This document shows, one piece after another, positions 1 to 64,000 of a stretch of 64,000 bases of DNA. This stretch comes from Deltaproteobacteria bacterium (GTDB lineage Bacteria; Desulfobacterota; Syntrophia; Syntrophales; JACQWR01), in contig JAPLJV010000044.1 in assembly GCA_026388415.1 (NCBI GenBank), forward strand, positions 62,001-126,000, in the 5' to 3' direction. The notes beneath the pieces were generated by a model, which was given only the letters and a program-made list of their open reading frames with translations, made no database searches and had not been told where the DNA came from. The position numbers were made by a program, and so were the translations under genes. Positions within the stretch are counted from its first letter, which is position 1; every line of letters begins with the position of its first letter.

Positions 1-2
1 CC

Positions 3-1514
3 ATGATAAACAAGGCAACCGTCACCTTGCAGAAGGAATTGGCCGAAGCCCGCAAAACCATTTTCCGTGAAGAAAACAAAAAACTGTTGCTCAAGTTCGA
101 AGCCCAGTTCGATCAATACAGGCGCAATGTGAATCGGGCGGTAACATTGCTGGAAAAAGACGGCTTCCGGGCAGGCGAGGCGGTGGCATACATTTCCAGC
201 CCGGAATTCATAAAAGTTGGTAACGATGCCGACGAGACCATAGACGCGATTTCCAAAATCAAGGAAGAAGGCGCGGGGAAGACGGCACAGGCACTAGCAG
301 CTTTGAGCAAGAAAAGCCGCTATATTTCGTTGATATTGATACTGGCAGGAATGGTATGTGGAGGCATTGGCGGATTGATTATGGGCGCATCCATCAAGCG
401 ACCGAACGACAGACTGCGCAATTCCGTCGAAGGACTGGCGGCCGGAAAACTCAACAACGCCATCCCCCATGCGGACTATAACAATGAAATCGGCGTCATG
501 GCCCGCGCTATCCAGGTGTTGCAAAATGTCTGCCGCAACATGGATAACCAGCGGTGGATCAAGACGAATGTGGCAGAGATTGCCTCCCGATTGCAGCATG
601 CCGAAGACTACAGCGGTCTGGCGCGAGAATTCATGTCCGCAGCTTGCCCATTGCTGGGGGCTGGTCTGGGCGCTTTATACCTTCATGAGGGAAATGAATT
701 GCGACTGCTCGGCACCTATGGCTGGCGCGAGCGCAAGAACCTGAATCTGAAATTGGCGCTGGGCGAAGGGTTGCTCGGTCAAAGTGCGCTGGAGAAACAA
801 CCCATCACGATTACCAATCCACCGGAGGATTACATCAAGATCGGCTCGGCCCTGGGAGAAGCAACGCCCCGAACCGTTTCGGTATTGCCGATCATGCAGT
901 TGGACGAGCTTCTCGGCATGCTGGAACTGGCGTCTTTCCAGCCTGTCAGCGAGCGCGAAACCGAGTTGCTCGATGCGCTGATACCTGTTCTGGCGACGAG
1001 CATGCAGATTCTGGAGCGGAACATCAACGCGCGGCGGCTGATGCAGGAGGCCCAGGAACGGGCCACGCAGATGGAAACGCAGGCGGCACAATTGGAAGAG
1101 CAATCCGTGGAGATGGAAGCCCAGCAGGCCGAGCTTCTCAAGATGGAGGATTGGTACCGCAGTATCGTGGAAGCCGCCAACGCCATGTTGGTGGTTGATG
1201 AGCAAGGCGTCATCATCCTCTGCAACCCCCAGGCCGAAACCATTTTTGGCTATGCAGAGGGTGAACTTGCCGGTCAGCGGGTGGACGCACTGCTGCCTTC
1301 CTGGGCTCAGGCAGATGCTCAGGCCAGGCTCATGGCAGCAGACGATCCATTGAAAAAGCATGCCATCATGAATTTGAATGCCCTTAGCAAGGATGGGAGC
1401 GAGGTTATCATCGAAGTGGCATTAAACAGGCTGCCGGACTCCGGGGACAAGGGCGCCTGTACATGCGTATCGGTCAGGGATTTGACGGGGCGTGGGGAAA
1501 CACCGGTGACTTGA
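3..1514 (+). CDS. HAMP-GAF-PAS membrane receptor, 5' end cut by the window
   Basis: This is a sensor protein whose start lies upstream. The first visible methionine falls in a helical extracytoplasmic sensor domain that should follow a first membrane helix, as in the paralogue at 1586. Visible parts are one membrane helix at about residues 107-130, a HAMP segment (about 130-185), a GAF domain (about 200-340), a coiled coil rich in Gln and Glu (about 345-380), and a PAS domain (about 383-500). The protein stops just after the PAS domain, so there is no kinase, cyclase or GGDEF output domain. The GAF and coiled coil closely resemble those of the next gene (shared NPPEDY and [12 protein letters not shown] strings). 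It may pass its signal to that kinase by pairing with it, which is inference. Confidence 0.8.
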
Positions 1515-1585
1515 ACACTATCTACAAGCCAATCCCGCTAACCGATAAGGTCGCAGGTAAACGGGATAAGCAAGCGGGAGCAAGT

Positions 1586-4500
1586 ATGAATAAACTGAAT
1601 GCCTACTTTCAAAGATTGACCGTGGTTCAGCGCGTGGCTGGCTTTGCCGCCATCTCCATTATCGCCGTCATGTTTGTCGGGCTGACAACATTTCCTGAAC
1701 TCAACAAGCTGGCGGCAATCAACCAGCGTTTCTACGAACATTCCCTTACTACGACCAATACCGTCAGGGATATGAAATTCACGCTTCTCTACATGCGGCG
1801 CGTGACGCGGGATGCCATCTTTGAAACCGATCCCGGTAAACGGGCTGAACAAATCGCCAGCCTGGAAACGTATCACCGCACGTTTTTCGATCAAACTGCC
1901 ATCCTCCGCAAATCGTTTCTCGGGGAGCAGCAACTGGTTTCCGATGCGGAAACACAGTATCGAAACCTGGTTGCCTATACCAACGAGTCGCTGGCGATAC
2001 TCAAAGCCGGCAAGCAAGACGAAGCCTGGAAAAGATGCATTGACCGCACCCCCGGCAATCCGGGCCCGCTGGTTGCGGAAAAGCTCGATCAGATGCTCAC
2101 GGAAGCTTCTGGAAGGGCGGCGAAGATGAACCAGGAGGCGAAAGATATCTACCAGAGCCAGGCGCGTGAGGCCATCTATGAGCTGGTGTTTGGTTTTTTG
2201 CTGCTTCTTGGCGCGGCATTCCTGTTCACGCGCTCCATTACCCGTCCACTCGGCGCGCTGCGCGGCAGCATCGTTGCGTTATCGGAAGGAAAACTGGCAG
2301 AGGTCATTCCCTTTCAAGACCAGAAAAATGAGATGGGTGAGATCAGTAGGGGGGTGGTGGTTTTACAGGATGTTTATCGCAAGATGGAAGCACAGGGCTG
2401 GGTCAAAACCCATGTCGGTGAAATCTCTACCAAGCTGCAGCAAGCCGGAACTTTTGTCGATCTAGCACAATCTTTTTTATCCTGCATTGCCCCGTTGGTC
2501 AGCGCCGGACATGCAGTAGTCTATATTCTCGACAAGGAGGACAACCGCCTACGCCTGATGGCCAGTTACGGCTATCGCGAACGCAAGCAGCTCAACCAGT
2601 CCTTCGGCATTGGCGAAGGCCTGGTTGGCCAGTGCGCTTTCGAAAAAGCGCCGATCACCCTGACCAACCCGCCGGAAGACTACGTGCGTATCGGGTCGGG
2701 GCTGGGTGAACTGACACCGAGATGCATTGCGGTGCTGCCGATTTTGCACACCGACAAAGTACTCGGCGTATTCGAGATCGCTTCATTCCAGTTCTTTGAT
2801 GACAAGTCAATGGCGCTGTTGGAGCAGATCATGCCCATATTGGCCGCAAACCTGGAAATACTCGGACAGAGCCTCCAGACTCAGCGCCTGCTGGAAGAAT
2901 CCCGGGAACAGGCAAAACGCATGGAAATGCAGGCTGCCCAGTTGGAAGAGCAGTCCGTGGAAATGGCCGCTCAGCAAAATGAACTCATGCAGACGGAAGC
3001 CCTGACCCGCCAAGCCGAGGAGCGGAGCCGGCTGATTCTCAACTCCGTAAGCGACGGGCTCTTTGGCCTTGGCATGGATGGCAAAATATCCTTCGTCAAT
3101 CCGGCGACGTGTGCACTTCTTGGATATACGGAGGAAGAACTCATCGGCAAGCTGATGCATGCCCAGGTTCACTACGCCTATCACGACGGCTCGGAGTTTC
3201 CGCGGCTGCAGTGCCCTATGTACCTTTCTTCCCAGGACGGCATAGCCCGTACGGTGGACACGGAGGTTCTCTGGCGCAAGGACGGCAAGCCGATTCCCGT
3301 GGAATATACCACAACACCAGTCTGGAAAGACGGCCAGGTGGCCGGGACGGTCGTTTCGTGCCGCGACATTACAGAACGCAAGGAAGTTGAAACGGCGATG
3401 CGGGCAGCCAAGGAACTTGCCGAGGCCGCCTCCCAGACCAAAGCGGACTTTCTGGCGAATATGAGCCATGAGATCCGGACACCCATGAACGCCATCGTCG
3501 GGTTCTCAGGTTTGGCTATGAAGACGGATCTTGATAAAAAGCAGCGTGACTACATCCGCAAGATCCAGCAATCAGGTACACATCTTTTGGGAATCATCAA
3601 CGACATCCTCGATTTCTCCAAAATAGAGGCAGGCAAGCTCTCGGTGGAGCAAACGGATTTTGAGCTGGAGAAGATGCTGGAGAATGTCTCCAACCTTATT
3701 TCCGAGAAAGCGACCAACAAAGGGCTGGAGCTGGTATTCGACATTCAGAAGGGAACTCCCAATTATCTCGTTGGCGACCCGCTGCGGCTCGGACAGATCA
3801 TGGTCAATTACTCCAATAATGCCGTCAAGTTCACCGAGCAGGGTGAAATTGTCGTCGGCGTCCGAGTCGAAGAGGAAACCAACGAAAATGTGCTGATGCG
3901 CTTTTCCGTCCGAGATACGGGCATCGGCCTCACGGAGGAGCAGATCGGCAATCTGTTCCAGTCTTTCCAGCAGGCCGACATGTCCACATCGCGGAAGTAC
4001 GGCGGCACGGGACTGGGGCTGGCCATCTCCAAAAAACTGGCCAACCTCATGGGCGGCGATGTGGTGGTCGAAAGCGAGTACGGCAAGGGAAGCACCTTCT
4101 GGTTTACCGCCCGTTTGGGCAAAGGCGTTGGCAAGGCAAGAACATTCCTGCCCGACCCCGATCTGAGGGGACGGCGGCTGCTGGTGGTGGACGACAACGA
4201 GATGAACCGCATCGTCCTTTCCGAGATGCTGACAGGCATGACCTTTACCGTGAGGGATGTCGCCTCCGGCAAGGCGGCGCTGGAGGAGATCCGCTCAGCC
4301 GCTGACGCGGGCCAGCCTTACGATGTCATCCTGCTCGACTGGCAGATGCCCGGCATGGACGGGATCGAAACGGCAAAAGCGATTCGAGCGTTACCCGTTT
4401 CTCCGCTTCCGCACATGGTCATGGTAACGGCCTACGGCCGCGAGGAGATATTGAAGGAGGCGGCCCTGGCGGGGCTCGAGGATGTGCTGATAAAACCGGT

Positions 4501-5656
4501 CGGCGCTTCGACGATGTTCGACACCATGGTCCAGGTTCTCGGCGGAAAGCGTGATGAAACCCAGGATGAGGATCAGCAGGCGACGCCGCTGGCACAAGAC
4601 CTCAACACGATCAAGGGCTCTTCGATCCTTCTGGTGGAGGACAACGAGTTCAACCAGCAGATCGCCAGTGAACTGCTCGCCGATGCGGGATTCAAGGTGG
4701 ATATCGCCGCAGATGGTCAGAAGTCCATCGAGATGCTCAATAAACATCTCTATGACATTGTGCTCATGGATATGCAGATGCCCGTTATGGATGGTGTGAC
4801 GGCCACTATTGAAATTCGTAAAAATGACCGCTTCAAGGATCTGCCGATTTTAGCCATGACGGCAAACGTTATGGAGGCGGATGTGGAAAGATGCCGGAAA
4901 GCGGGCATGCAGGACCATATCGGTAAGCCGATCGATCCCGATGAGCTATTCGGCAAATTATTGAAGTGGGTGAAGCCGCGCCAGAGCGAAGAGGTGCAGG
5001 AAACGGCCGCACCGCCACCAACGGAAGCAACAAAGGAAGAGCTAAAACCGACCCGGCAGGACGACCTGCCCGAGATTCCGGGGCTCGACACCAAGCTCGG
5101 ATTGAAACGGGTGATGGGCAAGAAGACCTTTTATGTTGACATGCTGAAAAAATATATCGAAAACCAGGGGCAGGCCCCTGTGCAGATCCTCCAAAGCCTG
5201 GATGCTGATGATTACGCGACGGCGGAGCGTCAGGCCCACACTGCCAAAGGGGTCAGCGGGAACATCGGCGCTACGGGGCTCCAGGGAATGGCAGCCGCCC
5301 TCGAGAAAGCTATCCGCGAGAAATCGCCTCGCGAGGAAATCGGGGCACTGCTGGCAACGTTCGGAGCGGCCCACGGCAAACTCATTGCCGGCCTGACGGA
5401 GGCTTTTCCGTCGGCAGTGGCTATGGAAGAGACGGCTACAGCGATCGATGAGGCAAAGGCAAAAGAGGTTTGCGAAAAAATGCGGGAGTTCCTAACCAAC
5501 GATGACGCCGAGGCGGTGGACTATATCGAGGCGGAAAAGAACGCTCTGCGCTACATTATGGGGACAGATCACTTCGGCCCCTTCGCGCAGGCCATTGGGC
5601 AGTATGATTTTTCCCAAGCCCTGGAGTTATTAAAATCGCGGGTAGAACGCGCATGA
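1586..5656 (+). CDS. Hybrid histidine kinase, 4HB-HAMP-GAF-PAS-HisKA-HATPase-REC-REC-HPt
   Basis: This inner-membrane hybrid sensor kinase of 1356 residues contains a full internal phosphorelay. ATG 1586 is preceded by GGGAG at correct spacing; the open frame extends further upstream but overlaps the previous gene. Order: membrane helix at about 18-40, four-helix sensor region, second helix at about 203-222, HAMP, GAF (297-430), coiled coil, PAS (485-605), HisKA with phospho-acceptor His628 in [10 protein letters not shown], HATPase with N-box [10 protein letters not shown] and a GTGLGLAI G-box, two receiver domains ([11 protein letters not shown] near 918 and [11 protein letters not shown] near 1062), and an HPt domain with His1218 in AHTAKG. 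The two receivers suggest a branched relay. Its C-terminal half is nearly duplicated in the kinase at 8838. Confidence 0.95.
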
Positions 5657-5681
5657 CGGCTAACCGTCAAAAAGAACAAAA

Positions 5682-5760
5682 AAATCTCCCCCACCCCCTC
5701 TTTGCCAAAGAGGGGGATAACAAATCCCCCCTTAGCAAGGGGAGATACAGGGGGATTTGA
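5682..5760. repeat. C/G-run palindromic intergenic repeat, copy A
   Basis: This imperfect palindrome is built of C-runs followed by G-runs: a unit with CCCCCTCTTTG and CAAAGAGGGGG arms, then a CCCCCCTTAGCAAGGGG unit, ending in GGGGGATTTGA. The same design occurs at 17951-18033 and 39101-39152, always between plus-strand genes. It can fold into long hairpins and may act as a terminator or RNA-processing element. It looks like a small dispersed non-coding repeat. Confidence 0.75.
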
Positions 5761-5802
5761 TGCGTATTTTCAGATGAAAAAAAGTAGCAGCGAAGGGTGA
5801 TC

Positions 5803-8268
5803 ATGATGAATGGTAAACGGGTGCTCCTCACTAGTATCCTGGCGCTTCTTTTATCCACGTCCATCGCCCTGCCATCCCTGGCATCAGAGAAAGCCGGGGG
5901 CGGGCGGGTCGCCTTGACAGCGGAAGAGCAGGCCTTTCTGGCCGGCAAACAGTTGCGCCTCGGAGTGGACTCAGCCCGTCCGCCCTTTGAATTCCTTGAT
6001 GAGAAAGGCGTATACTCGGGGATCAGCGCCGACTTTATGCAAGCAAGCCTCCAGCGTCTCGGCGTCCCCTTTGTCCTGGTTCCCGGCCTCAATGTCGGCG
6101 CCGCCATGAAGAAAATGAAAGAGGGCGAAATAGACGTTGTCCCTAAGATTTCGCCCGATCCGGAACGGGCGAAAGAGATCCTCTTTACCCGGTCCCATGC
6201 CACCTTTGCCTCGGTTATCGTTACGCGCCAGAATGTCCGCGCCATAAAGGGCATCGATGATCTCGCAGGGCTCAAGGTCGGCGTATTGAAGGGCCTTATT
6301 GTCGAGGCCAGCGTGAAACGCGACTTTCCCAATCTGCCGCTCATATCGCTGCCCGACGTCCGCACGGCTCTGGTCGAGCTTTCCTCCGGCCAAATTGATG
6401 TGTACATTGATAACATGGCCATCGTATCCTACAATATCGGCAAGCTCGGCTTGAACAACCTTAAAATCGCTGCCCAGACACCTTACAATTATGACATGGC
6501 CTTTGGCGTGAGAAAAGACTGGCCGCTTTTGGCATCGGCTCTCGATAAAGCTCTGGCAAGTCTGTCAAAAGAGGAAAAGATTGCAATAACGGATCGCTGG
6601 CTTCCCGTTGTATACCAGCAGTCGGGCATTAACTGGAAAGTATACCTCCCCATCGTTTTCGTGCTGCTCATCATAATCGTTACGGTGGTCATCTGGAACC
6701 GGAGTTTACGGCGCGTCATCGGGGAACGCGAGCTGATCCAGGCGGAACTCAAGGAAAATACCCGATTGCTTGAGTTCCGCAGTACGGTTAAGGCGAAGCT
6801 CGCCCAGATATCCATCGAGCTGCAACAGGCAGCATCTTTCGAGGAATTGGCGCGCACCTTTTTGTCTCAGATTGCACCCCTGACGGGTGCGGCCTATGGT
6901 GTCTTCTATCTTATGGATGAACAAAAACAACTGCTGCAAGCCGTGGGCGGGTACGGGTGGATGGAGGCGGAGGCAAAAAGCCGCCAGTTCCAGATTGGTC
7001 AGGGGCTCGTAGGGCAGTGCGCCCGGGAAAAGAAACCACTGAGTTTCAACAGCACCCCAGGCAGTCACATCCGGATTACCTGGGGAGGCGGGCAGTTCGA
7101 TCCCCGGGCGATCCTGATGCAACCCATTTTAGAGCAGGATAAGATTCTCGCGGTGGTCGAGCTTGGCGCCCTGCAACCCTTCACCCCGGAGCACCAGGCG
7201 CTCCTTGACGAGATCATACCGACGGTGGCCTTGAATCTCTCAATCACCCGGCGGAATCTGACGACCCAGGAACTGCTGGCCAAGGGTCAGGAGCAGATTG
7301 CGGAGTTGGGCAAAGCGCGGAAAGCAACGTTAAATATCCTGGAAGATCTGGAATCATCGAGAAAAGAAACGGTCGCCACCATGCAGAAGATCAACGCCAT
7401 GAGCCAGGCGGTCTATGACGCCCTCGTGATGATTGATGACCAGGGCAAGGTACAGTTCTGGAATCAGGGGGCGGTGAAGCTGTTCGGATATTCTGCCGAA
7501 GAGGCCATGGGCATAGATTTTCATACAGCGGTGGTTCCCGCAGGAGAACAGGAGAAAGCTCAGGCCGGACTCAGGCATTTTGCCGCGACAGGTCAGGGCG
7601 TTCTTTTTGGAGGCACAGTCGAGACCCATGCCGTCAACCGTGCAGGTCAGACTTTTCCCGTGGAGGTCAACCTGTCGCCCTTCCAGGTGGGAGAAAAGTG
7701 GTTTGCCGTAGGTACGGTGCGCAACATCACCGCACGCAAGCAGGCCGAAGCGGCACTGCGCACCAGCCAGAGTCAGATGCGCACCCTGGTGGACAGCTTT
7801 CAGTCCCTGATCTTTATGAAGGACGCCGAGGGGCGATATCTCCTGATTAACGCATTTAACGAACAGAATACAGGAGTCCCCGAACGGGACGTGCTTGGCA
7901 AGACCGATTTCGACATACTGCCCCGCGAACTGGCGGAAAAAATCGTTGCCCAGGATCGCGAGGTCATGGACGCGAGAAAAGGGGTGACCTTCGAGATGCC
8001 GGGGCGCCCGGGAACCGACCGAGTCTTTCTCGCCAACAAGGTGCCGTTGATCAACGAGATCGGTGAGGTTTACGGGATCTGTGGCATTTCCACCGACATC
8101 ACGGATCGCAAACTGGCGGAAAAAGAGCTGCAGGAGAAGATGGAAGAGCTGGAGCGCTTCAGCCGCCTGACGGTCAACCGCGAAGAAAAGATGATCCAAC
8201 TCAAGGAGGAGATCAATACCCTCCTAGAGCAGATGGGCAAGGAGAAAAGGTATAAGATCGTTGAGTAA
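5803..8268 (+). CDS. Periplasmic-binding (SBP type 3) receptor with GAF and two PAS domains
   Basis: This membrane receptor of 821 residues has a signal peptide (1-28), a type-3 amino-acid-type periplasmic binding domain (about 40-268), one membrane helix (about 280-300), GAF (330-475), a coiled coil, PAS (about 535-645), PAS (655-770) and a terminal coiled coil. SBP-type-3 domains of this kind normally feed a kinase or a GGDEF domain, but no output domain is present. GAAGGG at 5792-5797 favours ATG 5803; GTG 5797 and ATG 5806 are alternatives. The segment LGKARKATLNILEDL recurs almost unchanged in the soluble kinase at 8838. This suggests the two proteins join through a common coiled coil (inference). 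Ligand unknown, perhaps an amino acid. Confidence 0.9.
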   Translation: MMNGKRVLLTSILALLLSTSIALPSLASEKAGGGRVALTAEEQAFLAGKQLRLGVDSARPPFEFLDEKGVYSGISADFMQASLQRLGVPFVLVPGLNVGAAMKKMKEGEIDVVPKISPDPERAKEILFTRSHATFASVIVTRQNVRAIKGIDDLAGLKVGVLKGLIVEASVKRDFPNLPLISLPDVRTALVELSSGQIDVYIDNMAIVSYNIGKLGLNNLKIAAQTPYNYDMAFGVRKDWPLLASALDKALASLSKEEKIAITDRWLPVVYQQSGINWKVYLPIVFVLLIIIVTVVIWNRSLRRVIGERELIQAELKENTRLLEFRSTVKAKLAQISIELQQAASFEELARTFLSQIAPLTGAAYGVFYLMDEQKQLLQAVGGYGWMEAEAKSRQFQIGQGLVGQCAREKKPLSFNSTPGSHIRITWGGGQFDPRAILMQPILEQDKILAVVELGALQPFTPEHQALLDEIIPTVALNLSITRRNLTTQELLAKGQEQIAELGKARKATLNILEDLESSRKETVATMQKINAMSQAVYDALVMIDDQGKVQFWNQGAVKLFGYSAEEAMGIDFHTAVVPAGEQEKAQAGLRHFAATGQGVLFGGTVETHAVNRAGQTFPVEVNLSPFQVGEKWFAVGTVRNITARKQAEAALRTSQSQMRTLVDSFQSLIFMKDAEGRYLLINAFNEQNTGVPERDVLGKTDFDILPRELAEKIVAQDREVMDARKGVTFEMPGRPGTDRVFLANKVPLINEIGEVYGICGISTDITDRKLAEKELQEKMEELERFSRLTVNREEKMIQLKEEINTLLEQMGKEKRYKIVE

Positions 8269-8300
8269 TAGCTAACCACTTCATTGAAAAGGAGGATACT

Positions 8301-8828
8301 ATGTTCAAAGAGGAAAGAGACACATCGTTGTTCGATTGGAGCATGATCGGAAATATTGCGCAGGGCCGTCCCAATCTTGGCAATACCATGGATGTGGCGG
8401 TCTATCGCCTCATGCAGTTTACGCTGCGGGACGTCATTATTCAGGAGTTCGATACGGCAACGGCGGAGCGGATTTATTACAAGGCCGGCGAGCTTGCGGG
8501 CCGGGAAGTCTTCAATAATCTGATCACCCAAAAAACCGATTTCGGCCTCTTTGTGAAGGAATTGCAGGATCTTCTGGCTGCTTTGAAGATCGGCATCCTG
8601 AGAGTGGAAAAATCGGATATGGCGAAAATGGAATTCACGCTCACCGTCGCGGAAGATCTGGATTGTTCGGGACTGCCAATCTCCGACGAGACCATCTGTA
8701 CCTACGACGAGGGATTTATCAGCGGCCTTTTGTTTGGTTTTTCCGGGAAAATATTCGTCGTAAAAGAGGTCGATTGCTGGTGCTCGGGTGACCGGGTATG
8801 CCGCTTTGAAGTCAAGCCAGGCGCTTAG
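8301..8828 (+). CDS. V4R-domain (4-vinyl reductase family) protein
   Basis: This soluble 175-residue protein starts after a strong AAAGGAGG site. The C-terminal two thirds match the V4R fold, a small-molecule-binding domain seen in transcription regulators and in tetrapyrrole-related proteins. The family's cysteine motif is visible as CWCSGDRVC, with Cys159, Cys161 and Cys167 as likely metal ligands. It sits 32 bases after the kinase-less receptor and 9 bases before the soluble kinase, so the three genes form one operon. It probably acts as a cytoplasmic ligand sensor or adaptor in that pathway. The V4R assignment is firm; the role is inferred. Confidence 0.85.
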   Translation: MFKEERDTSLFDWSMIGNIAQGRPNLGNTMDVAVYRLMQFTLRDVIIQEFDTATAERIYYKAGELAGREVFNNLITQKTDFGLFVKELQDLLAALKIGILRVEKSDMAKMEFTLTVAEDLDCSGLPISDETICTYDEGFISGLLFGFSGKIFVVKEVDCWCSGDRVCRFEVKPGA

Positions 8829-8837
8829 GATAAAAAA

Positions 8838-11168
8838 ATGATCCAGGTCAACGAGAGCGATATAGACAAGATTACGGAAGTATTTTTCTTGCTCCTCAAG
8901 GGAAAGAAGCCGGCGCCGATTACACTACCCGATGATCATCCCGACAATGAAATCCGGCAGGCTGTGGATTATATCAATAAATTCATTGCCGAATACACCG
9001 CCATGACCGACTTTGTCTATCATCTGGGGCGCGGAGATCTCAATCTTGATCCGCCGCGGGGAACCATGATTATTGGCCAATCGCTCAAGGCGCTGCATGC
9101 CAGCCTGCGCAATCTCACCTGGATTACCAAGCAGGTTGCCGCGGGAGACTTCAGCCATCAAGTCAGCTTTATGGGTGAATTTTCAACGGCCTTCAACAGC
9201 ATGACCGAGCAGTTGCAAACCTCATTTCAGGAACGCAACAAATCATTGGAAGACCTCCATAATCAAATCGGGGAGTTGGGCAAGGCCCGCAAGGCCATGC
9301 TGAACATCCTGGAGGATCTTGATGAAGCCCGGCAGGAAGCCGACGGGGCCGCCAAGGCCAAGGCGGATTTTCTGGCGAACATGAGCCATGAAATCCGCAC
9401 ACCCATGAATGCCATCATCGGCTTTTCCGGTTTGGCCATGAAAACGGGCCTGGACCAGAAGCAACGCGACTATGTCCAGAAGATTCAGCAATCGGGCAAG
9501 CATCTGCTCGGCATCATCAACGATATCCTGGATTTCTCGAAGATCGAGGCGGGCAAGCTGGCGGTCGAACATACGGATTTTGAGCTGGAGAAGGTGCTGG
9601 ATAACGTCTCCAATCTCATTTCCGAGAAGACCTCCTCGAAGGGACTTGAGCTTGTGTTTCGCACGGCGCAAGGAACCCCCGGTTATCTCGTGGGCGATCC
9701 GCTGCGGCTCGGGCAGATCCTGGTCAATTATGCCAACAATGCCGTCAAGTTTACCGATCAGGGCGAAATAGTAATTTCCGTCAATGTGATTGAAGAAACC
9801 GACCAGGACGGACTTTTCCGTTTTGCCGTGCGGGATACGGGCATTGGACTCACGGAGGAGCAGATCGGCAAACTGTTCCAGTCCTTCTCACAGGCCGACA
9901 CTTCGACCTCGCGGAAGTACGGCGGCACGGGTCTGGGGCTGGCCATCTCCAAAAAACTTGCCACCCTCATGGGCGGGGACGTCGGCGTGGAAAGCGAATA
10001 CGGCAAGGGCAGCACCTTCTGGTTCACGGCCCGCCTGGGCAAGGGCGTTGCCAAAGAGGGGCAGGAAAATGAGGCGCAGCAGGCAGCCCAGCTAATGGAA
10101 AATCTCAACAAGATCAAGGGTTCTTTGATCCTCCTGGCCGAAGACAACGAGTTCAACCAGCAGATCGCTACGGAACTTTTGACCGATGCGGGTTTTAAGG
10201 TCGAGGTGGCCGAAAATGGCCAGAGAGTCATCGAGATGCTGGAAAAACGTCTCTATGACATCGTGCTCATGGATATGCAGATGCCTGTAATGGACGGCGT
10301 TACGGCCACTAAGGGAATCCGTAAGGATGAACGCTTCAAGGATCTGCCTATTTTGGCTATGACGGCGAATGTCATGGAAGCGGATGTGGAGAAATGCCGG
10401 GAGGCGGGCATGCAGGACCATATCGGCAAGCCGATCGATCCCGATGAACTGTTCGGCAAATTATTGAAGTGGGTGAAGCCGCGCCAGAGCGAAGAGGTTC
10501 AGGAAACCGCGGCAACGCCGCCTGCGGAAGCAACAAAGGACGAGCCAAAACCGGCTCAGCAGGATGACGTCCCCGACATTCCGGGTCTGGATACGTCGCT
10601 TGGCCTAAAACGGGTCATGGGCAAGAAGAAATTTTACCTGGACATGCTGAAAAAGTATATCGAAAACCAGGGTCAGGCCCCGGCACAGATCCGCCAGAGC
10701 CTGGATTCCGATGATTACGCAACGGCAGAGCGGCAGGCCCATACAGCCAAGGGGGTAAGCGGCAACATCGGCGCCACGGAGCTGCAGGGCATGGCGGCTG
10801 CTCTGGAGAAGGCCATCCGGGAGAAATCACCGCGCGAGGAGATCGGGGCGCTGCTGGCAACTTTCGGAGCCGCCCATGGCAAGCTCATTGCGAGCCTGAC
10901 TGGGGCTTTCCCTGCGGCTGTGGCTCCGGAAGAGTTGGTCGAGGTGGATGAGGCAAAGGCGGTGGCGGTTTACGAAAAAATGCGGGAGCTCCTTGCCAAC
11001 GATGACAGCGAGGCGGTAGACTATCTGGAGACGGAAAAAACTGTTCTGCGTTACATACTGGGAGCAGAGCAATTTCAGCCCTTCGAGCACGCCGTCAAGC
11101 AGTACGGCTTTGCGCAAGCCCTGGAACTGTTAACGCAGTCGCCAACGGGGCAGAAACTTCCGGTCTGA
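8838..11168 (+). CDS. Soluble hybrid histidine kinase, HAMP-like-HisKA-HATPase-REC-HPt
   Basis: This hybrid kinase of 776 residues has no membrane helix. Residues 1-95 are unassigned; 95-145 resemble a HAMP-type parallel coiled coil. The linker [15 protein letters not shown] is shared with the receptor at 5803. HisKA carries His184 in [10 protein letters not shown], and the HATPase has [10 protein letters not shown] and GTGLGLAI boxes. The receiver has its phospho-acceptor Asp in [11 protein letters not shown] (Asp479), and HPt carries His635 in AHTAKG. Compared with the kinase at 1586 it lacks the first receiver, yet the remaining domains are almost identical, which points to a recent duplication or gene conversion. 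It is probably the missing kinase of the receptor/V4R operon (inference). Confidence 0.93.
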
Positions 11169-11207
11169 GCAGCCGATCTGGCCGATTGAGCGAAGAACAG
11201 TTGCTTG

Positions 11208-11651
11208 TTATAAAAGGTTAGCGTCTTCCAACTTTGCTTTCATATAGTCTGTCGCTCGTTTCAGGCGCAGATGAGTCGCGATGCGGGCCAGCAGAACGGG
11301 GGTACGGATCGGTTTGGTGATGTAGTCCGCGGCGCCGAGTTCAAATCCTTTTGCCTCGTCTATAACGGCAGTCATTGCCGTGAGAAAAATGACCGGTATA
11401 TCGGATGTTTGGGAATCGCTCTTGAGCTGGCGGCATACCTCGTAACCGTCCATCCCAGGCATCATAACGTCCAGCAGAATAAGATCCGGAGGATTGGCGG
11501 AAAAGGCAATATGCAGCGCATCCTTTCCGTTGGTGGCAACCTTGACCTGGTAGAGCTCTTTGAGAACCCCGCTTATTAAGGCAAGGTTGTCGGGAGTGTC
11601 ATCTACAGCCAGAATCACCTGTTTTTCCGGTTGATCATTTGCTTCTACCAT
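11208..11651 (-). CDS. Single-domain response regulator
   Basis: This 147-residue protein consists of one receiver domain. The acidic pair sits in VDDTPDN, the phospho-acceptor is Asp61 in LLDVMMPGMDG, and the conserved lysine is in ITKPI. The start follows a GAGGAGG site. It is convergent with the hybrid kinase at 8838 and lies just downstream of the REC-cyclase, whose receiver is clearly paralogous (both share NLAL, GYEVCR and DIPVIFLTA strings). It may act as a phosphate shuttle or sink for the HPt domains nearby. Confidence 0.9.
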   Translation of the reverse strand: MVEANDQPEKQVILAVDDTPDNLALISGVLKELYQVKVATNGKDALHIAFSANPPDLILLDVMMPGMDGYEVCRQLKSDSQTSDIPVIFLTAMTAVIDEAKGFELGAADYITKPIRTPVLLARIATHLRLKRATDYMKAKLEDANLL

Positions 11652-11700
11652 ATTACCTCCTCAATAATTCATGTAAACTCTGGGCTGGTTGCGTTTTAAC

Positions 11701-12804
11701 TCATTCGGTACTTACCGCGAAAACTTCAACGGGCTCGGCAATGTTCTTAAACGTCATGAAACCTTTAGAAGTAAAGGTTGCCGTCAGGAATTCGTCATCC
11801 ACTTGCAGGGCCAAGGCATGGCGCTTCATCTGTTCCTGGGATGCCTGGATGGTCAAGATTTCCCCGCCCGCAGCGGCACTGCACAAGCGAGAGGCAAGAT
11901 TGACCAGATGACCGAGCGCGGTATACTCCATCCGGTTTGCTGTGCCGATATTGCCCACCACGACTTCCCCGGTGGCCACCCCGATGCCGATGGCTCCCAC
12001 CGGTTGGTTGGCCGCTTGCCTGCTTTCCATCCAGGCCTGATGAATTTTCTGCATCGAGGCTGCCGCGCTGAGGGCTTGCCAGGCATGGGTTTCATTGCGC
12101 AAGGGCGCGCCGAAGATAGCCATCAGGCCGTCGCCGAGAAACTTGTCCACCATGCCATCCATTTCTTCCACGTATTTTACCATGTTACTGAGGAAGGAAT
12201 TCACTGTTTCCTGGACTTCTTCGGGCGAAAGCCGGTTCCCCAGCGCCGTGAAACCGCGCACGTCCACGAAGAGGATACTTACCTCCCGCTTGTCCATTTT
12301 CAGAAATTCATCTATCGGTGTTTCCTTGAGCTGATCAATGACCTTCGACGAAACATAGCGGGAAAAAGCATTCTCCAGAAATTTATTTTTCTCCTGCAAA
12401 TATGCCCTGGCGCTCTGCAGCATAAGGTGGTTCTTTACCCGCGCCAGCACGATGGGGGGGCTGATCGGCTTGGTGATATAGTCTACCGCGCCCAGTTCCA
12501 ATCCCATTTGCTCATCCTCGACCTCGGCCTTCGCCGTCAGGAAAATAACGGGGATGTCACTGGTGGTGCTGTTTTCCTTGAGACGACGGCATACCTCATA
12601 TCCATCAATCCCCGGCATCATGACATCGAGCAGAATCAGATCAGGAGGTTCAGTGGACATGGCAATCTGTAAGGCCTTTTCGCCATTCAGGGCAACTTTC
12701 GTTTTGTAGAGCTCCTTGAGCAACGAACCCATCAATGCCAGATTATCCGGTGCGTCATCGACGATCAGAATGGTTTGCTTTTTTTGCTCAACAGTGGCTG
12801 CCAT
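11701..12804 (-). CDS. Response regulator with class III adenylate/guanylate cyclase domain
   Basis: This 367-residue protein has an N-terminal receiver (phospho-acceptor Asp60 in LLDVMMPGIDG), a helical linker (about 125-170) and a class III nucleotidyl cyclase domain (about 172-360). Metal-binding aspartates are visible in FVDVRGFT and FLGDGLMAIFG, and the purine-side lysine is in DKFLGDG. The position that is often Asp in adenylate cyclases (GDxVNxAxR) is His here (GHLVNLASR), so substrate choice is not certain. Output would be cAMP or cGMP controlled by phosphorylation. A cyclic-nucleotide-binding fusion at 34868 could respond to such a signal, though that link is speculative. Confidence 0.9.
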   Translation of the reverse strand: MAATVEQKKQTILIVDDAPDNLALMGSLLKELYKTKVALNGEKALQIAMSTEPPDLILLDVMMPGIDGYEVCRRLKENSTTSDIPVIFLTAKAEVEDEQMGLELGAVDYITKPISPPIVLARVKNHLMLQSARAYLQEKNKFLENAFSRYVSSKVIDQLKETPIDEFLKMDKREVSILFVDVRGFTALGNRLSPEEVQETVNSFLSNMVKYVEEMDGMVDKFLGDGLMAIFGAPLRNETHAWQALSAAASMQKIHQAWMESRQAANQPVGAIGIGVATGEVVVGNIGTANRMEYTALGHLVNLASRLCSAAAGGEILTIQASQEQMKRHALALQVDDEFLTATFTSKGFMTFKNIAEPVEVFAVSTE

Positions 12805-12959
12805 AAATCATCCAATCATTGTAGAGACCAACAGTTGCATCTTACAGCGCCTATGGATAGGGTACCATAAAATACCATGCTTTCACGAGGACACAGCATA
12901 GTGGAAAATATCCAGACTGTCAAGAAAAGTTGGCTGGCCGAATTGCCTCAAATAAAATG

Positions 12960-13125
12960 TTACCCAAGGAGGGGTTAAAAAGGGATCGAAAAGCAGGGGG
13001 TGCGTTATCCAGACCTTCCTGCCGACATTTTTCCCGCGAGATGTTGCTGGTATTCATAGTAACGCACCAGCTGCTCTCCCCAGTTCGGAATGTGCGAACA
13101 CATCTCTACGCCGCCAGCTTTTTGG
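12960..13125 (-). pseudogene. Remnant of an IS91-family transposase C-terminal region
   Basis: The 519 bases between 12805 and 13323 hold no intact gene. On the minus strand one frame reads MCSHIPNWGEQLVRYYEY, and a neighbouring frame continues SNISREKCRQEGLDNAPP. Together they match the IS91-type transposase stretch usually read as (C/A)HIPxxGEQ(L/M)VRYYGxYSNxSRGKR. The required frame change and a stop codon just upstream mean it is decayed. No IS ends were found. The remaining bases of this gap (13130-13320) show nothing convincing. Confidence 0.6.
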
Positions 13126-13323
13126 CATCACGAACTGAGGAAAGTATCTCTTGAAATGGCTGTTGAAATGGTATACACCTCCCAAAGGTCCATTTTAAGA
13201 GATATTATCACCGGAACTCAGCCGAAAGCGCTGATTCCTGTAGAACCTTTCCGTCTGGATCCTTCCTGCGCCGTACAGCCATCCAGATTTAGGTTTGAAC
13301 TCCTTATTTGTGATATCAATAAT

Positions 13324-14478
13324 ATGACACTAAACTTAAGTGATCGTCATCAATGGATTCTCCAGTCCGAGATTCGTAACATGTCAATTGAATGTGCCCG
13401 GATGGGCGGCATTAACCTTTCGCAGGGGGTCTGTGATACTGAGGTGCCGCTTGAGGTCCGTCGCGGCGCTCAGGAAGCGATTGACGCCGGTTTCAATATT
13501 TATACGCGCTACGATGGCCTCGATGAGCTGCGGGCCGCCATTGCCGCGAAGCAGGAAAGATTCACCGGTCTTGCCATGAATCCGGAAAGCGAGATTGTCG
13601 TCAGCGCCGGGGCAACCGGGGCGTTGTACTGTACCTGTCTCTCGCTCCTGAACCCCGGTGACGAGGTCATCCTGTTTGAACCTTATTATGGCTATCATAT
13701 CAACACTCTTATAGCGACGCAGGCCGTGCCTGTATATGTCCGCATGTCGGCCCCCGACTGGTCCTTTTCCCGCGACGATCTTGACTGCGTAAAAACACCC
13801 CGCACCCGGGCCATGATTGTCAATACGCCGGCCAATCCATCGGGTAAAGTATTTACACGCCACGAAATGGAAACAATTGCCGCTTTTGCCATCGCTAATG
13901 ATTTATTTGTTTTTACTGATGAAATATATGAGCATTTTTTATACGACGGCAATCAGCATATCGCTTTGGCGACGCTGCCGGGGATGAAGGAACGGACGAT
14001 TACGATTTCCGGCCTGTCGAAGACCTTCAGCATCACGGGGTGGCGCATTGGCTATTGTTTGTGCGAGGCCCGCTGGGCACAGACGATCGGCTACTTCAAT
14101 GATCTTGTTTATGTCTGTGCACCCGCGCCATTGCAGATGGGAGTGGCCAAGGGTCTCATAAATCTTGGTCCGGAATATTATGAAGGACTGTTGACGGCCT
14201 ACCTTAACAAGCGCAACAAGATTTGCAGCGCTCTGGCCCAGGCGGACATGCGGCCCTATATCCCCCAGGGCGCCTACTATGTCCTGGCCGACATGGCAGC
14301 TGTTCCCGGCAGCTCGGGCAAGGAAAAGGCCATGAATCTGCTCAGCAAAACCGGTGTCGCCTGTGTCCCCGGCGGAGCTTTTTATCACGATGACGGCGGA
14401 GAAAACCTGGCCAGATTCTGTTTCGCCAAGGAGGACCACATCCTCGATGAGGCCTGCGAAAGGCTGACAGGGCATTGA
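13324..14478 (+). CDS. Pyridoxal-phosphate-dependent aminotransferase, class I/II
   Basis: This 384-residue fold-type I aminotransferase belongs to the aspartate aminotransferase superfamily. The PLP-binding lysine is visible in SGLSKTFSITGWRIGY; NTPANPSGKV and the FTDEIYEHF segment are also present. The open frame continues upstream to 13090, but that part has no family resemblance and overlaps the transposase remnant. ATG 13324 is therefore chosen, although its ribosome binding site is weak. The gene ends 14 bases before the acyl-CoA ligase, so the two are probably co-transcribed. The amino-acid substrate cannot be told from sequence. Confidence 0.88.
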   Translation: MTLNLSDRHQWILQSEIRNMSIECARMGGINLSQGVCDTEVPLEVRRGAQEAIDAGFNIYTRYDGLDELRAAIAAKQERFTGLAMNPESEIVVSAGATGALYCTCLSLLNPGDEVILFEPYYGYHINTLIATQAVPVYVRMSAPDWSFSRDDLDCVKTPRTRAMIVNTPANPSGKVFTRHEMETIAAFAIANDLFVFTDEIYEHFLYDGNQHIALATLPGMKERTITISGLSKTFSITGWRIGYCLCEARWAQTIGYFNDLVYVCAPAPLQMGVAKGLINLGPEYYEGLLTAYLNKRNKICSALAQADMRPYIPQGAYYVLADMAAVPGSSGKEKAMNLLSKTGVACVPGGAFYHDDGGENLARFCFAKEDHILDEACERLTGH

Positions 14479-14492
14479 AATAGGAGGCGGTG

Positions 14493-16139
14493 ATGGCAAC
14501 GTTGCTCAGAACAACCATCGGTGATTTTTTTGATGATGTGGCCGCACGCTTCCCGACCCGGGAGGCGTTGATTGATCATCCCCGAGGGCGTAGATATTCC
14601 TATCAGGAATTGTTGACCATCGTGAACCAGTTGGCGAAGGGATTCCTGAAACTCGGTATCCGCAAAGGAGAACACCTGGCCCTCTGGACGCCCAACCTCT
14701 CCGAAGCGATCATCACCGAGTTTGCCGCAGCGAAGATCGGCGCGGTCCTGATGACCCTCGATACGAATGCCCAGCCCCAGCAGCTTGGCTATCAGCTCCG
14801 GCAGTCCGATTCCCGGACCCTCATCATGTCCGAAGGAATAAACGGTGCGGAACATATTGAGATGATCCGTCAGCTCTGCCCGGAGGTTGGATCTTCGGCG
14901 CCGGGGCATCTGGATTGTCAAGCCCTGCCGGAATTGAGACGCCTCATGGTGATTTCGGATCGGACCCAGCCGGGCATGCTGACCTGGCAAGGGGTCATGG
15001 AGGCCGGCCGGGACGTACCCGATTTGCCGCTGTCGGAACGACAAAGCTCCTGCCACGCGGATGATGTCGCCACGCTGCTCTACACCTCCGGAACGACCGG
15101 GGCGCCCAAAGGGGTGATGTCGTCCCACTTCGGGATCATTAACACCACGCTGGCCAGCGCGGAGAATCAGAAATTGACGGAAAGGGATCGGCTCTGTCTC
15201 TCCGTCCCCCTGTCCCACATGTTCGGCTGCATCTGCGTCGTTCTGGCGGCAATGATCAAAGGGGCCGCCATAGTCATCCCGTCGCAGACCTTTGCTCCGA
15301 AGCAGGTCCTGGAGGCGATCGCCGCGGAACGCTGCACCACGATTTATGGATCGCCCGGCGCCTTCATCGCTATGATGGAGGAGCCGGATTACGGGAAGTT
15401 CAATCTCCAATCGCTGAGAACCGGCATCATGGGGGGCGCCCAATGTCCGCTCGAAGTGATGAAGCGGGTCGCCGGGGAGATGGGGGCAAGGGAGATCGTC
15501 ATCGGTTACGGCCAGACGGAGGCCTCTTCCTGGATCACGATGACCAGACCGGAAGATCCGTTGGAATTGCGCGTCTCCACGGTCGGAAGAGCCCTTCCTA
15601 ACGTGGAGGTGAAACTGATAGATCCGCAGAGCGGCCGGGAAGTTGCCACCGGCGCCGTCGGCGAGATTTGCGCCCGGGGATACAATATGAAGGGCTACTA
15701 CAAGATGCCCGCCGCCACCGCCAATGCCATTGATTCCGAAGGGTGGCTTCACACGGGAGACTTGGGAACCATGGACGCGGAGGGCTACGTGCGAACAACC
15801 GGCCGGATGAAGGATGTGATCGTTCGCGGCGGCGATACAATCTATCCCACCGAGATTGAAGAGATCCTCTTTTGCCACCCCCATATCTCGAACGTTCAGA
15901 TATTTGGAGTTCCCAGTCAGTCCCTGGGTGAGGAGGTGGCGGCATGGATCAAACTCGAAGAGGGAGCCACAGCCACGGAGGAAGAAATGCTTCAATACTG
16001 CCGTGCGAAACTGCCCGCTTCCTGCCTGCCGGGCTACATCAAATTTGTTAAAGAATTCCCCATGACCCTGCTGGGCAAGGTCCAGAAGTTCCGCATGAGG
16101 GAGATGGCGATCAAGGAATACGGGCTGAGACAGGACTGA
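14493..16139 (+). CDS. Acyl-CoA synthetase (AMP-forming)
   Basis: This 548-residue ANL-superfamily enzyme activates a carboxylic acid through an acyl-adenylate and transfers it to CoA. The P-loop-like motif YTSGTTGAPKGVM (about 198-210), the GYGQTEAS motif, the HTGDLG motif and the C-terminal hinge GRMKDVIVRGG are all present, as is the catalytic lysine region GKVQKFR at the end. AGGAGG at 14482-14487 sets the start at ATG 14493; GTG 14490 is possible. It follows the aminotransferase, which suggests conversion of an amino acid to a keto acid and then to an acyl-CoA, but the substrate is unknown. Medium or long fatty acids are also possible. Confidence 0.93.
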   Translation: MATLLRTTIGDFFDDVAARFPTREALIDHPRGRRYSYQELLTIVNQLAKGFLKLGIRKGEHLALWTPNLSEAIITEFAAAKIGAVLMTLDTNAQPQQLGYQLRQSDSRTLIMSEGINGAEHIEMIRQLCPEVGSSAPGHLDCQALPELRRLMVISDRTQPGMLTWQGVMEAGRDVPDLPLSERQSSCHADDVATLLYTSGTTGAPKGVMSSHFGIINTTLASAENQKLTERDRLCLSVPLSHMFGCICVVLAAMIKGAAIVIPSQTFAPKQVLEAIAAERCTTIYGSPGAFIAMMEEPDYGKFNLQSLRTGIMGGAQCPLEVMKRVAGEMGAREIVIGYGQTEASSWITMTRPEDPLELRVSTVGRALPNVEVKLIDPQSGREVATGAVGEICARGYNMKGYYKMPAATANAIDSEGWLHTGDLGTMDAEGYVRTTGRMKDVIVRGGDTIYPTEIEEILFCHPHISNVQIFGVPSQSLGEEVAAWIKLEEGATATEEEMLQYCRAKLPASCLPGYIKFVKEFPMTLLGKVQKFRMREMAIKEYGLRQD

Positions 16140-16211
16140 TAAATTTCCTGTCTTTTTTGAGCCGTTTAGTTTATACGACTCCGTCAATTTATTCCAAGGA
16201 AAATATCTTTT

Positions 16212-17246
16212 ATGTCACGAGCTGACAGATATCTGAAGGCATGCCGGCAGGAGAGCGTAGACTGTACGCCGGTGTGGATAATGAGACAGGCCGGCCGATA
16301 CTTGGAAGAGTATCGTGCGGTGCGAGCCAGGCACAGTTTTATCGAGGTCTGCAAGACGCCGGAATTGGTCGTGGAAATAACAATGCAGCCAGTCGGGCGC
16401 TTTGAACTTGATGCCGCCATAATCTTTGCCGATATCCTGCTGCCCCTGGAAAAAATGGGGATCGATTTCGAATTCACCAAAGACGACGGCCCGCAGATAA
16501 ACAATCCTGTCCGGTCTCATGCCGAGGTTGCCAAGATGCGGGCCATCAATCCCATAGAAGAAATGTCATACCTGATGGACGCCATCCGGATGGTGAAGCG
16601 CGAACTCAACGGCCTCGAGCCGCTGATTGGTTTTTCCGGCGCACCTTTTACGCTGGCGAGCTATATCACCGAGGGGAGCAGCTCCCGTAACTACGTCTTT
16701 ACCAAGACGATGATGTACTCGGAACCTGATACATGGCATCTGCTCATGGAAAAGCTCACGGACATGGTGATCGTCTATCTGAACGACCAGATCAAGGCCG
16801 GCGTCCAGGCCGTCCAGATTTTTGACAGTTGGGTGGGGTGTCTTTCTCCGGCTGATTACCGGGAATTCGTCCTGCCCTATCAGAAGCGGCTTTTTGCCTC
16901 CCTGGACAAGTCCGTGCCGCACATCCATTTCGCCTTCGGCGCTTCGCACCTGCTCACGATGGTCCAGGAAGCCGGCGGTGACGTGATTGGGCTGGATTGG
17001 CGCATGGATATTGATGCGGCCTGGCAGGCGCTGCACCATGAACCCGGTGTGCAGGGAAACCTGGACCCGGTGGCACTTTATGGCTCCCGGGATTACATTA
17101 AACGGCGGGTGCAGGATATCACCGCCAGGGCCGACAATCGCAACGGCCACATCTTCAACCTCGGGCACGGCATCCTGCCTACCGCACCCACGGACAACGT
17201 GAAATACATGATTGATCTTGTCCACGAGTTGAGCGCCCGAAAATGA
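16212..17246 (+). CDS. hemE: Uroporphyrinogen decarboxylase
   Basis: This 344-residue protein is a full-length HemE, which removes the four acetate carboxyls of uroporphyrinogen III to give coproporphyrinogen III. The signature PVWIMRQAGRYL occurs near residue 20, and the second conserved region GFSGAPFTLASY is near 140. It is cytoplasmic and needs no cofactor. The stop overlaps the hemH start (ATGA), so translation is coupled. The run hemE-hemH-hemY would carry out late haem synthesis, but no coproporphyrinogen oxidase is in the window and hemH is damaged. Confidence 0.97.
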   Translation: MSRADRYLKACRQESVDCTPVWIMRQAGRYLEEYRAVRARHSFIEVCKTPELVVEITMQPVGRFELDAAIIFADILLPLEKMGIDFEFTKDDGPQINNPVRSHAEVAKMRAINPIEEMSYLMDAIRMVKRELNGLEPLIGFSGAPFTLASYITEGSSSRNYVFTKTMMYSEPDTWHLLMEKLTDMVIVYLNDQIKAGVQAVQIFDSWVGCLSPADYREFVLPYQKRLFASLDKSVPHIHFAFGASHLLTMVQEAGGDVIGLDWRMDIDAAWQALHHEPGVQGNLDPVALYGSRDYIKRRVQDITARADNRNGHIFNLGHGILPTAPTDNVKYMIDLVHELSARK

Positions 17247-17964
17247 CGACGGGCATAATCATGGTAACTCTCGGTGGGCCGCGCTCTCAGATGGAGATCC
17301 CGGAGTTCATCAGACGTTTTATCGGCCGGGACCTCCCCGCGCCGGCGATGAAGGCCGTTATCGAACGCTACGAGCTTATCGGCGGGTTTTCTCCCCTGAC
17401 CAGCATCACCGCGGAACAGGCGCAGAAATTGAATGCAATGCTGGGTAATGACTATCTTTGCCTGCCCGCCTTTCGCTATTCCCCGCCCTTCATAGAGGAT
17501 GTCATGGAGAGCGTGACGGCAGCCGGCGCGGCGCGGATTCTTTTTTTACTCCTTTCACCTTTTTACGCGAGCGTCACCACAGGCAATTACATAAACACGG
17601 CGCCGGCGAGCCGTACCAGCAGCAAATCGAAGCAACGGTGGCCACCGTCGTTGCACAAGCCGGTATCACCAATCATGCCCTCGGCTGGCAGAGCATTCCG
17701 AATAACGTCCCGGAAGCCTGGATAACCCCAACGGTGGAAGAACAGATTGACGCCATCGCTAAAGCCGGTTTTACGAGCATTATCCAGATCCCGATCGGGT
17801 TTACAGCCGATCACATTGAGACGCTCTACGATATTGACATCACGCACCGGCAGTACGCGCTGGCCAGGGGTCTTTCCTTTCGGCGCCTGTCTTCTCTCAA
17901 TGCCGGTGATACATTTGTGCAAGCCTTGCAAGAGATAGTGCACAGGTCTGTAAATCTCCCCTAA
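17243..17964 (+). pseudogene. hemH: Ferrochelatase with internal deletion and frameshift
   Basis: Two reading frames together encode a ferrochelatase-like protein. The first (17243 to about 17598) gives the N-terminal half through SPFYASVTTGNYIN. The second resumes at about 17605 with GEPYQQQIEATV and runs through GWQSIPNN to GFTADHIETLYD. In the family these two parts are separated by about 60-75 residues that include the SAHSLP segment with the catalytic histidine; here that segment is absent and the frame shifts by one. The conserved glutamate (ADHIETLYD) is kept. Either the gene is inactive or the assembly dropped about 200 bases. The ATGA overlap with hemE and the position before hemY confirm its identity. 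Confidence 0.85.
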
Positions 17965-18033
17965 CCCCTCTTTGTCAAAGAGGGGAATCAATGGATACTC
18001 CCCCTTTAGCAAAGGGGGATTGAGGGGGATTTG
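17951..18033. repeat. C/G-run palindromic intergenic repeat, copy B
   Basis: This is the same design as the repeat at 5682-5760: AATCTCCCCTAACCCCTC, then TTTGTCAAAGAGGGG, then CCCCCTTTAGCAAAGGGGG, ending GAGGGGGATTTGAGG. It fills the space between the damaged hemH and hemY. Folded, it gives two stacked GC-rich hairpins. Confidence 0.75.
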
Positions 18034-18049
18034 AGGTTAGGGATTATAG

Positions 18050-19444
18050 ATGAACAGGATTGCTATCATCGGCGGCGGAATTTCCGCCCTGGCCTGTGCC
18101 GTAAATTTGAAGGAGCAGGGATTAGACTTCACGCTCTTTGAAAAGGAAAACTATGCCGGCGGCAAGCTTTACACGGAAAAATTCGGCGATCTGACGATAG
18201 AAGGCGGACCGGACAGTTATCTTCCCGAAAAATTCTGGTCCGTGCAACTTATTAAAAAAGTTGGCCTGGCCGCGAAGATGCTCTGTTCCAACGACGAGTC
18301 CAAGGGTACCTTCATCTATTCCGGGGGGCGACTCCACGCCCTGCCCGAGGGCGTCATGCTCATGGTGCCGACAATGATCATGCCGCTTGCCAAGTCCAGC
18401 CTTATCTCTTGGCCGGGCAAAATAAGGATGGGGATGGAGTTGTTTGTCCCACCCCGCACAGATATGAAAGACGAAAGCCTGGCAGAGTTCGTGACGCGAC
18501 GTCTGGGCAGGGAATGCCTGGAAAAAATAGCCGAACCGCTGGTAGCCGGCATCCACACCTCCAATCCCGACAATATGAGCGTACATGCCGCTTTTCCGCG
18601 TTTCGTAGATATGGAGAGCAAGTCCGGCAGCCTGATCAAGGGCATGATCGCGGTCATGAAAAAGATGCCGCCGCAAAACCCGGCCGGGTCAACATCCACT
18701 CCCAAGATGACGTACTTCATGTCGCTGCAGGAAGGCATGCAGTCATTGGCAGACGCATGCATGTCCTATATTGGCGCCGAACGGGTCAAGACGGGAATGC
18801 CCGTGGTATCGGTTGCAAGGCATGCTCAAGCCTACCGCCTGGTATTCGATGATGCCTCCACGGCTGATTTTGATGCGGTCGTACTGGCCACACCATCCTA
18901 CATTACGAGTGATATCCTGAAATTGGCGGATGAAAAGCTGTGTGCCATGCTGGCGGCAATCGAGTGGTCGGCATCGGCTACGGTTTCCATCGCTTTCCGG
19001 AAAGAAGATATGAAAAAGCCCCTGCCCGGCTTCGGATTCATAGTCCCCCGCGTGGAGAACCGAAGGATTAACGCCTGCACCTGGAGTTCCGTGAAATGGT
19101 CGCACCGGGCGCCCGCCGATACCGTTCTCATCAGATGTTTTGTAGGCGGCGGACATCACGAAGAACTCGTCGTCTGCGACGACAACGAACTGCTCGGCAT
19201 AATTCGGGAAGAATTAGCCGTAATGATCGGCATCAAGGCGGAACCGTCATTCTTCAAGGTTTACAGGTGGTTCAAGGGGATGCCCAAATATACCGTCGGC
19301 CACCTGGGACGTATTGCGGCCATTGACGAAAAACTCAAGGAGTATCCGGGGCTATTTCTGATTGGCTGCAGCTACCGCGGGATCGGGATGGGGGACTGCG
19401 TGAAAAGCGGTTTTGACGCCGCCGCAGCCATTGGTGTGGGGTGA
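18050..19444 (+). CDS. hemY: Protoporphyrinogen oxidase (FAD-dependent)
   Basis: This 464-residue flavoprotein has an N-terminal dinucleotide-binding motif IGGGISALACAVNL followed by the acidic strand end FTLFEKE. The EGGPDSYL segment is typical of HemY-type oxidases, and the C-terminal FAD-contact region reads LIGCSYRGIGMGDCVKSG. It oxidises protoporphyrinogen IX (or coproporphyrinogen III) in haem synthesis, probably at the inner membrane. It lies downstream of hemE and the disrupted hemH. Its integrity implies the pathway was in use until recently, or that the hemH lesion is an artefact. The FAD binding fold is certain; the exact porphyrin substrate is less so. Confidence 0.92.
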   Translation: MNRIAIIGGGISALACAVNLKEQGLDFTLFEKENYAGGKLYTEKFGDLTIEGGPDSYLPEKFWSVQLIKKVGLAAKMLCSNDESKGTFIYSGGRLHALPEGVMLMVPTMIMPLAKSSLISWPGKIRMGMELFVPPRTDMKDESLAEFVTRRLGRECLEKIAEPLVAGIHTSNPDNMSVHAAFPRFVDMESKSGSLIKGMIAVMKKMPPQNPAGSTSTPKMTYFMSLQEGMQSLADACMSYIGAERVKTGMPVVSVARHAQAYRLVFDDASTADFDAVVLATPSYITSDILKLADEKLCAMLAAIEWSASATVSIAFRKEDMKKPLPGFGFIVPRVENRRINACTWSSVKWSHRAPADTVLIRCFVGGGHHEELVVCDDNELLGIIREELAVMIGIKAEPSFFKVYRWFKGMPKYTVGHLGRIAAIDEKLKEYPGLFLIGCSYRGIGMGDCVKSGFDAAAAIGVG

Positions 19445-19451
19445 AAGCGAT

Positions 19452-20432
19452 ATGACCGTATCTATCTTCTCATGTTGGGAATCTCCTAAAAAGGTTAGGT
19501 CTTTCCGTATTTGTCTAATAACGCTGGTTCTTGTTCTAATATTTACCGCCACTGCATCCGCCGCAACGAGAAAACACTCCGTACGCAAAGCCCATAAGCA
19601 TCGCGCCAGGCCGCCCGTTTCATCAGTAATTTCCCGCGACCCTTACATCGGCGCCATTGTCGTAAACGCCGACACGGGCCGGGTAATTTTTGAAGACAAG
19701 GCTGATGCCGTTGGTTATCCGGCCAGTGTTGTAAAGCTTATCAATATGCTGATTATCCTGGAAAAGGCTCAGCAGGGGGCCATCAGGTTCTCCGACACTG
19801 TTACGGTTACCGCCCAATCCGTTAACGTGGGCGGATCACAGGCAAACCTGCGTAATAAAGAAGCCTTCTCCGTAGATGATTTACTTTATGCACTAATGAT
19901 TAAATCGGCAAACGATGCGGCCACGGCGCTGGCCATTCACGTTGCCGGTTCCAAGGTAGCCTTTATAGATTTGATGAACAAAAAAGCAAAGGAACTGGGT
20001 ATGACCTCAACTCAATTCAATTCTGTCAATGGTCTTCCTCCTTCGCTGGGAACAAGACCTCCGGATAAAGCTACGGCGCGCGATCTTGCCGTGCTCGCCC
20101 GGGCAGTGCTTAAGTATCCTGATACCTTGCGTTATACTTCAAGGAGATTCTATGCCTTCCGCAAGGGCGAATTCGATATGAATAATCATAATCACTTGCT
20201 GGGGGTGGTAGCAGGATGCGACGGATTGAAGACGGGATACTTCGCAAGAGCAGGTTTTTCGATCGTCGCCACGGCTCAGCAAAACAACATACGCCTGATT
20301 GCCGTAGTGCTGGGAAGCCGGTATCGGCAAACACGCGATCGTCAAGCCAGGGCGCTCTTGGCCGAATGTTTCCAGTCTTTAGCTCGCCCATCCGCCTCGG
20401 CACTGGCCAATAGCATCACCAGGCAGAACTAA
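19452..20432 (+). CDS. D-alanyl-D-alanine carboxypeptidase (penicillin-binding, S11 family)
   Basis: This 326-residue exported serine peptidase has a signal/anchor helix at about residues 18-37. The three active-site motifs are in order: SxxK in YPASVVKLI, SxN in KSANDAA and KTG in GLKTGYF. It trims the terminal D-Ala from peptidoglycan stem peptides in the periplasm. ATG 19452, 7 bases after the hemY stop, is preferred over an upstream frame that overlaps hemY. The C-terminal membrane-anchor domain of longer PBP5-type proteins is missing, so it is a short soluble or N-anchored type. Confidence 0.93.
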   Translation: MTVSIFSCWESPKKVRSFRICLITLVLVLIFTATASAATRKHSVRKAHKHRARPPVSSVISRDPYIGAIVVNADTGRVIFEDKADAVGYPASVVKLINMLIILEKAQQGAIRFSDTVTVTAQSVNVGGSQANLRNKEAFSVDDLLYALMIKSANDAATALAIHVAGSKVAFIDLMNKKAKELGMTSTQFNSVNGLPPSLGTRPPDKATARDLAVLARAVLKYPDTLRYTSRRFYAFRKGEFDMNNHNHLLGVVAGCDGLKTGYFARAGFSIVATAQQNNIRLIAVVLGSRYRQTRDRQARALLAECFQSLARPSASALANSITRQN

Positions 20433-20436
20433 TTCC

Positions 20437-21333
20437 TCACAACGCCCGCATCCACTCTGGTTTAAGCCCAATCTCTCCACGCAAGGCAGCGTCAATCAAA
20501 TCCAGGGCTTTCTTTTTCCCGCTCGGCAGCTTGGCCTTGATGGGCAGGTAATTGGAGGCATGATTGGAGAAAAAATATCCCCGCGTCAGGTTGGTACAGG
20601 CGATCATTTCCCGTAATTCTCTGAGCAGGCCCAGTTCGTCCGGCAAGACAAATTTACCCTGTACGTAATCCTGATAAAGTGGCGTGCCCGGAATGAGCAT
20701 GACCGTTAAAGCCCCGACAAAATTCGGGTCCATGGCGCTCAAAAGCTCGCCCGTCGCCCTGGCGTGCTGGAGCGACTTTTCGCGGCCACCGATTCCTAAA
20801 AGAACGGTAACCGAAAGCTCTATGTCTGCCTCTTTCACCCGGCGCCCCATCTCTATGCACGTCTCGGCAGTGGAACCTTTGTGAATCGCTTTTCTGATCT
20901 CATCATCTCCGGTTTCGACCCCATAGAAAAGGATGCCCAGATTATTCCGGCGCAATTGAATTAAATCTTCCAAGGATTTCCTCTTGACGCCTTTGACACT
21001 GGCATAGGCCCCTACCCTCTTCACCCTGGGCAAATGTTCTTTAATGCGTTCCAGAATCCACATCAGCCGCTGCTGGGGAATAATCAGGGCATCACCATCC
21101 ATCAAAAAGAGACGATCCTGATCCTGCATATATTTGGCCGCAAAAAGGATATCACCCAGTATAGTCTCATCATCCTTGATCCGGAAACGCTTGTCATGGT
21201 AGGAGCCGCAAAAGGTACACTTGTTATGCGAGCAACCGAGAGTTACCTGCAGCAGGATGCTGTCCGCCTCGCTGGGCGGCCTGATGCAAGCCCCTTCATA
21301 GTGCATGCCTTCATTTGCATTAAACCAGCTCAT
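20437..21333 (-). CDS. Radical SAM protein
   Basis: This 298-residue enzyme has the iron-sulfur cysteines Cys34, Cys39 and Cys42 in GCSHNKCTFC. The C-x4-C-x2-C spacing is one residue longer than the usual C-x3-C-x2-C; I recall this spacing from a set of uncharacterised bacterial radical SAM proteins. The TIM-barrel core continues with FLMDGDALI and LLGIGGREKSL. Substrate is unknown. The start follows a GAGGAGG site and lies 12 bases after the SemiSWEET gene, so the two form an operon. The stop is only 4 bases from that of the convergent carboxypeptidase gene. Confidence 0.88.
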   Translation of the reverse strand: MSWFNANEGMHYEGACIRPPSEADSILLQVTLGCSHNKCTFCGSYHDKRFRIKDDETILGDILFAAKYMQDQDRLFLMDGDALIIPQQRLMWILERIKEHLPRVKRVGAYASVKGVKRKSLEDLIQLRRNNLGILFYGVETGDDEIRKAIHKGSTAETCIEMGRRVKEADIELSVTVLLGIGGREKSLQHARATGELLSAMDPNFVGALTVMLIPGTPLYQDYVQGKFVLPDELGLLRELREMIACTNLTRGYFFSNHASNYLPIKAKLPSGKKKALDLIDAALRGEIGLKPEWMRAL

Positions 21334-21345
21334 TATTATTCCTCC

Positions 21346-21603
21346 TCACTTGCCCCACTTCAATTTGGCATAGAGCATGCCAATACCTAAAACCAGGGAC
21401 ACGCTGTTCCATAAAATGACGGAAAGCAGGCCCAGCCAGATGCCGTAGGACAGCCAGAAGGCAATGCCGATGACAAACAGCACGCTGAAGGTAAGGCTGA
21501 TCTCATGGGCGCTCCGAAGCTTGAACAGCCGCCAAACCTGCGGAAACAAGCCTACGGTAGTCAACAATCCACCGATAAATCCGATCCATTCCCGCCAGTC
21601 CAA
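21346..21603 (-). CDS. SemiSWEET/PQ-loop family sugar transporter subunit
   Basis: This 85-residue membrane protein has three predicted helices. The PQ-loop signature is seen in GLLTTVGLFPQVWRLF, and NSVSLVLGIGMLYAK ends the third helix. SemiSWEETs dimerise to form a small sugar-permeation path in the inner membrane. The start appears to be TTG 21603, with GGGGAGA at suitable spacing. It is co-transcribed with the radical SAM gene. Family assignment is confident; the sugar is unknown. Confidence 0.85.
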   Translation of the reverse strand: MDWREWIGFIGGLLTTVGLFPQVWRLFKLRSAHEISLTFSVLFVIGIAFWLSYGIWLGLLSVILWNSVSLVLGIGMLYAKLKWGK

Positions 21604-22097
21604 ATATCTCTCCCCGATTTTCTCTATTTACTCCGCTTGACCATCATAGAACTTATCCTTGCTGACAGCAGGCTGGGATGCCATTGATTTAACAAGGTCA
21701 TGCGTAAAAGCTGCTTCGGTGCATCTACTGTTACCTTATAAATAACGCACTATCAATAATTTTCTTCCCCAGCTACCGCTACCCCCCGTCCAAAATCATT
21801 CCCTGGCACACAAATTCGATGCCCGGAAAATTTTATAAAAAATTGGGAAATATGTCCTTTCTTTTTCGATGGCTTTTGTGTATAAGGAGACGAAGGTTGC
21901 AGTTTTCGGAGGGAGGTTTTTGTGATGAGCAGGGTTGATGCTATCTTTCTGAAAGCATTAGAAGCGCATCCCCCGGCAGGATGCAAGATTTCAATGCGTA
22001 ATGGTTATCTTTACTTGGGACACAATTACTCTGGGATGAATACATCCAGGCAGAACACTCCATAAACTGGGAACCGACTCAATAATAGAGGCAAGGT
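21604..22097. other. Long intergenic region with one weak short ORF
   Basis: This 494-base AT-rich region separates the divergent SemiSWEET and DUF748 genes, so both promoters should lie here. I see no convincing promoter hexamer pair. The only coding candidate is the 46-residue frame at 21925. A minus-strand frame at 21753-21986 shows no family resemblance. Confidence 0.6.
21925..22065 (+). CDS. Small hypothetical ORF, 46 residues
   Basis: ATG 21925 follows a strong GGAGGGAGG purine run. The frame gives a short soluble peptide containing ISMRNGYLYLGHNYSG and ends 32 bases before the DUF748 gene. I recognise no family. The good ribosome binding site is the only support; it could be a leader peptide or chance. 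Confidence 0.3.
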   Translation: MSRVDAIFLKALEAHPPAGCKISMRNGYLYLGHNYSGMNTSRQNTP

Positions 22098-25000
22098 ATG
22101 TGGCGACGTGCAATCAGGATTGTATTGAGCCTGCCGTTCCTTATTGTAACAGGATTGTTCTCTATCTATCTGGTGTTCGGCTTTTTTCTGATCAACCCGC
22201 TGGCTCAAAAGCTATTGCCCTGGGTGGCCGAAACAAAACTTGCCAGCAGGTTGAGCGTGCAGCAAGTTAAATTCAATCCTATCACACTTGAAACTACCGT
22301 GGATGGCTTGAAACTGACCGAGCCAAACGGTAAGTTCCTCGCCGGTTTTGAGCAGCTCTACCTCAACATCGGTGTCACGGGACTGCTCCGCTTGGCTTGG
22401 CGTATTCAGGATATTCAAATCAAGAGCCCGCGTGCGCTGTTGGCGGTGCAACCTGATGGCAAGTTCAATTGGGCTGCGCTGATCACCAATCTGAATAAAG
22501 ACAAAAAGCCACCGTCGGGGACCGTGGCAAGAGTGCTGATCGATCACATCAAAATTGACGACGGTAAGGTCGAGTACACCGACGCCAACCGTGCAGGCCG
22601 TCCGTTCAAAGCTGTGTTGCAGCCGCTCGGGATTGAGTTCGATGGCTTGTCCACGTTGCCCGGCGATCACGGCAATTACAGAATTGTTGCCAAATTGCCT
22701 GAGCAGGGCGCTAAGCTTAAATTGAAGGGTGATATAGGGTTGAACCCGCTATCGACCAAGGGCGAAATCGCTCTGGATGGCATGCGGCTGGCCGATTTGC
22801 AGTATTTGTTCAAGAATCCGCGCAAATTCGAACTTTTGTCCGGCACGCTGACTGCGGATTTACGTTACCGCTTCGCCATGGTACACAACAAGACGGGAGC
22901 GGACGCGCCTTCGGTGCAGGTCAACGATGCAAATCTCAGCTTAAAGAATTTCGTACTGGCTCCGCGCCGTGGTGGTTCGCCTGTGCTCGAACTTACCGAG
23001 TTGCAGATCGGCAATGCGAACATAGATCTGGCGCAGTGCCGTGTCGAAGTAGCGACCGTGAACCTGATTGGTGGCAAACTGGCGGCAACCCGCAATGTTA
23101 AGGGCACTCTGGATTGGCAAACGATGTTTGCCGCAGACAAGGAGAAAACAGCGCCGACATCCTTTGTACAATCTCCGCCTGAAGCAAGCGCACCAGCGCA
23201 GCCCTGGAAAATCGCAGTACATGCAATCAAGCTGGCTGACTGGGCGGCGCGCTTTACCGACCAGGGGTTTGCCAAACCGCTCATCGTGAGCGCAAATGGC
23301 CTTGGGATGACCGCAGCGCTGACGGGTGAAGTTGGTGACAAGCAGGCAATCGAAGTCAGCCCGGTAAATGTATCCCTGGGGCTGGTACGGGTTATGTCGG
23401 GTGAGCAGAAAGTGGCTGCGCTGCAAAGCGCCGCACTGGTCAACGCGAAACTGAAGTTGGCGGAAAACCGGCTCGTTATCGACGCAGTGGAATTGCACGA
23501 CATAAGCACCGCGGTGATGCTGGACAAGAACAAAATCCTCAACTGGGCCGAGATAATGAAAGCTGCCCCGGACGTTCCAACACCAGCGCCGCAAAAGCAC
23601 GCAACGGTCAAGTCAGCCGCCGCGGACAAACCCGGCATGGCTGTCGAGCTTGCACGCTTCAGTCTGGACGGTCTCGAAATCAGAATCGTTGATCAGTCGA
23701 CCAACGCACCGGTCAAACTCGATGTCGCCAAGGGCTTTGTGACGATGAACAACCTGAGTCTCGATACGAACAAACCCGTGCCGATAGAAGCCGGTTTTAG
23801 CCTCAAACAAGGTGGAAATTTCAAAGCCCACGGCAATATCACCCCGGGCAATGCGTCGGGCAAACTCGACCTAACGCTCGTCGGTCTGTCGTTGAAACCC
23901 TTTACGTCTTATGTCAACCAGTTTGCCAAGCTCAATCTGCATTCGGGTGCGGCTTCTACACGCGGCAAGCTCATGTTTGTGCGAGCCGAAACGGGGATGA
24001 AAGTGGATTTTGGCGGTGGCTTTGCGGTAGACGACCTTGCCCTCACCAAAGAAGTATCAGGAGATCTTTTTTTCGGGTGGGAAAGGCTGTCCTCGGACAG
24101 CCTGGAGTTAAAACTGAGTCCAAATCGCCTGCACATGAACGAGTTGGTGGCGTCACATCCATTCAGTAAGGTCATTATTTTTGAAGACAAGGATATGAAC
24201 CTGAAGCGTATTTTGCGTAATTCAGAGACGGAGGGCGCTAAAACGGCAAAGGCAGAAATACCTGCGAAGACAGAGACACGCGAAGAAACTGCTGTCTTCC
24301 CGTTTGCTATAGAGCGTCTGCGTATAGTCAGTGCCAACGTCGCGTTTGCCGACCTCTCGCTGAAGCCACAGTTCGGCACGCTGATGCACGACCTCACCGG
24401 TGTGGTCACAGGCCTTTCCAATGATCCGGCGACGATGGCGTTGGTGGAACTTGACGGCAAGGTGGACGAATTTGGCTCAGCCCGCATTCGTGGCTCGGTC
24501 CAGCCATTCAGGGCGACCGATTTCACTGACTTGAAGCTCACCTTCCGAAATCTTGAAATGGCCAACATGACTCCGTACTCGGGGAAATTTGCCGGGCGGA
24601 GAGTCGAATCCGGCAAGCTTGCGGTCGATCTCGAATACAAGGTCAAGCAGCGCCAGTTGGCTGGCGATAACAAGATCGTGATCAACAAACTCAAACTCGG
24701 CGAGCGGGTCGACAGCCCGGAGGCGATAAACATACCGCTCGACCTGGCGATTGCGCTATTGGAAGATAGCGAAGGCATCATCGACCTGGATTTGCCAGTT
24801 TCGGGAAACCTCGATGACCCGCAGTTCAGCTACGGTAAGGTTATCTGGAAAGCTATCGTCAACGTGCTGACCAAACTCGTAACATCACCCTTCCGCGCGC
24901 TCGGCAGTTTGATGGGAATCAGTTCCGACAAGCTTGAAGCGGTGGAATTCGACTTCGGTGCAGCGACTCTATTGCCGCCCGAACAGGAGAAACTCAAGGA

Positions 25001-25505
25001 AATCGGCAAGACGCTCCTCAAACGGCCTGCGCTCACGCTGTCCATTGCCCCCGCCTATGCCTTGAAGAAGGATACCCGCGCGATCCAGGAATTTAGGATC
25101 CGACGCGATGTCGCACGAAGCATGGAGTTGAATGTCGAGCCTGATCACGACCCGGGGCCGGTCGACACCGCCAATCCTCGTGCGCAAAAAGCTCTGGAGA
25201 CTTTATATGGTGATCGTTTTGACAACCAGGGCGGGTTGAAGGTGATCAAGTCCGAATACGAAAAACCCAAAGATAGCGTGAAGACGATTCATGCCGACAT
25301 GCTGGAACGCCTGACCTTGCAGATTCCCGTAACAAACGTCGAATTGAAACAGCTGGCGCAGTCGCGCGGCAAAGCGGTGCAGCAGGCACTGATAACACTG
25401 GGTAAGATGGATACAGCCAAAATCAGCGTGGGCGAGCCTGTGAATAAAGACGATGACGGGAAGGTCGTAGTATGCAAGATAAGCCTGAGTACAGGCAACC
25501 ACTAA
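22098..25505 (+). CDS. DUF748 / AsmA-like envelope protein
   Basis: This very large protein of 1135 residues has one N-terminal membrane helix (about 8-33) followed by long repetitive beta-strand-rich sequence in the periplasm. The architecture and motifs such as [27 protein letters not shown] and the C-terminal [20 protein letters not shown] match DUF748 proteins of the AsmA/TamB-like group, which are proposed to bridge the inner and outer membranes for lipid movement. The C-terminal part (about 950-1135) contains [10 protein letters not shown], resembling an OmpA-like periplasmic tail. It is followed 20 bases later by the aquaporin gene. The exact role is not established. Confidence 0.85.
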
Positions 25506-25525
25506 TTTCAGAAAGGAGATACGAA

Positions 25526-26212
25526 ATGAAGCAGTACGGCGCAGAATTCTTTGGAACATTTTGGTTGGTTCTTGGCGGCTGTGGTAGTGCAGTTTTGGCA
25601 GCCGCATTTCCTGGGGTTGGTATTGGATTGCTGGGCGTTTCCCTTGCGTTCGGTCTAACAGTTTTAACCATGGCCTACGCGATCGGACACATATCCGGCT
25701 GCCATCTCAACCCAGCTGTGTCCATTGGGCTTTGGGCTGGCGGGCGCTTTCCTGCTGACAAGCTCCTGCCGTACATCATTGCACAAGTCCTCGGAGGCAT
25801 TGTGGCCGGTGGTGTTCTCTACCTTATTGCCTCTGGCAAGGCCGGATTCATGGTATCAGCTGGTTTTGCGTCAAATGGATATGGTATCCATTCGCCTGGT
25901 GGTTTCTCGTTGCTATCGGCGTTGGTTACCGAGATTGTCATGACCATGATGTTTCTTCTGATCATCCTCGGTGCTACGGACAAACGGGCACCGCAAGGGT
26001 TCGCCCCGATAGCCATCGGCCTCGGACTTACATTGATTCACCTAATCAGCATCCCGGTCACTAACACATCGGTTAACCCTGCCCGCAGTACCGCCGTCGC
26101 TTTGTTTGTTGGCGATTGGGCCATTATGCAGCTTTGGCTGTTCTGGGTCGCTCCGATCATTGGTGCTGTGTTAGGTGCCCTCGTTTATCGTTTCATCGGT
26201 GATAGTGAGTAG
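25526..26212 (+). CDS. aqpZ: Aquaporin Z-type water channel
   Basis: This 228-residue inner-membrane channel has six helices and two NPA half-helices: HLNPAVSIG near residue 62 and SVNPARSTA near 185. The second NPA is followed by the conserved arginine of the selectivity filter, and the pattern fits water-selective AqpZ rather than glycerol facilitators. AAGGAG at 25513-25518 sets the start at ATG 25526; an open frame from 25472 overlaps the previous gene and is unlikely. It lies next to mscL, making an osmotic-response pair. Confidence 0.95.
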
Positions 26213-26250
26213 TAATCCTGTCAAACAACACGTAGTAGAGGAGGTGAGGT

Positions 26251-26688
26251 ATGATCAAAGAATTTAAAGAGTTCATTATGAAGGGAAATGTGCTTGACAT
26301 GGCGGTGGGCATCATCATTGGTGCAGCCTTTGGCAAGGTTGTCACATCTTTTGTAAGCGATGTACTGATGCCCCCCATAGGCCTTCTGCTCGGAAAGGTT
26401 GATTTCAGTAACCTATTCATCAACCTATCAGGTAAATCATTTGAATCGCTGGCTGATGCAAAAAAAGCCGGAGCTGCAACACTCAACTATGGGCTCTTTC
26501 TTAACACAACGATTGACTTTCTTATTGTAGGTTTTGCCATATTCATCATGGTTAGGCAGGTCAATCGCATGAAACGCCAGGAGGTAGCTCCCGCACCTAC
26601 AAACCGAGAGTGTCCGTTCTGCTATACTGCGATCCCGATTAAGGCCACCCGCTGCCCATATTGCACATCGGAACTTGCTTCCCGGTAA
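26251..26688 (+). CDS. mscL: Large-conductance mechanosensitive channel with C-terminal zinc ribbon
   Basis: This 145-residue MscL has the conserved N-terminal helix and TM1 in [20 protein letters not shown] and a second membrane helix at about 87-107. It opens on membrane tension to release solutes in hypo-osmotic shock. The cytoplasmic tail carries two CxxC pairs (CPFC and CPYC, about 16 residues apart), a probable zinc ribbon in place of part of the usual helix bundle. GGAGG precedes the start. It directly follows aqpZ. Confidence 0.96.
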
Positions 26689-26754
26689 CTTTGCCTGTGC
26701 CGGGATGGGTGAGAGGAACTGACATCAATAAAGACAGACAGAAAGGAGTATTTC

Positions 26755-27195
26755 ATGAAACGGTTGATATTTGCACTAGTAATATCTATGGTCATAGGTA
26801 ACATCCCGGCATTTGCATCGGATGTTGGCGTATCCATTAGCATTGGGCAACCGGGCTTCTATGGTCGCATTGACTTAGGGAACGCTCCCCAACCACAATT
26901 AATCTTGCCGCAACCGGTTATTATACAGCCTGTGCCACAGGGTAGGGCTGTCCAGCCAATTTATCTGCGTGTACCTCCTGATCACCAGAAGAACTGGAGC
27001 AGACACTGCCGCGATTACAATGCCTGCGGTCAGCCGGTATATTTTGTCAAGGATAAGTGGTACAATGACGTATATTCTCCCCATTACAATAAACAACATG
27101 GCAAACGGGGAGGCGACAGCCGTGACGATAGTCGCGGCAGAGGACACGACAAAGGCAACGATAGAGGCCGGCATCAAGGTCGCGATAGGGATTAA
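26755..27195 (+). CDS. Small exported protein with charged, disordered tail
   Basis: This 146-residue protein has a signal peptide (about 1-22, ending near PAFA). The mature part begins with VGVSISIGQPGFYGRIDLGN, followed by a Pro/Gln-rich stretch, a compact region with two cysteines (HCRDYNACGQPVYFVKD), and a C-terminal tail of about 30 residues made of Arg, Asp, Gly, His and Lys. Similar proteins are annotated as hypothetical periplasmic proteins. AAAGGAG precedes the start. Function unknown. Confidence 0.7.
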   Translation: MKRLIFALVISMVIGNIPAFASDVGVSISIGQPGFYGRIDLGNAPQPQLILPQPVIIQPVPQGRAVQPIYLRVPPDHQKNWSRHCRDYNACGQPVYFVKDKWYNDVYSPHYNKQHGKRGGDSRDDSRGRGHDKGNDRGRHQGRDRD

Positions 27196-27307
27196 TGTTT
27201 ATCAAACGATATTTCCTTAATAGCAAGTATTGTTACCTTGATAATTGCGATATTTGTTCCTCAAAACAATGATTAAGTGTATTTTGCTAAGAGATAAGGA
27301 GGCAATA

Positions 27308-27769
27308 ATGAAAAGAGCATATTTCATAATGAGTCTTACTCTACTGATGGGGATAATTATTAACAGCAACTCATTAGTCAGGGCGGCAGATTCGGGGTTA
27401 GTCCAGTTAATCACTAAAGACCTTGGGGTAACGGAAAAACAGGCAACAGGAGGAACTGGGGCCATATTCAATCTTGCCAAACATAATTTGGGTGCTGATG
27501 ATTTTACGCAGGTAGCCAAGGCTGTTCCTGGCATAGACAAAATGATGGCGGCAGCGCCCAAACCGGAAGGAGTGGCGGGGATGCTCGGAGGTGCCTCATT
27601 AGGGGGAAGTACTCCATCAGTGGGCGGAGTTGCGAGCCTGGCCGGAAGTTTCTCGAAACTGGGAATGAAGGCAGGTATGGTGAATGCGTTCATGCCCATT
27701 GTCCTTAACTATGTAAAGTCCAAGGGAGGGGAACCGCTCATGCTAATCCTGCAAAGCGCTTTGAAGTAA
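27308..27769 (+). CDS. DUF2780 exported protein (VcgC/VcgE-like)
   Basis: This 153-residue protein has a signal peptide (1-27). The mature domain carries the family pattern LGVTEKQATGGTGAIF and a following DDFTQVAKAVPGID segment, as in DUF2780 proteins. It is periplasmic or outer-membrane associated, with unknown function. AAGGAGG before ATG 27308 decides the start over the upstream open frame from 27245. It lies 70 bases before the OmpA-type gene and may share its transcript. Confidence 0.8.
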   Translation: MKRAYFIMSLTLLMGIIINSNSLVRAADSGLVQLITKDLGVTEKQATGGTGAIFNLAKHNLGADDFTQVAKAVPGIDKMMAAAPKPEGVAGMLGGASLGGSTPSVGGVASLAGSFSKLGMKAGMVNAFMPIVLNYVKSKGGEPLMLILQSALK

Positions 27770-27839
27770 GGCAGGTCACATCAAAGCAAGTTTACTTTCA
27801 GATTTTCAACAATTTTTTTAGATAAGAAAGGATGAAACA

Positions 27840-29225
27840 ATGAAAAAGACAGTTTGGTTATTTTTTATGGTTATTATGGTTCTTATTCTGGCTTCGTCTG
27901 CATACGCCGACAATAAGGCCAAGGCATTCTCCTTCAGTCCCTTTGTTGGAGGCTATATGTTCGAGGGCAACGAGAATCTGAATAACAAGCCGATTGCCGG
28001 TCTCCGTTTGGGCTACGATTTCACCAAGAATTGGGGGGTGGAGGGGCTTTTTGAATATCTGAAAACGGAATACGATATCCCCGCTTTAACCTCCAAGACA
28101 AATGTTTTTGGCTATCGCCTGGAAGCTCTTTATAACTTCATGCCGGAAAGCCGGTGGGTACCATACCTGGCCGTGGGCGCAGGAGGCAGAAGCCTCGGTT
28201 ATGATCATGAGCTGGTGAATAACAGGAACCAAGTTGCCCTTGATTACGGGGCCGGGCTGAAATATTTCCTCTACAGTGATGTGGCCCTTCGCGGGGATGT
28301 GCGGCACATCATTGCACTGAATGACAGGTTTAACAACCTGGAATACACCCTGGGTGCAACCGTTTACTTTGGTGGTTCCAAGCAGGCGGCGGCGCCGGTC
28401 GTTGTTGATTCGGATAACGACGGCGTATCCGACAATTACGATAAATGCCCCGGTACGCCGATAGGCGTCAAAGTTGATCAGGACGGTTGTCCTCTGGATA
28501 CCGACAAGGACGGCGTTACCGACAATCTGGACAAGTGTCCCGGCACGCCGGAAGGTGTGAAGGTGGATCAGGACGGTTGTCCACTGGATTCCGATAAGGA
28601 CGGTGTTGCCGACTATCTCGATAAGTGCCCCGGTACGCCGATAGGCGTCAAGGTTGATCAGGACGGTTGTCCGCTGGACTCCGATAAGGATGGAGTGCCC
28701 GACTATCTCGACAAGTGCCCCGGTACACCGATGGGTGTCAAGGTAGATGAGAATGGTTGCCCACCCGTGGAACAGCTTCAGGAAGTTCGAGCGGAGGCTC
28801 CGGCTGCTGCTGCCGTAGTGGAGACGAAGGAAGCAGTGGCCGCGGCTGCAGTTGCCAAGGAAATATTCGAGAAAGGCCGGGCGACCATCAATGTCGAGTT
28901 TGATACCAATAAGGCAGATATCAAGCCCGCCTTTGATAAAGAGATTCAGAAATTTGCCGATGTCATGAAAAATTACCCCGATCTCAAAGTGGTGATTGAG
29001 GGGCATACGGACAATGTCGGCGGCAAAGTTCCTAATGAGAAGCTTTCCGCGAAACGGGCCAACAGCGTGAAAGACTATTTGACGAAGAAATTTGGCATAG
29101 CAGAATCACGCTTGACGGCCAAAGGCTACGGTATGTCCAAGCCGCTTGACAGCAATAAGACGAAAGCGGGCAGGCAGAAAAACCGCCGGGTTGAAGCGGC
29201 AGTTGATTATACAATCAAGAAATAA
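27840..29225 (+). CDS. OmpA-family outer membrane protein with thrombospondin type 3 repeats
   Basis: This 461-residue protein has a signal peptide (1-23), an N-terminal eight-stranded barrel-type domain (about 27-180), four calcium-binding-type repeats (190-309), an Ala-rich linker, and an OmpA C-terminal peptidoglycan-binding domain (about 340-455) with VEFDTNKADI, VVIEGHTDNVGG and NRRVEA. It links the outer membrane to the cell wall. An AAGAAAGGA site precedes the start. A hairpin terminator follows at 29233. Confidence 0.93.
   Translation: MKKTVWLFFMVIMVLILASSAYADNKAKAFSFSPFVGGYMFEGNENLNNKPIAGLRLGYDFTKNWGVEGLFEYLKTEYDIPALTSKTNVFGYRLEALYNFMPESRWVPYLAVGAGGRSLGYDHELVNNRNQVALDYGAGLKYFLYSDVALRGDVRHIIALNDRFNNLEYTLGATVYFGGSKQAAAPVVVDSDNDGVSDNYDKCPGTPIGVKVDQDGCPLDTDKDGVTDNLDKCPGTPEGVKVDQDGCPLDSDKDGVADYLDKCPGTPIGVKVDQDGCPLDSDKDGVPDYLDKCPGTPMGVKVDENGCPPVEQLQEVRAEAPAAAAVVETKEAVAAAAVAKEIFEKGRATINVEFDTNKADIKPAFDKEIQKFADVMKNYPDLKVVIEGHTDNVGGKVPNEKLSAKRANSVKDYLTKKFGIAESRLTAKGYGMSKPLDSNKTKAGRQKNRRVEAAVDYTIKK
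28407..28766 (+). repeat. Four in-frame 90-base thrombospondin-3 type repeats
   Basis: Four tandem units of 30 residues each contain a DxDxDGVxD calcium-binding motif followed by KCPGTPxGVKVD and DGCP. They are protein-level repeats inside the OmpA-type gene and stiffen the linker between barrel and cell-wall domain. Confidence 0.9.
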
Positions 29226-29232
29226 ACGGATC

Positions 29233-29285
29233 GTGGGCCTCTCGTCCATAGGGATGGGGGGCCCACTCTTGCGTTATTAACTTTT
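29233..29285 (+). terminator. Hairpin terminator after the OmpA-type gene
   Basis: Arms GTGGGCC (29233-29239) and GGCCCAC (29260-29266) pair perfectly around a 20-base loop, followed by a moderately T-rich stretch. It starts 7 bases after the OmpA-type stop codon. The T tract is weak, so efficiency is uncertain. Confidence 0.5.
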
Positions 29286-29400
29286 CATCTATTTAGTTTC
29301 TCGAGCTTTTCCTGCTCAGTCTTACATTTGATGCAAAGAGTGGTGGCAGGTCTGTAAGTCATAGCCGATGTGCCCATCACATTGGCAGTCTAACGCACTG
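29285..29400 (-). pseudogene. Decayed DksA/TraR-type zinc-finger gene, C-terminal remnant
   Basis: The intergenic DNA after the OmpA-type gene holds, on the minus strand, a frame ending in TYRPATTLCIKCKTEQEKLE, which matches the C-terminal half of the DksA/TraR zinc finger (xRPxxxLCIxCKxxQE). Just upstream a different frame reads CQCDGHIG, matching the first cysteine pair (usually CxxCGxxI). The two parts are out of frame and no N-terminal coiled coil is present, so this is a fragment. The rest of the gap (29400-29596) is AT-rich without recognisable content. Confidence 0.55.
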
Positions 29401-29596
29401 TATTTACGATGTTTATAATTTAAATATTTTTATCGTACCCCCTAAGATACCCCCAAAAATTAAAGTACCTCCCTTTATCTCTTCTCTATGATATCATTTG
29501 CAACCATATCTTCAAACGCATATTTCTTTTTTCCTTTCCGGTCATTTTTTGTCCAGCTCCTGTAACTGAAGGGCAAGTGCGCCCTTACATATTCAA

Positions 29597-29625
29597 TTGA
29601 CATAACCGAATATTTTCCCTATCCT
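29597..29625 (+). promoter_or_regulatory. Sigma-70 type promoter for the methyltransferase gene
   Basis: TTGACA (29597-29602), a 17-base spacer and TATCCT (29620-29625) give a strong match. The predicted transcript starts near 29632, 35 bases before the start codon, with GGAGGA in between. Confidence 0.6.
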
Positions 29626-29666
29626 CGATCCAGCGGACTCGATAATTTCTTTGGAGGAATGACGGG

Positions 29667-31376
29667 ATGAAAGAAGGCGAGAGCAACCTGCTCTACTATG
29701 GGGACAACCTGGACATTCTCCGCCGCTATGTGAAGGACGAGACGGTTGACCTCGTTTATCTGGACCCTCCTTTCAACTCCAATACCAATTACAATGTCCT
29801 CTTCGCGGAAAAAGACGGGAGCAAGGCCGCAAGTCAGATTCAGGCTTTCTCGGATACCTGGACCTGGAATCAGGAAAGCGAATCCACCTTTGCAGAGATA
29901 GTGATGGCGGGAGGGAAGGTCTCCGATTGCCTGCAAGCATTCAGGAATTTTCTGGGCGAATGCGACATGCTGGCCTACCTCGTGATGATGGCCCCGCGTC
30001 TGGCAGAACTTCGGCGGGTGATGAGATCAACTGCGAGCATTTACCTTCACTGCGACCCGACGGCAAGTCACTATCTGAAGATGCTTATGGACGCCGTTTT
30101 CGGACCGATCAACTTCAGGAATGAGATTATCTGGAAGCGGACAACATCGAAATCCCTGATGACGCGAAGACTGCCATCAAACCATGATGTCATATTGAAT
30201 TACCAGGCTTCTCCGGATGCATGTTGGAATGCGGACGCCATGTTTTCTGCGTATGATCTTGCCAATCTGGATGAGAAGACTACGGGTAAGTACTGCCAGC
30301 GAGACAAGGACGGAAGACTGTATCAGTTGGACAACCTGAGCAACCCTAACCCTGACCGCCCAAACTTGACATATGAATTTCTCGGAGTCACCAAGGTTTG
30401 GCGTTGGACAAAGGAACGTATGCAGAAAGCGTATGAAGACGGACTTGTAATCCAGCCGAGTCCGGGCGCAATACCACGGTTCAAGCGGTATCTGGACGAG
30501 CAAAAAGGGAAACCGCTTGATGATGTCTGGACCGATATTCCGCCTCTCAATTCACAGGCGGCGGAACGTCTCGGATACCCGACGCAGAAGCCGGTTGCTC
30601 TCCTGGAAAGAATAATTCGTGCCTCATGCCCGGAAGGCGGCCTTGTCCTTGACCCCTTCTGTGGATGTGGGACCACGATTGCCGCCGCACAGGCGCTGGG
30701 CCATCCGTGGATAGGAATTGACATTACACACCTTGCCATAACCCTCATCAAGCAACGCATGAAGGATTCCTTCGGCATCGAGCAGGGTGTTCGCGCCACA
30801 CCGACGGGAAAAGTGAGGGAAACGGTGGCGGAATATGGAGCGGTAACAAAGCGTCCTTTCCATGTCGTGGGCGAGCCTACAAGCGAGCCGGACGCGGAGG
30901 CACTGGCGGCCTCGGACCCGTATCAATTCCAATGGTGGGCGCTGGGACTTGTGGGGGCGCGGCCCGTCGAGCAGAAAAAGGGAGCGGACAAAGGTATTGA
31001 CGGGCGGATCATCTTCCAAGGGGACAAGCCAGGCACCTTTGAAAGCGTCATCCTGTCGGTAAAGGCAGGGAAGACCGGCTCCACGCACGTCCGAGATCTG
31101 AAAGGGGTCCTGGAGCGGGAAAAGGCAGCGATTGGCGTTCTTATCTCAATGCAAGAACCACCTGGACCAATGAAAACCGAAGCAGTGACGGCGGGATTTT
31201 ATGAGTCCGCCTTATGGGGAAAGAAGTACCCGAAGTTGCAACTTTTCACAGTAGCCGAACTGCTGGCCGGGAAGAAAATAGAAATGCCTCCAATCCGGCA
31301 AGTGGGGGCGACGTTCAAAAAGGCTCCGAAGGCGGGGGCGGAAAAGAAAGCTGAGCAACAGGAATTGCAGGTATGA
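29667..31376 (+). CDS. DNA methyltransferase fused to a restriction-endonuclease-like domain
   Basis: This 569-residue protein combines an amino-methyltransferase and a nuclease-like domain. The catalytic motif DLVYLDPPFN (29-38) comes before the SAM-binding motif DPFCGCGTT (about 329-337), the beta-class order of N6-adenine or N4-cytosine methylases. The target-recognition region lies between them. From about 410 the sequence QFQWWALGLVGA, GADKGIDG (Asp near 445) and ILSVKAGK (Lys near 464) resembles the Mrr-type PD-(D/E)xK fold, with Ser in the usual Glu/Gln position. One chain could therefore both modify and cut DNA. No separate specificity subunit is nearby. The methylase is certain; nuclease activity is inferred. 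Confidence 0.88.
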   Translation: MKEGESNLLYYGDNLDILRRYVKDETVDLVYLDPPFNSNTNYNVLFAEKDGSKAASQIQAFSDTWTWNQESESTFAEIVMAGGKVSDCLQAFRNFLGECDMLAYLVMMAPRLAELRRVMRSTASIYLHCDPTASHYLKMLMDAVFGPINFRNEIIWKRTTSKSLMTRRLPSNHDVILNYQASPDACWNADAMFSAYDLANLDEKTTGKYCQRDKDGRLYQLDNLSNPNPDRPNLTYEFLGVTKVWRWTKERMQKAYEDGLVIQPSPGAIPRFKRYLDEQKGKPLDDVWTDIPPLNSQAAERLGYPTQKPVALLERIIRASCPEGGLVLDPFCGCGTTIAAAQALGHPWIGIDITHLAITLIKQRMKDSFGIEQGVRATPTGKVRETVAEYGAVTKRPFHVVGEPTSEPDAEALAASDPYQFQWWALGLVGARPVEQKKGADKGIDGRIIFQGDKPGTFESVILSVKAGKTGSTHVRDLKGVLEREKAAIGVLISMQEPPGPMKTEAVTAGFYESALWGKKYPKLQLFTVAELLAGKKIEMPPIRQVGATFKKAPKAGAEKKAEQQELQV

Positions 31377-31552
31377 TTATTTACGGTCGCCCTTTTCATC
31401 CAGCACAATAAATATTATCTGGGAGTTGTCTTATGTGGGGAATTATAAGAAAAGACCTGGAACCCATCCACAGCTTCGCTCTGCAATTTGACCAAAATTA
31501 CAACCCTGAAAAGTTAGGGGCGTGGGGAATAATCTTTTTATGATGTGGTGCG
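31377..31552. other. Intergenic stretch with a short open frame
   Basis: ATG 31433 opens a 36-residue frame (MWGIIRKDLEPIHSF onward) ending at TGA 31541-31543, in the same frame as the 185-residue gene that begins 10 bases later. GGGAG lies 8 bases upstream. It could be an independent peptide or the broken 5' part of that gene. No homology recognised. Confidence 0.35.
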
Positions 31553-32110
31553 TTGGCAAGCAGGAATAGTTTATGGATTGAGAGATTAAAGAAAAGTGAG
31601 ATTTTGGTACGTCCATCTGACTTAGGTAAGGTCATGCAGGGATCAGACGTTTGCACAAGCGATGATTACGCTGCAAAGTTTAGTGAATTTATCAGGAAGT
31701 GGTGTAACGACAGAGTAGCCATTGACGTAGCCGAAAAAAGAATGGAGAAATACAGAGGGAAAATTAGTGAAAAAACCTTTCTCAACCAAAAAACATACCT
31801 TACACTGGCGTACATACTCAATAGCCTAACAGACTTGACCAAAGGGGAATTACGGGACTTCGATTGTCAAACCTGGATTAACCTTTCCAGCGCAGAAGAG
31901 CACAAGTTTGGTTGGCCAGAATTATTTTTTGCGGCGGGTCTTCTACTTAATAATGAGGATACTGTCGATTGGCGTAAAATGGCTTCTGTAATTCATGGCC
32001 TAGCTAAATCTATTAATGTGGATGTTAGCCCATTGTTTGAGCTTTATGCCGGGGATACTGTTTTGGAATTAAAGAGTACACGAATATGTACCGACCTCCC
32101 AACTGAATGA
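31553..32110 (+). CDS. Hypothetical protein, AT-rich accessory gene
   Basis: This soluble, mostly helical protein of about 185 residues is not one I recognise. The first possible start is TTG 31553, directly after an in-frame TGA; an internal ATG at about 31634 is an alternative. Features are a basic N-terminus, KRMEKYRGKISEKTF, and FGWPELFFAAGLLLNNEDTVDW. Base composition is clearly more AT-rich than the flanking genes, which with the position between a restriction-modification gene and a toxin-antitoxin pair suggests horizontal transfer. A role linked to defence is possible but unproven. Confidence 0.6.
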   Translation: MASRNSLWIERLKKSEILVRPSDLGKVMQGSDVCTSDDYAAKFSEFIRKWCNDRVAIDVAEKRMEKYRGKISEKTFLNQKTYLTLAYILNSLTDLTKGELRDFDCQTWINLSSAEEHKFGWPELFFAAGLLLNNEDTVDWRKMASVIHGLAKSINVDVSPLFELYAGDTVLELKSTRICTDLPTE

Positions 32111-32176
32111 TTTTGGCTTTTTCTCTTCTGAAATTTGGCTTTCAATTCCTGGCTTTTAATTCCTCTATTACAACTC

Positions 32177-32212
32177 TTGACAGAACGTAGTTGTACATGT
32201 TAAGTTGTACAT
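32177..32212 (+). promoter_or_regulatory. Promoter and direct-repeat operator of the toxin-antitoxin pair
   Basis: TTGACA at 32177-32182 is followed by two copies of TTGTACAT (32191-32198 and 32205-32212), 14 bases apart. The second overlaps the expected -10 region, where the hexamer is only weakly conserved. This arrangement fits autorepression by the antitoxin. A GAGGAGG ribosome binding site follows at 32222. Confidence 0.55.
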
Positions 32213-32235
32213 AATATTCATGAGGAGGTAATTGT

Positions 32236-32478
32236 ATGAGATCCTTGTCCGTATCATCAGCACGCAGCAACCTGACATCTCTACTCGACGATGTTTTGAT
32301 AAATCATGAGACCATCATCATCAGCCGCAATGGAAAGCCTGTTGCCCATCTGGCTCCGATCCCGCCTGACATTTGTCGGGAGGAGGCTGCTCGCTTTCCG
32401 TTACGCGGAATTTCCATTTCAATTTCTGATGATTTTGATGAGCCTGTTCCGGGGTTATGGGAGGCATTAGAGCAGTGA
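32236..32478 (+). CDS. Phd/YefM-type antitoxin
   Basis: This 80-residue protein has the Phd/YefM DNA-binding N-terminus: SVSSARSNLTSLLDDV, then IIISRNGKPVAHLAPI. The C-terminal third (ISISDDFDEPVPGLWEAL) is acidic and hydrophobic, as expected for the toxin-neutralising tail. It overlaps the PIN-domain gene by 4 bases if that gene starts at GTG 32475, a typical antitoxin-first operon. Confidence 0.9.
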   Translation: MRSLSVSSARSNLTSLLDDVLINHETIIISRNGKPVAHLAPIPPDICREEAARFPLRGISISISDDFDEPVPGLWEALEQ

Positions 32479-32870
32479 TTGTGCTTGATACGCATGTCTG
32501 GCTCTGGTGGTTGCATGATCCTGCGAGGTTATCGCCGGCTGCTGATAAACTGATACAGCAAGAACAGGCCTCTGGCGCCCTCATTCTTTCTGCTATTTCT
32601 GTTTGGGAGGTGGCAGTAAAGATACAATTGGGCAAACTTGCGATTCCAATGGATATACACCGTTGGTATTATTTGGCCAGAAGCTACCCGGCAACAGTCA
32701 TTGAACCACTCTCACCGCTTGATGCCATTGCCAGCACATTACTTCCCGGCAATTTTCATAAGGATCCGGCGGACCGCATCATAATTTCTCTAGCTCGAAG
32801 ACTTGCCGTGCCGCTTCTGACCTGTGACCGTAAAATTCTCGATTATGAGCATGTCATAACGGTTTGGTAG
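32475..32870 (+). CDS. PIN-domain toxin (VapC-like ribonuclease)
   Basis: This PIN-domain ribonuclease of about 131 residues has its first acidic residue in VLDTHVWLWW, glutamate in SAISVWEVAVK and aspartate in KDPADRIIISLA, with a further acidic site in LLTCDRKI. These form the metal-dependent active site. GTG 32475 gives a 4-base overlap with the antitoxin stop; ATG 32457 would add six residues. PIN toxins cleave tRNA or rRNA; the Phd-type partner fits the common Phd-PIN pairing. Its 3' end lies 13 bases from the tRNA gene. Confidence 0.9.
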   Translation: MIVLDTHVWLWWLHDPARLSPAADKLIQQEQASGALILSAISVWEVAVKIQLGKLAIPMDIHRWYYLARSYPATVIEPLSPLDAIASTLLPGNFHKDPADRIIISLARRLAVPLLTCDRKILDYEHVITVW

Positions 32871-32883
32871 ATAAGATGTGAAA

Positions 32884-32960
32884 TGGTGGGCGGTGTGGGA
32901 TTCGAACCCACGGCCTTTGGCTTCGGAGGCCAGCACTCTATCCAACTGAGCTAACCGCCC
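32884..32960 (-). tRNA. tRNA-Arg (anticodon CCG)
   Basis: Read on the minus strand, the gene starts GGGCGGTTAGCTCAGTTGGA and has anticodon loop CTCCGAA, so anticodon CCG decodes CGG. The T arm GTGGGTTCGAATCCCAC and the acceptor stem GGGCGGT/ACCGCCC are perfect, with discriminator A and an encoded CCA. The anticodon stem shows a C27-A43 mismatch. The 3' end faces the toxin-antitoxin genes, a position often used for island integration. Confidence 0.95.
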
Positions 32961-32981
32961 ACAAACAGAAAGTGTGGTCTG

Positions 32982-33010
32982 CCTTAACCATTTTTTTTGT
33001 ATACTGTCAA
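32982..33010 (-). promoter_or_regulatory. Promoter of tRNA-Arg
   Basis: On the minus strand TTGACA (33010-33005), a 17-base spacer and TTAAGG (32987-32982) lie with the predicted start about 15 bases before the mature tRNA 5' end. The -35 is perfect and the -10 is weak. Confidence 0.5.
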
Positions 33011-33042
33011 CTATTTCATCGTGTCGCCGGAACTTGCACCGT

Positions 33043-34692
33043 CTATCTCGTCATGACCAACCGCTGCTCCTCCTTTGGAACATACCACTTGATAAAGTTA
33101 TGGCCGATGCCGAGAGGCGCCGGCTCTACTCCCCGGATGCGCGCATCAATGATCGGCAGGGCATCGGGGGCATAAAGAAAGGCGTACGGCTGCTCTTCAG
33201 CCAAAATCTCCTGGATCCGGTCGTAGCATTTTTTTCTGGCTTCCTGGTCGAAGGTGCTCCTTCCTTTCTCCAGCAACTCATCCACTTCTTTATTCTTGTA
33301 GGAGACGAAATTCAATTCTTCCGGGGCGGTTTTACTGGAATGCCAGACGTCGTAAATATCAGGGTCCAGCGGGATCGTCCACCCGAGCAGCGTGGCATCA
33401 AATTTACGCTTATTGATAAAATCATTGACAAAGGCCGCCCACTCGATAACGCGGATATTGACGATAATGCCGATCTCGGCGAGTCTCCGCTGGATGATTT
33501 CCGCACACTTGCTCCGCACATCATTGCCCTGATTGGTAATGATTTCAAAGGTAAAAGGCTGGCCATCCTTATCGAGGATACCATCGCCGTTGGTATCTTT
33601 CCAGCCGGCCTCGGCCAGCAGTTCCCTGGCGCGCTGCGGATCATAGGGATACTTTTTCACGCGGTCGTTTTGCGCCCATGTGCCCGGCTTGTATGGACCC
33701 GTTGCTACCTGCCCCAGACCCAGCAGAACACCCTGGATGATTTCCTCCCGGTTGATCATATGACTGATAGCCTGGCGCACTCTCTTATCGGCGAAAAGCG
33801 GTTTCTGCAGATTATAGCCGAGATAGGTGTAGGAAAAGGAAAGATAACGGTACTTGTTGAAGTTTTTCCTGAAGAGATTGTTCTCCGTCTGCCGCGTAAA
33901 CTGCAGGGGCGATAATCCCATCCGGTCAATGCCGCGGGCGCGCAGCTCCAGAAACATGGTGGCCATATCGGGGATGATGCGCAAGATGTAGCCGTCAATA
34001 TAGGGCCGCCCTTCAAAGTAGTCTGGATTGGCAGCCAGGACGATCTTCTGACCGGATACCCATTCCTTGAACATGTAGGGACCCGTGCCCACGGGATGAC
34101 GGGCCAGCTTGCTTTTGGCGATGTCTTTGCCTACCAGCAGGTGTCGGGGAAGAATGGCGCTGCTCCAGCTCATCAGGGCCGGTGCGAAGGGTTTATCGTA
34201 AGTGGCGCGGAAAGTGTGGGCATCCAGAATTTCGGCCTTTCTTACCTTTAGAAAATCGCCGGCATAAGCGGTCGGCGTCCTGGGATCAATGGTTGCCTGA
34301 TAGGTAAAGAGCACGTCGGCGGCGGTAAAGGGACGCCCGTCATGCCATTTGACGTCTTTTCTGAGATGAAAGGTGATCACCAATCCATCGCGGGAAATCT
34401 CCCATGCTGACGCCAGATCACCGACAATATGCAGGTCTTTGTCGTATTTTACGAGACCGTTATAAACCATCCCGGCAATACCGTGCGATGTACTGTCGGA
34501 GGCCAGGAGGGGGATGAGATTGCTGGCATCGCCGATGGAGCCCTCCACCATAATGTCGCCGTAGGCGGGGCCGGTATCGGATCGCTTCCTGATGCTATCC
34601 TCGCCCTGGTGGCAGCTTAAGAGAATCAGACCGAACAAGGCAATAACCAGGGGGCCAACAATTATAACTGCTGCTCTTATGACAGGCTTCAT
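33043..34692 (-). CDS. Peptide/solute ABC transporter substrate-binding lipoprotein (SBP family 5)
   Basis: This 549-residue family-5 binding protein of the OppA/DppA/NikA type begins with a lipoprotein signal, MKPVIRAAVIIVG onward to LILLSC, with lipidation at that Cys. Conserved parts include LASAWEISRDGLVITFHLRKD, WHDGRPFTAADVLFTY and the RQAISHMINREEI segment. It binds peptides or related ligands outside the inner membrane. No permease or ATPase genes are adjacent, so it is an orphan here. The longer frame from 34773 would bury the signal peptide and is rejected; the ribosome binding site of the chosen start is weak. Confidence 0.9.
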   Translation of the reverse strand: MKPVIRAAVIIVGPLVIALFGLILLSCHQGEDSIRKRSDTGPAYGDIMVEGSIGDASNLIPLLASDSTSHGIAGMVYNGLVKYDKDLHIVGDLASAWEISRDGLVITFHLRKDVKWHDGRPFTAADVLFTYQATIDPRTPTAYAGDFLKVRKAEILDAHTFRATYDKPFAPALMSWSSAILPRHLLVGKDIAKSKLARHPVGTGPYMFKEWVSGQKIVLAANPDYFEGRPYIDGYILRIIPDMATMFLELRARGIDRMGLSPLQFTRQTENNLFRKNFNKYRYLSFSYTYLGYNLQKPLFADKRVRQAISHMINREEIIQGVLLGLGQVATGPYKPGTWAQNDRVKKYPYDPQRARELLAEAGWKDTNGDGILDKDGQPFTFEIITNQGNDVRSKCAEIIQRRLAEIGIIVNIRVIEWAAFVNDFINKRKFDATLLGWTIPLDPDIYDVWHSSKTAPEELNFVSYKNKEVDELLEKGRSTFDQEARKKCYDRIQEILAEEQPYAFLYAPDALPIIDARIRGVEPAPLGIGHNFIKWYVPKEEQRLVMTR

Positions 34693-34739
34693 GCGGGGGA
34701 CTTTAGCCAATAGTTGCTGTTTATGCAATGAAATTCTGA

Positions 34740-34784
34740 AATTCCCCTGATTCCTTGACGTCAGGAAGGCCAAGGGAATTTTTT
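34740..34784 (+). terminator. Terminator-like hairpin in the divergent region
   Basis: AATTCCC (34740-34746) pairs with GGGAATT (34774-34780). An inner TTCCT/AGGAA stem-loop lies inside, and TTTTTT follows. It has the form of an intrinsic terminator on the plus strand, though no plus-strand gene ends here. It sits about 50 bases upstream of the lipoprotein start. Confidence 0.45.
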
Positions 34785-34797
34785 ATGTTTTGCACTG

Positions 34798-34827
34798 CTT
34801 GACACGGTCAAGGGGTAATGGTAAAAA
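34798..34827 (+). promoter_or_regulatory. Candidate promoter with overlapping palindrome, upstream of the YihY fusion
   Basis: TTGACA (34799-34804), a 17-base spacer and TAAAAA (34822-34827) form a plausible promoter. The perfect inverted repeat CTTGAC-ACG-GTCAAG (34798-34812) overlaps the -35 and may be an operator. Confidence 0.45.
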
Positions 34828-34867
34828 AATCCTCCAATGAGACAAAAGGACGGGATGCAAAAATTTC

Positions 34868-36406
34868 ATGATAGATGAATATCAAGATAAACTGGCGGCC
34901 GCGTACAAAAAATATATTCGCATGGGTGCGGCCGGTGTCTGGGAGATCCTGCGCGACGCTTACCGGAATTATACCCGCAACAGTGAGGTGAATCAGGCCG
35001 CCGCCATTGCCTTCTATGCCATCCTGTCCCTCATCCCGATGTTCCTGCTTACGCTTCTTGCGGCCGGCTACTTTTTCAGCGCTCACCCGCTAATTCAAAA
35101 GGACATCGCCGCCAATATCAGGGCTATCCACCCCTTTTTTTCTGATGAATTACTTAATAATATTGTGAAATTAAAAGAAGGTCACCGTATCGTCGGGTGG
35201 ATAGGAATTGTCAGTTTGCTCTGGCTTTCCGCCATGATCTTTGAGGCCCTGGAAAAAGCCTTGAATATTATCTTCCGGGCCAAGACCTTGCGAAACTTCG
35301 TTCAATCCAAACTCCTGGCCCTGGCCATGATCCCGTTAGGCTGGTTAGTCAGTATCACCAGCGTAGGAATTACCTATATCGCGACGGTCATGTGGAAGCA
35401 GTCACCATTGGTAAAAAGTAGTTTTTTATCATATTGTTACACTCTAATCCCCCGCCACCTGATACCCTATCTCCTGACCGTAGCGTTTGTAAGCCTCTTG
35501 TACCGTCTCATACCGAAGACGCGGATCTCATTGCGCGGCGCCATCGGCGGCGCCGTGATCTTTGCCACCCTGCTGGAAGCGGCCAAGTATTTTTTTGCCT
35601 GGTACATAGCCAACTACACCCACTATGATGTAATTTTCGGCTCCATGGAGGCAGTTGTGCTGCTGGTCATTTGGGTATTTTATGTGGCCATGATGCTGCT
35701 TTTTTGCGCGGAAATCATCTCTTCCTATGAGAGGAGGGATTTAATCCTGCTGGAACAGGCCTTATTGATGCAAAAAAGTAAGGTGCTAAAGAGCGAAGAG
35801 AGATTATTCCGCAAATTTGGACGTATATACGAGCCTGGTGAATATCTTTTTAAGGAAGGCGATACGGGACGGGACATGTTTTATGTTCTGGATGGCGAGG
35901 TTCGGGTGGAAAAGCAGGCCGGCCAAGTCACCAGAACCCTGGCTTCGATCAGCGCCGGAGCATATCTGGGAGAAATGGCGGCCCTGATTGATGTGACGCG
36001 CACTGCCTCGGCCTACGCCCTGAAAAAGAGTTACGTGGCCGTTATCGGCGGCGATATTTTTCGCGATCTGCTGCGAGAAAGCGAGGCCGTCTCTCTTTTC
36101 ATGCTCCAGGAGTTTTCCCGCCGCATCAAGCACACCAACGACGATCTGGAACGTGTTACCCAAGCCTGGATAAAACTACTGATCGTCCTTTATTTCCTGA
36201 AGGAATGGCCTCTGACCAAAGGAAGAGACCCCCGGCAGGAGGTAATGCGCCTGACCGAAAAGACCTTTGGAGAAATTGATGAAATATTTTCCTGTCTAAG
36301 CGAGGAAGGCATTTTACTTGTCCGTGATGGTCGTGTTATCAGCTTCCACAAAGAGCGAGTTGGGGATGTTCTGCAGGTCGGGATGGCGTGTAAAACCGGC
36401 ATGTAA
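34868..36406 (+). CDS. YihY/BrkB-type membrane protein fused to cNMP-binding and winged-helix domains
   Basis: Residues 1-290 of this 512-residue protein form a YihY/BrkB membrane domain with six helices (motifs NQAAAIAFYAILSLIPM and NYTHYDVIFGSMEAVVLLV). Residues about 310-430 form a cyclic-nucleotide-binding domain with the phosphate-binding cassette GAYLGEMAALIDVTRTAS. The last 80 residues (LTEKTFGEIDEIFSCLSEEG, then RDGRVISF) look like a degraded CRP-type winged helix. The membrane part was once called ribonuclease BN, but that activity is not supported. The cassette keeps the Glu and Arg that bind cyclic nucleotide. It may be a cAMP/cGMP-gated membrane protein (inference). Confidence 0.85.
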   Translation: MIDEYQDKLAAAYKKYIRMGAAGVWEILRDAYRNYTRNSEVNQAAAIAFYAILSLIPMFLLTLLAAGYFFSAHPLIQKDIAANIRAIHPFFSDELLNNIVKLKEGHRIVGWIGIVSLLWLSAMIFEALEKALNIIFRAKTLRNFVQSKLLALAMIPLGWLVSITSVGITYIATVMWKQSPLVKSSFLSYCYTLIPRHLIPYLLTVAFVSLLYRLIPKTRISLRGAIGGAVIFATLLEAAKYFFAWYIANYTHYDVIFGSMEAVVLLVIWVFYVAMMLLFCAEIISSYERRDLILLEQALLMQKSKVLKSEERLFRKFGRIYEPGEYLFKEGDTGRDMFYVLDGEVRVEKQAGQVTRTLASISAGAYLGEMAALIDVTRTASAYALKKSYVAVIGGDIFRDLLRESEAVSLFMLQEFSRRIKHTNDDLERVTQAWIKLLIVLYFLKEWPLTKGRDPRQEVMRLTEKTFGEIDEIFSCLSEEGILLVRDGRVISFHKERVGDVLQVGMACKTGM

Positions 36407-36446
36407 AAATGCCAATTAAAAACTGATAGACAAGTGTGAGGCGAAG

Positions 36447-37388
36447 ATGAATAAACTGCTGCAGAACAAGCGGCTCCTTACGGGCGTTATGGCTGGCATC
36501 GGCATCGGTATTATCATATTTTACACCTTCTGTGTAGACTCCTGCCGTTACCTGCAAGGCGCCATCTGGGGGCTGGATCTCAAATATCTGGGCATTGTTT
36601 TCATGGCGGCGGTGATTCTGCTGACAGCACTGAAAAAGGACAGCCTTTGCCTGGCCCTGATCTCCATGGGGATCGGCGGAGAAGCTTTTCTGATTGGCTA
36701 TCAGATGAAAAATAGCACCTATTGTCCCTTTTGCCTGGCCTTCGGTATCCTTTTGATACTGATTTTCGTTGTAAACTTTCAGAAAAAGCAAATCCCGCTC
36801 ATAACCATCATGGCGATTCTTGGCCTGCTTTTCCTGTTCTTGGCCTTTAAGGGGTCTTCCACGCCCGCCTTTGCCGATGAGAACTTTATCACTTCCTTCG
36901 GCTCCGGCCGCGTTAATGTGCGCATTTATACGGACTATTTCTGCGCCCCTTGCCGCGCCGCCGAACCGGAAATCGAGGCGCTGCTGACCAAGCTGCTGGA
37001 AAAAAACACTATCCGCCTTACCTTAGTTGACACGCCCGTCCACAAGGAGACGCCCCTCTATGCCCGCTATTTTCTTTATATCCTGAATGAAAATAAGCGA
37101 TTTTTTGCCCAGGCCATGCTGGCGCGAGGCGCGTTATTTGAGGCAGCGGCACAAAACATTCTTACCGCCAAGGACCTGGAGGCCTTTCTGGCCAAAAGAA
37201 ATATAAAATTCAAACTCCTTGACGCGGCGCCCATTTTTAAGAACATGGAAAACTACATCAAGGAAGATAGCATTCACAGCACTCCCAGTTGCGTGATTTA
37301 TGGCCCCAAAGGCAAACAGGTGTCCGTGGGCAAGATCGGAATCATCAAGGGGCTGAAAGGCATCCTGGAGAATACCCCCCCTCGATAA
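36447..37388 (+). CDS. VKOR-thioredoxin fusion, disulfide-forming membrane protein
   Basis: This 313-residue fusion has an N-terminal vitamin K epoxide reductase-type membrane domain (four or five helices, about 10-135), with loop cysteines Cys29 and Cys33 and the redox pair CPFC (Cys93, Cys96). A periplasmic DsbA/thioredoxin-like domain (about 150-310) follows with the active site CAPC (Cys166, Cys169) and a STPSCVIYG cis-proline region. The natural fusion would pass electrons from substrate thiols to quinone, replacing DsbA plus DsbB. It is followed closely by the DUF4139 gene. Confidence 0.88.
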   Translation: MNKLLQNKRLLTGVMAGIGIGIIIFYTFCVDSCRYLQGAIWGLDLKYLGIVFMAAVILLTALKKDSLCLALISMGIGGEAFLIGYQMKNSTYCPFCLAFGILLILIFVVNFQKKQIPLITIMAILGLLFLFLAFKGSSTPAFADENFITSFGSGRVNVRIYTDYFCAPCRAAEPEIEALLTKLLEKNTIRLTLVDTPVHKETPLYARYFLYILNENKRFFAQAMLARGALFEAAAQNILTAKDLEAFLAKRNIKFKLLDAAPIFKNMENYIKEDSIHSTPSCVIYGPKGKQVSVGKIGIIKGLKGILENTPPR

Positions 37389-37402
37389 TAAAGGACCAAT
37401 GG

Positions 37403-39016
37403 ATGAGAGAATTTGACACGATTGTTGTCGGCGGTAGGTTTAAGAAATTATTTTCTGCTGGAAAAACGCAGACAATAATTTCTCGCTTGCTAACCTGTTT
37501 CCTATTGGCGACTTTTTTCCCCTGCCTGGCTTTGGCTACACCAAAAGAGGTTACCATCTTTCCCCAGGCCGCCCGCATTACGGAGATAACAAAAGTTCGT
37601 CTCCTGCCGGAAGGTAAATATCTGCGCAAGGCGGTCATTGTTCTCCCCGGTACGGCTGATCCCGCTTCTTTAGTGGCCTCCCTTCCCCCGGAGGCAAAAT
37701 TGAAGTTGGAGGACCAAACATGGCGCAAGTTACCGCACGATGAGGATGGTGTGATCAAAGAGCTCCGCCGCCAGATCAGGCAGGTCAGAGAGGAGAGAAA
37801 CGGCCTGCAGGCCTCTCTACACGGCCTCGACAACCAGATTCAGTTCTGGCAGCAGCAGACAAAAGCCAAGGCCAAGACGACAATTGAGGCCGGCGTGATT
37901 GCCGCCGCCATCGGCAAGAACATCAAAAAGGCCTATCAGGAAAAATTGAATCTGGGACCGGAAATACCCCGCCTGGACAAGAAGATCAAGGAGCTGGAAG
38001 AGGAGCTGAGCCTGACGCGCGGCAAGGATGATCTTCTTGGGGTGTGGGAAGTCACCTTCCTCTTTTCCAGCGCTGCGGCCAGCGTCCCGGCTAACGATAT
38101 TTTGCTTACCTATAGTTATACGCTGACTGATTGCGGCTGGCAACCGGTTTACCGTCTCGACGCCCGTCCGGCGCGCGGAGAAATCCTTTTCGGCCAGGAG
38201 GCGGAAGTCTGGCAAAATTCAGGGCAACCATGGAACGACGTGGCCGTGCAATTGACAACTTTTACCGCGCCTGCGTCTTTTATCACGCCGGCCGCTTTAC
38301 CACCTTGGAATGTAAAACCTCGCGAAGGAATCAAGACGAAAGTAAAACGCACCGCCGACAAGGCGAAAGCCCTGCCGAGACTTACGGAAGGGCCTGCGGA
38401 AGGACCGATACCGGCGGAAGGGAATGAAGCGCGGGCCGTCGCCCCACCAGACGATTTTAATCTCCAAGCGGCGGGCAGAAAAACCATCCCCGCCGGCTCG
38501 CGTCTGAAGATAAAGCTCTCCGAAGAAGTCTGGCCGGCCGCCTTCGGCTACCTTGCTCGCCCCGGTCAAGGCCCGCAGGCCTTTATCAGCGCCTTGTTTA
38601 ATTTTCCCGAAGCCAGGCAAATACCACCGGGTCAGGCCATGTTTTCCCAGCAGGGCACCCTGCTGGGCAAGAGCAGCTTCTCATTATCCGGGAAGCAGGG
38701 ATTGCTTTTCTTCGGACAGGATCCCCAGGTTACGGTTACCAGCCAATTGCTGACGGACCAGCCCAAGCACCGCCAGTGGCGTCTTGAGGTCCGGAACGAC
38801 CGTGCCGCTCCGATAAAACTGCGCATCGAGGAAAGCGCTCCCCAGGCTCACGATGCCAGGATAAAAGTCAAGCTGCTCGCCGTCGGCGCTGAGGAAAAAC
38901 CGGGGCTGTTGAGCTGGGATTTAGAACTGGCGGCAGGAGAAAAGAAAACACTGTTTTGGGGCATCGAACTCGAAGCCCCCCCGGACATGGAAGTCGAATC
39001 CGGCCTTACGCCATAG
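37403..39016 (+). CDS. DUF4139 (mucoidy inhibitor MuiA-like) exported protein
   Basis: This 537-residue protein has a late hydrophobic segment (about 28-46, LLTCFLLATFFPCLALA) that acts as signal peptide or anchor. A DUF4140-like N-terminal strand region (EVTIFPQAARITEI) follows, then a coiled coil (about 98-165) and a C-terminal DUF4139 beta domain with LTYSYTLTDCGWQPVYRLDA and EVWQNSGQPWNDVAVQLTT. The start is ATG 37403, 14 bases after the VKOR fusion stop. The first residues MREFDTIVVGG resemble the start of a flavoprotein and precede the signal, which is unusual. Function unknown. Confidence 0.8.
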   Translation: MREFDTIVVGGRFKKLFSAGKTQTIISRLLTCFLLATFFPCLALATPKEVTIFPQAARITEITKVRLLPEGKYLRKAVIVLPGTADPASLVASLPPEAKLKLEDQTWRKLPHDEDGVIKELRRQIRQVREERNGLQASLHGLDNQIQFWQQQTKAKAKTTIEAGVIAAAIGKNIKKAYQEKLNLGPEIPRLDKKIKELEEELSLTRGKDDLLGVWEVTFLFSSAAASVPANDILLTYSYTLTDCGWQPVYRLDARPARGEILFGQEAEVWQNSGQPWNDVAVQLTTFTAPASFITPAALPPWNVKPREGIKTKVKRTADKAKALPRLTEGPAEGPIPAEGNEARAVAPPDDFNLQAAGRKTIPAGSRLKIKLSEEVWPAAFGYLARPGQGPQAFISALFNFPEARQIPPGQAMFSQQGTLLGKSSFSLSGKQGLLFFGQDPQVTVTSQLLTDQPKHRQWRLEVRNDRAAPIKLRIEESAPQAHDARIKVKLLAVGAEEKPGLLSWDLELAAGEKKTLFWGIELEAPPDMEVESGLTP

Positions 39017-39100
39017 AGCCAAACTGCAGCAAGGGGGCAGGAAGATTTCCGTTGGCTTCCTGAAATAACCCCCATGCACAGCGCGGGTACAACGAAACAT

Positions 39101-39152
39101 GAAAATCCCCCCTTAACCCCCCTTTGGTAAAGGGGGGATGGGGGGGATTTTC
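39101..39152. repeat. C/G-run palindromic intergenic repeat, copy C
   Basis: GAAAATCCCCCC and GGGGGGATTTTC form the outer arms around AACCCCCCTTTGGTAAAGGGGGG. It is a near-perfect 52-base palindrome between the DUF4139 gene and the next plus-strand gene. It is the most regular of the three copies. Confidence 0.8.
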
Positions 39153-39205
39153 ATATAAATAGACACGTCAATAAGATTCAGGCAGTTTAAATTGAGGATC
39201 AGTCA

Positions 39206-39715
39206 ATGGATATGACAACGTTTCAGCAGATGGACAGGGAACAGCTTACCAGCTACATAGAATTCCTTCTGTGGCATTACCGGGTTGCGGACGCCTTCTG
39301 GTTTATCAAGGTAGCGGAGCGTTTTGATCAGGCTACGGCGGAAAAAATCAACGAGCAGGTTTGGGGGCGTATCGCCGGTATAGCCGCCAAAGACCTGCTT
39401 GCCCGCTTTAACATTGAAGAGCAGGGTCTTGCCGGCTTTGTGAAAGCGATCAAACTTTTCCCCTGGTGTATCCTGGTGGGTTACCAGATTTCTCAAACCG
39501 ATGATGTTGTGACCATAACCGTGCCTTCCTGCCCGGCGCAGCAGGCCCGGCTGAAGCGGGGTTTAGGCGAATATGTCTGCAAGGATATGCATCATCGTGA
39601 GTTCGCCAGCTTCGCGCACGTCATAGACCCCCGCATCGCGGTTTCGTGCCTCTTCGCGCCCCCTGATCCGCATCCCGCCGATACCTTTTGCCAATGGCAG
39701 TTCCGGCTCACATAA
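39206..39715 (+). CDS. Hypothetical cytosolic protein, DUF6125-like
   Basis: This soluble 169-residue protein has the recognisable segments [37 protein letters not shown] and FCQWQF. They resemble a family of uncharacterised proteins (DUF6125) found mainly in anaerobic bacteria. Cysteines in PSCPAQQ, YVCKD, AVSCLF and DTFCQW could bind a metal. It ends 18 bases before the KaiC/PPDK-like gene and is probably co-transcribed with it. Confidence 0.65.
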
Positions 39716-39733
39716 TTATGAGGAAGGGCGTTG

Positions 39734-42349
39734 ATGAATGCAAGAACGGTTGCGAGCGGTCTTCACGACCTGGATGAGGTGGTTCAGGGTCTGTGTCTGG
39801 GCGACAATGTCGTCTTTCAGGTGGACCGTTTGGATGAATACCTTCATTTTGCCCGACCTTTCGCCGCCCGGGCCATCGCCGACGGGCGTACCTGCGTTTA
39901 CATGCGCTTCGCCCCCCATCCGCCCATCCTGGATGCCGCGCCGGGGCTTACCATCATCGAGGTCAACCCCCACGAGGGCTTCGATGCGTTCAGCGGTGCG
40001 GTCCATCAGATCATCGAGGATCTGGGTAAGGAGGTCTTCTACATCTTCGACAACCTTTCCGCCCTCGTCGTGGAGTGGGCAACGGATGAACTTCTGGCCA
40101 ACTTCTTCCAGATCACCTGCCCCTTCCTTTACGAGCTCGACACGGTGGCCTTTTTCGCGCTGACGCGGGGCCACCATGCCCACAGCGTCGTCGCCCGCAT
40201 CCGGGACACAACGCAAGTATTGATAGATGTGTATCACGTGCAGGGCGACATGTATATTCATCCGCTCAAGGTTTGGACGCGTTACTCCCCCCAGATGTTT
40301 CTCCCGCATATCCGTGCGGAAGCAGGGTGGTCACCCGTCTTCCAGAGCGGCGATGCGGCGGCAATTTCCGCCCGGGCGAGCCGGAACCCCTTGCACGTGA
40401 AGGACAAATCCACGGCCCCCTGGACGAGCGTCTACCGGAAGCTCATGCAGTATCACGAAGCGGGAGAGTCCCTGACGGAGAATTCTTCGGAAGTCGCTGC
40501 CCTGAAGCAGGAGCTCACGCGTATGATGATCGGCAATCACCCGGAGTTCAGCCGTCTGGCCGATCAATACTTTACCATTGACGATCTCTTCTCTATCCGG
40601 GATCGCCTGATAGGGTCGGGGCGGATCGGCGGGAAAGCGGCCGGAATGCTCCTGGCCCGGCGGATCCTAGCGGTGACAGCGGGCGCCTTTGAGTTCTCGG
40701 AGATTTTGGAGGAACACGACTCTTTCTATATCGGTGCGGACGTTTTCTTCACCTTCCTCGTGAACAACGAACTTTTCCGCCTGCGCCTGAAGCTCTCGCG
40801 GAGTTCCCATGTTTCCCATGAGGAATTTGCCGAGGTGGAGAAGCGCTTCCTTGCGGGTCGGTTTACGGCTGAGATACTGGAGCAGTTCCGGCGCATGCTC
40901 GATTACTTTGGCCAGGCCCCGATCATCGTGCGCTCGAGCAGTTTGCTTGAGGACAGCTTCGGCAACGCTTTTGCCGGTAAGTACCGGAGTGAGTACTGCG
41001 CGAATCAGGGAACTCCCGAGGTGCGACTGGAAGCCTTTCTCACGGCGGTGAAGCTCGTCTACGCCAGCACCTTAAACCCCGATGCCCTGACGTACCGGCG
41101 GACACGGGGACTCGGGGAAAGTGACGAACAGATGGCCATCCTCGTCCAGCGGGTCTCCGGCAGGCCCTTCAACCGCTATTTTTTTCCGACCCTGGCCGGG
41201 GTCGCCTTTTCCCGCAATCTCTATGCCTGGACAAACCGGATTGACCCTGAGCAGGGAATGATCCGGCTGGTCCTTGGATTGGGCACGCGGGCCGTCAACC
41301 GCGTGGGCGACGACTACCCGCGGATGATCGCCGTCAGCCACCCGCAACTCCGCCCCGAAGCGGGGACGCGGATCGCCAAGTATTCGCAGTGGGAAATGGA
41401 TGTCATTGATCTTGCGGAAAACCGGTTCGCCACGAAGTCCGTCCGGGAGGTCTTCCGCGACGGGGAGTATCCGCATTTACCCATGCTCGTCTCCCTGATG
41501 AAAGACGGCTATCTCAGTGATCCCTTCACCGGCAGGTTGCCGGCAGGAACGAACAAATTTGTCCTGACCTTCAACAACCTGATCAACCGTACAAATTTCG
41601 TAAAGATCATCGGGGAGATGCTCTCCCGCCTCGAGGGGGTCTACGGCCATCCCCTCGATACGGAGTTCACCGCCGCGGTGGATCATGACGGCCGTATCCG
41701 GGTGAATCTCCTCCAGTGCAGGCCCATGCGCCTTCCCGGGACGACGGGCCCCGTGGAACTGCCCCGGGAGCTGCCGACGGAGCGGATTCTTTTCCGGTCT
41801 CACCGAACGATCAGTGGCGGGGTTGTAGAGCAAATTCGGTATATTCTGTATATTGATCCAAAACGTTATGCAGCGATCGAGGAGAGGGACATCAAGAAAA
41901 CTCTCGGCCGGATTGTCGGAAAAATCAACGAACACCCCCGGATTGAAGGGCAGAACCTCATCATGATGGGGCCAGGCCGCTGGGGAAGCAGCAATATCAA
42001 CCTAGGCGTGAACGTGAGTTATGCGGACATCAATAACACGGCGGTTCTGGTCGAGATCGCCCGGGAGGCGGCGGGGCATATTCCCGAGGTGTCCTATGGA
42101 ACCCACTTCTTTCTGGACCTCGTGGAGGCTCAGATCATCTATCTACCCGTGTATCCCAACGATCCGGAGGCGGACTTCCAGCACAAGTTCTTTGCGGAGG
42201 CCAGGAATTCCCTGACCGACCTCCTGCCGGAGGCGGATAAATTCGCCCCGTATGTGCACCTGATTGATCTCCCGGCATGTACGGGGGGCCGTTACGCCCG
42301 TCTGGTTGCCGATCCCCGAAGCCAGCAGGCGGTGTGTTATATAGCCTAA
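39734..42349 (+). CDS. PEP/pyruvate-binding (PPDK N-type) protein with degenerate KaiC-like N-terminus
   Basis: The first 180 residues of this 871-residue protein look like a KaiC/RecA-type fold (GLHDLDEVVQGLCLGDNVVF, and a Walker-B-like FYIFDNLSAL), but the Walker A lysine motif is missing. From about 290 a PPDK N-terminal nucleotide-binding domain begins with GRIGGKAAGMLLARRIL, continuing with PIIVRSSSLLEDSFGNAFAG, AILVQRVSG and NLLQCRPMR. The C-terminal 180 residues are specific to this family. No phosphohistidine domain or PEP-binding barrel follows, so it is not a complete PPDK or PEP synthase. AGGAAGGG precedes ATG 39734. Function unknown; a regulatory phosphotransfer role is possible. 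Confidence 0.8.
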   Translation: MNARTVASGLHDLDEVVQGLCLGDNVVFQVDRLDEYLHFARPFAARAIADGRTCVYMRFAPHPPILDAAPGLTIIEVNPHEGFDAFSGAVHQIIEDLGKEVFYIFDNLSALVVEWATDELLANFFQITCPFLYELDTVAFFALTRGHHAHSVVARIRDTTQVLIDVYHVQGDMYIHPLKVWTRYSPQMFLPHIRAEAGWSPVFQSGDAAAISARASRNPLHVKDKSTAPWTSVYRKLMQYHEAGESLTENSSEVAALKQELTRMMIGNHPEFSRLADQYFTIDDLFSIRDRLIGSGRIGGKAAGMLLARRILAVTAGAFEFSEILEEHDSFYIGADVFFTFLVNNELFRLRLKLSRSSHVSHEEFAEVEKRFLAGRFTAEILEQFRRMLDYFGQAPIIVRSSSLLEDSFGNAFAGKYRSEYCANQGTPEVRLEAFLTAVKLVYASTLNPDALTYRRTRGLGESDEQMAILVQRVSGRPFNRYFFPTLAGVAFSRNLYAWTNRIDPEQGMIRLVLGLGTRAVNRVGDDYPRMIAVSHPQLRPEAGTRIAKYSQWEMDVIDLAENRFATKSVREVFRDGEYPHLPMLVSLMKDGYLSDPFTGRLPAGTNKFVLTFNNLINRTNFVKIIGEMLSRLEGVYGHPLDTEFTAAVDHDGRIRVNLLQCRPMRLPGTTGPVELPRELPTERILFRSHRTISGGVVEQIRYILYIDPKRYAAIEERDIKKTLGRIVGKINEHPRIEGQNLIMMGPGRWGSSNINLGVNVSYADINNTAVLVEIAREAAGHIPEVSYGTHFFLDLVEAQIIYLPVYPNDPEADFQHKFFAEARNSLTDLLPEADKFAPYVHLIDLPACTGGRYARLVADPRSQQAVCYIA

Positions 42350-42357
42350 ACCCCTAT

Positions 42358-43605
42358 TTACATCCAGCCGCGGAGTTGCATGGCTTCCACGACCCTCTCC
42401 ACGGCGACGACATAGGCCGCCTGACGCATGTTGATGTTGTACTTTTTCGATGTCTCAAACACCTTGTGATAGGCGGAAGTCATTTTTTTGTCCAGGCGCT
42501 TGTGGACCTCTTCCTCATCCCAGTAGTACATATAGAAATTCTGGACCATTTCGAAGTAGGATACGGTCACGCCGCCGGCATTGCACAGGAAGTCGGGGAT
42601 CACATGGACGCCGTTCTTGTGCAGGATTTCGTCGGCTTCCGGCGTCGTCGGGCCGTTGGCCAGCTCGGCGATAATCTTCGCCTTGATCCTGGGGGCGTTT
42701 ACCTCGGTGATGACGCTCTCCAGAGCCGACGGGAACAGGATATCTACATCCATTTCCAGAAGGTCTTCGTTGGTAATGAATTCCGTGTCGGGGAAGTTGC
42801 AGACGGACGATGTCTGTGCTTTGTGTTCCCCGACGGCCACGGGGTCGAAACCGGCGTCGCAACTGATGCCGCCCCTGGAGTCACTGACCGCCACGATCTT
42901 GCAGCCGAACATGGTCTGGGCGAGACAAGCGGCGTAATAACCGGCATTGCCGTAACCCTGGACGGCGATGGTGGCCTTGGACAGATCAATGCCCAGGACT
43001 TTTGCCGCTTCGCGAACGGTGTAAAGGCCGCCCCGGGCGGTGGCATCCCCGCGGCCGGCGGAACCGCCGAGGGCCAAGGGTTTGCCTGTGATCACGCCGA
43101 ACTGGTTTTTACCGGAGAGTTTGGAGTATTCATCCATCATCCAGGCCATGATCTGGGGGTTGGTGTACACATCCGGCGCCGGAACGTCCTTTTCCGGACC
43201 GATAAACTGCCAGATCTGATCAATATAGGCGCGGCTGACGCGTTCCAGTTCACCCTGGGACATCTCTTTCGGGTTGCAGATAACGCCGCCCTTGCCGCCG
43301 CCCAGGGGCAGGTCAACCACGGCGCATTTCCAGGTCATCCAGGCGGCCAGAGCCTTTACCGTGTCTATGGTTTCATCGGGATGAAACCGGATGCCGCCCT
43401 TCGCCGGGCCTCTGGCATCGTTGTACTGCACACGGAAACCTTGAAACACCTTGACCGTGCCGTCGTCCATCCGGATCGGCAGGGAAACATATAATTCACG
43501 CACGGGGACCCGGAGCATAGCATGAATGCCGGGATCCAGATTCAAGATTTTGGCGCACTGATCCAACTGTTTCTGCGCCACCGCAAAGGCATTTGACTCT
43601 GACAT
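42358..43605 (-). CDS. gdhA: Glutamate dehydrogenase (Glu/Leu/Phe/Val family)
   Basis: This cytoplasmic enzyme of 415 residues catalyses reversible oxidative deamination of glutamate. The catalytic lysine region [13 protein letters not shown] and substrate site [15 protein letters not shown] are intact, and the Rossmann motif [12 protein letters not shown] follows. GAGGAG before ATG 43605 decides the start over the open frame to 43671. The acidic residue after the second beta strand (AVSDSRGGI) suggests NAD preference. It is convergent with the PPDK-like gene. Confidence 0.95.
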
Positions 43606-43636
43606 ATAATTCTCCTCTTTCAGTAATGGATTCATA

Positions 43637-43664
43637 GGCAAGCGGCAGTCATTTGCCGCCTGCC
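43637..43664 (-). promoter_or_regulatory. Inverted repeat in the gdhA leader
   Basis: GGCAAGCGGCA (43637-43647) and TGCCGCCTGCC (43654-43664) pair at 10 of 11 positions across a 6-base loop, 32-59 bases upstream of the gdhA start. TTGACA occurs further upstream on the minus strand at 43690-43685. It could be an operator or a leader hairpin. Confidence 0.4.
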
Positions 43665-43807
43665 TTAACATGTCAAAATATGTCTGTCAATAGGGAAGAA
43701 TTACAGGAAACCAAATGACCCGATACTAATATTCACTATCGAAATCATGCATTTTGTCGAGCTTAGAGATTTGCTGATCTTCTATTCAACAGACATCAAC
43801 AGGCATG

Positions 43808-43837
43808 TTGACTTTTTTCATAAGACTGCTGTAGAAT
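43808..43837 (+). promoter_or_regulatory. Promoter of the GH57 gene
   Basis: TTGACT (43808-43813), an 18-base spacer and TAGAAT (43832-43837) are a good sigma-70 match. The predicted start is near 43844, 27 bases before the start codon, with GGAG between. Confidence 0.55.
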
Positions 43838-43870
43838 AGCACAAATTACAAACCGCAGGCTGGAGTTCAT

Positions 43871-44851
43871 ATGCCCCTCGTCTCCTTTTATTTTCAGATG
43901 CATCAACCTTTTCGGCTTCATCCGGACCGGGACAAGTTCTTCTGGGAAGAAAGGAACCGCGACATTTTCCTGAAGGTTGCCGACAAGTGTTATCTGCCTG
44001 CCGTGCGAATGTTCACGGAACTAATCGCCGAATATCCGCTGTTTAAGATTGCCCTGGGCCTTTCAGGAACATTTCTGGAGCAGGCGGAGCTTTATAACCC
44101 CGAGGTCGTCAAGGCCCTCCAGGAATTGTTTGCTGCCGGACGGAAGGGTGGGCAGGTGGAATGTCTGGATGAGACCTATTACCATTCTTTGACCAGTCTT
44201 TTTGCCGATCCCCGGCGTCAGGAATTCCGCGATCAGGTAGCCCTGCATCGGGAAAAGCTTCGGATGCTTTTCGGTGTCGTTCCCACTTCCTTCCGCAATA
44301 CGGAACTGATGTATAACAACCACATTGCCGATGTGGTTGCGGACATGGGCTATCAGGCCATTCTCTGCGAGCAGCGTCCGGACATGTTTATCACGGATGA
44401 CAAGCCTATTTCTCCTAACACTGTTTTTCATGCTCAGGGAAGCAAGTTGGTTGTCATTCCGCGTAATCGCGAACTAAGCGATGACGTGGCCTTTCGGTTT
44501 CCTCACCGGCCGATTACGGCGGAGGAATACGCCTCTTACCTGGCAAAGGTGGATGGGGAAGTAGTGCTGCTCGGTTACGATTTTGAGCACATCGGGGAAC
44601 ATATCTGGGAGGACAAGGGGATATTTGCTTTCTGGCGAGGTCTTCCCGCCGCCCTGGCGTCTTATCCCAATGTCGTGGTATCTACGCCCACGGAGATTGC
44701 CCAGGCCTTCAAGAACGCCGCTTGTCCGGAGCTGAGCATTCAAGGCCTTTCTACGTCATCATGGGCTGATGCCGGGCGGGACACCTTCGGCTGGCTGGGG
44801 ACAGCTACGCAATATGAACTGTTTCGGGACATTGAGAATCTGGAATACTGA
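43871..44851 (+). CDS. Glycoside hydrolase family 57 domain, 5' part of a frameshifted gene
   Basis: These 326 residues encode the GH57 catalytic barrel. The N-terminal FYFQMHQPFRLH signature, QVECLDETYYHSL, the nucleophile region GYQAILCEQ and the GYDFEHIGEH segment are present. GH57 enzymes act on alpha-1,4-glucans as amylases or 4-alpha-glucanotransferases. The frame ends at TGA 44849-44851 inside the GH57 domain. The next frame continues it exactly with LNHWRHLTTSDHVYFLHENE, and one extra C in TACTGA would join them. The two ORFs are therefore one gene, split by a one-base deletion or a sequencing error. Confidence 0.88.
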   Translation: MPLVSFYFQMHQPFRLHPDRDKFFWEERNRDIFLKVADKCYLPAVRMFTELIAEYPLFKIALGLSGTFLEQAELYNPEVVKALQELFAAGRKGGQVECLDETYYHSLTSLFADPRRQEFRDQVALHREKLRMLFGVVPTSFRNTELMYNNHIADVVADMGYQAILCEQRPDMFITDDKPISPNTVFHAQGSKLVVIPRNRELSDDVAFRFPHRPITAEEYASYLAKVDGEVVLLGYDFEHIGEHIWEDKGIFAFWRGLPAALASYPNVVVSTPTEIAQAFKNAACPELSIQGLSTSSWADAGRDTFGWLGTATQYELFRDIENLEY

Positions 44852-44994
44852 ACCACTGGCGCCATCTGACTACATCGGATCATGTCTATTTCCTGCACGA
44901 AAATGAAGGAGAAGACAACGCCGTCCATAACTATTTCAATCCCTACGGTTCCATCGCCCGCCCTTCTCACATCCTGACGCGGAAGATAGATTAT

Positions 44995-46539
44995 TTGGAA
45001 ATGGCCGTGAAGCGTTCTGCCATCTTAATAAAAAGGCAAAAGACGGCGGTGTTGATGATCAGCCCGGAAACGGGTCGCTTGCCGACGGGCATGGGGGGGT
45101 TGGCGCAATATGTTTTCGGTAAGACCGGCGGGCAGGGGGAGGTGGTTTCGGCGCTGTGCGAGGGCCTCACGGAACGGGGCATCCATGTGCATGTGATAAC
45201 GCTTAATCTGAAAAAACGTTTTCGCAGTGAGGCCAATTTAACCGAGCTGCAATGGCAGCAACTGCGCTACACGATAGATCCCCAGAATATTCATCTCATC
45301 AGCTCCTCTTTGTTTGCCGATAAATTGAGCGCCTATTCCGGGGATGTGCTGCTAACGGCAGCAGAATTTCAAAAAGAGGCAGTGAACAACCTGATTAAAA
45401 CACTCCGGGCTGAACACGAAGGACTTATCATCCACAGCCATGACTGGATGGCCGGGGGCGCAATTACCGCCTATGCCAAAGCCAGGAGGCTGCCCGTCCT
45501 GCATACGGTACACAATGTCTTTACGGCCCATTTGCCTGTTGATTATCTCAGTGGCGTGGATCGTAAAACTTTATCGGGCAGGCTTTATCTGACCAACATC
45601 AATGGCACCGATTGCATTGATTGCCAGGCGACGGCAATAAAAAATGCCACGCTCATAAACTTCGTGGGGCAAAGATTTCTGAAAGAAGTCGTAGATGATT
45701 ACTTTCTCGACCGGAACATTGTCCCTACCAGTGTCAGGAACGAGGTGAAGGCTAAATACTATGCCGATGCGGCCTCGGCCATAATAAATGCGCCCTCCAA
45801 CTCCGTTTACCCGGAACGCTGTGAATTTATTGTAAGAAAGTACGGTCCCGATGACGATGTAATCCAGGCCAAAAGAGAGAACCTTGTCGCCTTCCAGCAG
45901 CGCACGGGTTTAAATGCTAATCCTGAGGCCATCCTTTTTTACTGGCCATCGCGACTTGACCCATTCCAAAAAGGTGTAGAGCTCCTGGAGCAGATTGCCC
46001 TGCCTTTTGTCATGACCCATAGTGATGCGCAAATAGCGATTGTGGGTAACGGCATTGGTGATGATTATTACCACAGCGATGTCGTGGGCGGGATTGCCAT
46101 GGCATCGCAGGGAAGAATTGCCTATCAACCCTACAACGAGGAGATGTCCCTGCTCGGTTATGCGGCGGCCAGCGATGTTTTTGGGGCGTCTCTCTATGAA
46201 CCCTGCGGACAGATTGATCAATTAGGCAATCTGTTTGGCGCCACGGCCACCAACCGCGACACGGGGGGATACCACGACAAGATCCGGGAATTAAAGCTCA
46301 GAATTGACGGCGCCACGCATGACGTGGGCAACGGCTTTCTCTTCCGCGATTACGATGCCGGAGGACTCTGGTTTGCTCTCGAGAAAAGCCTGCTCTTCCA
46401 TCGCCATGCCCCGGAAATAAAGGCCGGGCAGATCATCAGGATTATGAAGGAAACCCGGGAAAGGCATGACTTAGGAAAAATGATCTCCGCCTACATCCGG
46501 CTTTATGAAAAACTCAATAACGGCAAACCACTGGCTTAA
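44995..46539 (+). CDS. Glycogen/starch synthase-like glycosyltransferase, 3' part of the frameshifted GH57 fusion
   Basis: Coding sequence in this frame really begins at about 44848, with the end of the GH57 domain; 44995 is only the first start-like codon (TTG). From about 45040 it encodes a GT5-type glycosyltransferase: VLMISPETGRLPTGMGGLAQ, a KTGGQGEVV variant of the KxGGL sugar-nucleotide motif, IIHSHDWMAGG, and the C-terminal EPCGQIDQLGNLFGATATNR. Such enzymes extend alpha-1,4-glucan from ADP- or UDP-glucose. Fused to GH57, the product would both build and trim glycogen. As sequenced, it would need a separate start or a frameshift to be made. Confidence 0.85.
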   Translation: MEMAVKRSAILIKRQKTAVLMISPETGRLPTGMGGLAQYVFGKTGGQGEVVSALCEGLTERGIHVHVITLNLKKRFRSEANLTELQWQQLRYTIDPQNIHLISSSLFADKLSAYSGDVLLTAAEFQKEAVNNLIKTLRAEHEGLIIHSHDWMAGGAITAYAKARRLPVLHTVHNVFTAHLPVDYLSGVDRKTLSGRLYLTNINGTDCIDCQATAIKNATLINFVGQRFLKEVVDDYFLDRNIVPTSVRNEVKAKYYADAASAIINAPSNSVYPERCEFIVRKYGPDDDVIQAKRENLVAFQQRTGLNANPEAILFYWPSRLDPFQKGVELLEQIALPFVMTHSDAQIAIVGNGIGDDYYHSDVVGGIAMASQGRIAYQPYNEEMSLLGYAAASDVFGASLYEPCGQIDQLGNLFGATATNRDTGGYHDKIRELKLRIDGATHDVGNGFLFRDYDAGGLWFALEKSLLFHRHAPEIKAGQIIRIMKETRERHDLGKMISAYIRLYEKLNNGKPLA

Positions 46540-48041
46540 TTATGTACCAGCGTCGCCACTGTTCGATTCTCTTTGGTCAGGTATTTATTGGCTACCCGCG
46601 TTATATCGGCGGGTGTGATTTTTTCTATGAAATTGATGTGATTGACCAGATAACGATAATCTCCGGCCAACATTTCGTAGTACGAAAGCTTATTAGCCAG
46701 ACCGGAATTAGAAGCTAATCCTCTGATAAAATCGGCCTTGAGCTGGTTTTTGGTCTTTTCAATTTCTTGGCTCGATACCGCTTCCGTCTTTAATTTTTCG
46801 ATTTCCTGATAGATTGCGTTCTCCAATTCGGCGCTCGTATGGGGGTCGCGAGGTGTGGCAAAAATGGCAAACAGGTTCGGGTACCGGACGCCCGGCCAGC
46901 CGTTCGCCGCTTGGACGCTTTCGGCCAGACCCTTGGTTTCTACAATTGATTTATAAAGCCGGGAGGTCCTTCCCTGCGATAAAATGCTTTCGATGACATC
47001 AAAGACGTAGTCGTCAAAGGACGGTAACGTTGTTTTATGATAACCGATTGCGAGCTGCGGGCGGGCGGAAAAAGATACTTCGGCCCTCCTTTCGCCCTTT
47101 TGCGGAGGTTCGGCGCTGATGTGAACAGCCGATATTTTTTGGCGTTTGATGCCGCCGAAATATTTTTTTACAATTTTCATGGTGGCTGAGATATCAATGT
47201 CGCCGACGATGGCGATCACGGTATTATTGGGTGCGTGATAGCGGTTGAAGAAATCCCGCATATAATCGGGATTGAGAAATGACATATCCGATGGCCAGCC
47301 CAGGATCGGCCGTCCGTAAGGATGGGCCTGGAAAGCGGCCGCCTGGAACTGCTCCATCAGTTTGCCTTCGGGGTCGGATTCTACCGATTGCCGGCGCTCT
47401 TCCATAACCACATCGCGTTCGGTATAAAATTCACGAAATACGGGATGTTGCATGCGGTCGGCCTCGATGCGCGCCCAGAGTTCAATCTTGTTCGCCGGCA
47501 GACTGACCTGGTAGGTAGTGACATCCTGACCCGTGGAGGCATTCAGGCCGACGGCGCCGTTTTCCGTGTAGAGACGGTCTATTTCGTTGGACAGGATCAG
47601 CGGCTGGTGTTTTTTATGCAGTTCCGAGAGCTTTGTTTGCAGTTCTTCCATAAGCTTTTTATCTGCACCTTCCTCTTTCATCTTTTCCTGATCGAGGTGG
47701 GAACCCACCTGGTTTATCTGCTGCAGAATTCTTCTTTCGGCCGGATAGTTTTTGGCGCCGATTGTTTCTGTGCCCTTGAACATCAGGTGTTCCAGTAAAT
47801 GAGCAGTGCCGGTCGCCCCGTTGGCTTCATCAACGGCGCCGACCCGGTGTCTGATGTAGAGCGACACGGTGGGGCTCGTATGACGGGCAAGCATGAGGAC
47901 TATGAGGCCATTATCAAGGGTGTACTTCTTTACCTGTTTTTCCAGTTCGTAGGACCACAAGCGGGCCGGGGTGATAAAGACCAGAGTGAGCAGGATAAGT
48001 GTTGTCAATATGCGACTGTTGTAATTACCCGGAGTATTCAT
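46536..48041 (-). CDS. M16 family zinc metallopeptidase (active subunit)
   Basis: This 501-residue exported peptidase has a signal segment at about 11-30. The inverted zinc motif HxxEH is intact as HLLEH (His81, Glu84, His85), and the distal glutamate lies in ERDVVMEERR. The C-terminal Arg/Tyr pair of M16 proteins is visible in GRTSRLYKSIV. It is likely periplasmic. It is the last gene of a six-gene minus-strand operon whose second gene is a non-catalytic M16 paralogue, so the two should form a heterodimer. The stop overlaps the convergent glycosyltransferase gene by 4 bases. Confidence 0.92.
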   Translation of the reverse strand: MNTPGNYNSRILTTLILLTLVFITPARLWSYELEKQVKKYTLDNGLIVLMLARHTSPTVSLYIRHRVGAVDEANGATGTAHLLEHLMFKGTETIGAKNYPAERRILQQINQVGSHLDQEKMKEEGADKKLMEELQTKLSELHKKHQPLILSNEIDRLYTENGAVGLNASTGQDVTTYQVSLPANKIELWARIEADRMQHPVFREFYTERDVVMEERRQSVESDPEGKLMEQFQAAAFQAHPYGRPILGWPSDMSFLNPDYMRDFFNRYHAPNNTVIAIVGDIDISATMKIVKKYFGGIKRQKISAVHISAEPPQKGERRAEVSFSARPQLAIGYHKTTLPSFDDYVFDVIESILSQGRTSRLYKSIVETKGLAESVQAANGWPGVRYPNLFAIFATPRDPHTSAELENAIYQEIEKLKTEAVSSQEIEKTKNQLKADFIRGLASNSGLANKLSYYEMLAGDYRYLVNHINFIEKITPADITRVANKYLTKENRTVATLVHN

Positions 48042-48042
48042 A

Positions 48043-48270
48043 CTATTCGGCCTTTTCCTTTATAAAGTAGAAATACAATTGCAGGATCGAGTAAATAAAA
48101 CCGACAACGCTGATCAGCAACATCAAAGAGTGAGAAAAAAATGCCAAAACGAACTCAGCCGGATTTTTCAACTGATAAGCGCTGATCAGATTAACAACAG
48201 ATAAAGATAAGAACAAGACGGCCAGAACGGCAATCACAACGATTTTAATCCACCAGGTAAACGAGCCCAT
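48043..48270 (-). CDS. Small two-helix membrane protein
   Basis: This 75-residue protein has two predicted membrane helices (about 7-29 and 38-66) and a charged C-terminus (IKEKAE). No family recognised. It starts 15 bases after the radical SAM gene and ends 1 base before the active M16 gene, so it is translated as part of the operon. Confidence 0.65.
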   Translation of the reverse strand: MGSFTWWIKIVVIAVLAVLFLSLSVVNLISAYQLKNPAEFVLAFFSHSLMLLISVVGFIYSILQLYFYFIKEKAE

Positions 48271-48285
48271 ATCCTCTTTCCTATA

Positions 48286-49635
48286 TCAAGTGGGAAGTCG
48301 CGTCAATGATTTCAGCGATTGGTACATTTCATCAGTAAAATTATCTCCTTGGCAAGGCAGAAGCGTATTGTTGTGATACAGGGGTTCGGCCTCGATATTG
48401 AAGGGGGAAACCTGCACCGCCTCATCCCACAGAGCCGTGCCGGGGATGGGGGAATATTCCGCCAGAATGGGCTTTGCGCCGCATGATTTGACAAATAAGA
48501 TGCTTTCCCTCACCTCTGTTGCCGTTTGTTGAGGCAGACCGCAGAGGAGATAGATGCCGATTTCGTCTTGCCGGTAGCCCGCCTTAACCAAACATTGGAC
48601 AGCCTGCTGTAATTCGCTATTGGTGACCTTGCCGCCCGTCTCTTGCTGCCGTGCGATGTCCGCCGTTTCAAAGCCGAAACGAATGGTTTTAAATCCGGCC
48701 TTAAACATCAACATGGCGATTTCGTCGTTAACTTCCCGTATATGCAGGCCATTCGGGCAATGAAACTGCCAGGGGAGGTGATGTTTAATAATTTCTTCAA
48801 GTAAAGGGATGGCCATTTCCAGCGGTTGGACAAGAAAGGCGTCATCGTATAAAGAGAAATTTTGGACATGTAAGGACTGATGCCAGAACTCGAGTTCCGC
48901 AAAAACCTGGTCGGGGTCTCGCCGCAGAAACGAAGGATTTAAAATCCCGGAGGCGCAATAGGTACAAGTAAAAGGACACCCGCGTGAGGTCATTATGGGC
49001 AACTGGTCGGGGTGGTGGACAAGATCGTACGCCGGGTAGGGGCTGGAATCCAGATTGCCGGGATCGGCCGGGAAGGGCAAATCAACATTGAACTCTGCCT
49101 TCATCAGAGCGGCAATCGCTGCTTCCCCATTTCCCGACAGTACAAAATCCGCCCCGGACCGGGCAGCGTGCTGCGGGCAAAGGGTCGCGTAATTGCCTCC
49201 CATAACGACCGGCACTCCGGGCATGATTTCTTTTACAATGCTGATAGTCTCAAATACCCCTGGGTACCAGTAGGTCATCATCGAGGTGATCATAATCATC
49301 TGAGGCTGGGGCAAATTCAGCAGCATGGCGCGCAAAATGTGCGGCGCCAGGCCATAGCGGTGATATTTTTTCGGGATACTTTTTAAGGCCGCCGGTTTGG
49401 TAATCGTCTCTCTGAAATACTTGCCCTGGCCGTCCGCAAAACGACGGGGAGCGCGAGGCGAGAGCTCCTTTCTCATCTGCGGATTCCAGGGATCCAGGCA
49501 ATCAATTAACTCGACGTGATAACCGTTATTGCGTAAAAAAGAGCCGATATAAAGCAGCCCTAATGGCTTAATCCAATAGTCAAAGGCGGCAAAGTCATGT
49601 ATCCAGGGGTTGATGAGCAGGATTGTTTTATTCAT
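48286..49635 (-). CDS. B12-binding-type radical SAM protein
   Basis: The N-terminal 200 residues of this 449-residue enzyme form a cobalamin-binding-like Rossmann region (LLINPW, GLLYIGSFLRNNGYHVELID, VPVVMGGNYATLCP). The radical SAM core follows with cluster cysteines in SRGCPFTCTYC. Later motifs FGFETAD and YLLCGLPQQT are typical of the class. The cobalamin-contact DxHxxG motif is not obvious, so true B12 binding is uncertain. Related proteins methylate or rearrange unactivated carbons. It lies between an M20 hydrolase and a small membrane protein in the operon. Confidence 0.88.
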   Translation of the reverse strand: MNKTILLINPWIHDFAAFDYWIKPLGLLYIGSFLRNNGYHVELIDCLDPWNPQMRKELSPRAPRRFADGQGKYFRETITKPAALKSIPKKYHRYGLAPHILRAMLLNLPQPQMIMITSMMTYWYPGVFETISIVKEIMPGVPVVMGGNYATLCPQHAARSGADFVLSGNGEAAIAALMKAEFNVDLPFPADPGNLDSSPYPAYDLVHHPDQLPIMTSRGCPFTCTYCASGILNPSFLRRDPDQVFAELEFWHQSLHVQNFSLYDDAFLVQPLEMAIPLLEEIIKHHLPWQFHCPNGLHIREVNDEIAMLMFKAGFKTIRFGFETADIARQQETGGKVTNSELQQAVQCLVKAGYRQDEIGIYLLCGLPQQTATEVRESILFVKSCGAKPILAEYSPIPGTALWDEAVQVSPFNIEAEPLYHNNTLLPCQGDNFTDEMYQSLKSLTRLPT

Positions 49636-49650
49636 TATTCAGACGCTGCT

Positions 49651-50892
49651 TCAATATTGCAGGCACAGGTGGGCGTACACCTTTGCGTTTCCCAGCATGT
49701 TAACAATGAGGCAGGATTCGTCGGGCTGGTGGGCGGTTTGGGTCATCCGGCACCAGACAGCCACGGGATAGCCGCGTTGGCGAAAATGGGCAGCCACGGT
49801 TCCAGCCCCGATACCGGCAGGTGTTGCCTCGACCTCGTAGACATCGCGGATGGCTTGCTGCAGGGCCGTCACGACGGAGGCATCGTTGGGGGTTGGAGGA
49901 GGCGCCTGGATCTGCTGCACGGGTGTGATTTCAATCGTGACGCCAAAGCGCTGTTCAATTTCATCCGCCATGGCGCGGATGGCCGACAAGACCCCTGTCA
50001 ATGGATAGACCGGCAACACGCGGCAGTCTAAATAAAAGACGTCGCTGCCCGGTATGGTGTTGACGTTGGGTACGTTGGCCTCCTTCTTTGTCGGCTGGAA
50101 GGTGCTGGCCGGCGGTTCGTAAAGCTGATCCTGGGCGCCTAACAGCTCATGCAGATCGTTCAGACGCACGACCAAGTGGGAGGCGGCCAGAAAGGCATTT
50201 TTCCCGAGGTCTGGTTTACTGGCGTGGCATTGTTTGCCTGCGGTCTTGATCTGCAGCCAGAGGATGCTTTTTTCCGCCACTTCAATAATGCTTCCCTCAT
50301 CATTACCCGAATCGGGCACCACGATCAGGTCGGATTTCAGAAACGGGTTGTCAGCGTGGGTGAGTACATAATCCAGGCCCATGAGGCTGGAAGTTTCTTC
50401 ATCGGCGACAAAGGCGAGCCCAAAACTCTTCTCCGGTACGATACCCTCGTCTAAGAAAGCCTTGGCAGCAAAAATTGATGCCACCATATCCTGCTGATTG
50501 TCTTCCACACCCCGGCCAAAAATCTTGCCGTCTTTAACGTAGCCCTGGTACGGGTCATGACTCCAGAGGTTCAATTCACCGGGCGGCACGATGTCCATGT
50601 GCGTCAATATCCAGACCCTTTGGCTCTGGTCTTTTCCCGGCAGGGCGACGAGCAGGTTCGGACGGATACCCGATGATACATGCGGGTCAGGGGCGTTTAT
50701 CTCCCGGACCGGTGGGAAACCGAACTTTTGGAGGCAGGAAAGGATCAGGCGCGATTTCTCCAGCTCGCCGTGGCCGCAGTTCTCTGGTCCAAGAGCGGGA
50801 ACCGCAGTCAGGGAATACTGCATCTCTATCATGGTCTCGGCGTAGGAATCTATCCTTGCGGCCAAGCGTGCAAAAAGGCGGGCGTCAATCAT
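49651..50892 (-). CDS. M20 family metallohydrolase (peptidase/deacylase)
   Basis: This 413-residue dinuclear zinc hydrolase of the ArgE/DapE/CPG2 group has its metal and catalytic residues in ILTHMDIVPPG, FGRGVEDNQQD and FVADEETSS, followed by the dimerisation insert. Typical substrates are N-acyl amino acids or dipeptides. ATG 50892 overlaps the upstream M16 stop (ATGATTGA), so translation is coupled. No signal peptide, so it is cytoplasmic. The substrate cannot be named. Confidence 0.92.
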   Translation of the reverse strand: MIDARLFARLAARIDSYAETMIEMQYSLTAVPALGPENCGHGELEKSRLILSCLQKFGFPPVREINAPDPHVSSGIRPNLLVALPGKDQSQRVWILTHMDIVPPGELNLWSHDPYQGYVKDGKIFGRGVEDNQQDMVASIFAAKAFLDEGIVPEKSFGLAFVADEETSSLMGLDYVLTHADNPFLKSDLIVVPDSGNDEGSIIEVAEKSILWLQIKTAGKQCHASKPDLGKNAFLAASHLVVRLNDLHELLGAQDQLYEPPASTFQPTKKEANVPNVNTIPGSDVFYLDCRVLPVYPLTGVLSAIRAMADEIEQRFGVTIEITPVQQIQAPPPTPNDASVVTALQQAIRDVYEVEATPAGIGAGTVAAHFRQRGYPVAVWCRMTQTAHQPDESCLIVNMLGNAKVYAHLCLQY

Positions 50893-52315
50893 GGGGCACC
50901 AACGTTTCCACCCTGCCAAAAGCGGTTAATGGTTGGTCAAAGTCTTTTTCCTGGCCCATTACCAGGGTGACAGTTTCTTCCGGCAGAAGATAACGGCCGG
51001 CCACCCTGGCGACTTCTTCACTACTCACTCTGGTGATCCTGTCTTGATAGGTAAGCAGGTAATCCTGGGGCAGTTGATCAAATTCCAGCATTAGTTGCTG
51101 TTTGGCTATCTGTTCGGTCGAACGGAAAGAAAATATGAAGCTGTTGTTGAGGGATTTTTTTGCCCAGGCGAGTTCCCCGGCGCCGATGGATTCGCTTTTT
51201 ATCCTGGCCGTAATGGATCTCAGGAGGGATAATGCTTTGCCCGTGGTGGACGACTTGGTCATGGCATAAGTTCCGAGAACTCCATAATCACCTTTGGGCC
51301 GGTAAAAACTGCCGGCGCTATAGGCAAGCCCCAGATTGGTCCGGATTTCCTGAAAGATGCGGGAACGAAACCCACCGCTTCCGAGGATGAAATCCAACAC
51401 CGTAAAGGGATAGAAATCGGCGCTTTTCTTCGCGGGTGCAAATCTCCCGGTGATCACGACCGATTGCGGTACATCCTTGGCGAGATAGAAGAGACCTGCC
51501 TGCAAGCTATTGGGCGGCGGTAGAATCTCTGCCGGTGTTCCCTTTTTTGGCCAGTTGCCGAAATATTTTTCCAGCAGGGCAAGAGCCTCCGGTTTGGTAA
51601 TGTCTCCGGTGATGGCGACCATTATATTGTCAGGGTTATAATAACGCTGGTGGAATTGCTGCAGATCGTCGCGCGTGATTTTTTTCACCGACGTCAGGGA
51701 GGGGAGCCTGCCGCGCGGATTGCCTCTATACAGGACGCGGTTGAATTCCCGGAAGGCAAACTGCTGGTGATCGTCGCCGATCCTCCTTAATTCTTCCATC
51801 TTCAAGTTCCTGGCCAGTAGTAATTTATCTTCTGCAAAGACAGGTTGCCTCACGATCCGGGACAATATCTCCATGCCGCGGTCCAGGTTATTCTTCAGGC
51901 TGGAGAAACTGATAGTGCAGTTCTCCATTTGTGCCGCTAAATTGATATCAATCGCGAGCGCTTCCAGCTCCTCGTCTATCTCCGTGCCGCTCATCAGCTC
52001 CGTACCGCCGGTGCGCATCAGCGTGCCCGTTAATTCGGCCAGACCTTCTTTGCCGTCCGGATCAAAATATGCCCCGGCCTTCATGACGGCGTGGATGTTG
52101 ACGAGCGGCAGTTCGTGATCCGCAAGGATATAAATAATCATGCCGTTGGGTAGCTTTAACCGTTCCGCCTGAGGCGGTTTAAACTGCAAGGCCGGGTAGG
52201 TCAGGCTGTCGGGACGGGTCAAATGCAGATACTGGGACTGAGACTGTGCCGGAGCTGAAGTTGCCGCAGCAAGAAAGAAAATTAAACATAGGATCAAGAA
52301 ACGATAATTTGTCAT
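50885..52315 (-). CDS. M16 family peptidase-like protein lacking the zinc motif
   Basis: This 476-residue exported protein has a signal peptide (1-23). It keeps the M16 fold (ADHELPLVNIHAVMKAGAYFD; YNPDNIMVAITGDI; RSRIFQEIRTNLGLAYSAG) but the HxxEH position reads GLAELTG, so zinc cannot bind there. The C-terminal Arg and Tyr used for substrate binding are kept. In heterodimeric M16 peptidases the inactive partner supplies exactly these residues, so it should pair with the active M16 encoded at 46536. It lies 14 bases downstream of the S1-domain gene. Confidence 0.9.
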   Translation of the reverse strand: MTNYRFLILCLIFFLAAATSAPAQSQSQYLHLTRPDSLTYPALQFKPPQAERLKLPNGMIIYILADHELPLVNIHAVMKAGAYFDPDGKEGLAELTGTLMRTGGTELMSGTEIDEELEALAIDINLAAQMENCTISFSSLKNNLDRGMEILSRIVRQPVFAEDKLLLARNLKMEELRRIGDDHQQFAFREFNRVLYRGNPRGRLPSLTSVKKITRDDLQQFHQRYYNPDNIMVAITGDITKPEALALLEKYFGNWPKKGTPAEILPPPNSLQAGLFYLAKDVPQSVVITGRFAPAKKSADFYPFTVLDFILGSGGFRSRIFQEIRTNLGLAYSAGSFYRPKGDYGVLGTYAMTKSSTTGKALSLLRSITARIKSESIGAGELAWAKKSLNNSFIFSFRSTEQIAKQQLMLEFDQLPQDYLLTYQDRITRVSSEEVARVAGRYLLPEETVTLVMGQEKDFDQPLTAFGRVETLVPHD

Positions 52316-52329
52316 CTATAATGCTTAAC

Positions 52330-53571
52330 TTACTTATCCCGTTTATCGGGGTTCGATTTTGGGGGATATTTTGATTTCAGCAGATCTCCCAGAGAACCGA
52401 AGGAAGTTGATTTTGCCTCTCCCATGTATTTAAGCAGGTCTTCGACCTTCTCTGCATTTTCCCCTGTTCCTGGCGTCTCAGCCCCCTCGCCGTCAGTCGC
52501 AGCCAATGTAAGGGAGATGCGTTTTTTCTCAACGTCAATCGCTTCAATGCGCACCTCTACCGACTGACCTTTCGCGAGTATTTCGTTGGCATGTTTGATG
52601 CGTTTTCCTTTGGCCAGTTTGGAAATATGGATGAGACCTTCCACGCCGGCCGAAAGTGAGACAAAGGCGCCGAAATTGGTCAGGGAGGAGACGCGACCGG
52701 TCAGGCAGGCCCCCTTGGAGAAGTTTTTCTCGATATTTGTCCAGGGATCGGCCAGGTTGGCTTTGAGACTCAAAGAAATTTTGTCCGCATCCCAGTCTAA
52801 TTTTAAGATGGATAGAGAAAGTTCATCTCCTACCGCAAGCAGACTATTAATATCAGCCGCTCTGTCCCAACCTATTTCAGAGAGGGGAAGCAACCCCTGG
52901 ATGCCGCCGATATCAACGAAGGCGCCGAAATTGTGCAGGGACATGACCTTGCCCGTAACTATCATCCCCTCTTTCAGTACTTCTTTCAGGCCTTCTTTAT
53001 GCTTGGCTTTTTCCTCTTGCAGGATCTCGCGGTGGGAGATTATCACGTTACGTCCCTGTTCGGCATATTCCATGATCTTGAAGGGTAAAGTCTTTCCTAT
53101 GTAATCCGCAACGTTTTCACTTCTGGGCAGCCCGGTTTGTGAGAAGGGACAAAAGGCCCGGACATCGCCCGCAATGACGACCTCCAATCCGCCCTTGGTT
53201 TCTTTGGAGATCTTTCCTTCGATGGGTATGCCGCTATGCCAGGCGTCCTCCAGATATGCCTTGGCGGCATCGCCGCGGCCAATCTTGCAGGTGAAAAGTT
53301 TTTCACTATTCCGGGAGGAAAGAAAGTAAACGGTGACTGTTTCGCCTTCCTTTACGGTCAGATTGCCCTCGGGGTCGAGGTATTCCTTGCGGTCTATATA
53401 GCCTTCACTCTTGCCGCCCAGATCAATGAAGATCCATTCAGGTGAGAGCTTGACGATGCGGGCCTGCACCTTTTGTCCGGGCTGCAGCCACTCTTTTTCA
53501 AGCGGATTTTCGGCCATAAATTCCGCAAAACTCTTTTCCTCAACAATTCCGACCTGTTCCTGATTATCCAT
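52330..53571 (-). CDS. S1 RNA-binding domain protein (ribosomal protein S1-like)
   Basis: This 413-residue protein has four S1 OB-fold domains (about 28-95, 110-178, 195-265, 280-350) separated by short linkers. The pattern GxVxxxxxFGAFVDIGGIQGLLP in the third and NFGAFVSLSAGVEGLIHISK in the fourth are the best matches. It is shorter than the six-domain RpsA of E. coli but similar to S1 homologues in many other bacteria. It probably binds mRNA on the ribosome. AAAAGGA precedes the start. As first gene of the operon it is functionally distinct from the peptidases that follow. Confidence 0.9.
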   Translation of the reverse strand: MDNQEQVGIVEEKSFAEFMAENPLEKEWLQPGQKVQARIVKLSPEWIFIDLGGKSEGYIDRKEYLDPEGNLTVKEGETVTVYFLSSRNSEKLFTCKIGRGDAAKAYLEDAWHSGIPIEGKISKETKGGLEVVIAGDVRAFCPFSQTGLPRSENVADYIGKTLPFKIMEYAEQGRNVIISHREILQEEKAKHKEGLKEVLKEGMIVTGKVMSLHNFGAFVDIGGIQGLLPLSEIGWDRAADINSLLAVGDELSLSILKLDWDADKISLSLKANLADPWTNIEKNFSKGACLTGRVSSLTNFGAFVSLSAGVEGLIHISKLAKGKRIKHANEILAKGQSVEVRIEAIDVEKKRISLTLAATDGEGAETPGTGENAEKVEDLLKYMGEAKSTSFGSLGDLLKSKYPPKSNPDKRDK

Positions 53572-53651
53572 GAAGTCCTTTTTACTTGTTTAATGATGGC
53601 GCTGGCGTGTTAGATACAACAACCGCTTGAATATTACAACAGCTTATTTAC

Positions 53652-53681
53652 TTGACACTGGAAGACTCTATTTCTTATACT
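53652..53681 (+). promoter_or_regulatory. Promoter of the adenine deaminase-like gene
   Basis: TTGACA (53652-53657), an 18-base spacer and TATACT (53676-53681) give a strong sigma-70 match. Predicted start is near 53689, leaving a 75-base leader. Confidence 0.6.
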
Positions 53682-53763
53682 CCGGCGCCTGCCGAGGCAA
53701 ACAATGCTCACAGCGATTGTTTAAATCTTGTCATTTCATCGGAGTAAGGGAAGGAGAATATCC

Positions 53764-55542
53764 ATGGCCATATCAGGAACATTACCCCTCATGGGCAATA
53801 AAGAAGCCGCAGTATTAATGCAGGTGGCTCTTGGTCGCGTCCCGGCGGATCTCGCCATCGTCCACGCCCGGCTGGCAAATGTTTATACCTGCGAGATCCT
53901 GGAAGACTATGCCGTGACCGTAAAAGGAAAATGGATCGCCTACGTCGGCCCGGCGCCGGAAGCTAACATCGGAGCTGAGACCGTCGTCATTGATGCTCAA
54001 GGCTTGACGGTGATTCCCGGTTTTATTGATGGTCACATCCACCTGGCCCCCCTGTTTGACGCTGCGGAGTTTTCGCGCTATGCGATCAAAGGCGGTACGA
54101 CGACGATCATCGCCGAGACGATGGAACCATTTCCCGTCGGCGGTTACGAAGGCGTACTGGATTTTCTCGATGCTTTCCAGGATCAGCCTCTGAAGGTATA
54201 TGCCACCGTGGCGGCCATGGTTTCGATCAGCCGGACCTGTAACGGCGTGCCACTGGCAACACTCAAAAAGCTCCTTAAACGCGATGACGTCCTGGGTTTG
54301 GGCGAGTCCTATTGGCAGGCTGTTTTACAGAATCCGGACCAGTTTCTGCCCCTTTATGAGGAGACCCTGCGGTGCGGAAAGGTCGTAGAAGGTCATTCGG
54401 CCGGCGCGGGCGGCAGAAAATTGGTGGCCTATGTGGCGACGGGTGTTTCTTCCTGCCATGAGCCGATAACTGCCGAAGAAGTGCGGGAAAGATTGCGCTT
54501 GGGGATTTATGTAATGGTCAGGGAGGGGAGCATCAGGCGCGAGCTCGCAGCCGTGGCCCGCGTAAAAGATATGTCTGTTGATCTGCGCCGATTGATCCTG
54601 GTCACCGACGGTATTGATCCCAAGGATTTGATCGAGAAGGGTTATATGGAATATGTTGTTCAGAAGGCGATTAATGTCGGCTTCGCCCCCCTGGATGCGA
54701 TCCGGATGGCAACACTGAATGTGGCCGAGCATTTCTCCCTTGATGGCCTCATGGGAGGCATTGCTCCCGGTAAGTACGCTGATATGTTGATTATACCCGA
54801 TTTACAGACCATCCAGCCTTGGTACGTAATCAGCAGCGGTAAAATCGTAGCCAAAAATGACGAGCTGCTTGTTTTGCCGCCGAAGCCTGTCTATAGCGCG
54901 GCGAGTTGCCATAGTATCCATCTTCCTGCCGAACTCAGGCCGGAGGATTTTGCCATCCTGGCCGACCGTAATCTTTCCCAAGTCAAGGTTCGCGTGATTG
55001 ATCAAATAACCGATCTGGTGACGGCGGAATTGCAAATGGAGATGCCGGTTATGGATGGCCAGATAAAGGCCGATATTAATCAGGATATCATCAAGGTGGC
55101 GGCCATTGACCGAACTAACTGTCCGGGCCGGAAATTTGTCGGATTGTTACGCGGATTTAAAATGCGCTCGGGCGCCTTTGCGACCAGTGCGGCCTGGGAC
55201 ACATCGGATATCATCGTGGTTGGCGCCAGTGAGGCGGACATGGCCCTCGCCGTCAACCGCATCCATGCCCTGCAAGGAGGAACAGTAGTTTGTGCCGGGG
55301 GAAGGATTCTGGCCGAGTTTCCCCTGCCCATTTTCGGTCTGATCTCCCCTTTGCCGATGGATATCCTTGCCGTACAGATGGACGCGATAACGGCAGCCGC
55401 TCAAGGGCTGGGCATCCCTTTCAGCAATCCTTTTTTAACTCTGGTTACCCTGACCGGGGCGGCGATCCCTTACCTTCGCATCTGCGAAGAGGGGCTGGTA
55501 AATCTGAAAGACGGGAAAACTCTGGGCGTGATCGTGCCCTGA
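53764..55542 (+). CDS. ade: Adenine deaminase-like amidohydrolase
   Basis: This metal-dependent amidohydrolase of 592 residues has the adenine deaminase domain layout. The metal motif GFIDGHIHLAP, the GTTTIIAE segment, GLGESYWQAV, and ILVTDGIDP are visible, plus an Ade C-terminal domain with SAAWDTSDIIVVGAS and LPLPIFGLISPLP. Classical Ade has GLGEMMN and HIESS, so this is a divergent subfamily and the substrate may not be adenine. AAGGGAAGGAG before ATG 53764 decides the start. Confidence 0.85.
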   Translation: MAISGTLPLMGNKEAAVLMQVALGRVPADLAIVHARLANVYTCEILEDYAVTVKGKWIAYVGPAPEANIGAETVVIDAQGLTVIPGFIDGHIHLAPLFDAAEFSRYAIKGGTTTIIAETMEPFPVGGYEGVLDFLDAFQDQPLKVYATVAAMVSISRTCNGVPLATLKKLLKRDDVLGLGESYWQAVLQNPDQFLPLYEETLRCGKVVEGHSAGAGGRKLVAYVATGVSSCHEPITAEEVRERLRLGIYVMVREGSIRRELAAVARVKDMSVDLRRLILVTDGIDPKDLIEKGYMEYVVQKAINVGFAPLDAIRMATLNVAEHFSLDGLMGGIAPGKYADMLIIPDLQTIQPWYVISSGKIVAKNDELLVLPPKPVYSAASCHSIHLPAELRPEDFAILADRNLSQVKVRVIDQITDLVTAELQMEMPVMDGQIKADINQDIIKVAAIDRTNCPGRKFVGLLRGFKMRSGAFATSAAWDTSDIIVVGASEADMALAVNRIHALQGGTVVCAGGRILAEFPLPIFGLISPLPMDILAVQMDAITAAAQGLGIPFSNPFLTLVTLTGAAIPYLRICEEGLVNLKDGKTLGVIVP

Positions 55543-55586
55543 ATATAACGGCCTCGTCAAAAGTCGAAAATGCCGAAGAAGTGAGG

Positions 55587-55634
55587 GCTTGTCGCTGCTT
55601 ATATATCCGTGCGGAAATATAAGCAGCGACAAGC
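55587..55634. repeat. Perfect 18-base inverted repeat between ade and ligA
   Basis: GCTTGTCGCTGCTTATAT (55587-55604) is exactly complementary to 55617-55634, with a 12-base centre that itself nearly closes (TCCG/CGGA). It lies 45 bases after the ade stop and is followed by a T-rich stretch. It could be a terminator of unusual length or the remains of a miniature mobile element. Confidence 0.7.
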
Positions 55635-55720
55635 TCCGTATTTTATGTTATATATCTTCCCCCCGTTCAGCTATTCCTCTCAGGGGGGAGTAAATGACCG
55701 CACGTCTGCTCATCATCTAA

Positions 55721-57784
<2,064 letters not shown>

Positions 57785-57789
57785 TGGCT

Positions 57790-58062
57790 ATGAAAAGATG
57801 GCATTTTTTGATTACTGGCAAGGTTCAGGGCGTTTTTTTTCGTGCCCACATGCAGCGGGTAGCCGAGTCGCTGGGCTTTACCGGCTGGGTTAAAAACCTT
57901 CCCGATGGCAGTGTCGAAGCCATTGTGGAAGGTTCCGAAATCAACCTGGCCGCCCTGCTGGACTGGTGCCAGGAAGGGCCGCCCTGCGCCGATGTCAGCC
58001 AGATTGAAGTGACAGAAGAACCATACAAAGGCGATTACACGGACTTCAGCATCCGTCATTAG
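57790..58062 (+). CDS. acyP: Acylphosphatase
   Basis: This 90-residue enzyme hydrolyses acyl-phosphates such as acetyl- or carbamoyl-phosphate. The catalytic arginine is in KVQGVFFRAHMQR and the asparagine in GWVKNLPDGSVE. GGAG at 57778-57781 fits ATG 57790 best (8-base spacing); ATG 57784 overlaps the ligA stop and is the alternative, adding two residues. It is probably translationally linked to ligA. Confidence 0.95.
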   Translation: MKRWHFLITGKVQGVFFRAHMQRVAESLGFTGWVKNLPDGSVEAIVEGSEINLAALLDWCQEGPPCADVSQIEVTEEPYKGDYTDFSIRH

Positions 58063-58078
58063 TAAGTTAACGTTATCG

Positions 58079-59260
58079 TCACGAAAACTGCTTCATAACC
58101 TTCCCGAATCCCTCCATGGAATTTATTATTGTCCGGTCTTCCACGCAGTAGGAAATGCGGAAGAAGCCGGGTCCGCTGAAGCCGCTGCCAGGTACACAGA
58201 TGATTTTTTCCTGAAGTAAAGCTTTAACAAACAAGGCATCATCTTCTATGGGACTCTGGGGGAAAAGGTAAAAGGCTCCGGCGGGTTTGACGAACTTGTA
58301 GCCCAAGGCTGCCAAGCCATCGCAGAGCAGGTCGCGTTTGCGTTTATATTCGGCCACCGCCACCTGGGCGCCCTGCAGGTTGACGATCACGCGCTGCATC
58401 AAGGCCGGCGCGTTCACAAAACCAAGAATTCGGTTGCAAAGAATAGCGGCATCAATAACCATCGCCACGCCCTTCAGGGCCGGATTGATGGCCAGATAGC
58501 CGATTCTTTCTCCGGGCAGGGAAAGGCTTTTGGAATAAGAGGTGGCAATAATACTGTTTTCGTAGGCGGCCAGGACACTGGGAACCTCGGCGCCGTCGTA
58601 GACGATATCCGTATAAGGCTCATCGGAGATGAGGTAAATATCCTCGCCCAGAGTACGGGACTTGTCTCGCAGAACGTCGGCCAAACCCTTGATAGCAGCG
58701 CCATCGTAAACCTTGCCGGTGGGATTGTTGGGCGAATTAATCAGCACGATCTTTGTTTTTTCTGTAATGGCAGCGGCGATAGCCGAAAGATCAAGGGAAA
58801 AATCGCTTTGGGTCTTGACAAATTTAGTCACGCCGCCCGCGTTATCCACATAGGAACGGTATTCCACAAAACAGGGCGTAGGAACAATAACCTCCTCGTT
58901 GGGATTAAGGAGCGCCTTTAAGATGACATTCAGAGCGCCGCCGGCCCCGCAGGTCATGATAATGTTGTTGAAAGCAAGTGGCACTCCCCGGATGGAACTC
59001 TGGTAGGCGGCCACAGACTTTCTCGTCTCGGGATAGCCGGCATTAGGCATATAGCCATGTTTATTCGGGATAACGGCGGCGGCAGCCTGGATGAGAGCCT
59101 CCTTGAATTTGTCCGGCGGTTCAATATTGGGATTGCCGAGGCTGAAATCAAAAACATTTTCCGCACCGAATTGTTTTCTCAAATTATCGCCTTCCTCAAA
59201 CATTTTCCTAATCCATGATGAGCTAGCGATCATATCCTGAATCTTGGTAGAAACAGCCAT
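58079..59260 (-). CDS. Pyridoxal-phosphate-dependent aminotransferase, class I
   Basis: This aspartate/aromatic-type aminotransferase of 393 residues has its PLP lysine in ATSYSKSLSLPGERIGY. NSPNNPTGKVY and ISDEPYTDIVYDG are intact. The N-terminal FSLGNPNIEPP segment places it with a family of aspC-like enzymes that includes LL-diaminopimelate-type and tyrosine-type members. The substrate is not decidable. It is convergent with acylphosphatase and divergent from phoH. Confidence 0.93.
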   Translation of the reverse strand: MAVSTKIQDMIASSSWIRKMFEEGDNLRKQFGAENVFDFSLGNPNIEPPDKFKEALIQAAAAVIPNKHGYMPNAGYPETRKSVAAYQSSIRGVPLAFNNIIMTCGAGGALNVILKALLNPNEEVIVPTPCFVEYRSYVDNAGGVTKFVKTQSDFSLDLSAIAAAITEKTKIVLINSPNNPTGKVYDGAAIKGLADVLRDKSRTLGEDIYLISDEPYTDIVYDGAEVPSVLAAYENSIIATSYSKSLSLPGERIGYLAINPALKGVAMVIDAAILCNRILGFVNAPALMQRVIVNLQGAQVAVAEYKRKRDLLCDGLAALGYKFVKPAGAFYLFPQSPIEDDALFVKALLQEKIICVPGSGFSGPGFFRISYCVEDRTIINSMEGFGKVMKQFS

Positions 59261-59290
59261 CGAGTATTCTCCTTTTTTACAATATTATGG

Positions 59291-59319
59291 TTGACATTTT
59301 ATCGGGCATTGTTGATAAA
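59291..59319 (+). promoter_or_regulatory. Promoter upstream of phoH
   Basis: TTGACA (59291-59296), a 17-base spacer and GATAAA (59314-59319) form a plausible promoter. A perfect TATAAT also occurs at 59345-59350, with no good -35; using it would leave almost no leader. Confidence 0.5.
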
Positions 59320-59364
59320 AGCAACTGGCAAATCTGGAAAGATGTATAATAAGGTCGCAATTAC

Positions 59365-60360
59365 TTGAAACATAACAAATTGGCGCCAACCGCCGAAACC
59401 ATCAGTTTTACCGACAATACCATCCTCCGCAATCTGTTTGGCGAACAGGACAGTCATTTAAAGCTCCTGGAGAAGCTGACCGGCGTGAAGCTCGCCGTCC
59501 GGGGGAACAATATTACCATAGCCGGCGATGATCCCGTCATTGTTAAGCTCAGCAGGCAAATCCTCGGGCAACTCTACGGCATCATCGCCAAGGGCTATAA
59601 CGTATTTGCGGAAGATATCGTCTACGCGCACCGGATGCTCTCGGGAAACAGTGATGTGGATCTGGAAAAGATATTTCTCGACACGGTTTTCATTGCTTCC
59701 AAAAAACGCGTCATCACCCCGAAGAGCATCGCCCAGAAACTATACATTGATGCCATGAGAAAGCACGACATGGTGTTTGGCGTCGGCCCGGCCGGAACCG
59801 GCAAGACTTATCTGGCCATGGCCATGGCAGTTTCCGCGCTCATGGCCAAAAAGGTGCATCGCATAGTCCTGGCGCGGCCGGCCGTAGAGGCGGGTGAAAA
59901 GCTGGGCTTCCTGCCCGGCGACCTCGCGGAAAAGGTAAACCCTTATCTGCGGCCGCTTTATGACGCCCTGTTCGATATGCTGGATTTTGACCGGGCCACC
60001 GCTCTCATTCAAAAAAGCATTATCGAGGTTGCCCCGCTCGCCTTCATGCGCGGCCGGACGCTGAACGATTCCTTCGTCATCCTCGATGAGGCGCAGAATA
60101 CCACCTCCGAACAGATGAAGATGTTTCTCACCCGCCTCGGCTACGGTTCCCGGGCCGTCATCACGGGCGACATTACCCAGATAGATCTGCCCCTGGAAAA
60201 AGGATCAGGACTCATTGAAGCGGCAACAATCCTCAAAACAACGGAGGGCATCAGCTTCATTCACTTCTCTGAAGTTGACGTCGTCCGGCATCCTCTCGTT
60301 CAGGATGTCATTCGCGCCTACCAGCAGTTAGAGCAGCGGAAGAGAAATAAAGGCAATTAA
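59365..60360 (+). CDS. phoH: PhoH family ATPase
   Basis: This 331-residue protein has an N-terminal KH-like region (LKLLEKLTGVKLAVRGNNITI) and a C-terminal RecA-type ATPase with Walker A GPAGTGKT (about 141-148) and Walker B FVILDEAQN. An in-frame TAA at 59350 leaves TTG 59365 as first start, so translation begins at TTG. PhoH is linked to RNA metabolism and ribosome-associated work. It opens the operon phoH-pgpH-ybeY, an order widely conserved in bacteria. Confidence 0.95.
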   Translation: MKHNKLAPTAETISFTDNTILRNLFGEQDSHLKLLEKLTGVKLAVRGNNITIAGDDPVIVKLSRQILGQLYGIIAKGYNVFAEDIVYAHRMLSGNSDVDLEKIFLDTVFIASKKRVITPKSIAQKLYIDAMRKHDMVFGVGPAGTGKTYLAMAMAVSALMAKKVHRIVLARPAVEAGEKLGFLPGDLAEKVNPYLRPLYDALFDMLDFDRATALIQKSIIEVAPLAFMRGRTLNDSFVILDEAQNTTSEQMKMFLTRLGYGSRAVITGDITQIDLPLEKGSGLIEAATILKTTEGISFIHFSEVDVVRHPLVQDVIRAYQQLEQRKRNKGN

Positions 60361-60363
60361 AAC

Positions 60364-62748
60364 ATGTACAATATAAAAGTTTTTAAAGACAAATCAGCCT
60401 TGTTGGCAAAAAAGATCAAAAACCATGGTCCAAAGATTGCCGCATCATCTTCGCATGTGCTGCTCAATAAGATATTTATATTATCGGTTTTGAGTTTATT
60501 GCTGGCTATCCTCCTGACCCCCCAGATCCGGTTTCAACATCCCGGATATAAACTGGGAGACATCGCCACCCGCAATATCAAGGCCGACCGGGAGTTTATT
60601 GCGGAAAATGCGTCTGCCACTGAACAGAAGCGCATGGAAGCCATTAATGAAATCCGTTCCGTTTACGATTATGATGACGAAGTGGCGGCGCAGATCCTTA
60701 CCAGCCTGACCAATGCCTTCTCTCTGATGAAAGAAATAAGCTCCGGGAAGATAGCCGCCCCACCGGAGAAAAACGAGGATCTGTTATCGCCGCTGAAGAA
60801 AAACTTTGAAAGAATCGTCGGCCTGACCGTTTCTGCCGAGGAATTTCAGGCCCTCTACCAGAGCAAATTTTCACCCTCCGTCGCCGCAAAAATCGCGGGG
60901 CTTATTACTACGGCTTATCGTGGCGGCATGATTACGAACTTGACATTTTTGCCGCAGGAAAAAGACAGAGGAATCGCGGTCAGAGACTTAAGAAAGCAAA
61001 CGGAAAAAGAGCTGACCAATCTATCGGCCGCCCGCCATATAACGGATATCGAATCGGGGATGCTGAAAACGGCGAACCTTAACGCGGGCCAGGAGACAGC
61101 TTACACAGACAAGGTGGCTCTTAGCCTGGCGATGAAATTAATCAAGCCCAACCTTGTTTACAATAAGGATGCCACCGAATCAAGGAAGCATGCGGCCACA
61201 CGGGATGTCAATCCCGTTTTCCTGAAGGTTGAAAAACACGAGATGCTGGTTCGGGAGGGCGAAAAGATTACCCCTGCCGAAATGGCTAAATTGGATGCCT
61301 ACTACCAGATCAAGGGAGAAAAGAAGTTTTCCAAATTCCTGGTTTTTACCGGCGTGTTCTTTACAATCGTCTTTTTCGGCATTATTCTTTATCACTATGC
61401 AAATAAAATGTATAAAATTGAGAAGTTGGATATCTTGTTTATAAGTGTGACGGCTCTTTTACAGATTATTTTCGTCCGGATAGGAATTTTTGTTGCCGGG
61501 GCCGTTACGGAGGCCTTTCCCACCCTTCCCGCCGATGTCTTCATCTACACGATTCCTTTCAGCGCCGCCGCGATGCTGGTGAGTTTGCTGCTCAACCAGA
61601 GGCTGGCTTTTCTATTGTCCATATTCTTGTCAATTATCATCACCTTTCTTTTTGACGGCAAGATTTCCCTGTTTATTTTTTCCTTTCTGGGCAGTGCCGT
61701 GGCCGCTTACCGGATTGTAGATTGCCGGGAACGGGCTGCATTTTTCAAGGTCGGATTATTGCTGGGCGCCGTGAATATGGCGGCCATTCTCTCCCTGGGC
61801 CTGATTGAGGAAAACATTTTCACCTTTCACACCTTTATTGCCCTCCTGATGGGATTTGCGGGGGGAAGCGCTTCCGGTCTGCTGGTTGCCGGCCTGCTAC
61901 CCCTCTTTGAATCGCTTTTCCAATACACCACGGATATTAAGCTGTTAGAGCTGGCCAATCTCAACCAGCCTATTTTTCAGCAGATGATTATGGAAGCGCC
62001 AGGCACCTACCACCACAGTATTGTCATGGCTTCCATGGTCGAAACGGCTGCGGAGGGCATCGGCGCCAATGCTCTGCTGGCCAAGGTGAGTGCCTACTAT
62101 CATGACATCGGGAAGATGAAGATGCCCCAGTATTTCATTGAAAACCAGCCCAGCGGCGGCAACAAGCATGACAAGCTTTCGCCCAAAATGAGCTCGCTCG
62201 TGATAATTTCCCACGTCAAGGATGGTTGCGAATTGGCCGCCAAGGCAAAACTTTCCAAAGAGATTATCAATATTATCAGAGAGCATCACGGCACGAGCTT
62301 AGTCAGTTATTTTTTCGATAAGGCCAAAAAGGACAAGACACCTTCCATCCGCGCCTTGCCCGAAACTGATTTCCGCTATCCCGGTCCCAAACCGCAAACC
62401 AGGGAGGCGGGCCTCGTCCTGCTGGGCGATGTTATGGAGGCTTCCTCCCGCACGTTGTCCAATCCCACACCGGCCAGAATCAAAACACTGGTCCGGGAAC
62501 GTATCGAACACGCCCTAAACGATGGTCAGCTCGATGAATGTGATCTCACCCTGCGTGACTTAAACAAGGTTGCCGAGAGCTTTATCATGATTTTAAACGG
62601 CATTTTCCATCACCGCATAGATTACCCGGAACCTGTTGTCAATGAACTCAATGGCGCCAAGAAAGAAGGCAACTATGCAATTGTTGATCGAAAACAGGCA
62701 GAAAAAAGTAAAGGTAGACAGACGCCGGCTGCGACAGACAGCGAATAA
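60364..62748 (+). CDS. pgpH: 7TM-HD family cyclic-di-AMP phosphodiesterase
   Basis: This 794-residue inner-membrane protein has an N-terminal helix (about 35-52), a large extracellular 7TMR-HDED domain (55-320), seven helices (about 325-525) and a cytoplasmic HD domain. Metal ligands are visible in GTYHHSIVM, YYHDIGKM and IREHHGT. PgpH-type members cleave cyclic-di-AMP. It starts 3 bases after phoH. Whether this organism makes c-di-AMP cannot be seen in the window. Confidence 0.92.
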   Translation: MYNIKVFKDKSALLAKKIKNHGPKIAASSSHVLLNKIFILSVLSLLLAILLTPQIRFQHPGYKLGDIATRNIKADREFIAENASATEQKRMEAINEIRSVYDYDDEVAAQILTSLTNAFSLMKEISSGKIAAPPEKNEDLLSPLKKNFERIVGLTVSAEEFQALYQSKFSPSVAAKIAGLITTAYRGGMITNLTFLPQEKDRGIAVRDLRKQTEKELTNLSAARHITDIESGMLKTANLNAGQETAYTDKVALSLAMKLIKPNLVYNKDATESRKHAATRDVNPVFLKVEKHEMLVREGEKITPAEMAKLDAYYQIKGEKKFSKFLVFTGVFFTIVFFGIILYHYANKMYKIEKLDILFISVTALLQIIFVRIGIFVAGAVTEAFPTLPADVFIYTIPFSAAAMLVSLLLNQRLAFLLSIFLSIIITFLFDGKISLFIFSFLGSAVAAYRIVDCRERAAFFKVGLLLGAVNMAAILSLGLIEENIFTFHTFIALLMGFAGGSASGLLVAGLLPLFESLFQYTTDIKLLELANLNQPIFQQMIMEAPGTYHHSIVMASMVETAAEGIGANALLAKVSAYYHDIGKMKMPQYFIENQPSGGNKHDKLSPKMSSLVIISHVKDGCELAAKAKLSKEIINIIREHHGTSLVSYFFDKAKKDKTPSIRALPETDFRYPGPKPQTREAGLVLLGDVMEASSRTLSNPTPARIKTLVRERIEHALNDGQLDECDLTLRDLNKVAESFIMILNGIFHHRIDYPEPVVNELNGAKKEGNYAIVDRKQAEKSKGRQTPAATDSE

Positions 62749-63130
62749 AATTATTCGGGAACTCGGTTGCCGCGACAAGGAAATCAGCCTGGCGCTGGTT
62801 GATAACGATCAGATCCGGGAGATCAACAGACAGTATCTCAACCGCGATTATCCCACCAACGTGATCGCTTTTTCCCAACTGGAGGGAGATTTTGGCGATC
62901 TTAATCCCACCCTGCTCGGCGATGTGGTGATTTCTGTAGAGAGAGCCGCCGGTGACGGCCCGGCCGGCGGCTTGACCTTAGATGATGAGCTTGATTTCCT
63001 CTTTATCCACGGCCTCCTGCATCTATTGGGATATGAACATGAAAATACCACGGAAGCAGAGGCGCAAAGAATGAAAGATAAAGCCGAGCTTTTGTTTTAC
63101 AACCTGAAAGGCTTCAAAATCTATTCTTAA
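62675..63130 (+). CDS. ybeY: Endoribonuclease YbeY (rRNA maturation)
   Basis: This 151-residue zinc enzyme needed for 16S rRNA maturation has the metal-binding motif HxxxHxxGYxH as HGLLHLLGYEHE and the IREINRQYLNRDYPTNVIAF region. ATG 62675, with AGAAGG upstream, overlaps the end of pgpH by 74 bases; the longer frame from 62636 adds unrelated residues. The operon position after phoH and pgpH supports the call. Confidence 0.95.
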   Translation: MQLLIENRQKKVKVDRRRLRQTANKIIRELGCRDKEISLALVDNDQIREINRQYLNRDYPTNVIAFSQLEGDFGDLNPTLLGDVVISVERAAGDGPAGGLTLDDELDFLFIHGLLHLLGYEHENTTEAEAQRMKDKAELLFYNLKGFKIYS

Positions 63131-63529
63131 AAAATACGGGGTAACCGGTCTTATTTTAGTCTTTCTAGACAGTTGAATTCATTTTTCATCCGCTGCCAAC
63201 CATCCGTGCCATACCTTTCAACCTGGGCTTTTTCCAGTGCTCCTTTCTGAACGGATGCCTTCTTTCGCTCCTCCCAAAAAAAGTTTGTTGCACTCTGGAG
63301 AAAATCAGTAATTTTGGCAACCATATGCTGACAGGGGAGATAGATGAAATTGTTACAGCGTCAAAGGACAGTTATAAAACATGAAAATGGTGAAGAAGAA
63401 TCCCTGCATAAAAAAAGTGAAAAGAAGTTTAAAGATTAAATGAATTATGCTATCAGCAAACGACCGGCAGATTTCAAATAAACTCGATGGGGAGGTCTGA
63501 ACATCGGCATTGTCAATTGGCTATAATAT
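63131..63529. other. Intergenic region with two weak short ORFs
   Basis: This 399-base AT-rich gap after ybeY has one 57-residue minus-strand frame (63151-63324) and one 31-residue plus-strand frame (63344-63439, very basic, after AGGGGAG). No RNA gene or promoter was recognised. Confidence 0.5.
63151..63324 (-). CDS. Small hypothetical protein, 57 residues
   Basis: The frame encodes MVAKITDFLQSATNFFWEER followed by a charged helix with EKAQVERYGTDGWQRM. The composition looks protein-like (amphipathic, few rare residues), but the ribosome binding site is poor and no family is recognised. It is convergent with ybeY. Confidence 0.35.
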   Translation of the reverse strand: MVAKITDFLQSATNFFWEERKKASVQKGALEKAQVERYGTDGWQRMKNEFNCLERLK

Positions 63530-64000
63530 ATGATCCCTAAAGCAACCATTAAGACCTTTATCCATCAGGCTCGCGAACTGGGGGCACTGCAAGCCAAACT
63601 GATCGAAGCGGCAAGCATCGTCACTGCACCCTGGGTCAGGCTTAAATGTCGGTATGGCTGTGGCGGCTATAATACCAGCCTTTGCTGTCCGCCGCATACA
63701 CCCACCTATCTGGAGACAAGGGAGGTAATCGCCAGTTACCAATCCGCCCTGCTGATCCACGGCAAGGAGCTCGGCAGGCTTCCCGCCATTGTCTGCGATC
63801 TGGAACGCCGGATCTTCCTGGCTGGTTTTCATAAGGCTTTTGGTCTGGGAAGCGGGCCATGTCAACTGTGCGAAAAATGTAATGTCAAGCGATGCATCCA
63901 CACCGAACAGGCTCGCCCTTCCATGGAGTCCTGCGGCATTGACGTTTATGCTACGGTCCGGGCCAACGGCTATCCCATAAAAGTTGTTAAGGATTATTCA
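63530..64000 (+). CDS. DUF2284 metal-binding protein, 3' end cut by the window
   Basis: ATG 63530 opens a frame that runs off the window after 157 residues. Cysteine clusters are CRYGCGGYN, LCCPPHTPT, and CQLCEKCNVKRC, the pattern of DUF2284 proteins, which likely hold an iron-sulfur cluster. Members occur mostly in anaerobes; function is not established. The upstream ribosome binding site is weak. Confidence 0.85.
   Translation, partial: MIPKATIKTFIHQARELGALQAKLIEAASIVTAPWVRLKCRYGCGGYNTSLCCPPHTPTYLETREVIASYQSALLIHGKELGRLPAIVCDLERRIFLAGFHKAFGLGSGPCQLCEKCNVKRCIHTEQARPSMESCGIDVYATVRANGYPIKVVKDYS

Follow-up and report, generated by a model that had tools for sequence, protein, structure and literature searches.

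The locus raises a simple question: is the ferrochelatase gene hemH broken in this bacterium, or just in its genome assembly? We analysed a window of 64,000 nucleotides (G000:C44:62001-126000). The genome, G000 below, is a 2.79-Mb draft in 66 contigs, with 98.1% completeness and 2.6% contamination. Three genes, hemE, hemH (17243-17964) and hemY, follow one another on the forward strand. The features are as follows.

16212-17246, + strand: intact hemE (uroporphyrinogen decarboxylase), overlapping the start codon of hemH (TIGR01464 430 bits, cut-off 303, full profile; PF01208 444 bits).
17243-17593, + strand: 5' part of hemH, ending at the NYI codon; the frame stays open until an early stop at 17725, giving 160 aa (PF00762 positions 2-144).
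17594-17607, + strand: deletion junction, 14 bases, AACACGGCGCCGGC, in place of 180 in intact orthologues; 166 missing, with a frame change (orthologue comparison).
17608-17964, + strand: 3' part of hemH, in the other frame; the TADHIETLYD segment is retained (PF00762 positions 201-315, 105 bits).
17964-18035, no strand: pair of C/G-rich palindromes in the hemH-hemY gap (fold z = -3.6).
18050-19444, + strand: intact hemY, a CgoX/PPOX-type porphyrinogen oxidase (TIGR00562 292 bits, cut-off 98; nearest solved structure 3i6d, 276 bits).

The original prediction was that hemH lacks its catalytic-histidine segment and changes frame at about 17593-17605, between intact hemE and hemY genes. All of this held. 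Positions 145-200 of the PF00762 profile are missing and the two halves sit in different frames, with the change placed at 17594-17607. Read from its ATG, the 5' open reading frame (17243-17725) yields a product that stops after 160 residues. The codons for NYI and EPY are 180 bases apart in all seven intact orthologues of the order, versus 14 in the window. The deficit is thus 166 bases, or 3n+1, which explains the frame change. An internal segment is indeed missing, but the size first suggested (~200 bp, or 60-75 residues) was slightly high, as about 55 residues are gone. The GC-rich nature of the junction, also predicted, was verified. For both hemE and hemY, the match to the family profile spans the full length.

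In every relative, the segment missing here includes WY.EPLFIESW and FSAHSLP or motifs close to them. The SAHSLP segment is the catalytic-histidine motif of ferrochelatases. It is absent from hemH of the window and present in 7 of 7 orthologues of the order, with SAHSIP in L005. We found no relocated or second copy of the segment anywhere in the 64-kb window. Against TIGR00109 (cut-off 124.6 bits) the two halves, which lie in different frames, reach 61 and 92 bits, compared with 203 for an intact relative. The assembled hemH is probably a null allele, encoding a protein with no predicted ferrochelatase activity.

Two further observations concern the surroundings of hemH. In one relative, G013, hemH is followed ~3.6 kb downstream by an additional, partial copy of itself (G013:C35; L023:15902-16357). 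This copy, of 309 bases, is 91.6% identical to G013's own hemH and includes exactly the middle segment absent from the window gene. Separately, hemH and hemY overlap in relatives G013 and L005; in the window, the palindrome pair separates them. C/G-rich palindromes of CCCCCTTTNNNAAAGGGGG type recur between genes, in the window at 17964-18035 and 39118 and in L022 at 9440, 10537 and 16132.

Neither half of hemH contains a stop codon. Compared with orthologues from family f13, dN/dS is 0.20-0.28 for the 5' half (0.14-0.31 between pairs of intact genes) and 0.09-0.18 for the 3' half (0.13-0.18 between intact pairs). Identity to the intact f13 orthologues is 67-72% for the 5' part and 69-76% for the 3' part. 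In every comparison hemH is less conserved than hemE and hemY, and this is also true among intact genes. With normal constraint and no stops, the lesion is either very young or absent from the organism. Since both halves have normal dN/dS, we rejected an old pseudogene under relaxed selection.

By all signs, G000 needs haem. A cytochrome c7-type protein with three haems is encoded on contig C56, and ResB and a cytochrome c assembly protein follow immediately after it. No other protein with at least two haem-binding motifs was found in the ~366 kb sampled. Hence, haem demand may be modest. Even so, the genome codes for a tri-haem cytochrome together with the proteins that assemble it and the hemH halves are constrained, which makes a long-established loss unlikely.

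Could haem be made in another way? The original prediction had allowed for a different route of iron insertion, and for a second hemH elsewhere. Neither is supported by the assembly. A whole-genome search with PF00762 found no second ferrochelatase in the G000 assembly, just the two halves. The alternative sirohaem route is dismantled. G000 has no AhbC match above the 650-bit cut-off and no SUMT (CobA/CysG C-terminal domain, TIGR01469). A relative of the AhbA/B-type protein of G035 was found neither in the haem cluster nor in the ~380 kb of G000 sampled. HemQ/ChdC (PF06778) is absent from G000, and HemN matches were all far below cut-off in the 11 genomes tested. AhbD, by contrast with SUMT, precorrin-2 dehydrogenase and AhbC, is intact (G000:C13:66327-67379, 557.6 bits, cut-off 500) and kept in the order's usual hemA-hemC-hemD-hemB-ahbD cluster.

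The same contig records how the sirohaem branch was lost. At its start, HemD (L022:10619-11572, G000:C13) carries CobA residues 1-20, fused in frame. Relative to G001, the only other genome of the family in the set, this scar is a net in-frame deletion of 681 bases. Precorrin-2 dehydrogenase (CysG N-terminal type) survives as a decayed remnant of 57 residues, 54% identical (L022:14857-15024, G000:C13). The remnant sits between prmA and ccsB; the full gene is present in G001 and G131. The cobA-hemD scar and the dehydrogenase remnant are relics of a sirohaem branch that disappeared through deletion. Hence, gene loss by internal deletion struck this pathway earlier.

We surveyed 155 genomes across the order. 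Eight carry hemH, and the same eight carry hemY. In seven, hemH is intact and followed by hemY; G000 is the eighth and has the sole broken copy. In this set, G000 alone represents its genus. AhbC occurs in none of the eight hemH carriers versus 116 of the 147 genomes without hemH (Fisher p = 9e-6, uncorrected, including for relatedness and incomplete genomes). AhbD is found in seven of the eight carriers, one copy being partial, and the exception, G142, is 85% complete. Among the 41 genomes first examined, all have AhbD-profile matches and 34 score above cut-off. The sirohaem route (AhbA-D), with AhbC in 116 of 155 genomes, is the order's normal way to haem.

Even between species of one f13 genus, hemEHY and AhbC exclude each other and AhbD is constant. 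The upstream haem module looks to have been exchanged repeatedly within the order while AhbD stayed, with close relatives seemingly having swapped one supply module for the other. Comparing G000 with f13, identity is 82-85% for hemE and 73-78% for hemY, versus 66-70% for AhbD. Because hemE and hemY are closer to f13 than AhbD is, transfer between families is possible.

These observations suggest a pathway. HemE would produce coproporphyrinogen III, HemY would oxidise it and HemH would insert iron. Hence hemE-hemH-hemY would form a coproporphyrin branch, replacing SUMT and AhbA-C as the supplier of coprohaem in this lineage. Coprohaem from HemH would then pass to AhbD, the retained radical-SAM enzyme, for conversion to haem b. 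As AhbC, SUMT, HemQ and HemN are missing and AhbD is intact, hemE-hemH-hemY should be the branch feeding AhbD. By gene content, it is apparently the sole coprohaem source in G000. A check for a coproporphyrin-dependent route had been proposed. Such a route is probably present, with AhbD in place of HemQ. However, it would be the hemE-hemH-hemY cluster itself and, being built on the broken hemH, offers no bypass.

The closest solved structures to HemH (in the intact relatives) and to HemY (in the window) are Bacillus-type proteins of the coproporphyrin pathway. Judged by similarity, HemH and HemY are probably specific for coproporphyrin-type substrates. The lack of above-cut-off HemN in 11 genomes is an indirect sign that the substrate is coproporphyrin and not protoporphyrin. 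A point against lies in the N-terminal motif: at its YG, HemH of an intact relative differs from the Bacillus protein (VTLGAP versus MAYGTP). The E-H-Y gene order is that of Bacillus.

The arrangement resembles several known systems. As in the coproporphyrin route of Firmicutes and Actinobacteria (hemE/hemY/hemH with HemQ/ChdC), hemE and hemY adjoin hemH in G000. Unlike that route, there is no HemQ, AhbD is the sole candidate for the last step and hemH is broken. With the sirohaem route G000 shares AhbD in its usual gene cluster, but SUMT, precorrin-2 dehydrogenase and AhbC are lost or reduced to remnants. In some organisms AhbD can act after coproporphyrin ferrochelatase, instead of HemQ (PMC7242693), and ahbD occurs either with hemY/hemH/hemQ or with ahbA/B/C (PMC10548856). 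Hence, a combination of hemEHY and AhbD is already known from reviews. This hybrid is matched by hemEHY and AhbD without AhbC in G000 and its hemH-carrying relatives. The arrangement here differs from the hybrid as described in that the supply modules look swapped between close relatives in this order, and in that the hemH step is disabled in G000.

We return to whether the deletion is real. On balance, we lean towards a 166-base deletion that at least a fraction of the sampled population carries and that is very young or not fixed. This is favoured because internal deletions occurred earlier in the pathway and, among the window's other scanned genes with domains, none shows a comparable break. 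The lesion resembles an ordinary, recent breakage of a gene more than the product of a new mechanism.

A sizeable minority of our confidence goes to an assembly fault, with hemH intact in the organism and 166 bases lost by the assembler or in the binning consensus. Everything that needs HemH has been kept: hemE, hemY, AhbD, the tri-haem cytochrome and its assembly genes. The halves of hemH show no relaxed constraint, the genome is a draft of 66 contigs, and an assembly error would yield an identical sequence. However, no other scanned gene in the surrounding 64 kb is broken, and the window holds no second copy of the segment to account for a mis-join. Short-read assemblers also seldom lose 166 unique bases without reads supporting the join. 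We therefore place an assembly fault second to a young or polymorphic deletion, and sequencing reads would separate the two.

It is improbable that the deletion is fixed, hemH is dead and the family obtains its coprohaem or haem from partners or through an unrecognised iron chelatase, with AhbD completing the pathway. In G001 (L059, G001:C22) AhbD and CobA-HemD are intact and AhbC, hemH and hemY are all missing; the usual site of AhbC lies within an unbroken contig and does not hold the gene. Neither genome of the family in the set has AhbC or a functional ferrochelatase, but each retains AhbD, and this lends some weight to a fixed loss. However, G001 is just 92% complete and, with hemE and hemY intact and hemH constrained, any dependence in G000 cannot be old. 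A fixed loss is disfavoured because there is no visible source of coprohaem, yet AhbD, the tri-haem cytochrome and the cytochrome c assembly genes are kept. Least credible is that the sirohaem route makes haem and renders hemH dispensable: AhbD is intact and the route is usual in the order, but we rejected it as a bypass, since AhbC and SUMT are absent from an assembly of 98% completeness, cobA is a 20-residue remnant fused to HemD and the dehydrogenase is a decayed fragment.

Taken alone, a ferrochelatase gene broken in a single draft genome matters little. The more useful pattern is that, within one order, the supplier of coprohaem alternates, being either the sirohaem branch or hemEHY, and AhbD is constant. 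G000 bears the deletion scars of the sirohaem branch that it abandoned. Because of such switching, anaerobes offer a way to test the proposed AhbD-for-HemQ route. Should the deletion in hemH turn out to be fixed, it would indicate dependence on the coprohaem or haem of partner organisms.

Follow-up and report, generated by a model that had tools for sequence, protein, structure and literature searches.

The window analysed here, a stretch of DNA of 64,000 nucleotides, carries at 34868..36406 on the + strand a single open frame with an ATG start, which encodes a protein of 512 amino acids. Its N-terminal part is a BrkB/YihY membrane domain (residues 43-290; 34994..35737, +) according to the hydropathy of the alignment described below and to Pfam (PF03631, Virul_fac_BrkB; E 3.1e-41, 142 bits against a cut-off of 33.7). 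It is followed by a cyclic nucleotide-binding domain (CNB; residues 320-404; 35825..36079, +), recognized by the structural model, by Foldseek and by Pfam (PF00027, cNMP_binding; E 5.8e-18, 65 bits against a cut-off of 27.5). The rest of the tail consists, in the predicted structure, of a long C-helix (residues 406-446 in the model; 36083..36205, +) and a winged helix (residues 455-493; 36230..36346, +), whose recognition helix (residues 467-479; 36266-36304, +) is acidic according to the model and the alignment. The description of this gene in an earlier note on the same DNA, a YihY membrane domain fused to a CRP-like module, thus holds, since both Pfam matches exceed their cut-offs within one open frame.

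This architecture recurs. Among 60 relatives, all from the same order, 27 encode the full-length fusion (40-55% identity), five a BrkB-CNB protein without the winged helix (G006, G021, G024, G049, and G058) and two the halves side by side as adjacent genes (G031 and G043); no BrkB-CNB pair was detected in the other 26 at the sensitivity used. A scan of genome contigs yielded 74 loci, mostly from records titled Syntrophaceae, Smithella, Syntrophus or unplaced Deltaproteobacteria, and two titled Holophagaceae (L074 and L095), which cluster together within the fused group of the tree presented below. The 60-row alignment used for most comparisons comprises the window protein and 59 of these 74 loci, 23 of them being sequences from the survey of 60 relatives; the loci dropped are near-duplicates, frames truncated at contig ends, L103 (split), L097 (broken) and L098 (tail-less). 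Other alignments comprise 26 of the 30 loci read, or subsets of 31 and 46 of the 60 rows. More BrkB-CNB pairs were found outside the order in a phylum sample of 395 genomes: among the stretches taken from it, L152-L157 are fused and lack the winged helix, and L150, L151 and L160 are split, the CNB frame of L160 beginning within the domain and being possibly damaged. In the split genes stop and start either overlap (ATGA in L031, TAATG in L103 and L161, which count as one case, their compared parts being identical) or are separated by 6 nt (L150 and L151). Of the 60 aligned proteins 59 have the winged helix, as has the split L031; it is absent from L099, L150-L151, L152-L159, L190 and L191; BrkB and CNB remain paired without it and in split genes. 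Other BrkB proteins of related genomes have no CNB, and a Smithella locus (L098) has kept BrkB but no tail, the next frame starting 76 nt further on the opposite strand. The BrkB-CNB pairing is therefore real and recurrent, as the search for recurrence proposed in the earlier note has established for 27 of 60 same-order relatives and the contig-scan loci, and we agree with that note in regarding a complete CRP tail on a membrane protein as unusual. An earlier description was not found in the literature searched: no publication turned up that pairs YihY, BrkB or 'ribonuclease BN' with a cyclic nucleotide-binding domain, subscription papers and database architecture lists lying outside the search, and the words 'BrkB' and 'ribonuclease' are absent from the main text of Kannan et al. 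(2007; PMC2246266).

Pfam finds PF03631 in all 60 aligned members, and TIGR00765 (YihY) is the NCBIfam model whose cut-off the fusion exceeds, the other nine rows of that scan remaining below theirs; the host genome contains one BrkB match. Hydropathy of the alignment reveals six hydrophobic segments in the BrkB domain, with cores at approximately residues 47-65, 108-126, 150-168, 193-211, 220-238 and 263-281, and these agree with the six membrane segments of the BrkB/YihY family and appear as helices in the models. Lysine and arginine are most frequent at the N end (mean 6.5), in residues 130-150 (4.4) and behind the last segment (6.0), and the long loop 72-106 carries 3.9, offset by 4.3 acidic residues. 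This charge pattern suggests that both the N and the C end of the BrkB domain lie in the cytosol, and because of the same distribution the fusion tail should be cytosolic.

The phosphate-binding cassette of the CNB, delimited by the alignment (GEMAALIDVTRTASA, residues 368-382; 35969..36013, +), reads GEMAALIDVTRTAS over residues 368-381. Gly368, Glu369 and Arg378 are invariant in the 60 aligned proteins, and position 380 is Ala in 56 of them. The CNB is also the best conserved segment, with a mean majority conservation of 0.72 across the 60 proteins, followed by BrkB (0.69), the C-helix (0.66) and the winged helix (0.49), the lowest of the folded parts. In the alignment to E. coli CRP, Glu369 corresponds to Glu72, Arg378 to Arg82, Thr379 to Ser83 and the C-helix pair Thr423-Asn424 to Thr127-Ser128 (conventional CRP numbering, one lower than the count of the alignment script, which includes the start Met). 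Thr or Ser occupies position 423 in 55 and Asn position 424 in 52 of the 60 proteins; in mycobacterial CRP the pair is likewise Thr-Asn. As regards the nucleotide pocket the tail thus agrees with the CRP/FNR family, having a CNB with the Glu and Arg of a cAMP-type cassette, and the proposal that the cassette keeps the cyclic-nucleotide contacts is supported by the invariance of Glu369 and Arg378. The cassette agrees with the canonical pattern for bacteria given by Kannan et al. (2007; PMC2246266), unlike the non-canonical cassettes of the FNR- and FixK-type families. The best PDB matches by sequence include cGMP- as well as cAMP-dependent kinases. The pocket residues, including the Thr423-Asn424 correspondence, favor rather than prove cAMP, which is probably the ligand of the tail.

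Modeling with AlphaFold2 and the 60-row alignment resulted in a pLDDT of 81.3 and a pTM of 0.72. The CNB blocks reach a pLDDT of 86-96 and the winged-helix blocks 84-89, and the model is weak in the linker (62 at residues 301-310) and in parts of the membrane domain (57-68), where coupling would run. Behind the C-helix the chain is predicted to adopt the winged-helix topology of CRP/FNR proteins, with a close whole-tail superposition on 4ev0 only. All 50 of the Foldseek matches listed are of the CRP/FNR type; the best is 4ev0 (CAP; 218 columns, TMt 0.71, rmsd 5.0), and most of the others listed align the whole tail at an rmsd of 10 or more. Similarly, VIA-align superposes 200 residues on 4ev0 (Z 16.2, rmsd 4.3), and most other CRPs either over approximately 120-130 residues (CNB and C-helix) at 2-4 Å or over the whole tail at more than 10 Å. 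Judged from both sets of superpositions, each domain is CRP-like, but the position of the winged helix agrees well with one CAP structure and poorly with the others. The profile built from 31 tails aligns with GlxR and CRP across almost the full length and also matches the CNB of SthK. The BrkB part, modeled alone (pLDDT 74.8), gave no PDB match at E 0.001, a result without bearing on its function. The predicted topology, the superposition on 4ev0 and the profile alignment bear out the earlier impression that the C-terminal region resembles a winged helix, and structure prediction, proposed at the time as a check, returned a tail with a CRP fold.

The recognition helix was compared with 27 CRP-type helices from related genomes (27 of 30 loci, L142-L144 being dropped as partial or weak matches), controls which lean to canonical helices because they were chosen as the best HTH_Crp_2 matches. 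Position 472, which aligns to Arg185 of E. coli CRP, is Arg or Lys in 27 of 27 controls, whereas the 59 fusions have Glu (36), Asp (7), Lys (3) or other residues (13) there; at position 468, Glu is found in 24 controls (of 27) and 10 fusions (of 59). The net charge of residues 466-480 is +2.0 (1 to 3) in the controls (n=27) and -3.0 (-7 to 1) in the fusions (n=59), and the whole winged helix has a mean charge of +3.4 in the former versus -1.7 in the latter, with 4 of the 59 fusions at +6 to +11. Pfam matched no CRP-type helix-turn-helix in the fusion or among the families found in the 60 aligned members, one of which matches DprA_WH. The basic recognition helix with an Arg185-type contact, which marks the CRP/FNR family, is thus missing; the fusions seem to have lost the basic CRP contacts in favor of acidic residues and, with them, DNA reading.

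In a tree of 57 BrkB domains, including 21 of the 60 alignment rows, the Syntrophales-type fused and split proteins form one group (25 rows, 100/100) with L098 and L099 inside, and next to it stand L169 and the split proteins of f59 (93/82). A separate group (8 rows, 100/100) consists of the fusions of f74, f30 and f6, which have no winged helix. BrkB-only proteins stand between the two groups, but the deep branches are weak (78/75) and long branches meet there, and a single common clade of BrkB-CNB pairs is not rejected (p-AU 0.06). CNB genes of other kinds were seen alongside. In L154 a second, CNB-only gene (4249-4761, -) lies immediately upstream of the BrkB-CNB fusion on the same strand. 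L162-L167 encode standalone CNB proteins of 218-227 amino acids, whose CNB is close to that of the fusion tail and whose C-terminal parts are not matched by the winged-helix profile of the fusion. L168 (2234-3417, -) consists of two adjacent CNB frames, and the same genome (G253) has a BrkB gene on a different contig.

Upstream of the fusion gene lies a palindrome, CTTGAC-ACG-GTCAAG (34798-34812), which by eye spans a TTGACA hexamer. Of 70 upstream regions only the window's own carries the motif, against 0.12 expected in shuffles of the set; a CRP-like site (TGTGA-spacer-TCAC) occurs in none of the 70, and the promoter scan listed no + strand promoter in 34600-36600. Hence, of the palindrome once thought to overlap the promoter, the palindrome itself and its coverage of TTGACA are real, but no promoter is listed and the motif is not conserved. 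It was rejected as a conserved operator, and a role for it is unsupported because of its restriction to one upstream region and the empty promoter scan. The divergent neighbor at 33043..34692 (-) encodes, according to the domain scan, a solute-binding protein (SBP_bac_5), which is adjacent and divergent in 21 of the 62 relatives with more than 1.9 kb upstream and matched anywhere in 41 of the 74 loci. Ten neighbors from eight loci with pairs outside the Syntrophales-type fusion group encode NadA, a TRCF-type helicase, YebC, an enolase-superfamily enzyme, two ABC ATPases, a HAD hydrolase, Thy1, DNA ligase and one protein without a match. A conserved operon partner was consequently rejected, as no family beyond the ABC-type ATPases is shared among the ten.

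A response regulator-class III cyclase of 367 amino acids (PF00211) is encoded at 11701..12804 (-) in the window and might be the maker of the ligand; it is one of nine PF00211 matches in the host genome. Class III cyclases were matched in 33 of the 34 relatives with a BrkB-CNB pair, G021 having the pair and no detected cyclase, versus 22 of the 26 others. This co-occurrence was discarded as proof and is weak evidence because cyclases are nearly universal. Four PF00027 matches were found in the host genome. Besides the fusion these are a SulP transporter with STAS and C-terminal CNB domains (L149; contig C34, 1390-3219, -), a 171-aa CNB gene (L148; contig C24, 1378-1893, -) located 16 nt after an Ion_trans_2/RCK channel gene (1909-3096, -), and a 125-aa CNB-only gene (L146; contig C61, 1396-1773, -) located 102 nt after a gene for a Gate-family (nucleoside recognition) membrane protein (1875-2822, -). 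The channel contains the filter motif TVGYGD, and the L148 pair is possibly a cyclic-nucleotide-controlled K+ channel with its sensor as a separate subunit. Since all four CNB proteins are fused to or encoded beside membrane proteins, the detected cyclic-nucleotide receptors of the host sit at membrane proteins. HTH_Crp_2 was not matched above its cut-off in the host genome (98.1% complete; sole match at E 8.7e-4, below the cut-off), in which a divergent CRP could escape detection, and it exceeded the cut-off in 28 of the 31 genomes of that search.

Like the YihY/BrkB family (PF03631, TIGR00765), the fusion has a six-helix membrane domain scoring above both curated cut-offs, but this domain continues into a whole CRP-like module. 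With the CRP/GlxR-type cAMP receptors (4ev0, 3i54, and 1g6n) it shares the CNB, the cassette Glu and Arg, the T/S-N pair of the C-helix and the winged-helix topology, whereas its membrane domain, its acidic recognition helix and the mostly Glu or Asp residues at the Arg185 position set it apart. The SthK-type cyclic-nucleotide-gated channels of bacteria and other CNB-bearing membrane proteins ('Channel_Bact' in Kannan et al. 2007; PMC2246266) likewise combine a membrane domain with a cytosolic CNB. However, Pfam assigns the membrane domain of the fusion and of the 60 aligned members to BrkB and to no ion-channel family, although it does recognize such a family in the L148 channel, and a winged helix follows the CNB. 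The 'ligand-gated channel or transporter' of the earlier note is the better half of its guess, but Pfam lends no support to a channel, and transport would be putative. The SulP-STAS-CNB protein of the host is also a transporter-family protein with a C-terminal CNB, but it has an unrelated membrane family, a STAS domain and no winged helix. Lastly, the BrkB part matches NCBIfam PRK04214 (ribonuclease BN/unknown domain fusion), but the fusion scores 82.4 bits against a cut-off of 500, and the best stretch stops at model position 272 of 412.

Substitutions in E. coli YhjD, a distant relative, reportedly give viability to Kdo-depleted cells, a result said to be that of Mamat et al. in 2008. The protein reportedly co-purifies with LptB, binds core-lipid A and acts in LPS transport (PMC3219608). 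Because of this relative, our best guess, weakly held, is that BrkB might handle an envelope lipid or LPS precursor; the analogy is a long one, as the match to the YhjD model TIGR00766 (30 bits) is far below the equivalog cut-off of 213.65.

We propose, with a probability of roughly 55%, that a cyclic nucleotide, probably cAMP, controls the BrkB protein directly and that the CRP tail no longer reads DNA. The domains, their conservation, the predicted fold, the loss of the DNA-reading signature and the recurrence are documented here, and we infer the ligand, dimerization, coupling and substrate. The six-helix BrkB domain would reside in the inner membrane, its two ends lying on the cytosolic side, and the tail pocket would bind the nucleotide via Glu369 and Arg378. 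The C-helix would pair two tails and close over the base, and the change in the dimer could reach the last membrane helix by way of residues 290-317; the winged helix would be retained as a protein-protein or dimer-stabilizing piece.

Of the competing explanations, a chance or assembly fusion of two genes is practically negligible: the same full-length frame at 40-55% identity is present in 27 of 60 same-order relatives, a recurrence that excludes an assembly artefact, and 59 proteins from named records could likewise be aligned, 23 of them shared with that survey. A membrane-tethered transcription factor, the DNA-binding sense of the 'membrane-tethered regulator' once suggested for this gene, would bind DNA with its nucleotide-bound tail and use BrkB as an anchor or as a sensor in the membrane. 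Such a protein would account for the CRP architecture kept, winged helix included, in 59 of 60 aligned members, for the four winged helices that are basic overall and for the palindrome upstream in the window's own genome alone. We nevertheless regard it as improbable, because the recognition helix is acidic where the controls have Arg or Lys: the Arg185 position is Asp or Glu in 43 of 59 fusions and basic in only three, the net charge is -3 instead of +2, the palindrome occurs in 1 of 70 upstream regions, and other BrkB-CNB pairs lack the winged helix while the CNB stays.

Less remote, but still unlikely, is a tail that senses the nucleotide and exerts its effect on a partner protein, BrkB being no more than a membrane anchor. 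The acidic winged helix could serve as a docking surface, and the natural gene splits demonstrate that the tail can be a protein of its own; yet BrkB is conserved nearly as well as the CNB and has many invariant membrane residues, and the ten neighbors from eight loci, sharing only ABC-type ATPases, show no common partner. Somewhat more room, though distinctly less than to direct control, should be given to a tail that is a dimerization or stability module and responds to no nucleotide at all, as the relative without any tail (L098) might indicate. Against it stand the Glu and Arg of the cassette, which all 60 aligned proteins share within the best conserved segment, and the contrast with the FNR- and FixK-type families, whose cassettes are non-canonical (Kannan et al. 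2007; PMC2246266).

Direct control of BrkB by a nucleotide would matter because BrkB/YihY proteins occur widely, in 10 of 14 control genomes, and what they do is unsettled. A BrkB that naturally comes with its own ligand switch would provide a handle, as ligand, active state and locking mutants are testable on the purified protein. Moreover, the CRP module, the textbook cyclic-nucleotide DNA switch, is seemingly used here without DNA, in a host genome where cyclic nucleotides may act mainly on membrane proteins. Quite tentatively, one may imagine a CRP-type factor captured by an envelope lipid-handling protein and now acting as a post-translational, cAMP-driven clamp, in a host whose cyclic-nucleotide signaling would target membrane proteins instead of genes, and BrkB sensors that were perhaps gained twice.

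Two other genes of the window may be mentioned. At 36447-37388 (+), a membrane protein with a YCPFC motif continues into a thioredoxin-like domain with CAPC (Thioredoxin_4), and the product looks like a VKOR-DsbA-type fusion, the VKOR part being judged by eye. Approximately 9 kb from the fusion, a DUF748/AsmA-family protein of 1135 amino acids is encoded at 22098-25505 (+); proteins of the AsmA family have been linked to the transport of envelope lipids.
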